NCBI GenBank assembly: GCA_015039465.1
Contig: MU130178.1
Span: forward strand, 1 to 64,000
Length of the DNA stretch: 64,000 nt
From: Phlegmacium glaucopus
Lineage: Eukaryota > Basidiomycota > Agaricomycetes > Agaricales > Cortinariaceae
Direction: 5' to 3'
A program made the position numbers and the translations under genes. Shown piece by piece: positions 1-64,000 of this stretch. Within the stretch, counting starts at the first letter, position 1; every line of letters starts with the position of its first letter. The notes under the pieces were generated by a model. That model searched no databases. It saw only the letters and a list, made by a program, of their open reading frames with translations, and was not told the DNA's origin.

Positions 1-1436
1 ATGGTGAAGGGATGGGATTCCCATGGATTCGCAGAAATTGAAGGGAAACACAGATAGGCGCTCTGACCGGGCCGCCAGTGGAGGTACCTCGACCTATGGA
101 GAGTGATTCGGAGAACATCAGGTGAGAGTACCTCGACGACAGCATCTAATTCTTTTCTGGACTTTTGCGAAGACCAAGGATTGAGATATCCAAAGTTGAT
201 AATCGCCAAGCGTAACAGACGGATGAAGTGGTCAAGTCCCCAGATTATCATAGAGGGCCAGGCACCATAATACGCGAGGCTATTGGGGATAAGACCGTCA
301 TCGTCTGATGTAATCTGGTAGTCCACATGATACCCACCCGCGGCCTCTGAGATGAAAATATACGCCCAATATAAAGATACTGGATAAATATTAGTGTGAC
401 TTCAAGCTCGCATTGAAGGGTATCCTGCTTACAAGGCGGAATTGAAATGAATCAAAAGGAATGCCTCATAATTCCGTTCTCGGATTGGTCGGATTGTCAA
501 GAAACAGAGGAGTGTGAGTGCGCTCCCTGCTGAAATACCCCAATGGATCCAGCTGTTAACAAGCGCATCATCGTCTGTGAAACTATATGTACGATCACGT
601 CAATATATTAGCGGGAAGAAGAACAATCAATACTCGCCCCAGTGTGATCTTTAAAGAAAAATTATTCAACTGTGAACACGGGTAGCTATATAGGTACTTA
701 CACGGCCTCCCGCATGAATCCATATTAAAATACATAGCACTCGTGCAGCCATACGGTGAAAATAATTCAACTATAATGAAGGCGATCAATTCGAGTACTG
801 CAGACGGGATGAGGAAAGGCACCTTGGTAAAGCTGACGCCGGTGAGCCCTGCAGGAATATATATCAGTTGGGAAAAAACATATTAAGGGAAGGGGTATAA
901 ATTTACAAGAGATAATGTTGTTCCTCATTCCGAGCGCGAGCATTATTGGGAGTTGGGAGGCAGCTATATCCCCTGCCCGATCGGCGTAATATTTCGGGGA
1001 GAATTTAATCCCTGCGATCGTAGTGGCTAGATTGGAATGTGAGTTTATGTGGATCCTTTCGTGAGAGAGAGCGCCGTAACATACTATTGACAAAGGTCCA
1101 GGAGAAAATTACTGCTATGTACCCAAGTGTTAATCCTACCTCGGCGAGGTTGAGTTTATGGGACGATCCAATAGGAACTGTCCATCTAAATGCCAGTGTT
1201 CTGGAAGAGTCGAGTACTGCTGCTGGAACTCTGGCCAGCGATACAGCTGTCCGCCGTTTCCAGCCATAAACTCGCTTCCGAGTGATGAACTTGTAATATA
1301 TGGAGAAAAAATGGCATAACGAGATCAAGGCAATAACGCTTGCGATGAAGTAAAGGACCTGTTTTGGGTAGGAGGAATCTCGAGTATTGAAGTAGTCCGA
1401 GTCAGAACGGACCACAGTGTCTTGAAAGAAGGACAT
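1..1436 (-). CDS. Ferric reductase (FRE family), copy A, 3' part beyond window
   Basis: A plasma-membrane flavocytochrome that would reduce extracellular Fe(III)/Cu(II) with NADPH through FAD and two hemes. Read on the minus strand from MSFFQDT at 1436, it shows hydrophobic N-terminal segments, a ferric-reductase heme helix with two His 13 residues apart (around 765-715), and the start of the FAD-binding domain (RPGQSAYLC near 80). The C-terminal NAD half lies outside the window. Compared with copies B and C it differs at many sites. A one-base deletion near 285 looks at first like a frameshift but falls inside an intron (GT at about 345, AG just before 285), so the reading frame is kept. It is the most diverged of three tandem paralogues. 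Function is inferred from motifs; substrate is not known. Confidence 0.8.
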
Positions 1437-1487
1437 CCTCTACATGAGAAAAGGAGGGGGAATTTTCGACAGCCCTTTGACAGCTAT

Positions 1488-1545
1488 TTTTTATCTGATT
1501 AAAGGCATTCGTTATCTGATAGCTAAAATAGTTATCTGATAGAGG
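1488..1545. promoter_or_regulatory. Cluster of three GATA-type sites upstream of ferric reductase A
   Basis: Three copies of TTATCTGAT (AGATAA on the gene's strand) lie at 1491, 1512 and 1532, within 110 bp upstream of the copy A start codon. Basidiomycete iron repressors of the Urbs1 GATA family bind GATAA-type sites near iron-uptake genes. Regulation here is an inference only. Copy C has no comparable cluster in the same position. Confidence 0.35.
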
Positions 1546-2410
1546 ATCAGCCTGAGTATCGATCAGTACTTCAGTTCCCACCACTGTCTTGTTGGATTAT
1601 AAACCGTATGTCGTTACAATTGTGTATTATCATTCCCACCACCCCTATTTCTTATTTATTTTTATTTTCTTCCTCTTTTGATCACTTTTATATATGACCG
1701 TTACTCTCCGAGAATGGTCTTATATATATATTGATATTTTCGAGTAGTATTACCTCAGTCAATTATTTCGAGAATGAGGTTACTATGTACCTATACCTTT
1801 TATTACAACAACAATGACTTAGAACCAGTAGTTACTATTTTCCCATACCTCATGATGAAAGTACAACTCAAGAATTACGTCTCGTTTTTGAGGTTGTCAA
1901 TCTCAACGTCCATGAGAGCCAAGTTCTTTGTCGTCATGAAAGTTGAGCTCTCTTGCAATTAGAGATGACAGATCATAGGGAAACGTATTAAGGTGATCAA
2001 GTAGGCTTATAGGCAGGAACAAGAGGTGACTCGCACAAGCTTTAGAAATGTATTACATAATCCATTATGTAATGAGAATGCGGCTTTTGCGCCACAGCCG
2101 TACCAGCCGCACTTCTAATTCCACGGCATCAAAGTATGGGTTGATTTACCACGCGGTGACATTTCAAACCTTTTTGGCCACGGTGTTGACTAGTTGTTGA
2201 CTTCGCTTCAAAAATCTCAGGCCGCATATGAGGAATTTCTCTCAAAAACTACCTCACCGTGCGATTTGGTACGCGTATTAATAGTGATTACCAGCCACAA
2301 GGCTACCCAAATGAATTGAGATCTAGGATAGTATAAATAACTGTTCCTGGGTGTGACATGTGACTCGACGGACCAAATTTGACCTGGGACATGTTACGAA
2401 GGCACTTGAC
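1546..2410. other. Intergenic spacer between units A and B
   Basis: No convincing gene. AT-rich, with a 22 bp near-perfect palindrome at about 2050-2071 (ATTACATAAT, 2 bp, ATTATGTAAT). Reading frames here are short and lack recognisable domains. Confidence 0.5.
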
Positions 2411-3165
2411 ACTAATGTTTTTCATTAAAAAAATCACGTTAGATGAACTCTTAAGTCGCCTGATAACCTAGTAGTGTTGGTTGTTGATGTCAGTTACTAC
2501 CGCCGAGAAGAAAAGGCTTGCATAGCACCTGATCGATTTTTTGACCTCACTTGTCTGTGTGTTGAGATGGATCTGGCTTTGTGCACTAAGGCAAGATTCG
2601 GTCTTACAGATACGTGCAACGCTCTGCTATGTACAACGGTCAGTCCTTCCGTGAGTCTCCATGCCTCTCCAATTGAATATCTTCCATGATTGGTCTTGAC
2701 GGTGAGGCCAACCCCAACAGACCCGTGTGTCATCTGTGTCTCCTTCCACACCAGACTCAGAGCCAGCCATATCACACTTATGTACAGCATCGCACAATTC
2801 ACTCCCAGGCCCTTCTCCTTCGACAAGGATGGCAAAGCAATACTCCCAGTCATGTATTCATTCTACAACAACTCTTTATCAGTATCATCAATCTCTGCAA
2901 TACTATAAGGATCAGCGGGAAATAGAGGAGGTCCAGCAAAACTGTAAAATCCCCAAAAAGAAACTGGGCCGAAAGGAAAAAGAAACCGTACTGCTCTATA
3001 CTACTCTCTCTTGCTCTCTTGTTTCATACTACTGTTCATTTCACAAGATAGAACCTTGAAAAAAAAAAAAGAAAGCATCTGCTTCAATGATTGCTTCGTT
3101 TGGTAACCGTTCTTTCTCTATTGTCAGCACACCAACTTGATATTTGGGATACCAGAGCCTACCGA

Positions 3166-5509
3166 CTATCCGAAGGCCTCAACATGGAGCGTGATAGTTG
3201 GCCCACCACGCAGAATATCCATTAGACGAGGTGTTTGAATAGTCTTCCTGGTATCATTGGCTAGAGAATGAGTACCACAAACTATAACGAAGGTTTTTTA
3301 AACCTCAACATCGGGAGGCGGGTTAAGTAGTAAATACCATTGATAGAAATATTGCCTGTAGCTTCCTCAACCTCTTGCGAAATGAGCGATTTCACATCAG
3401 GCCTTCCTCGGTGAACTTGAACAAAAGGCGATTGCAATATAGTTGAATATGACCGCAATGTAGAGCTGTCACGGGTATAAGTGACCATTTCGAAGGCATT
3501 TTCTTTGGAACTGTTGTTCAAGGTGGTGGCGGCGGTTATGTACAGTTGCACAGCGATTGAGATAGAGGGAGGTATATTTTCTAAAGCTGGTGCGAGAATA
3601 TTTGCGATCCAGTGGATATGGTCTAGCAGCGGTGTTAGTGAGAATAGAACGAGTACCCCAATAAAAAACATACCGCTGTCACGGATGGCCCAAATGAATA
3701 CGATCTTTTGACAAGAGTGTTTGCCAACTCTAGCCCGGCTGCAGGTGGGAATCAGGACAAAGGTAATCTAGGAAGGAGAAAAAAAATATTGACCGCAACA
3801 TGTCAAGGAAGAGCGGCAGGGTAAACGCAACACCAGAACCGCCTAGTGAACATGATGAATGACGAGAGCAAGATGCAGTGACAGAATAAACGAACCTGCG
3901 ATTAGGATGACCGTTTGATAACCTATTAAAAGAGGAGGAGCTCCGTAGGGGCCGTTTACAAAAACCTTGTATGTTTGATCTGATGATGCATCTTTGAGAA
4001 GCTTCGGTGTAAAACCTTTCCGCACTCGAAGGAGGAACACCAAAATGCTGTCACCTGATGAAGAGTCAGTATCAATAGTCGACATGGTGAAGGGATGGGA
4101 TTCCCATGGATTCGCAGAAATTGAAGGGAAACACAGATAGGCGCTCTGACCGGGCCGCCAGTGGAGGTACCTCGACCTGTGGAGGGTGATTCGGAGAATA
4201 TCAGGTGAGAGTACCTCGACGACAGCGTCTAATTCTTTTCTGGAGTTTTGGGAAGACCAAGGATTGAGATATACAAAGTTGATAATCGCCAAGCGTATGA
4301 GACGGATGAAGTGGTCAAGTCCCCAGATTATCATAGAGGGCCAGGCACGATACGCAAGGCTATTGCGGGATAAGACCGTCAGCGTCTGATGTAATCTGGT
4401 AGTTCATGTGATGCTTACCCGCGGCCTCTGAGATGAAAATATACGCCCAATATAAAGATACTGGATAAATATTAGTGTGACGTCAAGCTCGCAAAGGGTA
4501 TCCTGCTTACAAGGCGAAAATGAAATGAATCAAAAGGAATGCCTCATAATTTCGTTCTCGGATTGGTCGGATTGTCAAGAAACAGAGGAGTGTGAGTGCG
4601 CTCCCTGCTAATATACCCCAATGGATCCAGCTGTTAACAAGTGCATCATCGTTTTTAAAACTATGTGTACGATCATGTCAATATGTTAGCGGGAAGAAGA
4701 ACAATCAATACTCGCCCCAGTGTGATCTGTAAAGAAAAATTATTCAACTAAGGACATGGGTAGCCATATAGGTACTTACACGGCCTCCCGCATGAATCCA
4801 TATTAAAACACATAGCACTCGTGCAGCCATACGGTGAAAATAATTCAACTATTATGAAGGTGATTAATTCGAGTACTGCAGACGTGATGAGGAAAGGCAC
4901 CTTGGTAAAGCTGACGCCGGTGAGCCCTGCAGGATATATATCAGTTGCGAAAGACATATTAAGGGAAGGGATATAAATTTACAAGAGATAATGTTGTTCC
5001 TCATTCCGAGCGCGAGCATTATTGGGAGTTGGGAGGCAGTTATATCTCCTGCCCGATCGGCGTAATATTTCGGGTCGAGTTTGATCCCTGCGATCGTAGT
5101 GGCTAGATTGGAATGTGAGTTTATGTGGATCCTTTCGTGAGAGCGAGAACTGTAACATACTATTGACAAATGTCCAGGAGAAAATTACTGCCATATACCC
5201 AAGTGTTAATCCTACCTCGGCGAGGTTGAGCTCATGGGACGATCCAATAGGCACTGTCCATCTAAAAGCTAGTGTTCGGAAAGAGTCGACTACTGCTGCT
5301 GGAACTCTGGCCAGCGATACAGCGGTTCGTCGTTTCCAGCCATAAACTCGCTTCCGAGTGATGAACTTGTGAGATATGGAGAAAAAATGGCACAAAGAGA
5401 TCAAGGCAATAACGCTTGCGATGAAGTAAAGGACTTGATTTGGGTAGGAGATATCTCGAGCATTGAAGTAGCCCGAGTCAGAAGGGACAGTACCTTGAAA
5501 GAAGGACAT
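3166..5509 (-). CDS. Ferric reductase (FRE family), copy B
   Basis: Complete gene with about ten short introns, product roughly 560-600 residues, somewhat short for a fungal Fre protein. Exons join in frame across several checked introns. One near 5160-5105 joins WTFVN to TTTIAGIK, and another joins the NAD site as AGGSGVAFTLPL. Visible parts in order: N-terminal membrane helices, the heme helix FHRMAARVLCVLIWIH (His-x13-His), a second pair of His in IHFIFALFIFILGVYFH, FAD domain with RPGQSAYLCFP and HPFT, NADPH site VNGPYG and the Gly-rich motif, and a C-terminal exon with VCGTHSLAND ending HVEAFG at 3166. Likely a plasma-membrane metalloreductase for iron uptake; no ferroxidase/permease pair lies next to it. 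Start chosen at MSFFQG, conserved with copy A. Confidence 0.85.
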
Positions 5510-5589
5510 CCTCTACATGAGAAGAGAGGAGGGGAAGTTTCGACGGCCTTAAAAACGCTTCTATTCATCTAGCCAGTGTTAAGATTATT

Positions 5590-5960
5590 CCGCAATGAGC
5601 AAGCGCGAGGAACGAGCGCATGCTCATTATCGGATAAGATAACGTAACGCGGAACAATAATACGTCCTATGAAAAGAACCTCTCGTTAACTCAGGATCTG
5701 ATTCTGACACGGGAAAAAGGGTCTCTTCAGTTTCCACTGAGTTTTTTCGACCCACCCACCATCCCCTTCAGCGTCCGGTACAGCAGATTGGTTTCGGCAC
5801 ATGTTTTGCCACAACCGAGCTCTCCAGACGCTCAGGCCTTGCCCGGTTTTCCTCGCATCAACTTCAGATCGAAATCTGAATTTTTGAGATCCAAAAAAGA
5901 GGAGCCCGGGCAAGCCCTAGGCACAAACAAAGAATTCATATCCAAGAATTCTTCGTAATC
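5590..5960 (-). repeat. Dispersed repeat, transposon-derived, in inverted orientation
   Basis: Its reverse complement reappears in two pieces elsewhere. One half (about 5765-5960) matches 31540-31804, and the other half (about 5590-5765) matches 38268-38475. It holds a short open stretch on the minus strand (5913-5686) with no recognised domain, probably the 3' end of a retroelement plus LTR-like DNA. It is absent from the same position in unit C, so it was inserted after the duplication or lost from C. Confidence 0.65.
5631..5644. promoter_or_regulatory. Double GATA motif upstream of ferric reductase B
   Basis: CGGATAAGATAACG contains two overlapping GATAA cores about 120 bp upstream of the copy B start. 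It lies within a dispersed repeat inserted here, and a related core occurs in the copy of that repeat near 38430, so the site could have arrived by insertion. An iron-GATA role is inference. Confidence 0.3.
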
Positions 5961-6878
5961 ATATCTGAGTGTTCCACTACAATCAAACATTTTTTCCCTC
6001 ACCTGAATACCTCACAGCACAAGTTATCTCATCCTATGCCGCGGTAGAATTGCGGTAGAATCCGGTGGAATTTCGGTCGAGCTACCAATTTGATCCTGGG
6101 GGTGTGACCTGTGACCCGGGGACTGTTCGAAATCGAGGCGTCTCCTAGAAGAGGCAGCGCTAGCGTCCTGTTGTGCAGCGTCAGTATCGGGTAGTAGTTT
6201 ATAGAAACGGTAGGCGATCGAAATGAAAGCCTTTTAGAATGTACTAAAATATGTATGCAACAATTTTAGCTTGATCAGAACTGTAACCGTGGAAGTAGGA
6301 CCATTAAAAACCTTGTTGATCCCTAGAGAACTTGGGTCTCAACTAAGTGTTATATATGCCATTGTATCCACAGCACAGGTCAAATATCGTGATAACAATG
6401 TCAAAAGATCAACGCGAACCTGTATTTTATAGGAACGAGAATGATCGCAATGGGTAACTCTGTCGTTCAGAGAATTCTTGAGCAGGAGAACCACAAAGTT
6501 ACAGAGACAGAAAAAATGAATGATTCCAATCACAAACTAGAAAATCATAATCAGTATACCACGAAGCGCTTATGGTACAGGATACACGGACTTGACCCTG
6601 AAAACTAGAGGAGTTCTTCAAAAGCAGTACATGGTAGATCAGACTCGTGTGGTGCCCATAAAAATTATCCCGTCGATCAGCCTGTCTCATATTAACACGC
6701 CGTCCAAAGATATCTCCCTCAATTCCACCCCAGAAACAAAAAATTTAATGTTTTTTATAAAAAAATTTCACCTTAGATGAAGTCTTAAGTCGCCCAATAA
6801 CCCAGTGTTAGTCGTTGGTGTCAGTTTCTACTCGCAGAAAAGGTTCGCATAGCACCTGAACAACTTACTGGGTAAACA

Positions 6879-7110
6879 CTGAGGGAATTGCGGAAATGAG
6901 AAAAAGCTACATGAGTGCGAACACGAATTTTGGCTAAGTCCCCGTCACAAATTGGGACCCCCTTAAAATCTCCCCGTTACTCCCAGTCGTTATGCGGTGT
7001 CCCTTATTTTCAAAGTCCGATAGGTGATGTTGTCCTTGTTGTTATTGATGTTGCACCTGTTTGGATGCAGACACGGCATAACGTACTGGTAGCGAGTCTA
7101 GACGCTGGGT
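6879..7110 (+). repeat. Left direct repeat of the cassette
   Basis: About 230 bp, nearly identical to 13227-13454, starting CTGAGGGAATTGCGGAAATG and ending GACGCTGGGT. It holds one long open frame with no known domain in both copies. Differences are a few substitutions and a small indel near its start. Confidence 0.9.
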
Positions 7111-7177
7111 AGGCTCGTGACCAGCTGGTTCTTACTAATCAAACGATTCGGGCTCCGAAAGGTTCTGTAAGAACCGG

Positions 7178-7231
7178 CTGGGAGCAACGGGGAAGATTTA
7201 AGGGAGTCACACTTGTCACAAAAGACTTAGT
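7178..7231 (-). repeat. Left inverted repeat of the cassette
   Basis: Reverse complement of this segment resembles 13277-13330 (and 6934-6988 inside the left direct repeat) over about 54 bp, sharing ACTAAGTC, CTTGTCACA-like and CCCCGTT blocks. It ends only about 17 bp from the DUF6589 stop codon. A 15 bp hairpin pair (CCAGCTGGTTCTTAC at 7121 and its near complement at 7167) sits just outside. Confidence 0.75.
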
Positions 7232-7247
7232 GAAATTTCGCATAATT

Positions 7248-10200
7248 CTAAGACATCTCATCTATGCTATCATCTAAATCATCCTCGCTCTCGTCACTTG
7301 AGGTTATGTTTCCATACTCAGTGTCCATGTCCAGTGCCACATCATCAGCACCCATCGTAGCAAAGGTAGGCTCATCTTCAATAACCTCTTGTTCATATAT
7401 TCTGCTCATCCCTTCGTCACTAGCAACAGCTTCACTCTCCATATCGGCACCGTCCATGCTTGTAGCCATACCCATGGCCACCTGGCCCACCTCTGAGACT
7501 CCCTCCTGTTGTTGTGGAAAGCTTCTGGCTTCTTTTGCAGCAACTTTTTCTTTGGCTGATCCTGGAACCACAGGTTTCATTCGTCGTCGTGCCTGAAGGT
7601 TTCGGAATGCATCATTATAGTCAGAAAGTGGGTTTTTGTTTCCTCCAATGAGATTTTGTAGGCCCACTGCAATAACATCCTTTATAGGTTTGTCATCGTC
7701 ATCCAGCACTCGCCCTTTTTGGATCGTGTACACCTTGTTTTCGTTGAGACTCTCGATGAGCGTAGCAATATCCTCAGTCAGGTTTGCAGGTGCATGTCGT
7801 GTTCCTTGGTCAGCACCCAGAATATCATTAAAGTTCTTTGACAGTTGTTGAAGAACATCAACACAAGGTGCAATTGACTCAAGCCATTCCCAGGATGCGT
7901 TGGATCCATGGGCCTTATAGAAGACCTACACCACATAAATAAAGACTCGCTTGTATGTTTTTGTACTCACTTTAATCCAATAATTCAGATGCTCCTGCAT
8001 CAAGTCAATTTCAACCCAGCTGTTTGGGTTCCCGGTTGGGTTGAGCAACCAATTATTGAGTACAATGTCTCTACAAAGATAAATAAGATACAGATGTGAA
8101 TGAGAAGTCAAATAAATACCGAACGGCTGGGCTCCAGATACTTGATAGGTTATGAATGAGGTGGAGCATCTCATATGCGTACTTAGTCCTCCCATTTCCT
8201 CGAAAACTCAGAGCCCATATCTTGAGGACTAAGACCACTCTTCCAGAATCTCCTGCTTTGACCGCATCACAAAATTCTCGGGATATCAGTCCATCACGAA
8301 GGAATAGAACCGCATTCTCAAAAACCATATCACCCTCTGTTACTTCCTCTCCTGTACATGCTGCCCTATTCTTCCGTAATTCCCTGACCACAGATGTACA
8401 AGTGTATTGATCGTAAATCAATTCTGCATGGGAGACGAGAGTTGACCAGTCCCTGTACTTTGCCGTATAGCTATCAAGTGTAGGTACATTGGCGACAAGG
8501 ATGAGGCAGTGAAGAACACGAGCATAGAGGGAGGTGAAGATTAGATCACGACACACACGAAAGGAGGGAAGAGAAGTGAGTGTAATTGGGAGTCGATCCA
8601 GTCTTGTGTTGTGGAACCAGAGGGATCCTGGATTTCTAGCGCCTGTGTTCGGTTTTCCCCAGTGTGTGAAGAGAGTTCCAGTTACATCCGCCATTTTTGT
8701 GTGAAAAAGGCCAGCCAGCCATGTTGCCCCAAAGAAAGCTAGATGACCGTGTTCATGACCCGCACGAATAATTTCAATAGCACGAAACCGTGCCAGTGAA
8801 AGCTGATCCCCTGCATAGAAGCGCAGATTTTCACCAAAATTTTCTGCTGTGCCTAGATGCAACTCTCTGGTAATTGCTTCATCGACCTCAACATTTCCTG
8901 TGATTGAGGATTCGTCAATATTCCAGGCAGGTAAAGGGTGAACATCTGATTTGTGAAGCTTGATCTTATCTTTCGTGTATGGCTGGTCGTGTTCAAGATC
9001 CTTCTGGAACTTTTTGAAGGTTTCGCCACCATATGTAACAATAATCTGGAGAATTGTGAATGTAAGATGTTTTTTGAAAGCTTTCTGCTCTGAGACAGAG
9101 TGAACGATGTCCGAAATCTTGAGGGATGGAGCTTCCAAGAAGCAACGTTGAAAATCCTTTGTTTTGAGATCCTCTAGCTTTGCGTTAAACAAAGGTACAA
9201 GTGTTGCACACGTCCCGTTCTCTTGTGAATCTGTTAAATGTTGAATGAGGATGTACATTAATGATTTTCCTGAGGGGCACTCACCGTGGTAGCCAATGAC
9301 TTGTTCTGCACTGCGGAACATCATGTTTATGTTATCGTAGACTACAGAATATAATCCTGTTGCAGCAATGCGTCGAGTTTGACTGCGGAGGGCATCTGAC
9401 AGCTGGTGAAGAGTCCCCGTATAAATTGAGGGTAATGATACTTTCGGTTGTTCATTTGCATTCACATTTTTTGTCTGGCGCTTATTCTTGGTGATAATAT
9501 TGGTGTAGCTTTCACTGAGGCCCAAGGTCGACAATACTGTGATTGTTTGCCGTTGAGCACCAGATGCATATAGATATAAACCTATCATCCTCTTTGAGAT
9601 GTTGTTACCATGGCTGTACTCCCCTAGGCATGTAAGCGCTGCTGATGTAGTGACCTGAATATCTTAGGATTAATCAATTAGATTGAAGTTGAAAAAACAC
9701 GCACCATCATCGTCCTTGCTTTCCTCCGGACTGAGTGTTCTTTTTCTGCACGCCAGGATGTTGTGAATGATTCCAGTATTGTCATTGCAATCGGTGCTGA
9801 GACCTTCAATGTCTGGTTAATATTGGCAAAGCTGAAGGATTCAACAAATTCCTGATCCAAAATGATGTCTCTCGTTTGAAGGACCTTCGACTTTGTCATT
9901 GAGTGAGCCTCCCGAGCAACACGGTTGGCAATGTAGCCCACAGCCCACTCCTCTACAGCCTCTCGTGCTTGTCGTGCATTCTCGCTGCAAACCCAGAAAT
10001 CCAAAATTCGGAATACCTCATCCTTCTGTGCGAAGAATTGGTGCCAGCGGACATAACCTTGACCATGCGCAGGGTTAAAAACAAATTCCAGAAGCTGCCC
10101 AAAGCGAAGTTTCTTCTTCTCAAGGAGCTGCAAAACCTCTAATAGATCTGTTTTCTTCTGGGCCTCGGCTGCTGCTTGTACCTCTTGACGGTCCTGCTCT

Positions 10201-10583
10201 TGTTTCCGCAATCGCTTATTCTTCTTCTTCTGGCGAATATCTTCCTTGGTACCAACAAGTGGGCTGCTCCAGATGATGCCACTGTCACTTGATGGCATAG
10301 TAGGCTGCATATCCGGCAGATCCATGTTGAAACTGGACTCGTCATCTACAGGGTTAGGCAGATTAATCTGAGAATTGTTAGAGCCAGCAGACCACAATGA
10401 TTTGCGGGGTGTTGGAAAGTCATCAGTATCACTGGAGAGATTACTCAGGGGCGACGACATAGTGGTTGGGTTGGATTGTGATAATGATAATATTCTGTAC
10501 TGACCCAAGCTTTGGTAATCTAAATCTGTGGTCTCCATTTCTCGATCACTCAAACCACCCCCGATTGTCTCCATTGCTCTCAT
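7248..10583 (-). CDS. DUF6589-domain protein
   Basis: Four exons (10583-9705, 9654-8120, 8070-7971, 7925-7248), 1063 residues from the first Met; joined length divides by three. The central and C-terminal part matches my recollection of the agaric family DUF6589, with blocks such as FHTKMADVTG, GNPNSWVEIDLMQEHLNYW and KAHGSNASWEWLE. Introns are 45-51 bp with GT..AG. The N terminus (about 1-130) is Ser/Pro-rich and low complexity, then a charged basic stretch; the last ~100 residues are strongly acidic. Biochemical function of DUF6589 is unknown to me. Pairing with a helicase inside shared repeats suggests a role in movement or copying of the cassette. The first ATG is 4 bp from the helicase ATG; a start at 10460 (MSSPLSNLSS) would leave room for a promoter. 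Confidence 0.8.
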
Positions 10584-10587
10584 TTCA
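10461..10587. promoter_or_regulatory. Divergent promoter region of the cassette
   Basis: If both genes use their first ATG only 4 bp separate them, so promoter elements must overlap coding or transcribed DNA. If the DUF6589 gene starts at 10460, about 127 bp remain as a shared bidirectional promoter. No clear TATA box seen. Confidence 0.35.
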
Positions 10588-13153
10588 ATGGTCCTTCCCC
10601 ATCAGTCAGCCAGTAAATCATTGAAGCCCAAGGTGAAGCTATCAAAGGAACAAAAAGCTGCAAAAGCATGGGCTGGGGTGAAGGAAGATGAGCTGGCAAA
10701 TTTCGATCAGACAATATGCAAAAAATTCAAGTGGCCACACACACCTCGAAAATTTCAACTCGATGCTATTATATCCCAGCTACTACGGAAAGATGTTGTG
10801 GTTCATGCAGGGACAGGCTTTGGGAAGACCGCAATTGCAGCAGGGCCCCATGCACATGAGAAGGCAAAGGGAATGGTGACGTTCATGGTCTCACCCTTGA
10901 TTATGCTGCAAGAAGAGCAGGTCAGTGAACTCAACACTTACGTGGATAATCCAGATTGCTTACTTGCAGAAATTGGTGAAAGGTGATGACGTTCAAAGAG
11001 GAGTTTGGGTTGATGGCAACAGCCATTAATGGGACGCGAGGTGGATGTACTTCGGAAATTATGGCAGTGAGGAACTACTATTTGTTCATGAGCCAGGAAC
11101 TCACATACCAATGAAGGACATATGCAAAGGAAAATGGCAAGTGGTCATGATCTCCCCAGAACTGATACTGTCAAAAAGATTTGTCAAAAACGTCCTTCGA
11201 AATTCTGAAATAATTCCTAGCATACTATCAATTGTAATTGATGAGGCGCATGTCATTTCGCACTGGGGATCTGGCTTCCGAAAGAAATATGGCGCCCTTG
11301 GTATCCTTCGCGCACTTGTCCCAAAAGGTACCCCCTTTGTTGCAATGTCAGCCACTCTGTCAGACCGTGTTCGGAGGGATGTACTGTACAAGCTACAGTT
11401 CAAGACAGGGACCTTCCTTGACCTTGTCATTGGAAATGACCGCCCCAATGTCTCACTGGTTGTACGTGCTATTCAAAACCCAATGAACACCTTCAGCGAC
11501 CTCGACTTTCTAATTCCAGCTGGCATCACCAATCCACAACAGGTCAAGCAAGCATTCGTCTATGCTGATCAGGTTAGCACTTCCGATGGGATGGAGAAGA
11601 GACTATACAGTATCTCACCAAAGAGCTTCTACGAGGCTGGAATTATTCGACCATACAGCGCTGCATACAGTGTCGAATACCGAACAGAGGTTATGGCATT
11701 GTTCAAAGCAGGCATTGTTCGCATCCTGATTTGTACAGATGCTGCTGGAATGGTACATCATTATTTTTTCATACGTCTCAAAACTTAAAGAAGAGTAGGG
11801 ATGCAACATACCGAATATCGACATTGTCGTGCAATGGAAATTACCGGCCTCTGTCTCAACATTTGTCCAACGAGCTGGAAGGGCCGCAAGGGGTCCAGGA
11901 CGAATTGGCCTTGCTGTGCTTCTTGTTGAAAAATCAGTCTATGAGGCCGATCTTTCATGCTTGGATTCTGCGTTCGAAGGCACAAAGTCAAAAAAGAGCA
12001 AGGGTGTTCGGCAGTCATCAACATACCCAAAAGCAACTAAACAATATGCAATCAGTCGTGGCCTGCTTCGAGGAGCATATGGAGGTGGTACATGCGACGA
12101 GATTTTGAAGAAAGACGAGGTTGCGCTTGATCGTGAGTCAATGGATGAAGGGTTGTACACCCTTGTTCAGACAGGGAAATGCCGACGAAAGGTGTTAACA
12201 ACTGTCTTTAACAATGTCAGTCCTTGTAAGATTTTTAGTGATTAAACGCAGCTGTAAAGATACTCAACCGTTCCTCAGGTCCAACTGTTCCATGCTGCGA
12301 CCTTTGTGATCCAACCTTGCTTGACCTAGTAAGACCTGGTTGTCCAGATCCTTCACACCGTAGTCAGAATCGGAGAACTGGGATTGTCAATGAGGATGTG
12401 GCAGCAGAGATAAGAGGCTGGCGCTCACAAGTTTGGGCGAGAGATTACGGCGAGTCACTTTTCGGTCCTGAAGGCATCTTGAGTGACGACATGGTGAAAA
12501 ATTTGGCATCAGTTGGTCCTATCCTTCGTCTTGCAGAGCTGGAATATGTCGTTGGTTCACAATGGGCATGGTTTGGACAATACGGTGACGATTTACTTAC
12601 GGCATTATTAGCCATGTCAATACCAGCAATGACACCAAAAGCTCCAGAGGCAAGGGGGACGAAGCGCCTGGCCGCACAGGAAGTAAATTTGGGATGCTCA
12701 AGCGATGGGGGAAGGAACAAACGAGCTGCAAAAAGATCTCGTTTCGAGCCTCAAGAAGCGCAAGAAGCACCCTCGCCGGGTCCCACACCTGTCAATGTTA
12801 ACCGCACCTTCACACCACCCAACCCTGTCACATATCTCGCAACACCCACACATTCTCGAGCACAGCCAATGTTGACATCAACATTATCAGCGCCACCTAC
12901 ACTACCGACAACACCTATGACCCATCATGCGGCAACACCTCTCGGAATGAACCCATACTCGAGGTTGATGATGCCATACATTCCAACCTACTACTCACCT
13001 TATCCATACCATATGCCCACCTTCCACTACCCAAATACCCCTCCAACTCAGTGGAGAACACCATCTTACATACCCAATGCTAGCTCCGAGTCATCATCGA
13101 GTCAAAGCTTAGACTCGAATTTACCTTCTCAGGACCCTTCTTATCCTCAGTAG
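10588..13153 (+). CDS. RecQ-like ATP-dependent DNA helicase
   Basis: Five exons (10588-10920, 10983-11066, 11117-11752, 11799-12225, 12279-13153) give 784 residues in one frame. Superfamily 2 motifs: Walker A HAGTGFGKT (about residue 72), DEAH box (about 181), SATL (about 216), AAGMGCNIPNIDIVVQWKLP and motif VI QRAGRAAR (about 375). A Cys cluster PCCDLCDP (about 498) resembles a zinc-binding part. The tail from about 600 is rich in Pro, Thr, Ser and Tyr without known domain. The helicase core is shorter than cellular RecQ and lacks a visible RQC/HRDC. Such RecQ-like genes are multicopy in agarics. What looks like a frame break at 10980 is resolved by an intron at 10921-10982. Likely unwinds DNA during cassette mobilisation (inference). 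Confidence 0.85.
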
Positions 13154-13226
13154 GCACATTTATAGAATATATATAATGTTAAGTCTTGTATTTGATAACT
13201 CATATATTAAAAAATTTGAGGAAAGG

Positions 13227-13454
13227 CTGAGGGAATTGCGGAAATGAGAAAAAAGCTTGCGCGAACACGAATTTTGACTAAGTCCCTGTCACAAATTGGG
13301 ACCCCCTTAAAATCTCCCCGTTACTCCCAGTCGTTATGCGGTGTCCCTTATTTTCAAAGTCCGATAGGTGATGTTGTCCTTGTTGTTATTGATGTTGCAC
13401 CTGTTTGGATGCAGACACGGCATAACGTACTGGTAGCGAGTCTAGACGCTGGGT
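13227..13454 (+). repeat. Right direct repeat of the cassette
   Basis: About 228 bp, nearly identical to 6879-7110. It begins 74 bp after the helicase stop codon. The segment 13277-13330 inside it is the inverted partner of 7178-7231. The match to the left copy stops sharply at GCTGGGT; 13455-13576 is unmatched DNA before unit C homology resumes at 13577. Confidence 0.9.
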
Positions 13455-14144
13455 TGTAATTTGGGCAGTCAATGACAATAGTTTTAATTTACGCGCGGCA
13501 AACAACCATAAGCACGTGCAATCACGGAAGTTACCGGAAACTTACAAGAACGAGCCCCTAAACTCGTATTCTGTAAATGGATCTGATTTTGTGCACTAAG
13601 GCAGGATTTGGTAGATATATGCAAGGCCCCGCTAGGTGCAACAGTCACTCCTTCCATGCCTCTCTAACTCAATACCTTCCTTTATTGGTCTTGACTGTGA
13701 GGCCAACCCCAACAGACTGGTTTGTCATCCACACCAGACTCCGAGCCAGCCATGTCACCCTTATGTGTAGCATCGTACAATTCACTTTCAGGCACTTCTC
13801 CTTCGACAAGGATGGCAAAGCAAAGTCATGTATTCATTCTGCAACAACTCTTTATCGGTATCATCAATTTCTGCAATACTAAGTATAAGGATCAGCGGGA
13901 AATAGAGAAGGCTCAGTAAAACCGTAAAATATCCAATAAGAAACTTGGTCGAAAGGAAAAAGAAGCCGTACTGCTGTATACTATTCTCTCTCTCCTGTTT
14001 CATACTATGCTGTTCATTTCACAAGCTAGAATTTCGAAAAAAAAAAAAAGAAAACATCTGCTTCAATGATTGCTTCGTTTGGTAACTGTTCTTCCTCTAT
14101 TTTCAGCACACCAACTTGATGGTTAGGAAGCCAGAGCCTACCGA

Positions 14145-16476
14145 CTATCCGAAGGCCTCAACATGGAGCGTGATAGTTGGCCCACCACGCAGAATATCCA
14201 TTAGACGAGGTGTTTGAATAGCCTTTCTGGTATCATTGGCTAGAGAATGAGTACCGCAAACTATAACGAAGGTTTTTTAAACCTCAACATCGGGAGGCGG
14301 GTTAAGTAGTAAATACCATTGATAGAAATCTTGCCTGTAGCTTCTTCAACCTCTTGCGAAATGAGCGATTTCACATCAGGCCTTCCTTGGCAAACTTGAA
14401 CAAAAGGCGATTGCAGTATTGTAGAGCTATCACGGGTATAAGTGACCATTTCGAAGACATCTTCTTTAGAACTGTTGTTGTCCAAGGTGGTGGCGGCGGT
14501 TATGTACAGTTGCACAGCAATTGAGATAGAGGGAGGTACATTTTCTAAAGCTAGTGCGAGAGCATTTTCGATCCAGTGGATATGATCTAGCAGGTATTAC
14601 TGAGAATAGAACGAGTACCATAATCAAAATACATACCGCTGTCACGGATGGCCCAAATGAATACGATCTTTTGACAAGAATGTTTTCCAGCTCTAGCTCG
14701 GCTGTAGGTGAGGGATCAGGACAAAGGTAATCTAGGAAGGAGAAGAAAAATATTGACCGCAACATGTCAAGGAAGAGCGGCAGGGTAAACGCAACACCAG
14801 AACCGCCTAGCGAACATGATGAATGACGAGAGAAAGATGCAGTGACAGAATAAACGAACCTGCGATCAGGATGACCGTTTGATAACCTATTAAAAGGGGA
14901 GGAGAACCATAGGGGCCGTTTAAGAAAACCTTGTGTGTTTGATCTGGTGAGGCATCTTTGAGAAGCTTCGGTGTAAAACCTTTCCGCACTCGAAGGAGGA
15001 ACACCAAAATGCTGTCACCTGATGAAGAGTCAGTATCAATAGTCGACATGGTGAAGGGATGGGATTCCCATGGATTCGCAGAAATTGAAGGGAAACACAG
15101 ATAGGCGCTTTGACCGGGGCGCCAGTGGAAGTACCTCGACCTGTGGAGGGTGATTCGGAGAACATCAGGTGAGAGTACCTCGACGACAGCGTCTAATTCT
15201 TTTCTGGAGTTTTGGGAAGACCAAGGATTGAGATATACAAAGTTGATAATCGCCAAGCGTATGAGACGGATGAAGTGGTCAAGTCCCCAGATTATCATAG
15301 AGGGCCAGGCACGATACGCAAGGCTATTGCGGGATAAGACCGTCAGCGTCTGATGTAATCTGGTAGTTCATGTGATGCTTACCCGCGGCCTCTGAGATGA
15401 AAATATACGCCCAATATAAAGATACTGGATAAATATTAGTGTGACGTCAAGCTCGCAAAGGGTATCCTGCTTACAAGGCGAAAATGAAATGAATCAAAAG
15501 GAATGCCTCATAATTTCGTTCTCGGATTGGTCGGATTGTCAAGAAACAGAGGAGTGTGAGTGCGCTCCCTGCTAATATACCCCAATGGATCCAGCTGTTA
15601 ACAAGTGCATCATCGTTTTTAAAACTATGTGTACGATCATGTCAATATGTTAGCGGGAAGAAGAACAATCAATACTCGCCCCAGTGTGATCTGTAAAGAA
15701 AAATTATTCAACTAAGGACATGGGTAGCCATATAGGTACTTACACGGCCTCCCGCATGAATCCATATTAAAACACATAGCACTCGTGCAGCCATACGGTG
15801 AAAATAATTCAACTATTATGAAGGTGATTAATTCGAGTACTGCAGACGTGATGAGGAAAGGCACCTTAATATAGCTGACGCCGGTGAGCCCTGCAGGATA
15901 TATATCAGTTGCGAAAGACATATTAAGGGAAGGGATATAAATTTACAAGAGATAATGTTGTTCCTCATTCCGAGCGCGAGCATTATTGGGAGTTGGGAGG
16001 CAGTTATATCTCCTGCCCGATCGGCGTAATATTTCGGGGCGACTTTAATTCCTGCGATCGTAGTGGCTAGATTGGAATGTGAGTTTATGTGGATCCTTTC
16101 GTGAGAGCGAGAACTGTAACATACTATTGACAAATGTCCAGGAGAAAATTACTGCCATGTACCCAAGTGTTGCTCCTACCTCGGCGAGGTTGAGCTCATG
16201 GGACGATCCAATAGGCACTGTCCATCTAAAAGCTAGTGTTCGGAAGGAGTCGACTACTGCTGCTGGAACTCTGGCCAGAGATACAGCGGTTCGTCGTTTC
16301 CAGCCATAAACTCGCTTTCGAGTGATGAACTTGTAAGATATGGAGAAAAAATGGCACAAGGAGATCAAGGCAATAACGCTTGCGATGAAGTAAAGGACTT
16401 GATTTGGGTAGGAGATATCTCGAGCATTGGAGTAGTGCGAGTCAGAAGGGACCGTAGTACCTTGAATGAGGGACAT
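14145..16476 (-). CDS. Ferric reductase (FRE family), copy C
   Basis: Complete paralogue of copy B, same exon-intron plan and end (HVEAFG). Start at MSLIQGTTVPSDS aligns with copies A and B. The same heme helix, FAD site (RPGQSAYLCFP), NADPH site (LNGPYGSPPLLIG) and C-terminal exon are present. Differences from B include a short deletion near 14418 that removes a few residues (SSTILQSPF versus a longer form in B) and changes around DHIHWIENALALALEN. All splice joins checked by eye stay in frame, so it is probably functional. Neighbouring SmD1 is transcribed in the same direction. Confidence 0.85.
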
Positions 16477-16804
16477 CTTCTACTTGAGAAGGGGTAGAGG
16501 AGAAATTTCAACTGTCTTATAAGTCTAGCCAATGTACCAGAGGATCGTAAGCTCACCTATTACGCGGTGGGATTACGGTAAAATTTCGGTCGATTCCCAG
16601 TTTTTGGTGTCAACTGGTATACCAACTTGACTGGTTTGAGTGGGCGGTTGCCTTCAGCATGGCAGATCCGCGTTCTGTCAGCAGATCAAGTGTCCAACAG
16701 ATATCTTACGACACTATTAGGGAGTTCACTGACCTGCATACGCCACGACGTTTATTTTAAAGCTGATCCAGGCACCTGCAGTTGTGAGTGGATGGGGGTC
16801 GGAG

Positions 16805-16948
16805 TCCGATCGACTAGAAGCTTTCTAACTGGATTCATAGGGTTCTGTAGACGACGCCTGTTGGTTTTAAGAGATTTGGTGGAATGAAAGACGGCGGACA
16901 GACCTTTGGACTTTTGGTTCGACGGGCGGCCAAATGTTGGCACTCTGC
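16805..16948 (+). repeat. Dispersed repeat shared with 43055-43218
   Basis: Blocks GAAGCTTTCTA, GGATTC/TTAGG, GACGCCTGTT, AATGAAAGA and CCTTTGGACTTTTGGTTC recur in the same order at 43055-43218. It lies in the part of unit C that unit B lacks, so it looks like a fragment of an inserted element. Confidence 0.55.
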
Positions 16949-17598
16949 GTGCGATCCGAGGACTATTCTCCAGCGGACCGGCTAAATAGATAACATGTTA
17001 AAATTGTCCAAGGCACCTGCATGGAAATCGAGACGTCCGGATCCGAAAGCCTCTTCCGTCTTGTTGTTAATCAGCTGCCAGTGGGGCCTTGGGAAGTTCA
17101 GAGCGACCTACCTTACCAGTCTCGGATCCTCCAGCGTCAGTATCGGGTAGTAGTTTAGAGAAACGGTAGGCGATCGAGATGAAAAGCCTTTTAGAATGTA
17201 CTAAAATATGTATGCGGCAATTTTAGCTTGATCAGAAGTGTGACCGTGGGGGTAGGACCATTAAAAACCTTGTTGATCCCTAGAGAACTTGAGTCTCAAC
17301 TAAGTGCTGTATTCAACGCAAACTTCTATTTTATAGGAACGAGAATGATCCCAATGGGTGACTGCGGCCTGTCGTTCAGACAATTCTTTTGAGCAGGAGA
17401 ACCACAAAGTTACAGAGACAGCAAAAATGAATTATTATAATCACAAACTAGAAAATCACAATCAGTATACCACGAAGCGCTTATGGTACTGAGGATACAC
17501 GGACTTGACCCTGGAAACTAGAGGGGTTCTTCAAAAGCAGTACATAGTAGATCAGACTTATGTGGTGCCCATAAAATTTATCCCGTCGATCAGCCATC

Positions 17599-18259
17599 CT
17601 AGAACCCTCGTCCTCTTCCACGACCACCACCCCCCCGTCCACCACCCCCTCGTCCACGTCCACCACGTTCAGGACCCCCTCGCCCCCTTCCACGACCTCT
17701 AGCGTCATCCTTCTTCCGACCTTTTGGCTTGGGCGCATCATCTACGAGAAGCGTATCCAGAGGAAGTGCATCAGGGAGTACAAAGTAACGGATGTTGTTT
17801 CCACGAATTGATAAGGAATCAAGGGAGGCTGGATCTCGGTTACGCATGGTCATCTTGACCGTTTTCAAATGAGTATTCATCTGCATGTCTACGCCTAGAA
17901 AAAAATGTTCAAAGAAATAGGTGAGGCCTCCATCAACGGTAAAATGGGATAGCGACGCACCAGTTATTGTTCCATGAACCACTGATCCGTTCTTCAGCTC
18001 GATCGTGACCGTTTCATTGTTCAATTTCATTAAAAAACTGTTTGTCATAGCATAGGCACATAAGTCAGCATTACCATCTAGACACAAAGTTCCGGCGCCG
18101 AAGATCAAAAGATACGAAACATGTGCAGATATATGATCAACACATAGTTTGTAAGAGTGAAATTAGAGCGCAGTGGCTTTCGAATAATGGTCATGAGAGA
18201 GACCAAGTACATGATGTCGCTCAAAAATGCGAGATGAAGGCTTACCGAACGAGCTTCAT
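17599..18259 (-). CDS. smd1: Small nuclear ribonucleoprotein SmD1
   Basis: Core Sm-ring protein of spliceosomal snRNPs, nuclear. Exons 18259-18246, 18037-17961 and 17894-17599 join to 128 residues. The 14-nt first exon encodes MKLVR, giving the canonical start [20 protein letters not shown]. The Sm1 part continues with [10 protein letters not shown], then [15 protein letters not shown], the Sm2 signature [16 protein letters not shown], and an Arg-Gly-rich tail (from about residue 98) typical of methylated SmD1/D3. Length is close to the human protein (119). The first intron is about 208 bp, long for this window. DNA just downstream (17475-17597) was copied into unit B at 6566-6685 without the coding part. 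Confidence 0.96.
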
Positions 18260-20814
18260 ATTTGGCAAAGTTCTTCTTTTTTGGATATTGATGCCTGGTA
18301 AAATGAGGCAAATAATGTTTCCTCAATATTTTTGATGGAAAAAAACACGATGAGGCGGTTCACCGATTTCGTTGGCGTCGATGAGGAACAAGGTATGCAG
18401 AGAGATGATTTGGTTCAATCGGAGTTCCTATCTTGGCGAACCTTAATTAGTTCCCGCCATAAGCTTAGTACTTACTGTATTTGCTTCACCGCCGTACATC
18501 TTCCATCATGTCTCCTTCACAAAGGCTCCCCATGTCCAATCGTTCTGGGGCGTTGTAAATCGCTCATGAAGTCTTTAATGTTGGTGCTGGATTGAGAATA
18601 ATATCTATCCAATTTGCCAGATGGCTAGTCAAGAAATCGGTTCTTAGATATCTCACAGTGGCTGCTATTTTTCAGCACCCACGTTGTCTACTGCTTGACT
18701 CAAAGTACCGACCAGCCGTAGGGCGGCACCCATCTTTGTAATAACCATAATGATATTTCTAAACTAAACGGTTTCGTTTGCTCTTTGCGACAATCAGTGC
18801 ACTCGTCGACAGTGGCTTTTCATCAAATCCGGGAAAGAGATGGCAGTTGGAAGGGGTTTAGCAAGATGGGTATCTCTCGCTTGCTAAGGGAAAATAAGTG
18901 GAGATAACATGCCTCGATGTAATAACATTTCTTCACGATAGTTAGTGCGAAGTACTAGTAAGGATTGTCATTTGAATGGGAGCCAACGAAGTAGTGCAAG
19001 AGTTGCTTATCTTTTATGATCCGCAGAAAACCCCCCGTTCAACCACGTATGCAAGTAGTTCAAGCTCCTGCCAGTGGTAGACGGACCGGCCTATTTCAAG
19101 AGTGAAACACAAGCTCTGATGAATAATGCAGCAGGTGCGACCTTCTCTTTCCTGTTCCTGACGCTCTCTATGTCCATCGATTCTTCAGTAAAAAGATTTG
19201 AGATATCTACCTATCCGAGTCATCATCGAAATGTTCTGTTCACATGTGTACAATTTTAATGCGGCTTTTGAACTGCTCTCCTGATGCTTGATCGTCTTCG
19301 AAGCACCATGTTTGGAGTTGTAAAGCCAACACCCCGATTCTGAACAAATGATAATTTCCAGTGCACGCAAAGCATGCGTAGTGAAGAATGTCGGTTGTTA
19401 TGAAAATCAGCTGAATTTATACATTTTGAATGATAAATATGCAAACTATCAGTACAAAAATGCAACGGTAATCTAAAAAATCCCCTATCTGATAATGCAT
19501 ATTGCCGGATGTCAAATCCCTGCAAACCAACTCCAAAATCCCATGCATTATGAGCAAGTCAACTGCACTCTTTGATGTCACTTGGATTATATCTCATCCA
19601 TGCCCCGGGTAGATCTATCTCTGGTATTCTATCGTGTCATGTTGCTGATGTTATCCATTTATTAGAGAGATGGTGGCAAAGTATCCTGCTGTTTTGTTGG
19701 ATCGGGCATCGCAAGGAAGTAAAATGTATGAAGCAGTGTTCCTGAAGGCCATGCGGACATCGGACGATCCTCTTATTTTATACGAGGTATAGATCTCACT
19801 GTGCCCCGTGATGGATCTACTGAGCTCGGACATACGTTCTTTAAGAGAAACCCACTGGCAAAGCATTGAAACCACACATGGTGAGAAACACCATCGGCCA
19901 GGTATCGGAATCATCTATTAGTTGTGCCGTTGCCAAAGTCTCTGACCAATATCTGCTTCCCAGCTTTATCTTGCACAAATGGAGATGATACGCTCCCTCA
20001 CCAGGCTGAATTTATGCCATTCACATTGGTGTAATTATCTCGGACAAGGTTTATTCTCAATACAACATGTTGCTCTCTACCTCTAGCAAGCAATATACAA
20101 TACATCTAGTTCAATGGGCAGGCAAACAAAATGAAAGAGTCTATTGATTCCTGGGGGATCAAGGCCTTGTCTTCAAATTCTAAAATATTACGAGTGCTCT
20201 ATGTCTTCTGAGGCAGAAAAAACGCGAAAGATACGTGAAAAACCGGCACCCTATACACGAAAGCCACGAAAAAATGTGAAAGACGCGCCGAAAACGGTGG
20301 CAAAACCTGTGGAGAAGAGGTTGGCCATTAAATTTGGCAGGGGGCAACTTCCCCTTGATCTTCAATGCTAGAAATTTACGTGAATTTCGGGGTGCGCTTC
20401 GTAGAGAGGAACTTTTGACGGCGAAGCAGACGCAGATTAACAATTAGAAAAAGATAATATACAGTAATCTAATCAGTCACATATTTTCCCAATTAGTTAA
20501 TGTCACATATTCTCACGCAGCGTGACAATTGTCGTTATGCATAAATGTGATAATGCATAACCTGAGGATCACTTCAGTTGCTCAGTTTCAAGCCCAGATA
20601 AAAAAAGTCTATGAAAACGTTTTCACCTGCTTACCGCTTGATGAAGGGGCAGGCAGCCGTACGTTACCGGCTGGAACCCGCGTCATCACACCGTTTTTAG
20701 GATAGAGGCAAAGCTGTTGTGTGTAACGGTTTTGTGACAGTTGACGCGATCACGTGATGGACGCGACGAACACCAATGCTCTGCTGACACTCCTCTGCTT
20801 TCGACGTCAACCAC
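18260..20814. other. Intergenic, 2.5 kb between SmD1 and kinesin
   Basis: I see no gene with a recognisable domain or consistent splice structure. Short open frames (for example 20144-20371 plus, Lys/Arg-rich, 75 codons) have no support. It presumably holds the SmD1 promoter near 18260-18400 and the kinesin promoter before 20815. Confidence 0.5.
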
Positions 20815-23800
20815 ATGGCCACCTCGCAGAAGATCAAGATTGCCGCTCGACTACGGCCATTGATTCAAGGGGAAATAGACGACGACTCCGTAAAGGTCAT
20901 TCATCCGTCCGACAACACGAGTGGTTCATCAAGTTCGACTTCTAGCAGTCCAAGTTTTATCTCAGTCGCGAACCCCAGGGATCCCAGCCAAATATTTAAA
21001 TTTCCGTTAGTTTTTCAAGGATTCATTTGCCCAAAAAGATCACGCTGACCGTCACCCCAGTTTCTCGAGCTGCTATGACGGGAACTCCAATCAGGAAGAG
21101 ATTTTTAGAAATGATGTCGAACCTTTGATTGATGTCGTATACTCTGGTATCGTGAGTAGCTATACAACTCCTTTAATGCTCCACTGAGACCAGTCATTAG
21201 ACAGTCACTATTTTTGCGTATGGTGTCACCTCATCCGGCAAAACGCATACTATGCAAGGCACGAAATCAGACCCAGGAGTGATTCCACGTGTAGTGCGCG
21301 TGAGTGGCATATTAAGCCTTTCTCCATATCCTGTTGAACGTCTTCGACAGGGAATATTTGAGAAGAGACGGCATCTTCAACAGTATCAAATCTCCCTTGA
21401 GGTTTCGTATATGGAAATATACAAAGATGAAGTTTATGACCTTCTTGTAACCCGAGAAAACGTGTGTACCTATCATCGGCGTGGCATTTCAGCTCACAGT
21501 ACCAAAACAGGCTCCAAAACTTCCTGTCAGAGAAAACGACAGCGGTATGGTCTTTGTCGCCAACCTCAGTAGGATACCCATTTCGTCTGTGGGCGAATTC
21601 GATAATATTTACAAGTGAGTTCATCTAATGTTAACCTTCCTTCTCTTGCTCAAGATTGGCTGCAAACCAGTGTTGCCACTAAGCATCGTTCAGTGGGAGC
21701 AACCAATCTCAACCGTGCCTCCTCACGTTCCCATGCCATTTTGACCATAGAAGCTAGCATAGTGGACCCAATTGCTAATATCAGTACGTTCGTTTACTTC
21801 TCAGGGTTTCATGTCCTGAATTCCATTCCAGCGTTGGCTGGCAAAATAAATCTGGTAGATCTTGCGGGGTCAGAAAATAATAAGGTGAATAAAGGATCGC
21901 CAATATTCAAAAGGAAGGTACTAACCTAAACCCCAGCTTACTGGTAACGATCCTTCTCGCATGGCCGAGTCTTCGGCCATCAACAAATCCTTGAGTGTTC
22001 TGGGTCAAGTAGTGCATGCTCTCAACCAAGGCGCTGTAAGTCTTCCTCATAAGTGGCCCCATTAGCACACTTTAATCATGATATATAGTCACGCATACCT
22101 TATCGTAACTCCAAACTGACTCGAATCCTACAAGACGCTTTGGGAGGTTCTTCGGTGGGATTATTGATCTGTAACCTGGCTCCTGGGCTCAAGTTCAGAC
22201 AAGACACGTTAAATACCCTCAAGTATGTCCAATCTTACCTTCTCTTATTGCGTCCTAATCGGTTGAGTCCTGTAGTTTTGCAGTTCGCACCAAAAACGTG
22301 GAAAATAGACCCGTCATCAATGAACGAGGTAAGTGATCATACTCACCAACGTTACCTCTTCATTTATCGTCTTATGTCCTGTGCTATGTTCACCCACGCA
22401 GATAATCGCATTGTCCCTAAGCCCCACTTTGCCGCCCTGCCTATCCAACCCCCACCTGCGAGACTTGCGCCTGCCATTGTACAAGCTATCTCCACTGCAG
22501 GGTCAGGGACAAGTCGTCCTCGCACATCCCTGGTTCCTGTGTCCAGGTCTCATCGCATGTCATCATTTGGAGGTGGAAATGGATATCAAGCCTTTGGAGT
22601 CAATGGCCTGAGGACAGGGCTAGGTGTGAACGAAAAAATCCTTGAATCAGAGAGTAATCGATCTGGAAACCTTGGATTCGCAATGACTGAGAAAGATATT
22701 GACGAGAGGGTATGTTGTTCTTTATCTCCTTGGTCGTGCTGTCATGGACCCTCTACTGAAATTTGGAATACAGATATCGAAAGCAGTGGAGGCCGCAGTG
22801 GAGGCCGAAGTTGCTAGGAGATTGGCAGAGCGTGAACGCGAAAGAGCTGAACGTGAAAGAGCTGAACGTGAACAGGCCGAGCAAATGCGGCCTAGTGAGG
22901 CACAGATGACAGATAGTAGAATAACTCAGTCCAGGTCAAGGTCGCCTGACAAGGAACACAGCATACCCTCAGGTGTTCTTACACCACTTCTAAAGCGCCA
23001 CCGGGAATTGGATGATGAACTCAAGAGTCGACTGCAAGAGCTTGAGCAGAAATAGTGAGCAAGGCTCCATCGTCTGGCAAAGTCTGGTAAATTGATCTTT
23101 CCTATCTTCCAGCGAACGAGGGAACAAGGAGACTCAACTGGCCGATGTGCTTTCTCCAGTCTCTAAGAAGAAGACAGGTCGCGCATATGTAGCTTTGGCG
23201 CGTGCACATTCAGAAAAGTTCGTCCGAAGACTATTGTTAAGCAATGGCTAATTTTTTTTTAGAGGGGATCTACAAGTCGCACTTGATTTATACCGCAAAG
23301 CTGAGACTTACGTCCCTGATAATATCAAGCTTAAAGAGAGGTGGATACTCTTTGTCATTCACGTCTTTCTTCTTAAACTCTCCTCCGCCCACAAACCCCT
23401 CTGACGTTCGTCTTTTTCTTCCTCCTTCCAACCCTATGGTGGTAATCCACGGGAACAGGATCATTGAAATCGAGTGGGCGTTCAAGAACCACAAAAATTA
23501 CGTCCCATCGCCGAAACCCCTAAGAAAGAACAAGAAAAAGACAAAATTACGCTTGGGCCGAGAAAATACGGCGATGTGCGATGGGATGGACGTTGGTAGG
23601 GATGGACGATCGGAAGTCACAGGATTTGGAATGGAACTTACCAATACCGACAGTCCCAGCAAGAGTAAGCGATCCTTCGCTGACACGGAAACTGCGGATA
23701 GCACGCGAACACCGCCGAAAAGGCAGAAACGGATGGATATCGGCACACCTGTGATAAATGTGAGCTCTGACGACGAAGGTGGGGTTGAAGCGGTGGTGAA

Positions 23801-23822
23801 GAAAGCCAGAAGAATTGGGTGA
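20815..23822 (+). CDS. Kinesin-family motor protein (N-terminal motor)
   Basis: Microtubule plus-end-type motor with the motor domain first. The start MATSQKIKIAARLRPL opens the motor; exons join in frame across many 45-70 bp introns. Key sites: P-loop IFAYGVTSSGKTHTMQG (about 21215-21255), ISLEVSYMEIYKDEVYDLL, switch I NLNRASSRSHAIL (about 21710), switch II NLVDLAGSE (about 21850), and LSVLGQVVHALNQG followed by IPYRNSKLTRILQDALGG. After the motor comes a low-complexity linker, a heptad-like Glu/Arg-rich coiled coil (about 22790-22890) and a basic Ser/Pro-rich tail ending KKARRIG. A class such as kinesin-10 (KIF22/Nod-like) is possible from the short neck and basic tail but not certain. Exon ends beyond the motor are less sure. 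Confidence 0.9.
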
Positions 23823-24033
23823 TATGGAATGTTTAAAGTCTAGTCGAATCGTATTTCTGTGTAGTTTTCTCAATTGCATTGTATGTTTTATTTTATTCCT
23901 GTACCTGAGAATCCGGTTATCGACGGAACGACTTCGACCCTTTTTCGGAGGCATTGAAAACCCCGGTCACCGGGGTTTGCTGTGCTTCTTATACTTTGCA
24001 CCTGCCCCACCATCATCCCTTTGGCTTCGCACC

Positions 24034-24836
24034 ATGTCGACTCCTTTGAACGATCTTGAAATTAGTGTTCGGAAACATGCTCTCCTTTGTACTATTGGTT
24101 TCTTAATTATACTCCCCATTGGCGCTCTACTTCCCAGATATACCAGGACACTGCCTTACAAGTGGGTCTTTTTTATACATCCTCGACGAATTTTACCCTG
24201 ATCCCATTACCTTGTGCAGATGGTTCTACGGCCATTGGGTCATTCAACTCCTCATTGCTGGCCCAATCATCTTCGCAGGATGGGCACTAGGTCATCAAAC
24301 GTCCACAAACCTAGCACAAGGCCATTACCAAGATCCTCATCAGAAAATGGGGCTAGCCCTCATAATTCTCTACGTTCTACAAATCGTTATTGGTGCCTTT
24401 GTTCATTTTTTTAAATTTCCATCTATCTTCCGTGGTCATCGCGCGCCTCAGAATTACTTTCATGTCTTGTTTGGCCTCTCAATCTTCATTTTGGCACAAT
24501 ACAATGTATGTGTTGCACCAAATAACTCTCCAGAACTCTCCATCCTGACTGCTTCCATTCCAGGTACATTATGGACTCGACACAGAATGGGACTTGCAAA
24601 CTGGAGGTCTTCATCATGTTCCTCAATCTGCGAAGAATGCTTGGCTGGCACTCGTTGTTGTTAGTAACCATCATTTGTCATCGAACCTTTTCAAGCAGGT
24701 GCTTACATTTTTGCTGCAGCTTTTTTGGGTACTGTACGCCTTGGGCATGGCTTTCATTCCCCGTCAATTCAAGCAAGAAAGTGAGAGCCGCAGAGCCGCA
24801 CACGCCTCAGACGATCAGATACATATGAAGCCTTAG
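24034..24836 (+). CDS. Cytochrome b561-domain membrane protein
   Basis: Four exons (24034-24161, 24220-24505, 24564-24659, 24699-24836) join to 215 residues. About five to six hydrophobic helices carry candidate heme-ligand His in GHWVIQLL, QDPHQKMGLALI, GAFVHFFKFP and NYFHVLFGLSIF, the pattern of the b561 family (trans-membrane electron transfer, often from ascorbate or to iron). No DOMON domain is visible at the N terminus, so it is a stand-alone b561 module. The C terminus is short and charged. It is 7.5 kb from the ferric reductases; a shared role in iron handling is only a guess. Confidence 0.85.
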
Positions 24837-27150
24837 CCAGGGTATTCCATGTATACGAACCAGCTAGGCAGTTGATAGATATCAAGCGGACAGTAGCTAC
24901 ATTTGGACATCTTAGATAGCGATCAATATAACGAACGGACGAGCACAGTCTTGAAGCGAAGAAGAGAATAAACAGGGAACGACATCGATACAGCGTGAGG
25001 TGCCAGCAAGACAAGAGCCAGTTGATACAAGAAACCATTCGAAGGCCAATTAAAGGGGGGTAAGTTCTCATGCGAGATGGCATAATCATTCTCGTTATCG
25101 GCTTTGACGTTAGACCAAGAGCCTTGGTGAAGACCAGGGTACACAACTGTCACGGTCACACTCCTCGCTTGGCAACAAGAATGTTGCCGGATCACTTATG
25201 ACGCCTTTGCGTTGAAAATTCCGAATCCGGCATAGTATCCGAATGTCGGCGGTCGTATCAAAAATGGGGCAGTACCATCGACCACCTTCGCACATGCAGT
25301 TCATTCATTGTCGCTGGCCAGTGGCGACGTCCATCCTGTCATTCTCGATTACTCTCCTGATGGTCCGCAGCAAGTGGTTTCCCAGCCCCTATGACGTAGT
25401 GATTTCAAATGGGGATTTTGTTGCTCATCTGATGCGCTTAAAATTGACACTACACAGCACTACACTATTATTTAAAATCCTCTTTGATTGCAAGGAAAGG
25501 GCTCGTTAAACATTTGTAAGTCTTTATCAATGCAACACCTGGTGCAGTGGTGACCTGTGCGGTACCTGTGGTAACCTGCTCACCCTGAATCATCTAATGA
25601 GATATATCACTGATATATCTATTTGCATCCCAAAGCACGAAACCATCAATCAAACTGATTTCTCCGCTTCTAGATAATGTACAGCAACGATGGGCTAGCA
25701 TGTCTCGGCTAAGCACTAGCTTGAACTGGTACAGACTGGTACTCTTCGGATAGTTTTGGGCATTGATCCGTGCACAAAATTTGAGATTTTATGCAAGTCT
25801 GGTTCCAAATTTTGCGAGGGATGAAATTGGACGATTTTGGCTTGGGACTAAGTGAACATATTCAGACATATCCTCGATAAAAACAGGCGGGTTAACGACT
25901 GATAGTCTCTGATAATGGCTGGAGTCCGCGATTTAAACCAAGCGGACTAAGTCAAGAAGGGGGAAGTTCCACCTGTAGACGAAACCGCAACAAAGGCCAA
26001 CCCAACAGGTGCGCCATTATAACCCTTTTTCACATCACAATGCTTGAAAGTTCATAAATATAAATCTACAGTTGTCAGGAGGGCATTGGGGTGGATGCCG
26101 ACCAAGAATCAGATTAGACAAATATGCAGTGTTATAGAGCAGGAGCTCCTGTGAAAGTGTAACAACGATTGTTCCACGGTGAGCCTCTGTGATAGGGGCA
26201 GGGTATCGACACGCCCCATGAAAAACATCAAATTTCTTCCCCTAGTGACCCTACATCGATCACACAACCTGGGATAAAAAGTCGGCGATTGATATATGGC
26301 TCCGCATGGGCCTATCGATATGAGCCAAGGGCTTTGCATGTTTTTCTGTAAGGTTTGGCCTGGCGGGTCTAGATTGCTCTATGATAAGGTGTTTCATCAC
26401 GCATCAAGCTGTCTTGCAACAGCCGCTGAATTTTTTGAATCCATAGCTAGTGCACAAGCAATTCAGTTGAGGTCGAGTGAATTAGCTTCAAATTTCTGTT
26501 TGTGATATATTGATGGCTCTATTTCTGCAAGTATGAAGATGGGGACATTTCATACTGCTTAGAAACTTGTTGTGGGAGGTGTCGGTCTCTGTGTCCAATA
26601 TTCACCGCTACTTCTATCACTCTAGAGATATATGGGTGCATTATGAAAGCTGAAGTATCATTTCGTCTGAATGCAACTGGATTTAAATGAAAGATAGGGT
26701 CTCGACCTCATTTGGCTAGGCTGCTAGAATAAACATTACTATATTCCTAATCGAAAATCAAAGAATCACTCAGTGGCTCGGACAAGAAGTGATGACGAAC
26801 TGTGATTGCATGGTCTTGTGCACATTCATTCTGGTTAATCGCGCACCAATCTCGAGCCACACGGCCCACATGATTAGGATATTTTCAAACTCAGACAGGG
26901 ACAGTTGTTTTCATGCAGCTTGCCTGGGCTTATCTGGTTTTTCCAAGGTTTTTCATGAGCAGCACAGATGCATTGACTGGGAGTGTTTAGTGTTCACCAG
27001 TTCGTGTTGGACGTTGAACTTTCACTGGGTGGGCCGGCCAGCCCCTTGGAAAAGCTTGGAAACTGATGCAGCATTGGAATCTGATGAAGGTCATGTGGCG
27101 CTTGAGTTCAGGAGCTACTCTAGGGAGCCTCTCTAGGGTCTGTTGCTAGA
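24837..27150. other. Intergenic, 2.3 kb
   Basis: No gene recognised. An open frame of 115 codons at 26789-27136 plus ends just before the promoter of the next gene and shows no domain. The last part resembles sequence upstream of the paralogous gene at 43990. Confidence 0.45.
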
Positions 27151-27159
27151 ACAATCAGG

Positions 27160-27166
27160 TATAAAA
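27160..27166 (+). promoter_or_regulatory. TATA box of small secreted protein gene 1
   Basis: TATAAAA, 132 bp before the ATG, within GGTATAAAAACCGACCAC. The same 18 bases with matching surroundings (GCTAGAACA.TCA) precede the paralogue, 130 bp before its ATG. Confidence 0.75.
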
Positions 27167-27291
27167 ACCGACCACATTGAGAGAGGTGTTCTTCAGCTGG
27201 TCTCCCCCCTTATTTCATTTTTTGTCACGCTCCGCCTACAAACCTATTTTTCGCCGCCCCCTACAATTGCTGCAATCAATCGGTTATCAAC

Positions 27292-27886
27292 ATGGTAAAA
27301 CTCTATCTTTATGTCCTTACCGTCGTTCTGGCCACCGCACCAGCGCACTCTTTCTCCAACGAATATGAACGGTGAGTATTATCCCCTGCAGTTATACTAC
27401 GGTTAACTGAAATTTGTAACGAAGACGTAGCAGCGACAGCCGGGATTCGGCAGTGCTTTACGGCCGCGACCTAGACTTTCAAGACTCCCTTTGGATACGA
27501 GGCAGCTTACCTATTGCGCCTCTTGTGCGCTTGATTGCGGGCACCGCTGTTCACCATACTGGGCACGGCATATTAAGTCACGGAGGGAAGTCACTGTCAG
27601 TATCGACTGTATCCTACGATGATTTGCATCTGACTTTATGCGCATCAGGGACGCAGCGAAAACAGTCTCCGATATTGTAGCTAACGGTTACGCAGCGTAC
27701 CACAATGGCAACCCGAACAATTTCAATAAACCATCCCACCCTGCCCCTTCCGATCTCAATGTTCATATGGTTCAACGTGGGCTTGAATATGACCAAGAGC
27801 TATACGGACGTGACATCGATGAAGAAGTCTTTTCACGGGAATATTATGGCTTGGATGAGCGTGATATTATTGATGAACTTGATTAG
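27292..27886 (+). CDS. Small secreted protein, paralogue 1
   Basis: Exons 27292-27371, 27431-27595 and 27649-27886 join to 160 residues. The N terminus MVKLYLYVLTVVLATAPAHS is a clear signal peptide. The mature part has no known domain and no Cys in the visible frame. It shows repeats of a YGRD(L/I)D motif (YGRDLDFQD, YGRDIDEE) and an acidic end (DIIDELD). Intron positions are identical in the paralogue at 43990. Likely secreted; function unknown. It could be an effector-like or developmentally regulated small secreted protein. Confidence 0.75.
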
Positions 27887-28140
27887 TATCGTTGTGTTGT
27901 GCGTTTTCACTATAGTGTTGATAACCTTGGTGAAAAGCAAGGTCACAATCGGTATGTGAATTCAACATTTATTTGTCTGCTACTTTATGACTAATGGTAT
28001 AACACATAGCTATACGAATATCCCCTGTAAAATCAGGCCGGCATATTGTTTTGTAAATTTGTGTGCCCGACATCGGCTGTGCCAAATATATTTGTAATTA
28101 CCAGTCTCCTAAATAAAAAACAGAGTGTTCAAGGAGACTC

Positions 28141-28331
28141 GATAGTCTCGTACCAAGATCGTCAACGTGTGGACGGTCTTGTCTGAAAGTGCAGTGCAGC
28201 CGACATTACAATATTTTAGTTGCCGGTGATCAAACAATTCAAAGACTACAAAATGAGATGTCGTTTTGCTTCGCAGCCTGCCTCACCTGGATAGTCTCGT
28301 ACCAAGACCGTCCACTTGTGGACGGTCTTGT
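28141..28331. repeat. Short element with palindromic repeats
   Basis: A ~41 bp sequence starting GATAGTCTCGTACCAAGA occurs at 28141-28181 and again at 28290-28331. The second copy contains a perfect inverted repeat CAAGACCGTCCAC/GTGGACGGTCTTG with a 2 bp loop (28303-28330); the first is imperfect. Could fold as a strong hairpin or be a tiny mobile element. Confidence 0.75.
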
Positions 28332-28913
28332 AACAAAGTCCGTCACATGGGACGTTGATAACATATTTTATCACTCAATCTATGAGAAATGATATTTTTG
28401 ACACATTAACTCGATTTTCGAGCTAGACAGAACGAGATGGTGCGAGTCCCCACGTCATTTCTAGATTTCTCTCGATCCATAAATATTTTCCATTGGGTAA
28501 GAATGAGAAATATCGAGAAAACATAATTATATTGAGCACACATCAAATATAGTAATAATGTCTAAAAATAGATGAGCTCCTGCCCCGCAACGAACCACAT
28601 TATATCTGAATCAGTGGCCCAATGCTGCAAGTCTCTGTTAATATGATCAGTATACATGCCAATACAGCTTAGGCTGAACTTACCAGCTGCTTAGACCATT
28701 CAATATATTTCTGAAGTACAGTCAATACAATTATGTACTGGCAGAGGCATATTGGATATGCACCTTCTTTTCCTCCTCAGGCAATGCATCCCAGTGATGG
28801 TCAAACTCTTCAGTAGTTCCACCTACTGCTGGCACCCAATCTTGAGCACAAAGATTCCTGGATAAATAAGCAAAACATATTTGATTCATATGTGAATTAC
28901 TACTACTACTAAT
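28332..28913. other. Intergenic, AT-rich
   Basis: No gene or clear element seen between the palindromic repeat and the GAACCA-rich element. Confidence 0.5.
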
Positions 28914-29698
28914 AGGGGTGCCAAAGTTCAGTTCGGTTCAGTTTGGGAGCCATTTTCTCAGAACCAGAACCAGAACCACTTAGGAAAACCAGAACCAGAA
29001 CCAGAACCAGAACTGAACCAACAGAACCGGTTCTTTTGATTTGGTTCTGTTTCAGAACCAGTTCAAACCATAAGAACCAGTTAAAAATAGACTTTTGTTA
29101 GGATATCACCAATTAGATAAGAAATTCTCATTTTAAATTTGATTTTCTAAATTACATCTTATTTCTTAGAAATAAATATATCTTGAAATTTGAGGCCAGA
29201 AGTTTGTAGTATTGGTGTTATAACTATGACATCACTAAAAGTAAACATGAAAAGAAAAAATACCACTAAATCATTTTGCCAACTAGTGACAACTTTGAAT
29301 TGGATTCTTGCAATAGGAGTATATTAATATTAATAAAACCTGAAGTTATAAAGTAAATGAGACATATTATTGATTATGTACTACTATGCCAGACCAAAAA
29401 ATGATGTACTTCTGATTGGAAATATATTGTGTTGGTGACTTGAATAAATATTTTCATTACAGATACAGGTACATTGTGCCATTTAACCTGTAAAATAATG
29501 CAAATAAGTAAATATATTACTTAAATGTTTGCCTTGGGATATAGTGGTTCAGAATGGTTTGAACTAGTTCAGAACTGGTTCTCAGATTTCTGGCCAATCA
29601 AGAACCAGAACCAGAACCAGAATGGAACCAGAAACTTGGTTCAGTTTGGTTGGTTCTGGTTCTCTGGACTGGTTCAGAACTGAGCTTCAGCATCCCTA
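28914..29698. mobile_element. Non-autonomous inverted-repeat element rich in GAACCA
   Basis: The ends are inverted: left TAGGGGTGCCAAAGTTCAGT and the reverse complement of the right end TAGGGATGCTGAAGCTCAGT. Both subterminal parts carry arrays of AGAACC/GGTTCT hexamers, the inside is AT-rich and non-coding. No target-site duplication was clear. A partial relative of the end lies at 38714-38885. Confidence 0.65.
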
Positions 29699-29727
29699 AC
29701 GCCACCACAGACAAGATCTCAGATATC

Positions 29728-30181
29728 GCACATGCTGTTAGGGGATGGATAAGACCCATGAACCAAGTTGAATTCTAAGGTGATTATCTTTGATAACCAC
29801 CTTATGCCTATATACTACAAGTGTGGGAAGCAATACAACTATATATGGTTAGTGTAGAGGAGGTAAGAACCCGGGAATCAAGTTGAATTCTAAGGTTGTT
29901 ATCTTTGATAACCACCTTACACCTATATACTACAAGCATGGGAGCTAATATGACTAAATATGGCTAGTACATAATAGAAGGTAGGGTGAGGTAGATACCA
30001 AGAATAGAACTGACATCTGTATGATGTCATCGGTGAAGGGTCAATTACTACAACAATAAAGGGATGTCCGTAAAGGGTAGGATGAGGAACATGGCATGTA
30101 ATATGATCATAGAGTAAAGTGAAAGTAATGACGAGTGCTAAGCGTACCTAGGGGTGGATACAATGAGTATCCCCTAACATC
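29728..30181 (+). repeat. Terminal repeat (full length), inverted partner at 37317-37640
   Basis: Begins TGTTAGGGGAT and ends ATCCCCTAACA, forming its own short inverted ends. Contains an internal near-duplication of ~110 bp around the motif TTATCTTTGATAACCACCTT. Its second half matches the reverse complement of 37317-37640 almost throughout. Confidence 0.8.
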
Positions 30182-32055
30182 ACCCCCCTATTAAGATTCA
30201 TTGTCCATGACAAATGAATGATTCCAACAAAAAAATTACCCTCTTCCTCTACCTCCAGGGGGACCAGGTCTGGACTCTGGAGCGTTGGGCCGTGTTCTGA
30301 GATGGCCAGCCACGACCCAGAGGTCCGAGCCCATACACAGAGGGGTTGATGCTCTGGTAGAAACAGCCTGAAATGAACCCCTCACATCCCATTTGGATGG
30401 GGAGGAGGGGCTGGGTAGTTGAGGTTGTTGAAACTGTAGCTAAAAGTAGAAAATTGTTAGTTTTTAAAAAAAGCAGTAAAAAACTCGAAGAACTCACCTC
30501 AGCTGCCAGTGCTCAGCGCTTGTCATTGTTTGGTACCTCCTGGGGCTAAGAAGTAGGTATACAATGTGTTATTTGTGTTGTTGACAGTCATGGTAATGTG
30601 CCAAAAACAGGTGGATATCAAATGTACCGAAGTGAACCTATTTTGATGGGAGGAGTTGAGTGTTAGGGGACACCCAACTTTAACCCAAACCTCAACTCTA
30701 GAATCATACCTCCCACCTTTCCGACAACCTCCGACCTTCCGTCCAACTCTGCTTCCGTCACTGGTTGACTCCGGAACCCCGTAGTTCCGCTCCAACTCCG
30801 GTCCTCCGATTCACTCCATCTTTTATTTCTATTTTTCATATCGCACCACTTCTTATTTAATTAATTAATTATTATCGTATCATTCCTTTATTTATTTTAT
30901 ATCTCCGTTATGTCCATATTAGTACTTAAACACCCCCAGCCTAGCAGGGATCCCCATCCTTTCCTCTTTGGATCCCCTGCTAGGTAAGTCACTTGTAGAT
31001 ATCTTTTCTGAAATATTATTAACTTTGGATCCCCTGCTAGCTTGACTAAGTCAGCGTCGCAGTTGCCCTAACATTGAGTAAGTGATGAAGTTGTAGCTAA
31101 GAGTGAGCATCTAGCGCAGTGGCATCGTCAGTGGTAGAACCTAAGCAGTAGTATTAATTAGTTAAAAAACAAAAAAATAAATAAAACAAGCTCAACACGC
31201 AACACTGGAGTGTACATGGCAGTGGTTGAGAGCAAGTGGCAACAGATTCATGGTGACAAAGTCAGAGTGACAAAAAAATTCCCAAATATGTAAGATCAAC
31301 TTTGTGCACAGACTTTGTTTAGGGTTGGTTTATTTAACTTAGATGAAAAATCTAATGTGACATGGGTGACAAAGCTATGCCAGTGTGATAGAGTGATGAC
31401 ACACTGCTGGACAGTGCTGGTGTGCGCCACATGGATGCTATGGAACTATAAGTATGGTGATGAGATAACTTGTGCGTTGTGTGAGATATTCAGGTGGAAG
31501 GAAAGGAAGCTTGGTTGTAATGTGATACTCAAATATGATTATGAAGAATTCTTGGATATGAATTCTTCATTTGTGCCTAGGGCTTGCCCGGGCTCCTCTT
31601 TTTTGGATCTCAAAGTTAAGTGGGATTGGCCAGGCTTGGGCCCAATCGCACTGAAAAGATTGGCCAGAATTCTGGGTCCAATCATGTGATCCAAATGCTT
31701 TCAGATTTCAATCTGAAGTTGATGCGAGGAAAACCGGGCAAGGCCTGAGCATCTGGAGAGCTCGGTTGTGGCAAAACATGTGCCAAAACCAATCTGCTGT
31801 ACCAGCCAGAGTGTAAGCTCAACATGGCAGATTGATGAGGCACAGGTAAGTCAAGCTGACAACACCAACCAAGCGTCACTCTGTTCAGATCTGAATAAAT
31901 GGGTCAATTAGTAGGACCATGTGATGAATAAATTGGATGGTCAATGCATTCTATAGAAGTATGCTAGGTGATAAGGGTACAGACAGTTGAAACCAGCGAG
32001 GTATGTGCAATGCACAGAAGTGATGAGATCTAAGTATCATAATGTTTCTAAATTT
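30182..32055. other. Non-coding DNA inside the retroelement region
   Basis: Includes 31540-31804, a direct-orientation copy of the dispersed repeat seen inverted at 5765-5960, and an open frame (31315-31689 plus) with no recognised domain. GGATCCCCTGCTAG-like short repeats occur near 30950-31040. Confidence 0.45.
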
Positions 32056-33700
32056 CTAATGCGTGGAACCGAGAGTGATGACGTGTGATAGGAAACGTAG
32101 CAACAGAACAAGAGTACTGTTGGAGGCGGTGATAAGTGTGGATGGAATACTGTTATTGATGTGAAACTGTTTGAAAATTGTGGTGAGGCTGTCTATGTGA
32201 GTCTTATTATAAGCTTTTGATGTATTCATCGGTAATATCTCTTCCATACGGCACCAGTAGAGGAGAAAAGCGAGAGAGGTCCAGCCACCAGTGGCAGTGA
32301 CAATTTCAGGAGGAACACCTGCGAGGAGCAGCTCGATGGCCCCGCCAATACGGAAGCTGTGACCAAGGACATGGGCCAGCTTAGCCAATGACCAGATACC
32401 TGTCATGAACTTGAGGAATTTGTGCTTCAGTAGGTTCTTAGGACAGCCGGATGAGGATGTCTAGGCGAATAGAGCAAATGATGGGGGAATTGATGAGTTA
32501 ACAGCGAGATGGTTTTTGAGGGCAGCAACAGGGCAGAGGATGTTGCATGCAGTAAGAATGACGGTGGCTCCTTGTTCCTTAGTGGTCTTTGTCCATGGGA
32601 TGCAGAAGCTTGCAGAGCATGAACCATCACGCAGCTCGCGGAATTTGACACTAGAAGAAGGGTAAGTCAGGATTCTGGAGCAGAGGGAGTCAGCGTACAA
32701 GGTGGATCGTAATACATTATGCCTCTTGTTGAATGCTGCTGCTGTCATGATGACAATTTTGCCCAAACAACGACAGCCAAAAAAGGTGCAGAGAGCAACG
32801 GCCCACAAGGCAGCATGGAACAGGTTGGACATATCAATAACTCGGTAAAGGGCTGAGAGGTGCTTGATGGAGACTGGTGCATGAAGCGCTCTCTTATGAC
32901 AGCTGCCTTCTTTATTAGCTGATGTGTGAGCCAAGTGGACCCACTGGTCATCTCCATGCCACGTAGCATGATTAATGATGTGCCAGCAGCACAGACCGGA
33001 TAGCCAGGAGCAGATTGTACTCCCGGCATGCTTGCCCTTGTGCTCCCCGATAAAGGCACAGAGAAGAGCATAGGATTCAGGCATTCATGCATCCTCGGTG
33101 ATGCCCCAGTTGTCACAGAACTGGGTGAAGCACTTCAGGCCAGCAGCGTAAGTGACCCTCGTGTTTGGTGCTAAGGCGCCTCGGATAGACATAAGTGCTT
33201 TGTTGATGAGTTGCTGTGGGAGATGAGTGTTGAGGTGGGTCCTGTGACAAATTCCGTGAGGTGTGTCCCAGGAAAATAGACAGTTGGCAGCGGCAACGTG
33301 TGGACGTAGTGCATTGGGAGTGATAAGACGGCTGCTCTGGGGATTTCGTGGATGTATGGCGTGAGAGAGGACATCAGAGGTGTGGTAAGCAGTGTCTGGT
33401 ATGGTTGCAATGGTGGACATAGTGGATTCAATATCTAGTAGCGTGGAAATAGCAGAAACTGGAACTGGAGCGATAATAGGAGCAGCAAGATTAGCAGAAG
33501 ATGGGCATCTGAAAGGATACAAAAGGCTATGATATCTGATGGGGCATGGAGGAACTGAGTTGGTAGGCTCTGTCCCACCCACAGATCTCTTGACAGCACA
33601 TGCCACCAGTTTGAAAGGATAGAGCACCCTGAAAGCAAGTGAGTTCAAAGATACAAACAGGCAGAAGATATGTGATGTCTCGACAGATAGGACTAACCTA
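32056..33700 (-). pseudogene. DIRS-type tyrosine recombinase, broken
   Basis: Three consecutive open stretches in one frame are separated by in-frame stops at 33085 (TGA) and 32461 (TAG). The last exon shows the integrase-like box GHSFRIGGAIELLLAGVPP (His-x-x-Arg), the GGWTSLAFLLYW segment (catalytic Tyr region) and a typical end. Such recombinases integrate circular retroelement DNA. Stops and Arg-to-Cys type changes suggest C-to-T decay. Confidence 0.75.
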
Positions 33701-35885
33701 GACATGAAGGAAGCAGGAATAAAGCTCTTCAGGGAGCTTGGAAGGTAAGAAGATCCACTTTCCAGCTTTCCCTGGTTCTCCACGTGAGATAGGGTCGGCT
33801 GGATTAGCTTGAGACTCGATGTAAACTGTCTGGATTATGATGGAAGAGCTCATGAGAGCAAGGTGCATATGGCAAATAGCTAGATTAATATGAATATTGC
33901 TGCTACGTCCTTTCCCAAGAGCACTGATAGTGCCCTGGTTGTTGGAGTGAACAAGCAAGTGTGTGTAACAGAATCCTTTTGACTCCAGAAAGTAGGTGAG
34001 TAGTTCCACGGCGACAGTTTTGAGCCAGCATATGTCATGGCCTGGAATCTTCCATGAAGATGACAGGGGAAAAGCAGCCCATTCATCGCCAATAACAATG
34101 CCAATACCCCATGATGTAGAGGCATCGACATAGAGACCAAGATCTCTAAGTGGGCCACAAGGGCGTAACAGATGTGCAATGTCAGGTATGGACAGTTTCT
34201 TGAGCCACCAGTGCAGATCAGTAATCATAGAATGGGAAGGACATCAAGTAATGAATTCATCACCATGGAAGGAGGCTGTGAAGTTGGAGAGGGAAGGGAG
34301 GTGGGAACAGCCATCAAGATAAACAAAGGTGACATGGCAGAGGGAACCATGGATCTTCTCTACGTCCTGCATTGCACAGGGTTGGCTAGCAAAGCTGATG
34401 ATGAACCGACAAACACATTCGTGGAATTTCCAGCATTTAGGCTCTGGTAGGCTGACCAATTTCTTGGGAAGATCCCAGAGGCAGCCGATAAAGGTCATTA
34501 CAAAGGTGAAGGAGTCATCCCCCTTGTCTTTATGCCAAGGTACATTAAGGGATGAGATGCGTTGAAGCATCTCCTCCCAGTCATAGTCATAGCGATAGTT
34601 TCCATCTAGAAAAGGACCATCTGGCGTTGGGAAGCAGAAGACCTTCAAGTTGTCTTCATATTTGGGCACTGGATGGACCCCTTCAGCATCCCAGATGTCC
34701 ACCACTGCATTAGCAATCATGCCCAAGTTGCTACTGGTGGAGGCGGCTCTGAAAGGATGCGTGTGATCAATGTAGAACTCTCCAGGACGACCCTGGAAGA
34801 CAAGCCAAGGCTTGTGTGAGGGCAGGACAGGGCAGGTCCTATGGAACTTCTCAATGTCAAGAGTGCATGCCTGTGTCCCTGGCAGGGCCAGTGCAACCTG
34901 TAATGTGAAGCAGGTATAATAAGAACAGAGGTCACAGAGATAGGAAGACCGATATATGAAGAAGACGAGGGCATGGGAATGCATGCTCCGTAGCTCGTAG
35001 AAGGTAGCATTGATATGCTCAATGTATAGACATAAGAGTCGACGCACTCAACGTGTGGACATAGATCAATGCACTCAATGTGCGGAGGTAGATCAATGCA
35101 CTCAATGTACAGAGCATATCTCAACACACTCAATGTGTGGAGGTAGGGGATATACGACATCCAGGTAACGCATGTATTGCAAACACCTCAAACCGCATGA
35201 GCGGTGGGAAGAAGAAAGCTGCCCCACGTGCAAAATGCAAAGAGGTGCATAAAAAGGAGAAAAGAAAGTGTGGGGAAAGACATAAAGAATTAAACTCACA
35301 ATTTCCACCACCTTAGAAGCTGTATCAAATTGTGTAGGAAAGTCATCCTTACAGATATGAGAGTTGACTGATGTGTAGGCCTTGGTGCTTTTGACAGATG
35401 ACAACATATCCTGATCTTGTCAGGAGTGCCTGGGTCTTGGGGCTGAACAAATACAATGAGGGGAGATGAGTAGAAAGGGCCACACATAATATCCTCAGTC
35501 TCCTCTCGAGAGAAAGGGCCGGAAATCCTACTAGCCAGCAGCTCCTTATGTAGATACTCATCAACTTCATCTGCATAATGGGTGACTGAGGGATTATTGG
35601 GCAATATGACGGTCTGTGAGAGTTGGGGCATACATCCCAAAGGGAACCCAAAGGTCAAGTTGGTGGGAAGCAGGGGATAGTTAGGCAGGAGATTATGTTT
35701 GTGGAGTAGGAAGTCAAATTCATGGGGGGCATAAGGATGAATGATTGTGTTAAATATAAGTGAGTTCTCAGAGCGTTCAAAAGCAGAGGGTGGACAATCA
35801 ATGATGGTGGAAGAGAAGTTTGTATATGAGAGGAATGGAGAGCGTGCAGCGGAGAGGAAGGCTTCAATTGGAGGGGGAGCGACAT
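33698..35885 (-). pseudogene. Reverse transcriptase-RNase H of DIRS-like element, broken
   Basis: N-terminal part near 35885-35400 carries the RT fingers region (GTPDKIRICCHLSK), then a frame change near 35400 leads into VNSHICKDDFPTQFDTASKV. After an intron-like gap (about 35297-34902) come CTLDIEKFHRTCPVLP and a degenerate catalytic box PKYEDNLKVF. RNase H follows with GLYVDASTSWGIGIVIG and VHSNNQGTISALGKG, ending ESQANPADPISRGEPGK. An in-frame TGA sits at 34244. Not functional. Confidence 0.75.
35020..35147. repeat. Minisatellite inside the RT gap
   Basis: About five imperfect 27-28 bp units with the core CACTCAATGTGTGGAGGTAG, lying inside the intron-like gap of the broken reverse transcriptase. 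Confidence 0.75.
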
Positions 35886-35907
35886 GTCCAGGAGAAGGCG
35901 TGGTGAC

Positions 35908-36485
35908 TAGTGTTTGGAAGTCCAGTTGCAGGACTGGAAAAAGACTGCAAAAAGACTGGACCAGACTGCAAAAGACCGGACCAGCAGTCCGGTTTTTTGG
36001 TTTTTGAGAAGGAAAGACTGGAAAAAGACCGGTCTTCGGTTCTAGGACCGGTCTAAACCAGTAGTTTTGTAGCCCTTATTTTTCCCTTTAAAACAAGATA
36101 AAGACTGTATTTATTGGTCAAATATTCACTGAGAAAAAGATAAAACAGTAAAAATGTACACAAAATAGTAGGAAACAAATAATATCACCATAAAATTGTC
36201 AATTCCCAACGGAATTTAACGTTCTTGGGCTTATTCTAAAGGTATAGATTACATCTACATATTTGTCTGATGTTATATATGAAAATATGACCGGTATTTG
36301 TCAAAAGTCTGGTCCTGGACAGTCTTGGACCAGGACTGGTCCAGGACTGCAAAAAAATGATGTGGACTGGTCCTAATTGGTCCAGTCTGGTCTTTTGACC
36401 TTCTAGAAGCTTAGTGGACTGGTTGCAGTCCCGGTCCTGTCCAAAAATACCAAAAAACCGGACTGGGCCGGACTTCCAAACACTA
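35908..36485. mobile_element. hAT-like MITE, 578 bp, with perfect 8 bp target duplication
   Basis: Perfect 16 bp terminal inverted repeats TAGTGTTTGGAAGTCC, flanked on both sides by GTGGTGAC (35900-35907 and 36486-36493). The interior is non-coding, with GACTGG/CCAGTC-rich subterminal arrays and an AT-rich centre. An 8 bp duplication is the hallmark of the hAT superfamily. It splits the gag zinc knuckle of the DIRS-like element, so it inserted later. Confidence 0.92.
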
Positions 36486-37316
36486 GTGGTGACCTTTCTG
36501 CCCACAGAATGAGCAGAGGTGTACCTGTTTGTCCTTGCTGTGGGCACATGTGGCGTTACTTCCTCTGACGTTCCAGTTGATACACAGGACCCAGTTGTCA
36601 GGAGTGACAAGGGCATGGTTGACAGATTTTGCCCATGTGGGTTTGCCATCTTTGAATTTGACAGGCATGGTGCTGCCGCTGCGTATGCGAGAGTTGTGGC
36701 CTCTTTCGGAGCATATAAGGCAGTTGGTAGTTGAGGACGAGGGCCTGCCGCTGCCAGATGGAAAGGGCAAGAAAGAAGGGCGATCAGAGTGATGTGAACG
36801 AGGGGGGTATCTGCTAGGCCTGGTGGGTTGAGATGCCCTATTATCCCTGCCAAAAACAGACTTGTTAGGCATAGCCATTATCTCACAAATTTTGGCCATC
36901 ATTTTGTGTTGTTTTTTGGAGAGAGCAAAAGCCCGCTCGTATTGATATCCCTTGAAAGCGCCATAATTGGCCCAGTGTTCCTGGTGAAACTTCAGCTCAT
37001 CCAATTTCCATGCGTCATAGAGTTTGACTTTGGACCTCTGCACCTGATAGAAGTTGAAGTGATCGTTATACCACTCGCTGTGAGCATCTCCACTGTCGAC
37101 CGTGTCTCACTCCTTTTGGAAGAGATACATATTACCCACAGCCCTGGTCCATTGGCTGCATGTCAAAGATAACTCCTTACCGAAGCGCGTTGAAAGTTTG
37201 TCAACATCAAGTATGGATATTCCCTTAGTTTCTCCAGGGTTTGGATTTGTTTTGACAGTAGGAAGTGTAGCAGCTTCAGCATTAAGAATTTGTAAGTTGT
37301 TATTCAAAAAGAAAGT
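36486..37316 (-). pseudogene. gag-like gene of DIRS-like element, broken
   Basis: Open frame starting just inside the right terminal repeat (SPNTFFLNNN) and continuing through GISILDVDKLSTRFG to an in-frame TGA near 37104, then DAWKLDELKFHQEHWANYG. Near the end it has a Cys/His knuckle (CSFCGQKGHH) interrupted by the hAT-like MITE. Role would be nucleic-acid binding capsid-like protein. Confidence 0.65.
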
Positions 37317-37640
37317 GTTAGGGGACACTCATTGTGTCCGCCTCTAGTTATGCTTAGCATACCTTTTACTTTCACTATTACTCTATGATCATATCATTGC
37401 CGCATTCCCCATCCTACCCTTTATGGACATCCCTTTACTGTTGTAGTAGTTAACCCTTCGCCGATGACATGGTGAGATGTCAGTTTCTATTTTTGTACTT
37501 ATCACACGCACCCTACCTTCTATTATGTCCTAGCCGTATATAGTCATATTGCCTCACACGCTTGTAGTATATAGGTGTAAGGTGGTTATCTTTGATAACC
37601 ACCTTAGAATTCAACTTGATTCCTGGGTCCTTACATTCTC
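37317..37640 (-). repeat. Right terminal repeat of the DIRS-like element (inverted)
   Basis: Reverse complement matches the second half of 29728-30181, ending in GTCCCCTAACA on the element strand. It contains a perfect 12 bp palindrome AAGGTGGTTATC/GATAACCACCTT with a 3 bp loop. The outer end appears truncated relative to the left repeat. Confidence 0.75.
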
Positions 37641-38037
37641 TAATAGAAAGGGAGCAGGACAGCAATGCAGCCTTTGGTGTCAAATAGGCTCTGCAGGAAC
37701 CTGGCTTGCCATGGCACTCCCATGATCCAAGGCACTAAGTTTTTCCCATTCATGCATTGTCGCTTGGCGATATGTGCTTCTTCCGCAGTCAGTTTTGGTT
37801 TGTCATTAGTATTTTGTTTTGACTTTATGTCTTCTTTATCTTTAATATCTTCATCCGCAATCCATTTAGCCAGACTAGAATAGATGTAGTCCCAGAAGGA
37901 CAAGGCGAATGAAGGGACTCTAAATTGGTCCCGATCTTCAGGGTTGAGAGTAATAAGAGATGCGGCATCAGAACCAGGGTCCAGAAATGCAACATTGTCA
38001 AGCATGTGATTAAGGGTCTGTAAGGCCCTCTCATCAT
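37641..38037 (-). other. Unidentified open frame fragment beside the retroelement
   Basis: About 120 codons on the minus strand (SFALSFWDYIYSSLAKWIAD.., KLTAEEAHIAKRQ) running into the terminal repeat. Possibly a fragment of another retroelement gag; I do not recognise it. Confidence 0.35.
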
Positions 38038-38267
38038 TTTTTCCTTGATCTCCTTATTTTTTTTGAGGATGGAGATCAGGGGAAGAGATTTTAGGATCTA
38101 GGTGACTGTGGGATTAATATAGGTGCGGGGAGCATGTGGGAGGGGGGGGATGCTATTTTGAGCCTCTTTGGCAGCATTAGCGACTTTGATAAGGATCTCT
38201 TGGACCATTCTGTCAGGGAAAAAAGGGGAAAAAAGGTGAATGGTATGTGTTTTAGGTGTATTCAGCT

Positions 38268-38707
38268 CGAAAAAACTCAGTAGAAACTGAAGAGACCCTT
38301 TTTCCCATGTCAGAATCAGATCCTAAGTTAACAAGAGGTTCTTTTCGTAGGATGTATTATTATTTGTGTTTGTACTTGTGATGTACAAACCCAAAGAGGT
38401 CTGATTCTGACGTGTTACATTATCTTATCCGATAATGAGCATGTGCTCATTACTCGTGCTTGCTCATCGCGGAATGTGACTACATGATACTATGGGAAAT
38501 TATAACTTTGTGTGACATGACTATGACAAGCTATGGGAAAATCCTGAATTTACTGATGTACTCTTATGTGACTCATCTCTCTCATATAAATACCATATTT
38601 ACTTTACCTATATTCTCTAGCTAGTTCTTGAGAATCAAACCTGCTTATCTCTCTCAACCTCTCTCAACCTCTTGAAGACAATACCTTGAGATCACCTCTT
38701 GGCAATC
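38268..38707 (+). repeat. LTR-like fragment
   Basis: 38268-38475 matches the reverse complement of 5590-5765. The part after it has LTR-like features: a TATA-like ATATAAATACC near 38583, pyrimidine-rich repeats CTCTCTCAACCT and an end CTTGGCAATCTTCA. No internal coding region follows. Confidence 0.5.
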
Positions 38708-38713
38708 TTCAGT

Positions 38714-38885
38714 AGTGATGCTGGAGTTTGGTTTGGTTTGGTTCTTCAACCATTTTTGGAGAACCAAGAACCAAACTGAAAGGTGCCTGGCTGAACTGAA
38801 CCAGGACCAGAACCAGAACTGAAAGAACCAGTTCTGTTGGTTCTGTTCGGTTCTAGAACTGGTTTGAACCGTTGAACTGATGAAA
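38714..38885. repeat. GAACCA-rich partial element
   Basis: Starts AGTGATGCTGGAGTTTGG and carries AGAACC/GGTTCT arrays like 28914-29698, but is short; apparently one end of that element family. Confidence 0.6.
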
Positions 38886-39576
38886 AAACCCCATATAATT
38901 CATTATGACATTATTACAATTATTACTATCAAATAAAATAAAAGGTGGGTCCAAACAGACAGTCAGTGGTGGTTGGTTGTCTAAATGGGTGGTGGCTGGG
39001 TCCAAATGGCGGTTGTTGTCATTCATTGTTCATCTGGTCATAGCTTTAGTACATTAGAAATTAAAATTAAAATTAACTACCCCAAAGGAGTTGTTGTCTC
39101 CAGTTGCTGTTTGTTTGTCATCATCATCATTCATCCATTGCCATTCATCCATTCACCACCATTCATCCATTCTCATCTTGGTTCCCACACCCACACTATT
39201 TCTCTAGGAGCACCTAACCTGCCCCACACATTTATGCAGGCACATATTTGCCGCCTGTTCGTTCCTTCATTTGTTTGTTGTCTTTTGTTTACTCGTTCCT
39301 TATTGTTTGCTCATGTTCATTCATCATCGTCACAGCCTTGTAAGCTAGATTTACACATGGAAATGGGCAGTTGCCCATGACAGGGCATATATCCAGGTGG
39401 TAATCTGTCCAATGGGCAATTTGCCCATATTGCCACCTTATAGCGGGGTTAATGTAACAATGCAGGAAATGATGGCCAGCACTGTTTTTTTGCTGTTGGC
39501 CACCATTACATGTGGGGAAAAGCTACCTATAGGTTCTAATTAATTTTTTCCATTCTTTCCAACAATGACTGACCCC
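38886..39576. other. Non-coding, repeat-rich spacer
   Basis: Contains CCATTCATC-like short repeats near 39120-39180 and no supported gene. Confidence 0.5.
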
Positions 39577-40022
39577 AGGACCCCTGAATATACCCTCAGA
39601 TCCTGTATCCAAAACGTCGGAATTTTTCCAATTTTTATCTGGATGATTTTGGCCAATTTCTATCCAGATGGCAGATTCGGGATCTTATTTGGTCAATTTC
39701 CATCTGGATGTGGATATGGCATATAAATATGGCTATTTCTATTTTTTTTTGCTTGGAGGGCTGGCAGGGCCTCAAGAGCACCTGTAGGACATCTTATAAG
39801 TAAAAAGATGTAACCTCAACGAAAAGGATACAGAAATCCATTATATATGCAAATTTTCTATAAATTTAAGCTACTCCTTGTCTTCTTCAGGGGTCTTCTC
39901 CTTTCCTGCAATTATTATTAAAATTTAATGATAACACAATAATAGTCTAGAGTAAGGCATAAGGTACAACATAATGTTTTGCAAGTGTCTTTGAATTAGT
40001 CTAGTTGAATGTAATCTCAGCT

Positions 40023-40113
40023 CCAGATGTTAGGGAGAGATCCGGTGGAGAATGGAATCGGAGTCAAAAAACCTGAACAAAATGTCTGCAAGACTTCTCT
40101 CCCTAACATCTGG
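40023..40113. mobile_element. 91 bp inverted-repeat element
   Basis: Perfect 18 bp arms CCAGATGTTAGGGAGAGA (40023-40040) and its complement (40096-40113). Sits inside the 1.7 kb element and reads through the open frame there. Confidence 0.65.
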
Positions 40114-40698
40114 TGCATTTCGATCACAAAGGGTACAGATGCTCAATCAGTCACAGTAGTCCCACATTGTGTCAACAATAATCACTATCTCTTGATCTCT
40201 TTCCCATTGTTCATCTTGGTGATGGACACTCTATTCCGTGATAATTCATTCCTTGATGAAATGCTCACATTTCCGAGTGAAGAAGACCCAAGTCTTCAAG
40301 CCTCCAAAGAAGATTCTGAAGCAGAGAATGATGATGTGAATGGATTTTTGTCCACTGATGACGAAGAAGACCCTGATATCTCAATTCATGTCAAAAATAC
40401 ATGTTCAAAGAAGGAGAAGCTAGACAGAAACAACATTGCTCTCCAGCATATTCTTGACTGCATTACATCCTTCTTAAACACATTTTGGTGAGCATTTTTC
40501 TGGAGTTCAGCAACTTGTTTGACATCACACTGATACTTCTTGAAGAAAGGAGACCTGGGAGGCGGCGTCATATCTATTTGAGGAAGACAGATGCCATCTA
40601 TGTATGAGAGAACCGATGGAGGGATTGCAAAGAGATTGCACTGATTAGCAAATGTCACAATGTGACTCATCGGTACCCTTACTGACTGAACTGCACCA

Positions 40699-40920
40699 CA
40701 CTGCTGGCACTGGGTGGTGTTTCCCTTAGAAAAGAAAGGAAAACCTTTGAGAAAACATAAGATTTATCTTTGGGAAACACATGAGAAACACCTGATGTAT
40801 TTTTAGAATTTTTCCTTCAGAAATGCTTTGTGTGTTTTCATGAGAAAAATTATTTGGAAATGACAAAACATATCTAAAAATAAGTTTTTCTAAGGGAAAC
40901 ACCACCCAGTGCCAGCAGTG
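40699..40920. mobile_element. 222 bp MITE with long perfect inverted repeats
   Basis: Arms of about 35 bp starting CACTGCTGGCACTGGGTGGT are perfectly inverted at the two ends; the centre is AT-rich and non-coding. No target duplication was certain. Nested in the 1.7 kb element. The perfect arms suggest recent insertion. Confidence 0.85.
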
Positions 40921-41710
40921 CCAGATGTTATAGGACACATCTCTACCATCAAACTTTTCCTGTTTTTTGTCTCTGACTTCAAACTCTGTCAGATCCAGAG
41001 AAATTGTGGCCTATAATGGTGGGAATGAGACTAGTTGAATGTTGCTGTAGAAAAATTTGGTCATCAAGTCTAGTGTTCGGATCCTCATCCACACATTTTT
41101 TATCCGGAATTGACTCTGGGTTAATTCAGTGGGCCCAATTTCTATCCAGAATATTACCTCCAGGTTTTGCCCAAATTTTTGAAAAATCTATCCAGACAGT
41201 GCTAAGGCATCACAACTTTTTTGGCTGATTTCTATCCGGATCTGGGAACTGGATCTGAGGGCATATTCAGGGGTCCTCCAACCCCCTAGGAGGGCAGGAT
41301 GGGCTGGATTGGTCAGGATGAGCTTGGATGTTGTTCTTGTATCTATTTTTGGAATATCAGGTGTATTTTGCATCTATTCTTGGAACCCAGCATCTAATTT
41401 TGGAACCTGTGAGCTTGCATCTACTTTTGGAACATTGGATCTCCTTGGATCTCCTGCATCTATTTTTAGAACCTTGGACCTCACAGTGACAGTCACTGCT
41501 GGCACAATGTACACCATTCTCTGCTACTTGGGGTGTTAATAATATAACATACATTAAATGATGGGCCAGAAGCCGAGTGTTGGATATCTAGAAAAGGAAA
41601 TTTTCAGCTGATGAAACGTGGATACTTTGTAGACCTTGATGTTACCTTTCTGGAACCAAAAGAGGCCCAGGCTAGTCATCATCATCATAATACAACATCT
41701 CTTTGTCTTC

Positions 41711-41751
41711 CTCATCCTCATCCTCATCCTCATCCTCATCCTCATCATCCT
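41711..41751. repeat. (CTCATC)n microsatellite
   Basis: About six hexamer units in a row. Confidence 0.95.
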
Positions 41752-41830
41752 CTTCGTCGACAGTTGTCTGGACTGATATAGGTCTAGGAGGAATAACAGA
41801 ATCATATTGGCTTGGGACTGTTGAATATTT

Positions 41831-42005
41831 TCGAGCATCAGAACAGCTCTTCCTGATTAGGAATGATTAGTAAGCACAATAGGATATGAGTAGTAGCAGT
41901 ACTGTACCATTTTACTCACTCATTTGCAAGGCGCTTGACCCATGCTGGCCAAACGTTAATCATATTATCATCTACTTAATCACTGAGTCCAATAAATTCC
42001 AACAC
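41831..42005 (+). repeat. Direct repeat, left copy
   Basis: About 170 bp starting TCGAGCATCAGAACAGCTCT, repeated at 42531-42686; they share CAGCTCTTCCTGATTAG, GTACCATTTTACTCACTC and TAATCACTGAGTC. The 525 bp between them have no supported gene. Confidence 0.8.
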
Positions 42006-42530
42006 AAACAAGTTGTGGGTGGCACCCATCCTAAAAAGCCAATTTGAAGTCTCGGAATTGGAACTCAGTACTCAATGTTCGTAATCTCAACGATCAAAGC
42101 CCTGTTTGACTTGCAGGCATTTCGAAGTCCTCACCACTCAGAAGCACTCAAGGGATCACAACAACACTCACCAGCATTTACCTAGGGAGCAGCAGGTTGC
42201 TGTTGGGAGATGGATGGGAGGATGGGGAGATGGGGAAGTGTTGGAACCGTTAAGTGCAACACCTCTGACCACTCAGAATGGGGGCAAGTGCCAACACGGC
42301 TGAACGAGTTTGTAACAACACAGTTTTTCATTATCAGACAATTTCTTTCACACCTCGAGGCACCACAAACGCACTACAACATGTTTTTCATCCATTTGCT
42401 ACATTCATTTCATTCAAATCATCAACACTCATTTTTCACCTCATCACTCAATTTTCACCACAATCTAGGTTTACTCAGATCTCTCATGGGTTGGGGGATG
42501 GTTATTATTGGTTTATGGGGGTGCATAGTT

Positions 42531-42686
42531 TCGAGCTTTATGCTCAACAGCTCTTCCTGATTAGGGATGAGTAGTAGCAGTACTGTACCATTTTACTCAC
42601 TCGTTTGCAAGGCACTAGACCCGTGCTGGTCAAACATTAATCATATTATCAAATACTTAATCACTGAGTCTGATAAATTCCAACAT
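42531..42686 (+). repeat. Direct repeat, right copy
   Basis: Partner of 41831-42005 with a small internal deletion. The pair may be the ends of a small LTR-like (TRIM) element or a local duplication. Confidence 0.8.
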
Positions 42687-43054
42687 AATATCCCCTAGAG
42701 TCAGATATCCGCATAACATAAAATCTTTAGCTCAACTTTGGCTATGTTTGTCTTTTTGTAAATATTACCAAATATGGTCATGGGAGGCAGTTGCCTGGCT
42801 CTAGGGATGGGATACTGCAATTTATAGTAAAATTAATACTTAGAATATCTAATATAGCTATATTATAATGTTAAGAGAAGTTTTTTCAACAGATTACCTC
42901 TTACCAGTCTTATGTGACTGAAGGCATGGCTCGAGCCGCTCAGGGCGGCTCTGAGCTGGGAGCCGATTTACCGGCGCAGCCCAAAATAGCGGCTCGGCTG
43001 GACGGCTCACGGCTCGGAGCTGCGCCGGTAGCAACACTAGGGTGGATCATGCTC
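42687..43054. other. Non-coding spacer
   Basis: No gene seen; a GC-rich patch of GGCTC/GAGCC repeats at 42928-43030 stands out from the AT-rich surroundings. Confidence 0.5.
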
Positions 43055-43218
43055 CTCCAATCAACTGGAATTTCAGAAGCTTTCTAGCTGGATTTTTAGG
43101 CTCTGTGAATGATGCCTGTTATTTTCGATCTGGCAGAATGAAAGATAGCGCACGGTGGACAGCTGTGGACAGACCCTTGGACTTTTGGTTCAACGCCTCA
43201 AATGTCGGCAACTCAGCT
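43055..43218 (+). repeat. Dispersed repeat shared with 16805-16948
   Basis: Same ordered blocks as the copy at 16805-16948, for example CCTTGGACTTTTGGTTCAA. Confidence 0.55.
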
Positions 43219-43612
43219 GAGTTTGAAATAAAATTCCCTTAAACGTCTGATCGCCAGGGTTGGTCACATCGGTCCGACAAAGCGGGATCGACCAGACTAT
43301 TTGAGCAAGAAGGTAAAAGTAATCTCGTACCAATCATGTACCAATCACGTACCAAACACGGCCTCTGGAGAGCGTGAAAGACTACAAAAACGGACGCTCT
43401 AATTTGCTCTGCGATTATGAGGTTCTTTACATTGTGATAAAATACAATAAAATTGATATTTGTAAAGGAATTCAACTATAGAAAAAAACTTCTCTCATTT
43501 AATACAGGGCCAGGTGACGGACAGGCTGATATTAAATGAACTTGAAGCTGAAAATTTGCACTGCTAAGAACGAAACCCCTATGTTTGCACGTGGGTGGGT
43601 TACGCTTAGTCG

Positions 43613-43653
43613 AGCCTAAAGCAGAACGTGCGGCGCACGTTCTGCTTTAGGCT
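43613..43653. repeat. 41 bp perfect palindrome
   Basis: Arms AGCCTAAAGCAGAACGTGCG and its exact complement around a single G. It lies about 340 bp upstream of the second small secreted protein gene, next to a second copy of the motif TTAG. Confidence 0.95.
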
Positions 43654-43859
43654 AAACGGCATTTGTCAGGGTGCCAAATCCAGCCAAGGACCCTCCAGGG
43701 CCAGTCCAGGCCTTCAAGAGTTCTCGAAACCCTTGGGAACTGATGCCATATTTGGGTCGGATATAGATAACGCCTGATAACGCTCGAGTTCACCTGACCC
43801 AATCCTGCCAACAATCTACCGAACTTGGTTACGATGTGTCTGCCGCTAGAACAGTCAGG

Positions 43860-43866
43860 TATAAAA
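43860..43866 (+). promoter_or_regulatory. TATA box of small secreted protein gene 2
   Basis: TATAAAA 130 bp before the ATG, in the same conserved context as gene 1. Confidence 0.75.
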
Positions 43867-43989
43867 ACCGACCACTCTGAGAGCGATGTTCTTCAGCTGG
43901 TCTCCCCCTTTTTATCACGCTCCGTCTACAAACCTATTTTTCGCACCGCCTCCCACAATTACTGTTAATCAATCTATCACAGACTTAAC

Positions 43990-44623
43990 ATGGTCAAACT
44001 CTATCTTTATGTCCTTACCGTCGTTCTGGCTGCCGCACCAGCCTACTCTTTGATCTCCAACGAATATGAACGGTAAGTATTTTCCCCTGCAGTTACACTA
44101 CAGTTAACTGAAACTTGTACCGAAGACGTAGCAGCGAACTCGACCGTATCCAGTACGGGCGTGAGTTCGTGGACAGCCGGGATTCCGCAGTGTTTTACGG
44201 CCGAGACCTAGACTTTGAAGACCCCCTTTGGATACGAAGCAGCCTAGGTGCTGTGAGTCTTGCGCGCTTGATTGCGGGCACCGCTGCTCACCATACTTGG
44301 AACGCCATAGTAACTCACGGAGGGACGGCACTGTCAGTGAATTTATATCCTACGATGATTTGGATCTGAACTTTATGCACATTAGGAGCTCAGCGAAAAC
44401 AGTGTCCGATATTGTCGCTAACGGTTACGCAGCGTACCACAATGGCAACCCGAACAATTCCAATAAACCAGCCCACCCTGCCTCTAGCGATGTCACTGTC
44501 CATGTGGTTCGTGAGCTTGGATATGACCAAGAGCTATCCGGGCGTGACATCGACGATGAAGAACGCTTTGCACGGGAAGATTATGGCTTGGATGAACTTG
44601 ACATTATTGATGAACTTGATTAG
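43990..44623 (+). CDS. Small secreted protein, paralogue 2
   Basis: Exons 43990-44072, 44132-44332 and 44386-44623 join to 173 residues. Signal peptide MVKLYLYVLTVVLAAAPAYS; then YGREFVDSRDSAV, YGRDLDFEDPLW, GRDIDDEERFA and the end DIIDELD. Compared with paralogue 1 it has about 12 extra residues after the signal peptide (an additional YGRE unit). Promoter, introns and the 3' region up to about 44825 are shared with the copy at 27.3 kb, so the duplication covers about 1 kb. No known family. Confidence 0.78.
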
Positions 44624-45811
44624 TACCGTATGTAGTTATGCGTGTTTTCACCATCATAGTGTTTATCACCTTGGAGAAAAAAGGGGTCAAAATCAATATG
44701 TGAAACTACCCCCCTGTAAAATCAGGTCAAAATGTTGGTTTGTAAATTTCTATACAGCTGTGCCAAATATATTTGTAATTACCAACCTCCTGAATAAAAA
44801 ACGGAGTGTTCGAGGAGACTTGAAGGCTTGAAAGTTGAAACTCGATTATAAGAAGGGCCGGATAGGAAAGGGAAACTATTAATAAAGCTTTCTAAATTTA
44901 GCCTTTTGCAACATTTATTATTACGTATCCGCACTGCAAGCTCGCTAAGCGAGTCGCTCCGCCATCCTATCATAGTCGCGTGACAATTGTACATGACATT
45001 TTTTAGACTTGAATTTTCATGTAGTATTGAGTATGCACATCTATGAACACAATTTTAGATTGATTTTAGAAGTATCTACGTGCATAATCATCAAAACGAT
45101 GTTGCATGTGTTTACCGCCAGTTGAAAATTCTCTCTAACTGATGAAACAAGCGGGACAACATCTGCATGAGCGGGCTGACATCAGGATTTCGGGGTGTCA
45201 GTTAGCGGGAACTTTCCAGCGGAGGAAAAGGTACAACAACGGTAAAAACTTCCAATTTTTCTTGGAGAATCTTGTAAAAGTTAAGGTCCCCTATCTAATT
45301 GTACATTTTCAAAGGGAACAGGGAACGATATGGAGGTATAGGGGTACTGATAGAATTTACGTGTTTAAAATTTGTATTTGTTTGTCCGGGTCTTTCACCC
45401 GAAATTGCGAGCTGCGTCGCAATTATTATACCTTCCTTTGGCTGGCTGGAAAGCGAAAACCTTAGTCTCTCCTGTCGATAGCCTGTCGACCATCAGGATT
45501 GCCATAATCGAGCGGTGAACTCATGGTGAGTTACTTGTAGTTGCTTATAGATAAAGCGTGTAACCGGTGAATTTTGTTATTGTTATTTGAAAAAGACACC
45601 CAAACAGAATTTTGACTGAGATTTCTACTAAGCAGAACAAAGCAACGACCTGTCAAAAGTAATAAAAAAAAGGGGTCAGGACTATATCACAGTATATATT
45701 TGAGGTAATCATATTTACTACATTTCAGTGGTCACTTGCATTTGAGTCAATTTATTATTATACGGTAAACACGCACCCCAAGTAGAAGCATGGCATGCAT
45801 GCACCCTAAAT
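44624..45811. other. Intergenic, 1.2 kb
   Basis: No supported gene. The first 200 bp match the 3' flank of paralogue 1. Confidence 0.5.
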
Positions 45812-46908
45812 TCAGGCTTCCTCGACATTCAACACCCAGGCGTCGCCGATCCTCTCGTTGTGCTCATTGAGTCCACCTTGCACAATAACTTGCCCATTCT
45901 CGGTTATGTCGGATGCAAACCATCCCCTAGGCTGAGGTACATTTCCCTCTTCCTTATGAGTTGCCTTTTCCCAGCTCCAAGTTCCATCCGCACTTCGCTT
46001 TAACCCCCACACATCGGAAAGGAACCTGCCTGCTCCATCGTGGCCGAGCTCCGCCGGCGCTGGATCACGCTCCCCGCCAAACATGACCGCGACTAGGTCA
46101 GATCCTTTCTTCAAGTTTGGAATGCCTAGCAAGGCGTGGACGGATCGAGCAGAGGGACTTTCTCCCGAAGGAATGACAGATTCCCATTTATTTTGGGCAA
46201 TGTCGTAAACGTCCAAGGGGCCACCGAGCTCGTGCCCTGCGAATCCGCCGAAACGGATTAGAGAACCTTTGGTGCCGATGGACTGGACGGCGGCTAGGAC
46301 TGTGCCGCCCCGTCCTGGCTCTGGAGCTGGAGTGAGAGAGCGAAAGGTTAAAGTACTAAGGTCAAGCACATGTAGCGTAGAGAGGCGGCCAGAGGCAGGG
46401 CAACCTGCGTGTAGGTAGAGTGCATTTTGCTTGACATAAATATATAAGAGATAGACAGACAAACACGAAGTAGAAACTAGCAACTTACCGCCTGAACACC
46501 AGTCAACACATGGTAGCTCCTTTCCTCGGGCTGGTCACCTTTAGTCAGGAGCTTCTCCCACTTTCCTTCCTTACTTGCCAAATCATATTTCCACAATTCG
46601 CTGCGAAGGGGCTTCATCTCTTTTCCGCCTCTCCCTCCCCAAAGATATAACGCATCACCCACTTTCGCTAGGCCCGTACCAACACGAGGGGTCGGTCCTT
46701 CTTCTGCTGTGGCGGCTTGTATTGAGTTATGCAGGCCTGAGGACAGGTCAAGGGTGTGGAGTACCCCGTCGACGGGTGTACGCGGTTTGAGCTCGCCGCC
46801 AAATATGTACGCTCTCCCAGCGTGCGTGATTAGAGCATGTGAGGATCGAGTGAGGGCTTGAGTGGCTGCGGGGGTGAGGTTAAGTGGGGTCCAGGAGATG
46901 AGAGGCAT
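45812..46908 (-). CDS. Kelch-repeat beta-propeller protein
   Basis: Two exons (46908-46489, 46429-45812) join to 345 residues. Repeated kelch signatures with paired Gly and a Trp/Tyr spacing: AYIFGGELKPR, ALYLWGGRGG, LIRFGGFAGHE, VAVMFGGERD and VIVQGGLNEHN. About five to six blades; no F-box or transmembrane part visible. Related to the galactose-oxidase-like/nitrile-specifier-type kelch proteins; the natural partner is unknown. No signal peptide, so likely cytosolic. Confidence 0.88.
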
Positions 46909-47293
46909 TTTTTTAAGAAGGCGCGGCCTGGAACAAGTACATATATGTAATTGAACATGAGAGTTTCTTATCGATTGCGCAATCCTAGGACACGTATGGT
47001 CCTGAGAAGTGTCTCCATCAGTGAACGTTGGAACATTGAGTCAAAGCCCTCCGATCAATCATTATTGCCTATTCTTAGCAGCCTCAGGTAACACAGGTGG
47101 AGTATATAACTGATGTGGTCCCCAATCAGAACTGTCAGTCCACATAACTCTAATCCCACAGGTACTTTAGCCCTAGTGTTCACCCTTGTTCACCTGTAAT
47201 GCACAGTAGATCAACAAAACAAAAGATTCGAGAAATAAGTTTCCATTCTATCACCCGTCAGAATAATAGTATGGCACAGCTTGAACAGGGAGA

Positions 47294-47722
47294 CTATACG
47301 AAGACGAAAAGTTTCCGCCTGAAGGATTTCAACGGTGCTTTTTTTTTAAAGGCAAAAGCAAAGGAATAATAAGAATAAAAACACAAAGGCAAGAGGGTGG
47401 GAAAACACAACTCTGTACGATCAATGACCGCATACCTAAGAACTTTCCAGCCCTCCGGGGCAGTAGTTACATAAGATCCAGGGGAAGATGTCTGGGGTCG
47501 GTCTGACAAGGGGCGATATGGGGCTTTAGCTCTATTAACGGGTCTCAACAAGTCACCAGATCTGGGGGTAACTACAGCATAAAAAATGTTCGAGTGGGTA
47601 TAAACGAGATTAACAAACAAACAAACAAACATGGGCCGATCGCAGAAGAGTTCTATGGCAATCTCACAAGTCATGTTGGCCATACTGGACAGAAGGGATT
47701 GAGCAGCAGCGGTACCGCCCAT
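47294..47722 (-). CDS. Hypothetical protein
   Basis: One open stretch of 142 codons beginning MGGTAAAQSLLSSMANMT. It may be split by an intron between a GT in the GTTTGTTTG run (about 47628) and TGTAG (47575), followed by TPRSGDLLRPVNRAKAPYRP. A good donor (GTATGC) near 47435 suggests the later frame is intronic or untranslated. No domain recognised. Weakly supported. Confidence 0.35.
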   Translation of the reverse strand: MGGTAAAQSLLSSMANMTCEIAIELFCDRPMFVCLFVNLVYTHSNIFYAVVTPRSGDLLRPVNRAKAPYRPLSDRPQTSSPGSYVTTAPEGWKVLRYAVIDRTELCFPTLLPLCFYSYYSFAFAFKKKAPLKSFRRKLFVFV

Positions 47723-47989
47723 GCCCTTTCAGAAGAATCTCTTTTGGTTTGGGTTCCCATACATTACATTCGGTCGCCTTGAATCTTAGACTACGTGTAC
47801 GTTGATATCAGTAAATTCAGAGATATTAATTGACGCGCTTTGTAACCAATCAACCGAGCACTTTATATCAAAGTCAGAGAGTACGTTGACAATTTCTAGT
47901 CCAGACCCAGTATTTCACTCAGCTTAAATGATTACCACTCTGGTCGTTCGAAAATCCGACTACGATCGTATATCTTCAGATTCTTCACA

Positions 47990-49245
47990 TTATCGAGAGA
48001 CAACTGCTCGTGCTCTTGCAAGGATAGCCGCCACCAAACCGTGCACTTCGTTAACCTGTACATGAGCAGCAATTAAATCCCCAACCTCAACACCTATCTC
48101 ATCCAATCCGGATGTTTGCACGGCAGCTAATTGTCGTGTATCCGCCGTAAATATCAATGTGATCGTGATCTGATGTGGATGGTTCGGTGACCTATCGATC
48201 TTGTATGTCAGACCAAGTTCATTTTCAGACGCAGAATATGAATCTTCAAGGTCGCAGAGAGAGCGTTGCAGTGCGAGCGATGCAGTATACCTAAGAATGC
48301 AACTCATTGACGCCTGCACAAGAAAACGAAACAAGAACACTGACCAGTCATAGAGAGGTACTAATCTACTATCGTCTTCCTCCAGCTGCGACATGTCCAC
48401 GGCTTTTTCAGCCTCCGTTGCTTCTATCCGAACATTTACCACCTCCTGAGCAATAGACTTGACGCGTTCTTTATCTGCCTTAGTTTCTTGTTTGATCGCT
48501 TGTACCTCATCGTTCAATGTTTGCATTTCTGTTACTTGTTCCGCTAGTGTTTTGTCGGCGAGGGGAATAGTTAATCTGGGTTGGGGATGTCTCTGGCGAA
48601 GGAGCATGAGAGAAGTCCGGGTATCGATGATCTTCTGGGCCAGGGATGCGGCTCTGTCGGCCATTTGCTTTATTTTCTGGTAATCTAACCAATTATTATG
48701 AAGTTGTAAAATGTTCTGTAATATAATGAAAGCACGTACCTTGTTCTACCAGAGGCGCCAATAGTCGAATATTTTGCTGTCCTTCAGCCAAGTTCTCTTT
48801 AGCAACCTTCAGCCTTTCCTTCCTCTCTTCGTTTAGCAGAGACAGTTCCTTGTTTTCTTCGGCAGTTACAATAGGAGCGTCATCGATATCGCTCACTATT
48901 GACTTGAGGTATTTGTCCTTAGCGTTTTGTTCAAGGTATTGAAACTTCAGTTTCCTAAGATATGCCTAGCAAAAAAAACGCAACTCTTTTAAGTAGATAA
49001 TTATAAAATTTCAAAACTTGTCGTACCATTTGTGCGGCCACATCCGTAGCGACGATAGCTGGATCTCTGTTTTTTATGTCGCCTGACTCTAATTCTTCAT
49101 CCGAGTCCATCTTGTGTGAGTTTAACTCGGACACTTTATCCACAAGTTGCAACTTGATATTTTGGAATCTAGTTTGTAATGCCTTGGCTGCCTGAGCAGC
49201 TTTTTCATGCTTTTGCATTTCGAGAGATGGGCGGGAGATAGTCAT
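47990..49245 (-). CDS. sos7: Sos7-like kinetochore coiled-coil protein
   Basis: Four exons (49245-49027, 48965-48740, 48684-48345, 48290-47990) join to 361 residues. The protein is mostly charged heptad-like coiled coil (FQYLEQNAKDKYLKS, LNEERKERLKVAKENLAEG, MQTLNDEVQAIKQETKAD) with a globular C terminus. This matches the fission-yeast Sos7 family, which helps anchor the Mis12/Knl1 part of the kinetochore. The recognition rests on the conserved early coiled coil (AYLRKLKFQYLEQ). Function in chromosome segregation is inferred from the family. Confidence 0.75.
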
Positions 49246-49584
49246 AGATTAAAGGTGTAAAAATGTGTTGAGTCTTGATTCTTGGAGGTGAGAGTGTTAA
49301 TGAACAATAAACGCGTCTCAATATCATGTGACACGACGCGTGCGATAATATCACATGTCAATGTGACATTGTTACTAAATATTACATAAGGATCTCCAAC
49401 TGCCTCAGTTCAGTCCCACAGCGTCAAAGTTCTCGTCCAAGGGCGGTGCGGCGTACGAGGCCACATCTGCTGTGCTTACTTTATAAAGTGTAAACATTTA
49501 CACTCACAGACTTCCCAAGAACAATTCGGCTGCCGTTGTCAAGTATTTCTGTTGATTTGAATTATTCTTCGTCAAGCCTCCAAG

Positions 49585-52500
49585 ATGGTCTATACTAAAG
49601 GTATTAAACAAAACAAAAATGTCTTATTACAACATGGTTAATCTATTCTAGGACCCTCGTACGAGCCTCTTTCGCAAAGCGATCCACACTCTGAAATACA
49701 TGATGGAACATCCGGCGAAGGTTAGTTTTTAAGAAAGGGCTTTGAAACTGAAAATTCTTTCTTACCCAAGAACATTTCCTCCCCCCCAATGTGAAGGTGT
49801 ATACGGATATATGGAAGAAGGGGCTTATGGTCATAATGGTGAGGGAGACAAAATAATGCATCGGAAATGCGATACAATCCTCCAACCGCAGACCTGGAAA
49901 TATCTGATCCGAAATATAATACCGGTTCGTTTTTTTGGGCATACGCGGCGTAGCATCTGAGAGTTCATGCAACCCACTTTTAGCAGCGATTCCTGTTGGT
50001 GAAGGTAGGTGTCTTCAGCCAACCTAAGGGCATCACATCCCGATCATACCCTCAAATAGAAAGGAATACTAGAATGCCAAGTGGCATTCCGAGCATCATC
50101 AGTATGTAAACTCATTGAAACTTTGATTCATAGTCAGAATTAAAATGTATACAGAAATCAGAAGTTCGAAGATACTAGGCTTCACCCCACTTACCTTGAG
50201 TATGGCCTTAAGTCTTATCGCCGTTGCCGCGGTGTTTGTATACTTGGGATTGCGTAAAACCGTAGTCGATATCGGTAATGGAGTTGGTCGACTTCCTGGT
50301 ATGATTTTTTTGCGTTATTCCATTAATGATACCCGGCTAACCCTGTTCCAAACCAGTTATGGGTTACAATAGTACGTGATTTCCTTCTCATCCCTTTGAC
50401 AGGTTTTAAGATGTTTCCATTCTAGCATGGAATGCATACCATGTACGAAATAGTAATTTCCGAAATTCTCAAAGCGCTCATTGTTCGGCGTTTTCAGTGC
50501 AATATCAATGAAACGGTGGTCCTTGAAACTGCGCAGCTCATGAAGTCCCACGGTTTCTTGGTGAGTAAACAATCCGCAAAGGCCCCTCCTCACACAGCCA
50601 TAATTGACCTCCGGTCTTTTAGGATGTAGGTTATGACCACCTCAACCTTGATGATTGCTATTCAGAAAAGAAGCGAAGTCCATCTGGGGATATAGTTGCG
50701 AGTACGTTCTTCATACGTACGTTACGACCACTCTCGCTCATTCTTCGGTACAGACAAGAAAAGATTTCCCTCTGGGATGAATAGTTTGACAGACCAGATA
50801 CATAACCTTGGACTGTAAGCAATCTTATTACGGCTGGCTGAAATAAAGACGCCAATGATCGATGTTTATTAGTAAAGCGGGAATCGTAAGTCTTCGATGT
50901 CTACACATCAGAGGCAATCTCATGACCATGATCCTTCCAACATCTAGTATAGCGATTCTGGTTGGTTCACTTGCGCAATGTATCCGGGTTCCTTTATGAA
51001 CGAGGACAGGTGCGTCCTCGTGCAGATATGACCCGAACTTAAATGAAACTCGACGTTGTGACTCTCAGAGATATCAAACTATTCCAAGACTGGGGTTTTG
51101 ACTTGCTCAAGTGCGTATTACGTATTATCGATATAGATTTTACCAACGTCTCGATTTAGATATGACAACTGCGCTGGTGAGGTGATTTCATAGCATTAGC
51201 TTTTGGCTCAAGTAACATGGGGAGCAGTTCCTTACGATGGAATTATCAAGGAAGGGATGATTGGCAGTGCGTGTAGTCTCTTCTTTCTTCGTTGATTTCG
51301 GTTAACGATTATCCTTTGTTAGAATATACACGTATGGGAAATGCGATCCAGAAGTTAAGCAAAGCCTCTGGAAAACCTCCCATATTATTTTCTATATGCC
51401 AATGGGGACGCGTAAGGAAGTTTCAAGTTCACTTTTGACTTTTTTTTCTAATCCTACGCATCATCAGCAAGAACCGTGGATTTGGGCTCGACGGCTTGGA
51501 CAGAGTTGGAGGGTAAGTGAAAGCATTCGTGCTCTTCTTCTGTCAAGGCCTCAATTTCGTTTCTCTACACAGACTACGACCGATATCAGTGAGAATACTA
51601 GATGCTCTTGAGTCGAGTTCCATCCTCCCTAATCAATTATTGCAGACCCAAACTGGAAGAATATAATATCTCTCCTGAACGAGTTCGATATTAGCTTTTG
51701 CTTTCCTTAACCCCACACTATGCTCATGATTTTCTCAGAAACTCTTTCTATGCTTGGGCATCCGATTTCTACGGCCATAACGACCTTGATATTGTAAGTC
51801 CATCATTCTACGGGGGTTGTATGTAATCAACCTCCGAACCTAAACTCATTTCGTCGATCTCGTAAAAAAAGTTGGAAGTGTATGTATCATCATCTCTTTG
51901 TCACCACCGCCCATGGATTCTGATTTCTATCCAAAATCTAGAGGAAACGGGGACCTCACTTATGAAGAAGCGAAAACACATTTTACAGCTTGGGCCTTCA
52001 TGAAATCTCCTCTCTTAATCGTTGAGTCTTTTTTTATATATGTCCTACTTGACTTGTGACAATGAATACTCATCGGCGACCTTCAAATAGAGCACAGACG
52101 TGAGAATTATCAGATTCGGCATATTCCTCAATTGATTCATTGCTGCCTTTTAGTTGTCCCGAATTACCCAAGATAGTTTACGAATTCTCAAGAACACAGA
52201 AATCATTGCGATTAATCAGGATCCAGTGATAGGAACGTCCGTGACACCGTTCAGATGGGGTCTAAACGTAAGTCAGGCTCTGAAATAACCAAACGTTAAA
52301 TCCGATGCAACCAAAGTGACGACCTTTCCGAATTAGCCGGATTGGACGTACAACAGCACTCATCCTGCCCAATATTGGAGTGGAGAAAGTCAAAATGGCA
52401 CTGTTTTCATGCTTGTGAGTGTTATTTGGTTTTTACTTTTTTGCTTGAGTATGGTCACTGACAATGCCACCGTCCAGATTAACACATTGGACACACCCAG

Positions 52501-52809
52501 CGATCTGTTCTTTAGCTTGACTGAATCTCCATGGATCCGTGCTGGACGACAATATCTGGTTCGGGTTCGTATTCTTCAACTTTTTCTAGCTGTTTTTAAC
52601 AACGTACACTAACCCTCGTATCTTCAAGGATCTTTGGACCCATACAGATAACGGAACTGCTGTTCGGAACTTCACAGCTCGTGCTGTTCCACCGCATGGA
52701 GCCGTAGCTCTGCTTCTTACAGACGGCGGTGACGAACCCGAAGGAACGCAGCCTCCATGCGCACGGCAAGAATGGTGCATGAATGAAAACGGTACTAGGT
52801 TTTCTTGAC
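49585..52809 (+). CDS. GH27 alpha-galactosidase with N-terminal membrane anchor
   Basis: Hydrolyses terminal alpha-galactosides. Many short introns (about a dozen). The N-terminal ~60-100 residues are soluble (MVYTKGPSYEPLSQSD...), followed by a single hydrophobic helix LTLSMALSLIAVAAVFVYLG (about 50200), so it looks like a type II membrane protein, unusual since most fungal GH27 enzymes are secreted by a cleaved signal. The catalytic domain starts with PVMGYNTWNAYHC. LLKYDNCA holds the Asp nucleophile, and GHNDLDILEVGNGDLT the acid/base region. The end is a beta-sandwich-like part ending near LLLTDGGDE. N-terminal exon joins are less certain than the catalytic ones. The last exon could continue past a GT at 52791. 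Confidence 0.85.
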
Positions 52810-53221
52810 GTGTGAATACTAGTGTATTGATTTTTTTTTCACTTAAATAATTTTGTACATGATTACGGTATGGAAGATCCTCCTCCGCTCTATTTTACAA
52901 GCTACGTAAAGGGGCCAAGTAAAGTAAATTGGGAAACTTTTTCAATATATATGATATTGCGGGGGAGAGAACAAAACAAGAAGAAAAAAAAAGGAAAAGC
53001 CCAATAATGTACATGATGATAAGTCGTGAAAGCAGAGCAACAACACGCAAAAGACAAGAATAACGATAGTTGATATATGCATTGAGGAAATGGGGGGGCC
53101 AGGCAATAAAGTAATGGATCATGGAATGGTAAATTATGCGCAGTTAGATCGGAGAAAAGGTCCCTAGAATGTGGGACATCCATCGATCATCAGTTACATA
53201 CGCCGTTAAATGAGCGGTCTA
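52810..53221. other. Convergent 3' region
   Basis: Lies between the ends of the alpha-galactosidase and Tup1 genes; AT-rich, no gene. Confidence 0.6.
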
Positions 53222-55525
53222 TCACGTACATATACGAGCTGTATTATCTCCACTTCCCGTCGCTATCATTCCACCAAGTGGATTGGTATCGAGAGAGATA
53301 ACTAAAATGAAAAAAAAGAATTCTCAGGGTCAGAACAAAAAAATAAAATATTTGGGACTGACCAGAATTTTTATGACCTTGAAGGACGAACTGCAGAGAA
53401 TTTGTCTGAGTGTCCCAAAAATGTACACAGCGATCTTTAGATCCTGATATTAGCCATCTATTATCGATCGAAGCCGAAACTGAAAGGACGAAGTCCTATA
53501 GACAATAAAATTCCCAAGTCAGACGACCAGCAACGTGAGTATTTCGGGAGAAGAAACTCACCTTATGACCCATGTAATCCACGACGGGAGTAGTCGAAGT
53601 GGATGACGAAGGTCTGCTACTCGAAGAAGATCCACTCAACGAATCTTGTTTATTCCTCGCCGCCAGTTTATGCAGCAAAGAACTAAGATCCCAGAGCTTC
53701 AAACATTTATCCAAGCTACCGCTCACAATACCTTTACCATCAGGGGTGAATGCCACGCTATAAACACTATCGCGATGCCCCCGTAAAGAGTCAAGCAAAG
53801 TTCCAGAAGCAACTTCCCATATACGGATAATAGAATCCAAACTGCCAGCGGCAACCATTGTACCATCCGGTGAGATGGAAACTGAAGTAACACCGGCGGC
53901 ATCCTGATTGACAACAGGACCTGATGTTTCAATTGTGATCATTCGACAAGATTTGTCGCTTAAATCCCAGATACGCATTGTTTTATCGCCAGATCCAGAA
54001 ACGATAAAACGACCATCATTAGAAAAATCGAGGGAATAAATCTCTTGTTCGTGGCCTTCAAAAACATGACGAAGCCGTTTCTTGGCAATCTCCCAAACCT
54101 GTGCAAGCCAAGTGTCAGGTCATACGCTTATTAAAAATGTAATGAGCGGCGATCAAAAGACAAACTCTAATTTTGTGGTCTTCTGCTCCTGTAGCGATGA
54201 GTTTACCGTCGGGACTAAATCGTACACTCCGAATGTAGAGGTCCGCAGATTTTGGAGCTGATTCATCGGCAATAACGCTGGAAGGTTTGGATGTTTCAAT
54301 ATGACACGCCGTTCGTGTACGACTACGCACCAAACCTTTGCACCAGTCTGGACATCAAATATTTGAGTCGTACGATTGCATCCTGTTGCCAAATAACGTC
54401 CATCCGCAGAGAACTGCACACAGCAGACTACACTGAGGAAGGGGGGGGGGGAAGAATGAATGATTGAATATAAGAAAAAAAAGGGGTGTTTAAAATGAAG
54501 AATGAAAAGCTTACGTTGTATGAACAAACGTATGAACGAGATTGATATCAAGAGCTTTTTTGACTTGCGGGTTGTAAACAGCACACCAATCACCGCCGTC
54601 TTTGACATACTCTGATGAAAGATGTTGAAGTTTAAGTTCATCAGCCATAGTGGTCGCTGGGGAGAAGTTGATAGGAGGAGGTTGTGATGATGAACTACTA
54701 GCCGAGTTGGGAGGGAGACGGTATAATCCAAGGCTATTATTGAAAGAACTAGAGCTTTGGGAACCCAAATCCCGTGGAGAATGGTGGGGCCCTTTTGACA
54801 TGAACAAAAAACGTCAGTTTCGCAAACAAAAACAAGTTTAGTCAAGCAAAGGAACCTGAATAATCCCGTCGTGTCTTATGTCGTTTGGCATCGCGTTGAT
54901 CAATGACACGATCCAGGTCACGTTCGGCAGTATCTTTTGACTTTTCCCGTACTTCGCGCTCGGGCATGTCTAGTTCGCGGTCATTCGGAGCACGGTCTCG
55001 GGGTATCGTATTGCTAGATTGAGTCACTTCGGCCATGATGGGGGTGCTAAGAAGTGGCCCAGAAGGACGCGGACTGCGACCAGGAATACCCAGTGTAGGT
55101 ACAGGGGTTGGGCCGGACTGACGAACGGCTACCAAGTCTGAGCGTAGACGTTTAATTTCCTCTTCATAGTGGTTATTAGCACGTTCATGTTGAGTTTCGA
55201 GTTCGAAGAGGGATCTCCGTATTGAAACAAGTTCAGTTACTTGAGACTCGACTGAAGCCGAAAGTAAAATGAATGGGTAGTGGCCGAGGTAAGCGGCGGG
55301 CACGCACGTTTTAATTCCAGGTCATCTCGCTCGGAGCGGACCTTGATTAGCTCTGCCTGTATGGACTGGTACTCGTGCTTGATTGTATCGAGAGAATCAA
55401 CGATAGAGAAAGTGACGGTGTTTGAGCGCGTGACAGAGGGCTGCATGGGTCGATGCTAGTAAGGGGTCAGAATAAGGAGAAGAATGAGAGGAATGACTTA
55501 CATTGTAGACGGGGATCGAAGACAT
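53222..55525 (-). CDS. tup1: Tup1-like WD40 transcriptional corepressor
   Basis: General corepressor that, with Ssn6/Cyc8, is recruited by DNA-binding repressors. Starts MSSIPVYN at 55525; an N-terminal coiled coil ([40 protein letters not shown]) corresponds to the Tup1 tetramerisation region. A Pro/Ser-rich linker follows, then [19 protein letters not shown] and seven WD40 repeats, for example [82 protein letters not shown] and [14 protein letters not shown], ending [12 protein letters not shown]. Multiple 45-75 bp introns. Probably single-copy and essential for repression; it could take part in repressing genes in this window, but nothing shows that. Confidence 0.92.
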
Positions 55526-56872
55526 GCTTCGTCAAGTAGGAGGAAGGGGAGGGGGGGAGGGGGAGTGGAAGAAGAGGGACTTGAGTTTCATTTGCTAGGA
55601 CTATATATATGGCATAGCCGGAAGATTCAAAGATGAAGCAGTGGTGTCAGGGCTGGTTGTTACCCGAACTCTGTGAATGCGGACGCGAACCATCAATCAT
55701 CACTTTGCCGCCGGTTTGGCCAGAAGAACATATGACCTTGAACTATCCCAACCCCAGATCCATGGCTTGGAATCAGTTTGGTTTACGAGGTGGCGGCGAT
55801 TCATAAGACTAAAGTTAGATTGCCGACATATACTTCCGGTTCAAACGCAAGGCCCCCTAGACCCTTATTGTACATATAGGAACGCATAATTGACACCCTT
55901 AGCAAAAATAAAATAAACATATGTACTTGCCAATAATGGAGAACCCCCCCCAAATGACAAACACATCAGTTCACGTCCGTATACGTGTGTCAATATGACA
56001 GTTGCACACGGAGCTTCGGGAATCGACACGCCTGTCGTAAGATCCGATCGGAGTGCGAGCGGCGGACGCAAATCATCTCCTCGAGCTCCAGAAAGTTCTT
56101 TCTTTTCTAGTATCTTTGGCACCCAAGTCCATGAACGTTTTAACGTTGTCAAAACCTCATAAATAGATCATGCTGAACATCTATCTTCAATATTTGGTTT
56201 TTTTTAAAAACTAGAGTCGTCATCAGTAGGTAATGAGAACCCAATTTATGGAGAAATCAACGAGAGCAAGGGGACACGAACTGATGATCATAGTCATTGA
56301 GGAGGGGCGTTCGATTCGTACGGAATGACCTAAAATAGGGCTAGCGCCCGAGCTGGTCGGAGTTTGATTACCGGTGATGTCTGTAGTCCGGGATTGTTTA
56401 TTTAATAAGAATATCAGCCTCCTCAAAGGCCCTTTTTATTTTTTCATCCATTAGCACATAACTCGAATCAGAGCAGTTATCGTGCCAATTATTAATAACC
56501 ACAGGCAGACAGCCATAACAAGGTTAAACTTATAAACGAGCACCTTCAGTAGGGCCATACGTCCCCGGGCACCTCCTCTCCGCCCCCCCATCCCCCATGG
56601 CCGTCCCTGCTTTGAATTAATAATAGCACAGCCTAGCCATTATTATGCTCTTTGTGCACGTGGACGGGGTGGGGATTTAATCCGCGGTTATCGAGCAGTA
56701 TACTGTGCATGTCAACTTGAGGAATAAATAGAAACCAATCTGAGTCAGTCGCTCCGGAACTTGAGAGGTTTTTTTTTGTTTGAAGTGTATATAATTAATG
56801 AAAAAATCTAATAACACGTCAAAAAATCGTACAAGCTTGGATATTAAATTAGGTGACAAAGAGCACGCGAGA
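55526..56872. other. Intergenic, 1.3 kb, possible small gene on minus strand
   Basis: Open stretches on the minus strand at 56152-55865 (RSWTWVPKILEKKELSGARG) and 56426-56223 could be exons of an undescribed gene but no consistent join or domain was found. It must hold the Tup1 promoter. Confidence 0.4.
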
Positions 56873-58415
56873 TCACCGTTTAGACATGACCCAAGCCACG
56901 AGGACACCAATAAGCCCAACGGACGCCCATGCTCGCGCTATCCTCCACTCTCGAAGCCACATGAAGAGACCAGGCATAGTCTCGGCGGCATGAAAACTCG
57001 GTGGTGATAGTGATACGCCTTGATGGAGTTCCTGGACGACTTCTTCAAGTGGCATGGATTCCAATACTAACGTAGGGTCCGCTGGGCTAACGACTTCCAC
57101 TTGAGCAACGCCACCAAAAAAGTCAGTGATGCGCGTCTTATCGAGAGGACGCTGGAATAAATCGCTCCGAACCCCATGGTGGGAACCGATCTTTGTCACA
57201 TCGATAGAGTCGAACTGTGAATGAGAGAGCAAAACGACTTAGTCAAAGAAAGGTATATTAAGAGAACTTTTTTTGTTACCAATTCTTGCATGGACACTTG
57301 ACTAGTCTTGTTAATTTTCTCCATAAAGTCCAGAACGTAATGTGTAAAAGCATCAATCACAGCTACACCAATGTCGTTGTCATTTTCATGCTGCATTATA
57401 TGTATGAATATAAACAGTAGAAAGATAATATTTAGGAAGGTGACTCACGGAATATGAGTTCTCTCCAAGTCCCGAGGAACCAACTGCGAAGATGTTCGGG
57501 GAGTAAAGCTTGGAGTGCAGAGTATTGGCTTGACAAGTATCAATCATGAAGAATATTTCATTATAACTGAAAAGGCAAAGGATCCGCCGGAAAGTCAAAA
57601 AAATAAGGAACGGGAGGGAAAGAGAAAGGGCCATACCGTTTCTTTTGATACATCTGCTCAAAAGCATCTGCCAGATCAAAGGCACTAATCTCTTCATTGT
57701 CTTGGAACTTCAAGAACTCGTTGCCTCCATGACCAGTCATATAGACGAAAATATTCGACCTTTCATCAGTCAACAACCGTTTTGAACGTGGAACTGACGG
57801 CTCCATGCGACCTGAAGAAATATTGAGAACCCACAAACCCGTCTATGCTCTCAAAAAGATGCTCACCCGTGAGGACTCTAATGAAGTTCTCCACTGTAAC
57901 TTCATAGCCCCGATAATCAACTTCAATATTATCGCCATATAAATCTAAATGTCGGCCTGCATTCGCATACACGCTTCCTGGGAACTTGTTTCTTAGGTTA
58001 CAAGACGAATCATCCGCGAGCATGAGAATGATATTGGAATCTGGAATGCCCAACCGTTTGACAGTTCGGTACCTTTGACAATTTGCCTATTGAGAAAATT
58101 GAACGCTGGATTTGGCAAGGACACCCTTACATTCCTAGGGCGTTTGCCATATGCTAAGAAGAACCATGGATTTTTAGTTCGCTTTTAGATTGAAGTAAGA
58201 AAACTTGGATTTACTCGATAGTTAAACCAATATCGCGACGAACATACAAGCACAGCCCAATTATTCGTATGTGTAGACCCAGTTCCACCAGAGAATGATC
58301 CATTTTTATTAAAAAAGTCGCTGACAATTTGTTCCTGGATATATTCGCTGGAATGAGCGCCCAGAGCCCAGACTGAAAGGCATAGTAGTAGTTGGAAGAC
58401 GGAGAAGATGTGCAT
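56873..58415 (-). CDS. gpi8: GPI-anchor transamidase catalytic subunit Gpi8/PIG-K
   Basis: Cysteine protease of family C13 that transfers proteins to GPI anchors in the ER lumen. Starts [20 protein letters not shown], a signal peptide; I prefer this Met over one 10 codons upstream because it begins the hydrophobic segment. Exons join in frame through [38 protein letters not shown], the catalytic His in [13 protein letters not shown] and the catalytic Cys in [14 protein letters not shown]-terminal membrane helix (about 56940-56880, [17 protein letters not shown]) is present, as in most Gpi8 proteins. At least seven exons. Confidence 0.95.
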
Positions 58416-58498
58416 GGTCAACAAAGCATCTAATCGGAGTTCCAACCATTACTCCTTGAACTCAAACTCCCACCAACCTAGGGGGCTTCTAGCCGGCG
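58416..58498. promoter_or_regulatory. Very short divergent promoter between Gpi8 and HCNGP-like genes
   Basis: Only 83 bp separate the two inferred start codons if the HCNGP-like start at 58499 is correct. A pyrimidine-rich stretch runs through it; no TATA box. Confidence 0.55.
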
Positions 58499-59878
58499 AT
58501 GCGTGGTAAAGCTCATATCGAAAAGCATTGTTTAAAATTTCGAAAACTAATATACATTTTGAAAAGGACTTGTTGCATACGACGACGATTCTCAGAGTGA
58601 TTCAGAAAGCAAGCCAACTCCTTTTAATAATAATGGTGGCAGTAGTCATCAAAACCCGAATGTGAGATCCTTCGTCGCCATGTCTTGCTATGCCCGTTTC
58701 CCTTTTGCTGGCTTTCGTTTTCGCCTCGGATAGGATAAATCAGCGAAAGCCAGTTTAAAAGGCCCTTCGGATGGTATGTTTGTTCTCCCGTCCATTCATG
58801 CTTTTTTCTTGTTGTCAACTTAAAGAACATTTTCAGGCCGACGGATAACGAAGGCCCAAGTAATAATCCGACGGCCTGCTATTACGCATAAAAATCAAAT
58901 ACGCGCTCACATCTCCGACGATATTGTTCAAGAGGAAGATCAATCACAAGTCGCAGGACCGTCATCCCGAGAAACGGATGATGACGCTATGGATATGTCA
59001 CCTTCCTCAAGTCGTGCGGGTCCCTCCGACGAATTTCAAGACGAGTTATCTCGTCTTCGTGCACTTCTACATCCTCCACCCATACCAGGAGAAGATGATT
59101 GGGGTATACCGCCAGAGTCGTCGGAACCTTGTGACCCTGCACTATATGTATGCTATACTCCCTTTCCATCACATCTACAAACATGTTTTTTTGCTTTCTT
59201 ATTCTTTTTATTCTTTCATGTAGGCCAAGCTCTCTCAATTCTCTACCCTGAAAAGAGACCCCATGAATCCAAAGCACTTCAACGATTCTCTCATGTCAAA
59301 TCGGTCTTTCCGGAACCCTCATCTCTATACCAAGCTGGTCGAATTCGTTGATGTCGATGAACGAACGACAAACTTTCCAAAACACATTTGGGATCCTGAA
59401 AACGTACAAAGGGACTGGTTTGCCGACCAAATTGGTAAGTACCATAGCTTCCTTCGATGCCAATTGGTTCCTTGTTCATGCCATTTCCTTTGCGCCCTTG
59501 TCTGCTTTCTCCCTTTAACCTTGGTGATCTAACTCGCTTCATGACAATCTGGTCACTTAAACCATCGCAACCATATGGTTTATCTACCTGACCATTGCCT
59601 CATATCCCAATCCTCTCCCTTTCACCTCTTCCCCTATTTCTCAAAACTTGTGTTCAAATCATCCGGGCTGCAACTCGTGGGTCACCCAATTCAAAGCGGA
59701 CGCACAAAAAGCGCGTTCAGAGAAACAGGCTGCAGCCCAAGCTACTGGAAAGCGAAACCACATCGATTTCTCCAGTTCAAAAGCGGCACCGACGACAGCA
59801 CGGAAAAGTCGATTCCAACCATATGGAGGAGGTCCACCGATTATTATGAAAGAACAGCAGAAATCTCGTTGGGGTTGA
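58499..59878 (+). CDS. HCNGP-like transcription/splicing factor (SAP30BP family)
   Basis: Nuclear protein family also called SAP30-binding protein. A tiny first exon ATGCGTG (58499-58505) joined across an intron to the next gives [16 protein letters not shown], the acidic start typical of the family. Further exons give QVIIRRPA, a Ser/Asp-rich linker and the HCNGP core: [55 protein letters not shown]. The C terminus is basic ([20 protein letters not shown], ending SRWG). The first exon and the intron at 58658-58849 are inferred from splice signals and frame. Confidence 0.83.
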
Positions 59879-60674
59879 CAAAAGAACACCTTTTTTTTTT
59901 CTTATTGCCTTTTTTTCTCTCTGACATTTTTGTTTTCGCGATTAAAGTTTATTCGGAGTTTTTTTTACTTATTTATTAATAATACCTTTCAGTGAAAAAA
60001 AAACCTTTTCCTTTTCTTGCGATACATCTGTCTATCCATTGAGACACAAAGATTGCTATGAAACTGGCAGCTCCATAGACCAACGACAGACCTGAATGCT
60101 TTACAGACCAGCTCGGAACTCTAGCTTCCAAATAAAATAAAAACTAAAATGGTATAACCTGATAACTATACTATGATACCAATAATAATAATTTTTTCTC
60201 ATCTAGCCATCAGGGGCCGTTCTTTCTTCCATTCTTTCATATAGTTAGACCGACAAACAAATATACAATTTTTGACCAATATCGCAATGAGTTGTTATCA
60301 TTGAAGTTACACTAACATCAAATTTGTAATAGCAAGGGTAATAATAATAATGACCTTATCCCCCAAATGATTTATATATATAAAAGCTATGCTACAAGGA
60401 TATATAGAACGTAATGAATTGTAATAAATTATTGCAGATGGGTAGCAAGTTCCAACTTTTTGATCAATGATGTAGACTACCACAGTCAGTCGAGCAGTAC
60501 TATAAGCATAATGTTATGTAAACAAAAGGGAGGTATGGTCGAACAAAAAGAAAAGAAAAAAAACGTGCATCCTTTCTTCTCCATGTAGTTATATATAATA
60601 AAAAAGCTTTGAACAAGATGTCAATGAAAGATATAAGAGATACCAAAAAAAAAGAAGGGAGTGTTTTTTTTCTT
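59879..60674. other. Intergenic, AT-rich 3' flanks
   Basis: Tail-to-tail region with T-runs and AATAAT/AATAAA stretches that could be polyadenylation signals; no gene. Confidence 0.55.
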
Positions 60675-63600
60675 TTAGTCGTCTCCTTCATCGTCTCCTT
60701 CATCCATCAGATCATCTCCCCCTCTACCAACAGATCCATTCCCTCTTTTCAATCGCACACCACCAGAACCAACAGCAGGAGGTGGTATCCTCTCAATAGC
60801 ATCCAAATCTCTTTCCAAATCCAGTTCTTCTCCTTCTCCTTCGCCTTCACCTTCTCCTCCTTCTCCATTCAGATCCTCATTTTCTCCTTCTCCATCTCCA
60901 TCTTCATCTATACGACCCATAATGGTCGATGAGGAAGATGAGGATAAAAAGTTCATCGACATGCCCATGCCCATACCCATAGCTTCGGCTTCAGCATCTC
61001 CTATACTGTCGATATCAACGCCTCCTCCAGCACCATCATTACCACCACCACCACCACCACCACCACCAACCAACCCTCTCAACCTCCCCACCTCCCTCCT
61101 CAACCTCTCGATCTCACTATCTCTCCTCTCCACTCTCGCCTTCAACACCCTAATAAACTCATTCCCACAAATCAACAATTGTAATTTGCTGACTCCTTTA
61201 TTAGGTCCTTCTCCACCCGCTTTAGGGGGTCCACGAGGTGGGAGGGAACCGGGGAGGAGAGGTGTTGTTGCTAGGAATATAGGGGAAGGTGGGGATGTGC
61301 TTGAGGATGATGGGTGGGAGGTAGTGGAGGAGTGGGGGTGGGAGGAAGAAGAGTGGTGTGGATGTGGGATCGAAGGATCGAGAGAGGGAGAGCAAGAATC
61401 GTTAGGAAGTAAGATTGGAGGAAGGAGTTTGCGTAAGTCGTCAAAAGTCGTTTTTAGCGAGTCTCGACGTTTTTGTTCGGCCGCTTTGTGAGATGTTTTG
61501 CGAACGTGGATAGGTTGTTGTTGGGAGTTGTTAGCGTTATTGTTGTGATGGTTATTGCTACTGCTGGGGTAAGCTGATGATGAGGGACCGGCGATGACAG
61601 TAGTGGGTAACAACGTCCGTGGAGTATTAGGTGCAGAAGCCGACATGGAAGGCGTCGTACTTCCAGCTGAAAGAGGCTCGGGTTAGTTATCTATATGTCA
61701 AGGAAAAACTGAAATGACTTTTTTACCTGGTAATATAGGTTTCAAGTTCGGACTGGTCAATGAAGACCCAGAAACTGCGTTCTTGCGTGGGCCCCTGGCA
61801 TTACTACGTGTAGAAACGCCCGTGCTCGCCGTTGTTGTTGTTGATCCGGCAGTGGTGGGTTCTTTTCGTCTGGTTTGTCTGGTAGTTGTAGTGGTGGGAG
61901 TGGGAGTGGGAGTGGGCGCGAAGTGGGCTTGCAGGTGGTGAGATGACGACGCGGCGCCAGTTAACCTGCCACCACCATTTGTCAGAGTATTGATGCCTAA
62001 TCGACCGAGGTTCATGATACTGGCTGGTGTGACGGGTACCAGAGGAGTTTGTTGATGTGATGTCTGATGATGTGTACTTTCAGTTGTACTCTCCTCTCCA
62101 TCTCCATCTCCATCTCCATCTCCTTCGTTACCAGCACCAAAATCCATTCCATCCATTATCCCTTCAAATCCACCACCACCACCGCCACCGCCACCACCAA
62201 ATCCACCAAATCCACCCATACCCATATTCATATTCATCAAATCCATCCCCATCCCCATACTCATATCCATCCCATTCATTGACATATTGTTCATTCCCAT
62301 ATTCATTCCCATGCCATTCATCGACATATTTCCCATTCCCATATGACTCATACCCATTCCGCTCATATCCATTCCCAACCCACTCATATCCATATCCATA
62401 CCCATACCCATCCCGCTCATAGTCCCGAATCCCATATCGACGTCCATGTTCATACTAGAAATCGTCGGGGTAGAGGCAGACGTTGAACTGGATGCGGAAG
62501 CGGAAGCGGAATTGGAATTGGAGTTAGGAACGGGAACGGGTGGTGGTGGCATGGATATATCAATAGGTGATGGACTGTCCTCTCCTAATCCCGTTCCTGC
62601 ACCGCCAACAGCTCGAGGCGTCGACACCCCCGTCGAAGTACGACTTCGAGTTTTGGTAGGGCCCATGCTGGTATTGGAAGTGGAACCGGAATTGGGAGTG
62701 GGAGTGTTGGAACTAAAATTGGAATTAGGACCAGAAAAAGAGATAAACCCTCCTGCAGTCGTCGTCGTAGACCTTAATAAAGGAGTTGAACTTGTTGATT
62801 TTGATCCTCTGTATGGCAGACGACGAGTAGATGTTACGGGTGCTGTTGCAGTGATTGTAGTCGATGTAGAAGCAGAAGGAGTTGTGTCTTTTCCTCCGAC
62901 GAGAGTTTCTTCCTCTCCGTCCCTCCTACCTTCCCAATCCCGATCACCGGCTTGTGTGGACGGTAGCCCATCACTACCACCAGCACCGCCACTCCCTAAA
63001 TCATTACTAGAAGCAGATGGTGATGGTACATCCGTTTTTTCTCCCTTTTTCTCTCTTCCGCGTTCCCTTGCATCCCCTCCACGCCCATTACTGAGCCCAG
63101 TCATCCTCAAAGTAGGTCTAATCGCTGGACTTTGTTTTTTACGTGGACTTGGGCCTTCATCGTCATCGCTTGTACTTGCTGATCTTTTGTTGTTGGTTGT
63201 AGAAGAAGGGGCAGTTGAGGTGGTAGCGGATGAAGATGTGCTCGTTGACATAGGACTACGGGTACTCGCACTAACAATCGCACTCCCACCCACACTGGGA
63301 CCGCCACTGCCAATCTCAGAAGTAGGTCTGGCACCTAACCAAGGACTAGTCAAAGGACTTATGTCTTGATCTAAAATTGGTAACGGCGGAGATGATGAAG
63401 ATGTTGAATCAGAAGAAGAAGAAGCGGATATAGATGTGTTGTACGGTTTCCATGAGTTGGTAGTATTTGTTTGGGTATTGTTACCGTCCGCACTGGATGT
63501 AGATGTGGATTGAGACAAAGGATGGACATTGCTGCTACTGTGAAAAGGACCAGTGTAGATATTAAACGCGATCCTTTCAGGTGCTGAATGAGGGCCAGGG

Positions 63601-64000
63601 GAAAGGGTGGAAGAAACAGCAGCGGGAACCGGTGTATGTGAAAGCTGTCTGAGGGTGTGAGGTTTATGTTGTTGGTATTGGGTGGGATTAAAATTGCCGT
63701 TGTTATTATTATACAGCGGCTGGCCCTGGGATTGCATTGTATCTCGATGCTGATGAGAGGAACGGCTGCCAAAGGTATTAGGCGAGTTAGCAGCTGCGGA
63801 ATAATGTGTAGTAGAAGTTGGAGAAGGGGATTGGACGTGATCCTGCGAATTTTGATATATGACAGGGGAAGATGGGTGTGTGTATCGACCTTGTTGATGC
63901 TGCTGATGATGATGGAACGGGGATTGAATTGTTGGTGTTCCAGGATGACCTTGTCCCTGTTGGTGAGAGACCAAGGAACTATGTCTTGAATGAGATCTCT
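60675..64000 (-). CDS. bHLH transcription factor, N terminus beyond window
   Basis: Two exons visible. The long first one runs from the right edge to 61728; the second starts with SAGSTTPSMSASAPNTP-like sequence and ends at 60675 with GDDEGDD. The basic region and helix 1 read HKAAEQKRRDSLKTTFDDLR, with the canonical His, Glu and Arg that contact E-box DNA. A ~60-residue Ser/Pro/His loop separates it from helix 2 (KLQLLICGNEFIRVLKARVE), followed by leucine-zipper-like LRREVGRLRG. The rest is low complexity: Gln/His- and Ser/Thr-rich N terminus, a Met-Gly repeat tract (about 62230-62450) and an acidic C terminus. No stop appears before the edge, so the start lies outside. Family role: nuclear activator or repressor; target unknown. 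Confidence 0.88.
62210..62450 (-). repeat. Met-Gly-rich coding repeat in the bHLH gene
   Basis: Imperfect repeats of a CATNCCCAT-like hexamer-to-nonamer encode runs of MGMGMD/MSGMGM. Replication-slippage-type expansion inside a coding region. Confidence 0.8.

What the first reader, a model, noticed from the sequence alone, without database searches (positions are those of the whole stretch)
6879..13454. DUF6589 + RecQ-like helicase pair bounded by both direct and inverted repeats: candidate new mobile element
Two divergent genes, each intact after splicing, fill a cassette whose ends show a ~230 bp direct repeat pair and a ~54 bp inverted pair lying 17 bp and 123 bp outside the two stop codons. 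A helicase beside a protein of unknown function within shared repeats suggests a self-mobilising unit that uses a helicase rather than a classical transposase, with DUF6589 as the possible nuclease/recombinase or partner. It also sits in a tandem array whose other unit lacks it.
Basis: partly seen in the sequence, partly recalled or inferred. Interest (0 to 1): 0.88.

Follow-up and report, generated by a model that had tools for sequence, protein, structure and literature searches.

The report
Helicase-carrying cut-and-paste transposon in a mushroom
This stretch of a mushroom genome is an intact-looking jumping gene of a kind probably already described (a transposase with its own helicase, most likely the AcademH type); what is new is mainly that the protein of unknown function beside the helicase looks like the transposase itself.

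Summary
The gene pair and repeats are real, but the boundaries given are wrong. The mobile element is 7110-13444 (6335 bp), with 15-bp imperfect terminal inverted repeats and a perfect 9-bp target duplication, GACGCTGGG (7101-7109, 13445-13453). The left 'direct repeat' (6874-7100) lies outside it: it is the right-end stump of a related non-autonomous copy at the same target. The genome holds internally deleted relatives with the same ends; 11 of 12 copies with both ends read carry exact 9-bp duplications, and two have through-reading related sites. DUF6589 is most likely the transposase: a modelled homologue has an RNase H-like order of strands with conserved D, D, E, and the first 16 rows of the structural re-alignment are all DDE transposases or RAG1. 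The helicase is RecQ-like. The genes travel together: 22 of 27 helicase matches lie within 10 kb of DUF6589. Helicase, 9-bp duplication and fungal host fit AcademH, a known lineage; kinship to Academ transposases could not be tested. Verdict: a real DNA transposon, a new member of a known kind. Subterminal palindromes, different in sequence between families, are the loose end.

The parts
7110..13444 (.). Whole transposon, 6335 bp, autonomous-looking (both genes open)
   Evidence: Ends fixed by shared ends of other copies and by a 9-bp duplication
7101..7109 (+). Target site duplication, left copy GACGCTGGG
13445..13453 (+). Target site duplication, right copy GACGCTGGG
7110..7124 (+). Left terminal inverted repeat TAGGCTCGTGACCAG
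13430..13444 (-). Right terminal inverted repeat TAGACTCGCTACCAG (read on the minus strand)
7121..7181 (.). Left subterminal palindrome: arms 7121-7135 and 7167-7181, 15 nt, 93% complementary
   Evidence: 0 of 300 shuffles as good
13332..13427 (.). Right subterminal palindrome: arms 13332-13345 and 13414-13427, 14 nt, 93% complementary
   Evidence: 0 of 300 shuffles as good
7175..7240 (+).
   Evidence: 78% identity to 13268-13333 reversed
13268..13333 (-). Subterminal inverted repeat, right arm
7248..10583 (-). DUF6589 gene, putative DDE transposase, 1063 aa from the first ATG; exons 10583-9705, 9654-8120, 8070-7971, 7925-7248
   Evidence: fold of a homologue; conserved acidic residues
10588..13153 (+). 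RecQ-like SF2 helicase gene, 784 aa; exons 10588-10920, 10983-11066, 11117-11752, 11799-12225, 12279-13153
6874..7100 (+). Right-end stump of a second, non-autonomous copy directly before the left duplication; not part of the element
   Evidence: 6874-7103 is identical to the right end of the C131 copy over 230 bp; ends in ...GCGAGTCTA then GACGCTGGG

Best explanation
7110-13444 is an intact-looking DNA transposon of an agaric, most likely of the AcademH lineage. Its DUF6589 protein is the DDE transposase: it should bind the 15-bp TIRs and the conserved outer 120-180 bp, cut there, and insert the element at a 9-bp staggered target, which repair turns into the 9-bp duplication. The element brings its own RecQ-like helicase, encoded on the opposite strand; its task is inferred, most likely opening DNA at the ends or helping repair after transfer. 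Internally deleted copies with the same ends are moved in trans. The direct repeat on the left is there because a non-autonomous copy sat at the same target and was later truncated by a deletion from the left. Shown by sequence: ends, duplications, open genes, deleted relatives, gene linkage. Supported by model: DDE fold. Inferred: cutting mechanism, movement in trans, helicase role, AcademH membership by transposase kinship.
Confidence: 0.87

Rival explanations
1. A DDE transposon with RecQ helicase that is not Academ but a separate, unnamed superfamily defined by DUF6589.
For: Pfam still calls DUF6589 unknown; no held paper has the term DUF6589 and the only PF20231 hit is an unrelated optics paper. 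Structural neighbours are hAT and P element first.
Against: Helicase, 9-bp duplication and fungal range all match what is said of AcademH.
Confidence: 0.12
2. KolobokH: a fungal Kolobok transposon carrying a RecQ helicase.
For: KolobokH carries a RecQ helicase and is known only from fungi (PMC9587614, passages).
Against: [quoted passage not shown] here the genes are separate and divergent and the duplications are 9 bp of varied sequence.
Confidence: 0.02
3. A composite element bounded by long direct repeats (the reader's cassette, like KolobokP with its long terminal direct repeats).
For: A 99% direct repeat does flank the genes.
Against: The left repeat has no outer terminus; it starts in mid-element sequence at about 6874 next to host DNA that in C131 continues to a full left end. 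None of 11 other copies has its right end repeated in the left flank held. The exact junction occurs once in the genome.
Confidence: 0.02
4. A helicase-driven element (Helitron-like rolling circle) with DUF6589 as accessory.
For: It carries a helicase and has palindromes near its ends.
Against: TIRs plus perfect 9-bp duplications, a RecQ-like helicase, and no Pfam match but DUF6589 in the ORFs of that gene that were scanned and in the homologue P0002.
Confidence: 0.02

Closest known systems
AcademH (lineage of Academ DNA transposons; Kojima 2020, Mob DNA 11:15, known here only through passages of other papers)
   Same: Transposase plus helicase; 9 or 10 bp target duplications; present in Basidiomycota
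   Different: Gene order and termini of published AcademH could not be compared. In this genome 20 linked pairs are convergent and only this one and C181 are divergent.
KolobokH
   Same: Fungal DNA transposon with a RecQ helicase
   Different: [quoted passage not shown] TTAA 4-bp duplications
hAT (Hermes) and P element transposases
   Same: Closest solved folds of the modelled DUF6589 homologue
   Different: About 10% identity; hAT duplicates 8 bp and carries no helicase gene (general knowledge, recalled)
Putative non-autonomous Academ elements of Marasmius oreades (PMC8290104, passages)
   Same: Widespread non-autonomous Academ-type insertions in an agaric
   Different: Sequences not compared here

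Membership tests
AcademH | Carries a helicase gene | tested here: met
   RecQ-like helicase, Pfam DEAD E 1.6e-18 and Helicase_C E 3.3e-15, TIGR00614 E 6.7e-44 though under its curated cut-off
AcademH | 9 or 10 bp target site duplications (PMC10045372, passages) | tested here: met
   9 bp exact in 11 of 12 copies with both ends read
AcademH | DDD/E transposase | tested here: inconclusive
   Model of a homologue, conserved D/D/E and transposase structural neighbours favour it, but E-values are weak and nothing is biochemical
AcademH | Transposase related by sequence to Academ | not testable with these tools
   No Academ reference sequence at hand; founding paper not held
[quoted passage not shown]
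   Separate divergent genes
KolobokH | TTAA 4-bp duplication | tested here: not met
   9-bp duplications of varied sequence
KolobokP | Long terminal direct repeats as element ends | tested here: not met
   Left repeat is a truncated stump; not seen in the left flank of 11 other copies
Helitron | HUH/Y1 nuclease with helicase (PMC12730594, passage); insertion without duplication (recalled) | tested here: not met
   9-bp duplications, no HUH family among Pfam hits of the ORFs scanned

The most novel reading that the evidence does not exclude
The ends are hairpin substrates: the termini carry a palindrome just inside the TIR whose sequence differs between families while the pairing is kept, and the element's own RecQ helicase is there to extrude or unwind these hairpins so that the DUF6589 transposase can assemble and cut. 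That would explain why this lineage carries a helicase at all.
Probability: 0.2. Interest if true: 0.6.

Novelty: new member of a known kind. Interest (0 to 1): 0.4.

Why it matters
DUF6589 is still filed as a family of unknown function, yet one protein search scored 643 relatives under its threshold (candidates capped); of the 120 listed, 114 carry an organism name, all of mushroom-forming fungi as far as I recognise the names. Naming it a DDE transposase partnered with a RecQ helicase would turn many 'hypothetical proteins' in mushroom genomes into transposon genes and explain many of their RecQ genes. The window copy gives exact ends and a target duplication, so the role of a transposon-borne helicase becomes testable.

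Tried and rejected
Cassette ends at the direct repeats: rejected. KolobokH, KolobokP and Helitron: rejected as listed in Membership tests.

An empty allele of the window site was sought by joining the C131 left flank to the window right flank; only the two halves were listed, meeting at the 9-mer (which scored 40 of 358 candidates). A tandem-junction mechanism (concatemer or circle): the exact head-to-tail junction occurs once in the genome, so it looks accidental (exact ends only, variants would be missed).

First palindrome test (12-nt arm) was weak: 4 of 45 termini at 10 or more of 12, against 17 of 1752 swapped (1.0%). The second test (8-nt arm anchored to CTGG) was designed after I had looked at the sequences: 12 of 47 termini at 7 or more of 8, in 6 of 16 arm groups, against 2 of 1954 swapped; 35 of 47 do not reach it, 19 of them for want of a usable anchor. 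Shuffle test on six autonomous ends: 0 of 300 for four ends, 30 and 24 of 300 for C41 left and C181 left. For C41 right and C181 right the best stem is not the one next to the TIR.

The C131 copy with unlike flanks: its right flank GACTATATA matches the left flank of a copy cut off at the end of contig C242, so either two insertions recombined or the assembly joined two sites; not resolved. Other papers looked into by term gave only reference-list or unrelated passages. No Academ structure is among the listed fold matches; this excludes nothing.

Full report
What is there. The window's gene pair is real and both genes read open after splicing. The DUF6589 gene runs 10583 to 7248 on the minus strand in four exons (1063 aa); PF20231 matches its main ORF, 8071-9588, at E 1.4e-103. 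The helicase runs 10588 to 13153 on the plus strand in five exons (784 aa). It is RecQ-like: the best PDB match is a RecQ (E 2.2e-28) and TIGR00614 matches at E 6.7e-44, under its curated cut-off. Splice sites were placed by eye from open frames and GT..AG signals; no transcript was available.

True ends. Taking 18 of those places gave the ends: TAGGCTCGTGACCAG at 7110 and, reversed, TAGACTCGCTACCAG at 13444. In the window these ends are flanked by GACGCTGGG on both sides. Of the 18 places, 8 had both ends in the stretch taken, and 7 of the 8 have exact 9-bp duplications (L040-L044, L046, L047); L039 does not. L048 and L049 (C41, C61) had their right ends fetched later and match. L045 and L050 stop at contig ends. 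L051-L056 are fragments. C181 was found by searching its neighbourhood for a duplication next to matching termini, so its duplication GGGCCCTAC is partly chosen by that search, which printed four candidates; it begins with the same nine bases as the window element. In all, 11 of 12 copies with both ends read carry exact 9-bp duplications.

Insertion shown. When the flanks of 12 insertions were joined with one copy of the 9-mer and searched, related sequences elsewhere read straight through the joints of L042 (for example C145:647877-648044 and C185:433183-433275) and L044 (C10:171221-171332, C60:35407-35518, C138:430738-430841, without length change). For the other ten joints only matches on one side were listed; the search scored 40 of 358 candidates.

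Family structure. The non-autonomous copies L039-L043 are 1420-1607 bp, L046 and L047 1103 bp, and L044 2630 bp with extra sequence inside. L039-L043 keep up to about 740 bp of the left end and 706 bp of the right end, some with gaps. In the four compared (L039, L040, L041, L043) the outer 120 bp on the left and about 180 bp on the right are 98-100% identical to the window element, whereas interior blocks are mostly 80-93% and some lower. L046 and L047 are further off: about 75% on the left and 89% on the right over 185 bp. L039, L041 and L043 are 99.0-99.5% identical to one another, which speaks for recent movement. The head motif TAGRCTCGYKACCAG with up to one mismatch occurs 181 times in the genome, against 29 for the reversed control. 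Among 40 further termini fetched, six belong to very short elements of 66-98 bp with both ends and an exact 9-bp duplication (that search required the duplication, so it says nothing about misses).

The left direct repeat. 6874-7103 is identical over 230 bp to the right end of the C131 copy and its first three flanking bases. C131 read in reverse is another copy or allele of the window's locus: 96.7% to 3414-6895, then about 165 bp of host sequence missing from the window, then GACGCTGGG and a non-autonomous copy. So a non-autonomous copy sat at this target; in the window a deletion seems to have removed the host flank and all but 227 bp of it. How the intact element came to lie directly after it at the same 9-mer is open. 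The junction with exact ends is unique in the genome, and none of 11 other copies has its right end repeated in the left flank held.

The two genes travel together. In this genome 76 DUF6589 matches merge into 30 loci; 22 of 27 helicase matches lie within 10 kb of one, about 0.3 expected; 20 are convergent and 2 divergent (the window and C181). 8 of 30 DUF6589 loci have no helicase match within 10 kb. In other genomes, the 120 best DUF6589 hits of 643 and the 120 best helicase hits of 3508 share 43 species-and-contig-length pairs in 33 species, ten of them contigs under 60 kb and three under 8 kb; no equal length joined two different species. In Leucocoprinus the two carry neighbouring locus tags NP233_g1884 and NP233_g1885.

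Palindromes. Just inside each TIR of the window element lies an inverted repeat: 7121-7135/7167-7181 and 13332-13345/13414-13427. None of 300 shuffles matched either end; of the four ends of C41 and C181, two also beat all 300 shuffles (with stems further in) and two did not (30 and 24 of 300). Related families have different sequences but in part the same pairing closing on CTGG: 12 of 47 termini reach 7 of 8 paired bases, against 2 of 1954 when arms are swapped between families; an earlier 12-nt test was weak. The anchored test was framed after seeing the sequences and most termini do not reach it, so this is a lead.

Comparison with the known. PMC10045372 (passages) says AcademH makes 9 or 10 bp duplications, AcademX 3 or 4 bp, and links this to their helicase and nuclease. 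PMC10799480 (passages) reports AcademH as low-copy in Basidiomycota. [quoted passage not shown] The element fits AcademH on the points that could be tested; kinship of the transposase could not be. I found no held paper that links DUF6589 to a transposase: searches for DUF6589 gave none and for PF20231 one unrelated paper. The founding AcademH paper is not held, so it may describe such proteins under another name.

Mechanism. Shown: ends, duplications, deleted relatives, linkage. Model-supported: DDE fold. Inferred: staggered cutting with 9-bp spacing by DUF6589; movement of deleted copies in trans; help from the helicase at the ends or in repair.

Noticed in passing
window 1-6820 and 13884-17595: Array of three similar units; in units 2 and 3 an ORF matches FAD_binding_8 (ferric-reductase-like) and the units read as several ORFs (introns not worked out); the transposon sits between units 2 and 3.
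   Followed up: partly
L084, L087, L099, L101, L103, L118: Very short elements, 66-98 bp, with TAGACTCG- or TAGGCTCG-type ends and exact 9-bp duplications; 66 bp is remarkably small for a mobile DNA.
   Followed up: partly
C41:177989-185978 (L048, L078, L122): An 8.0-kb element with the same end type and duplication GGCGTAATC that spans a convergent DUF6589 and helicase pair; C9 holds matches with equal scores.
   Followed up: partly
C131:406928-408347 (L039) and the end of C242 (L050): Copy with unlike flanks whose right flank matches the left flank of a copy cut at a contig end: recombination between insertions or an assembly join.
   Followed up: partly
C30/C147 and C186/C241: Pairs of DUF6589 and helicase matches with similar scores on different contigs: recent duplicates or two haplotypes in the assembly.
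   Followed up: no
window 17599-18108 minus: LSM-domain protein ORF next to the array.
   Followed up: no
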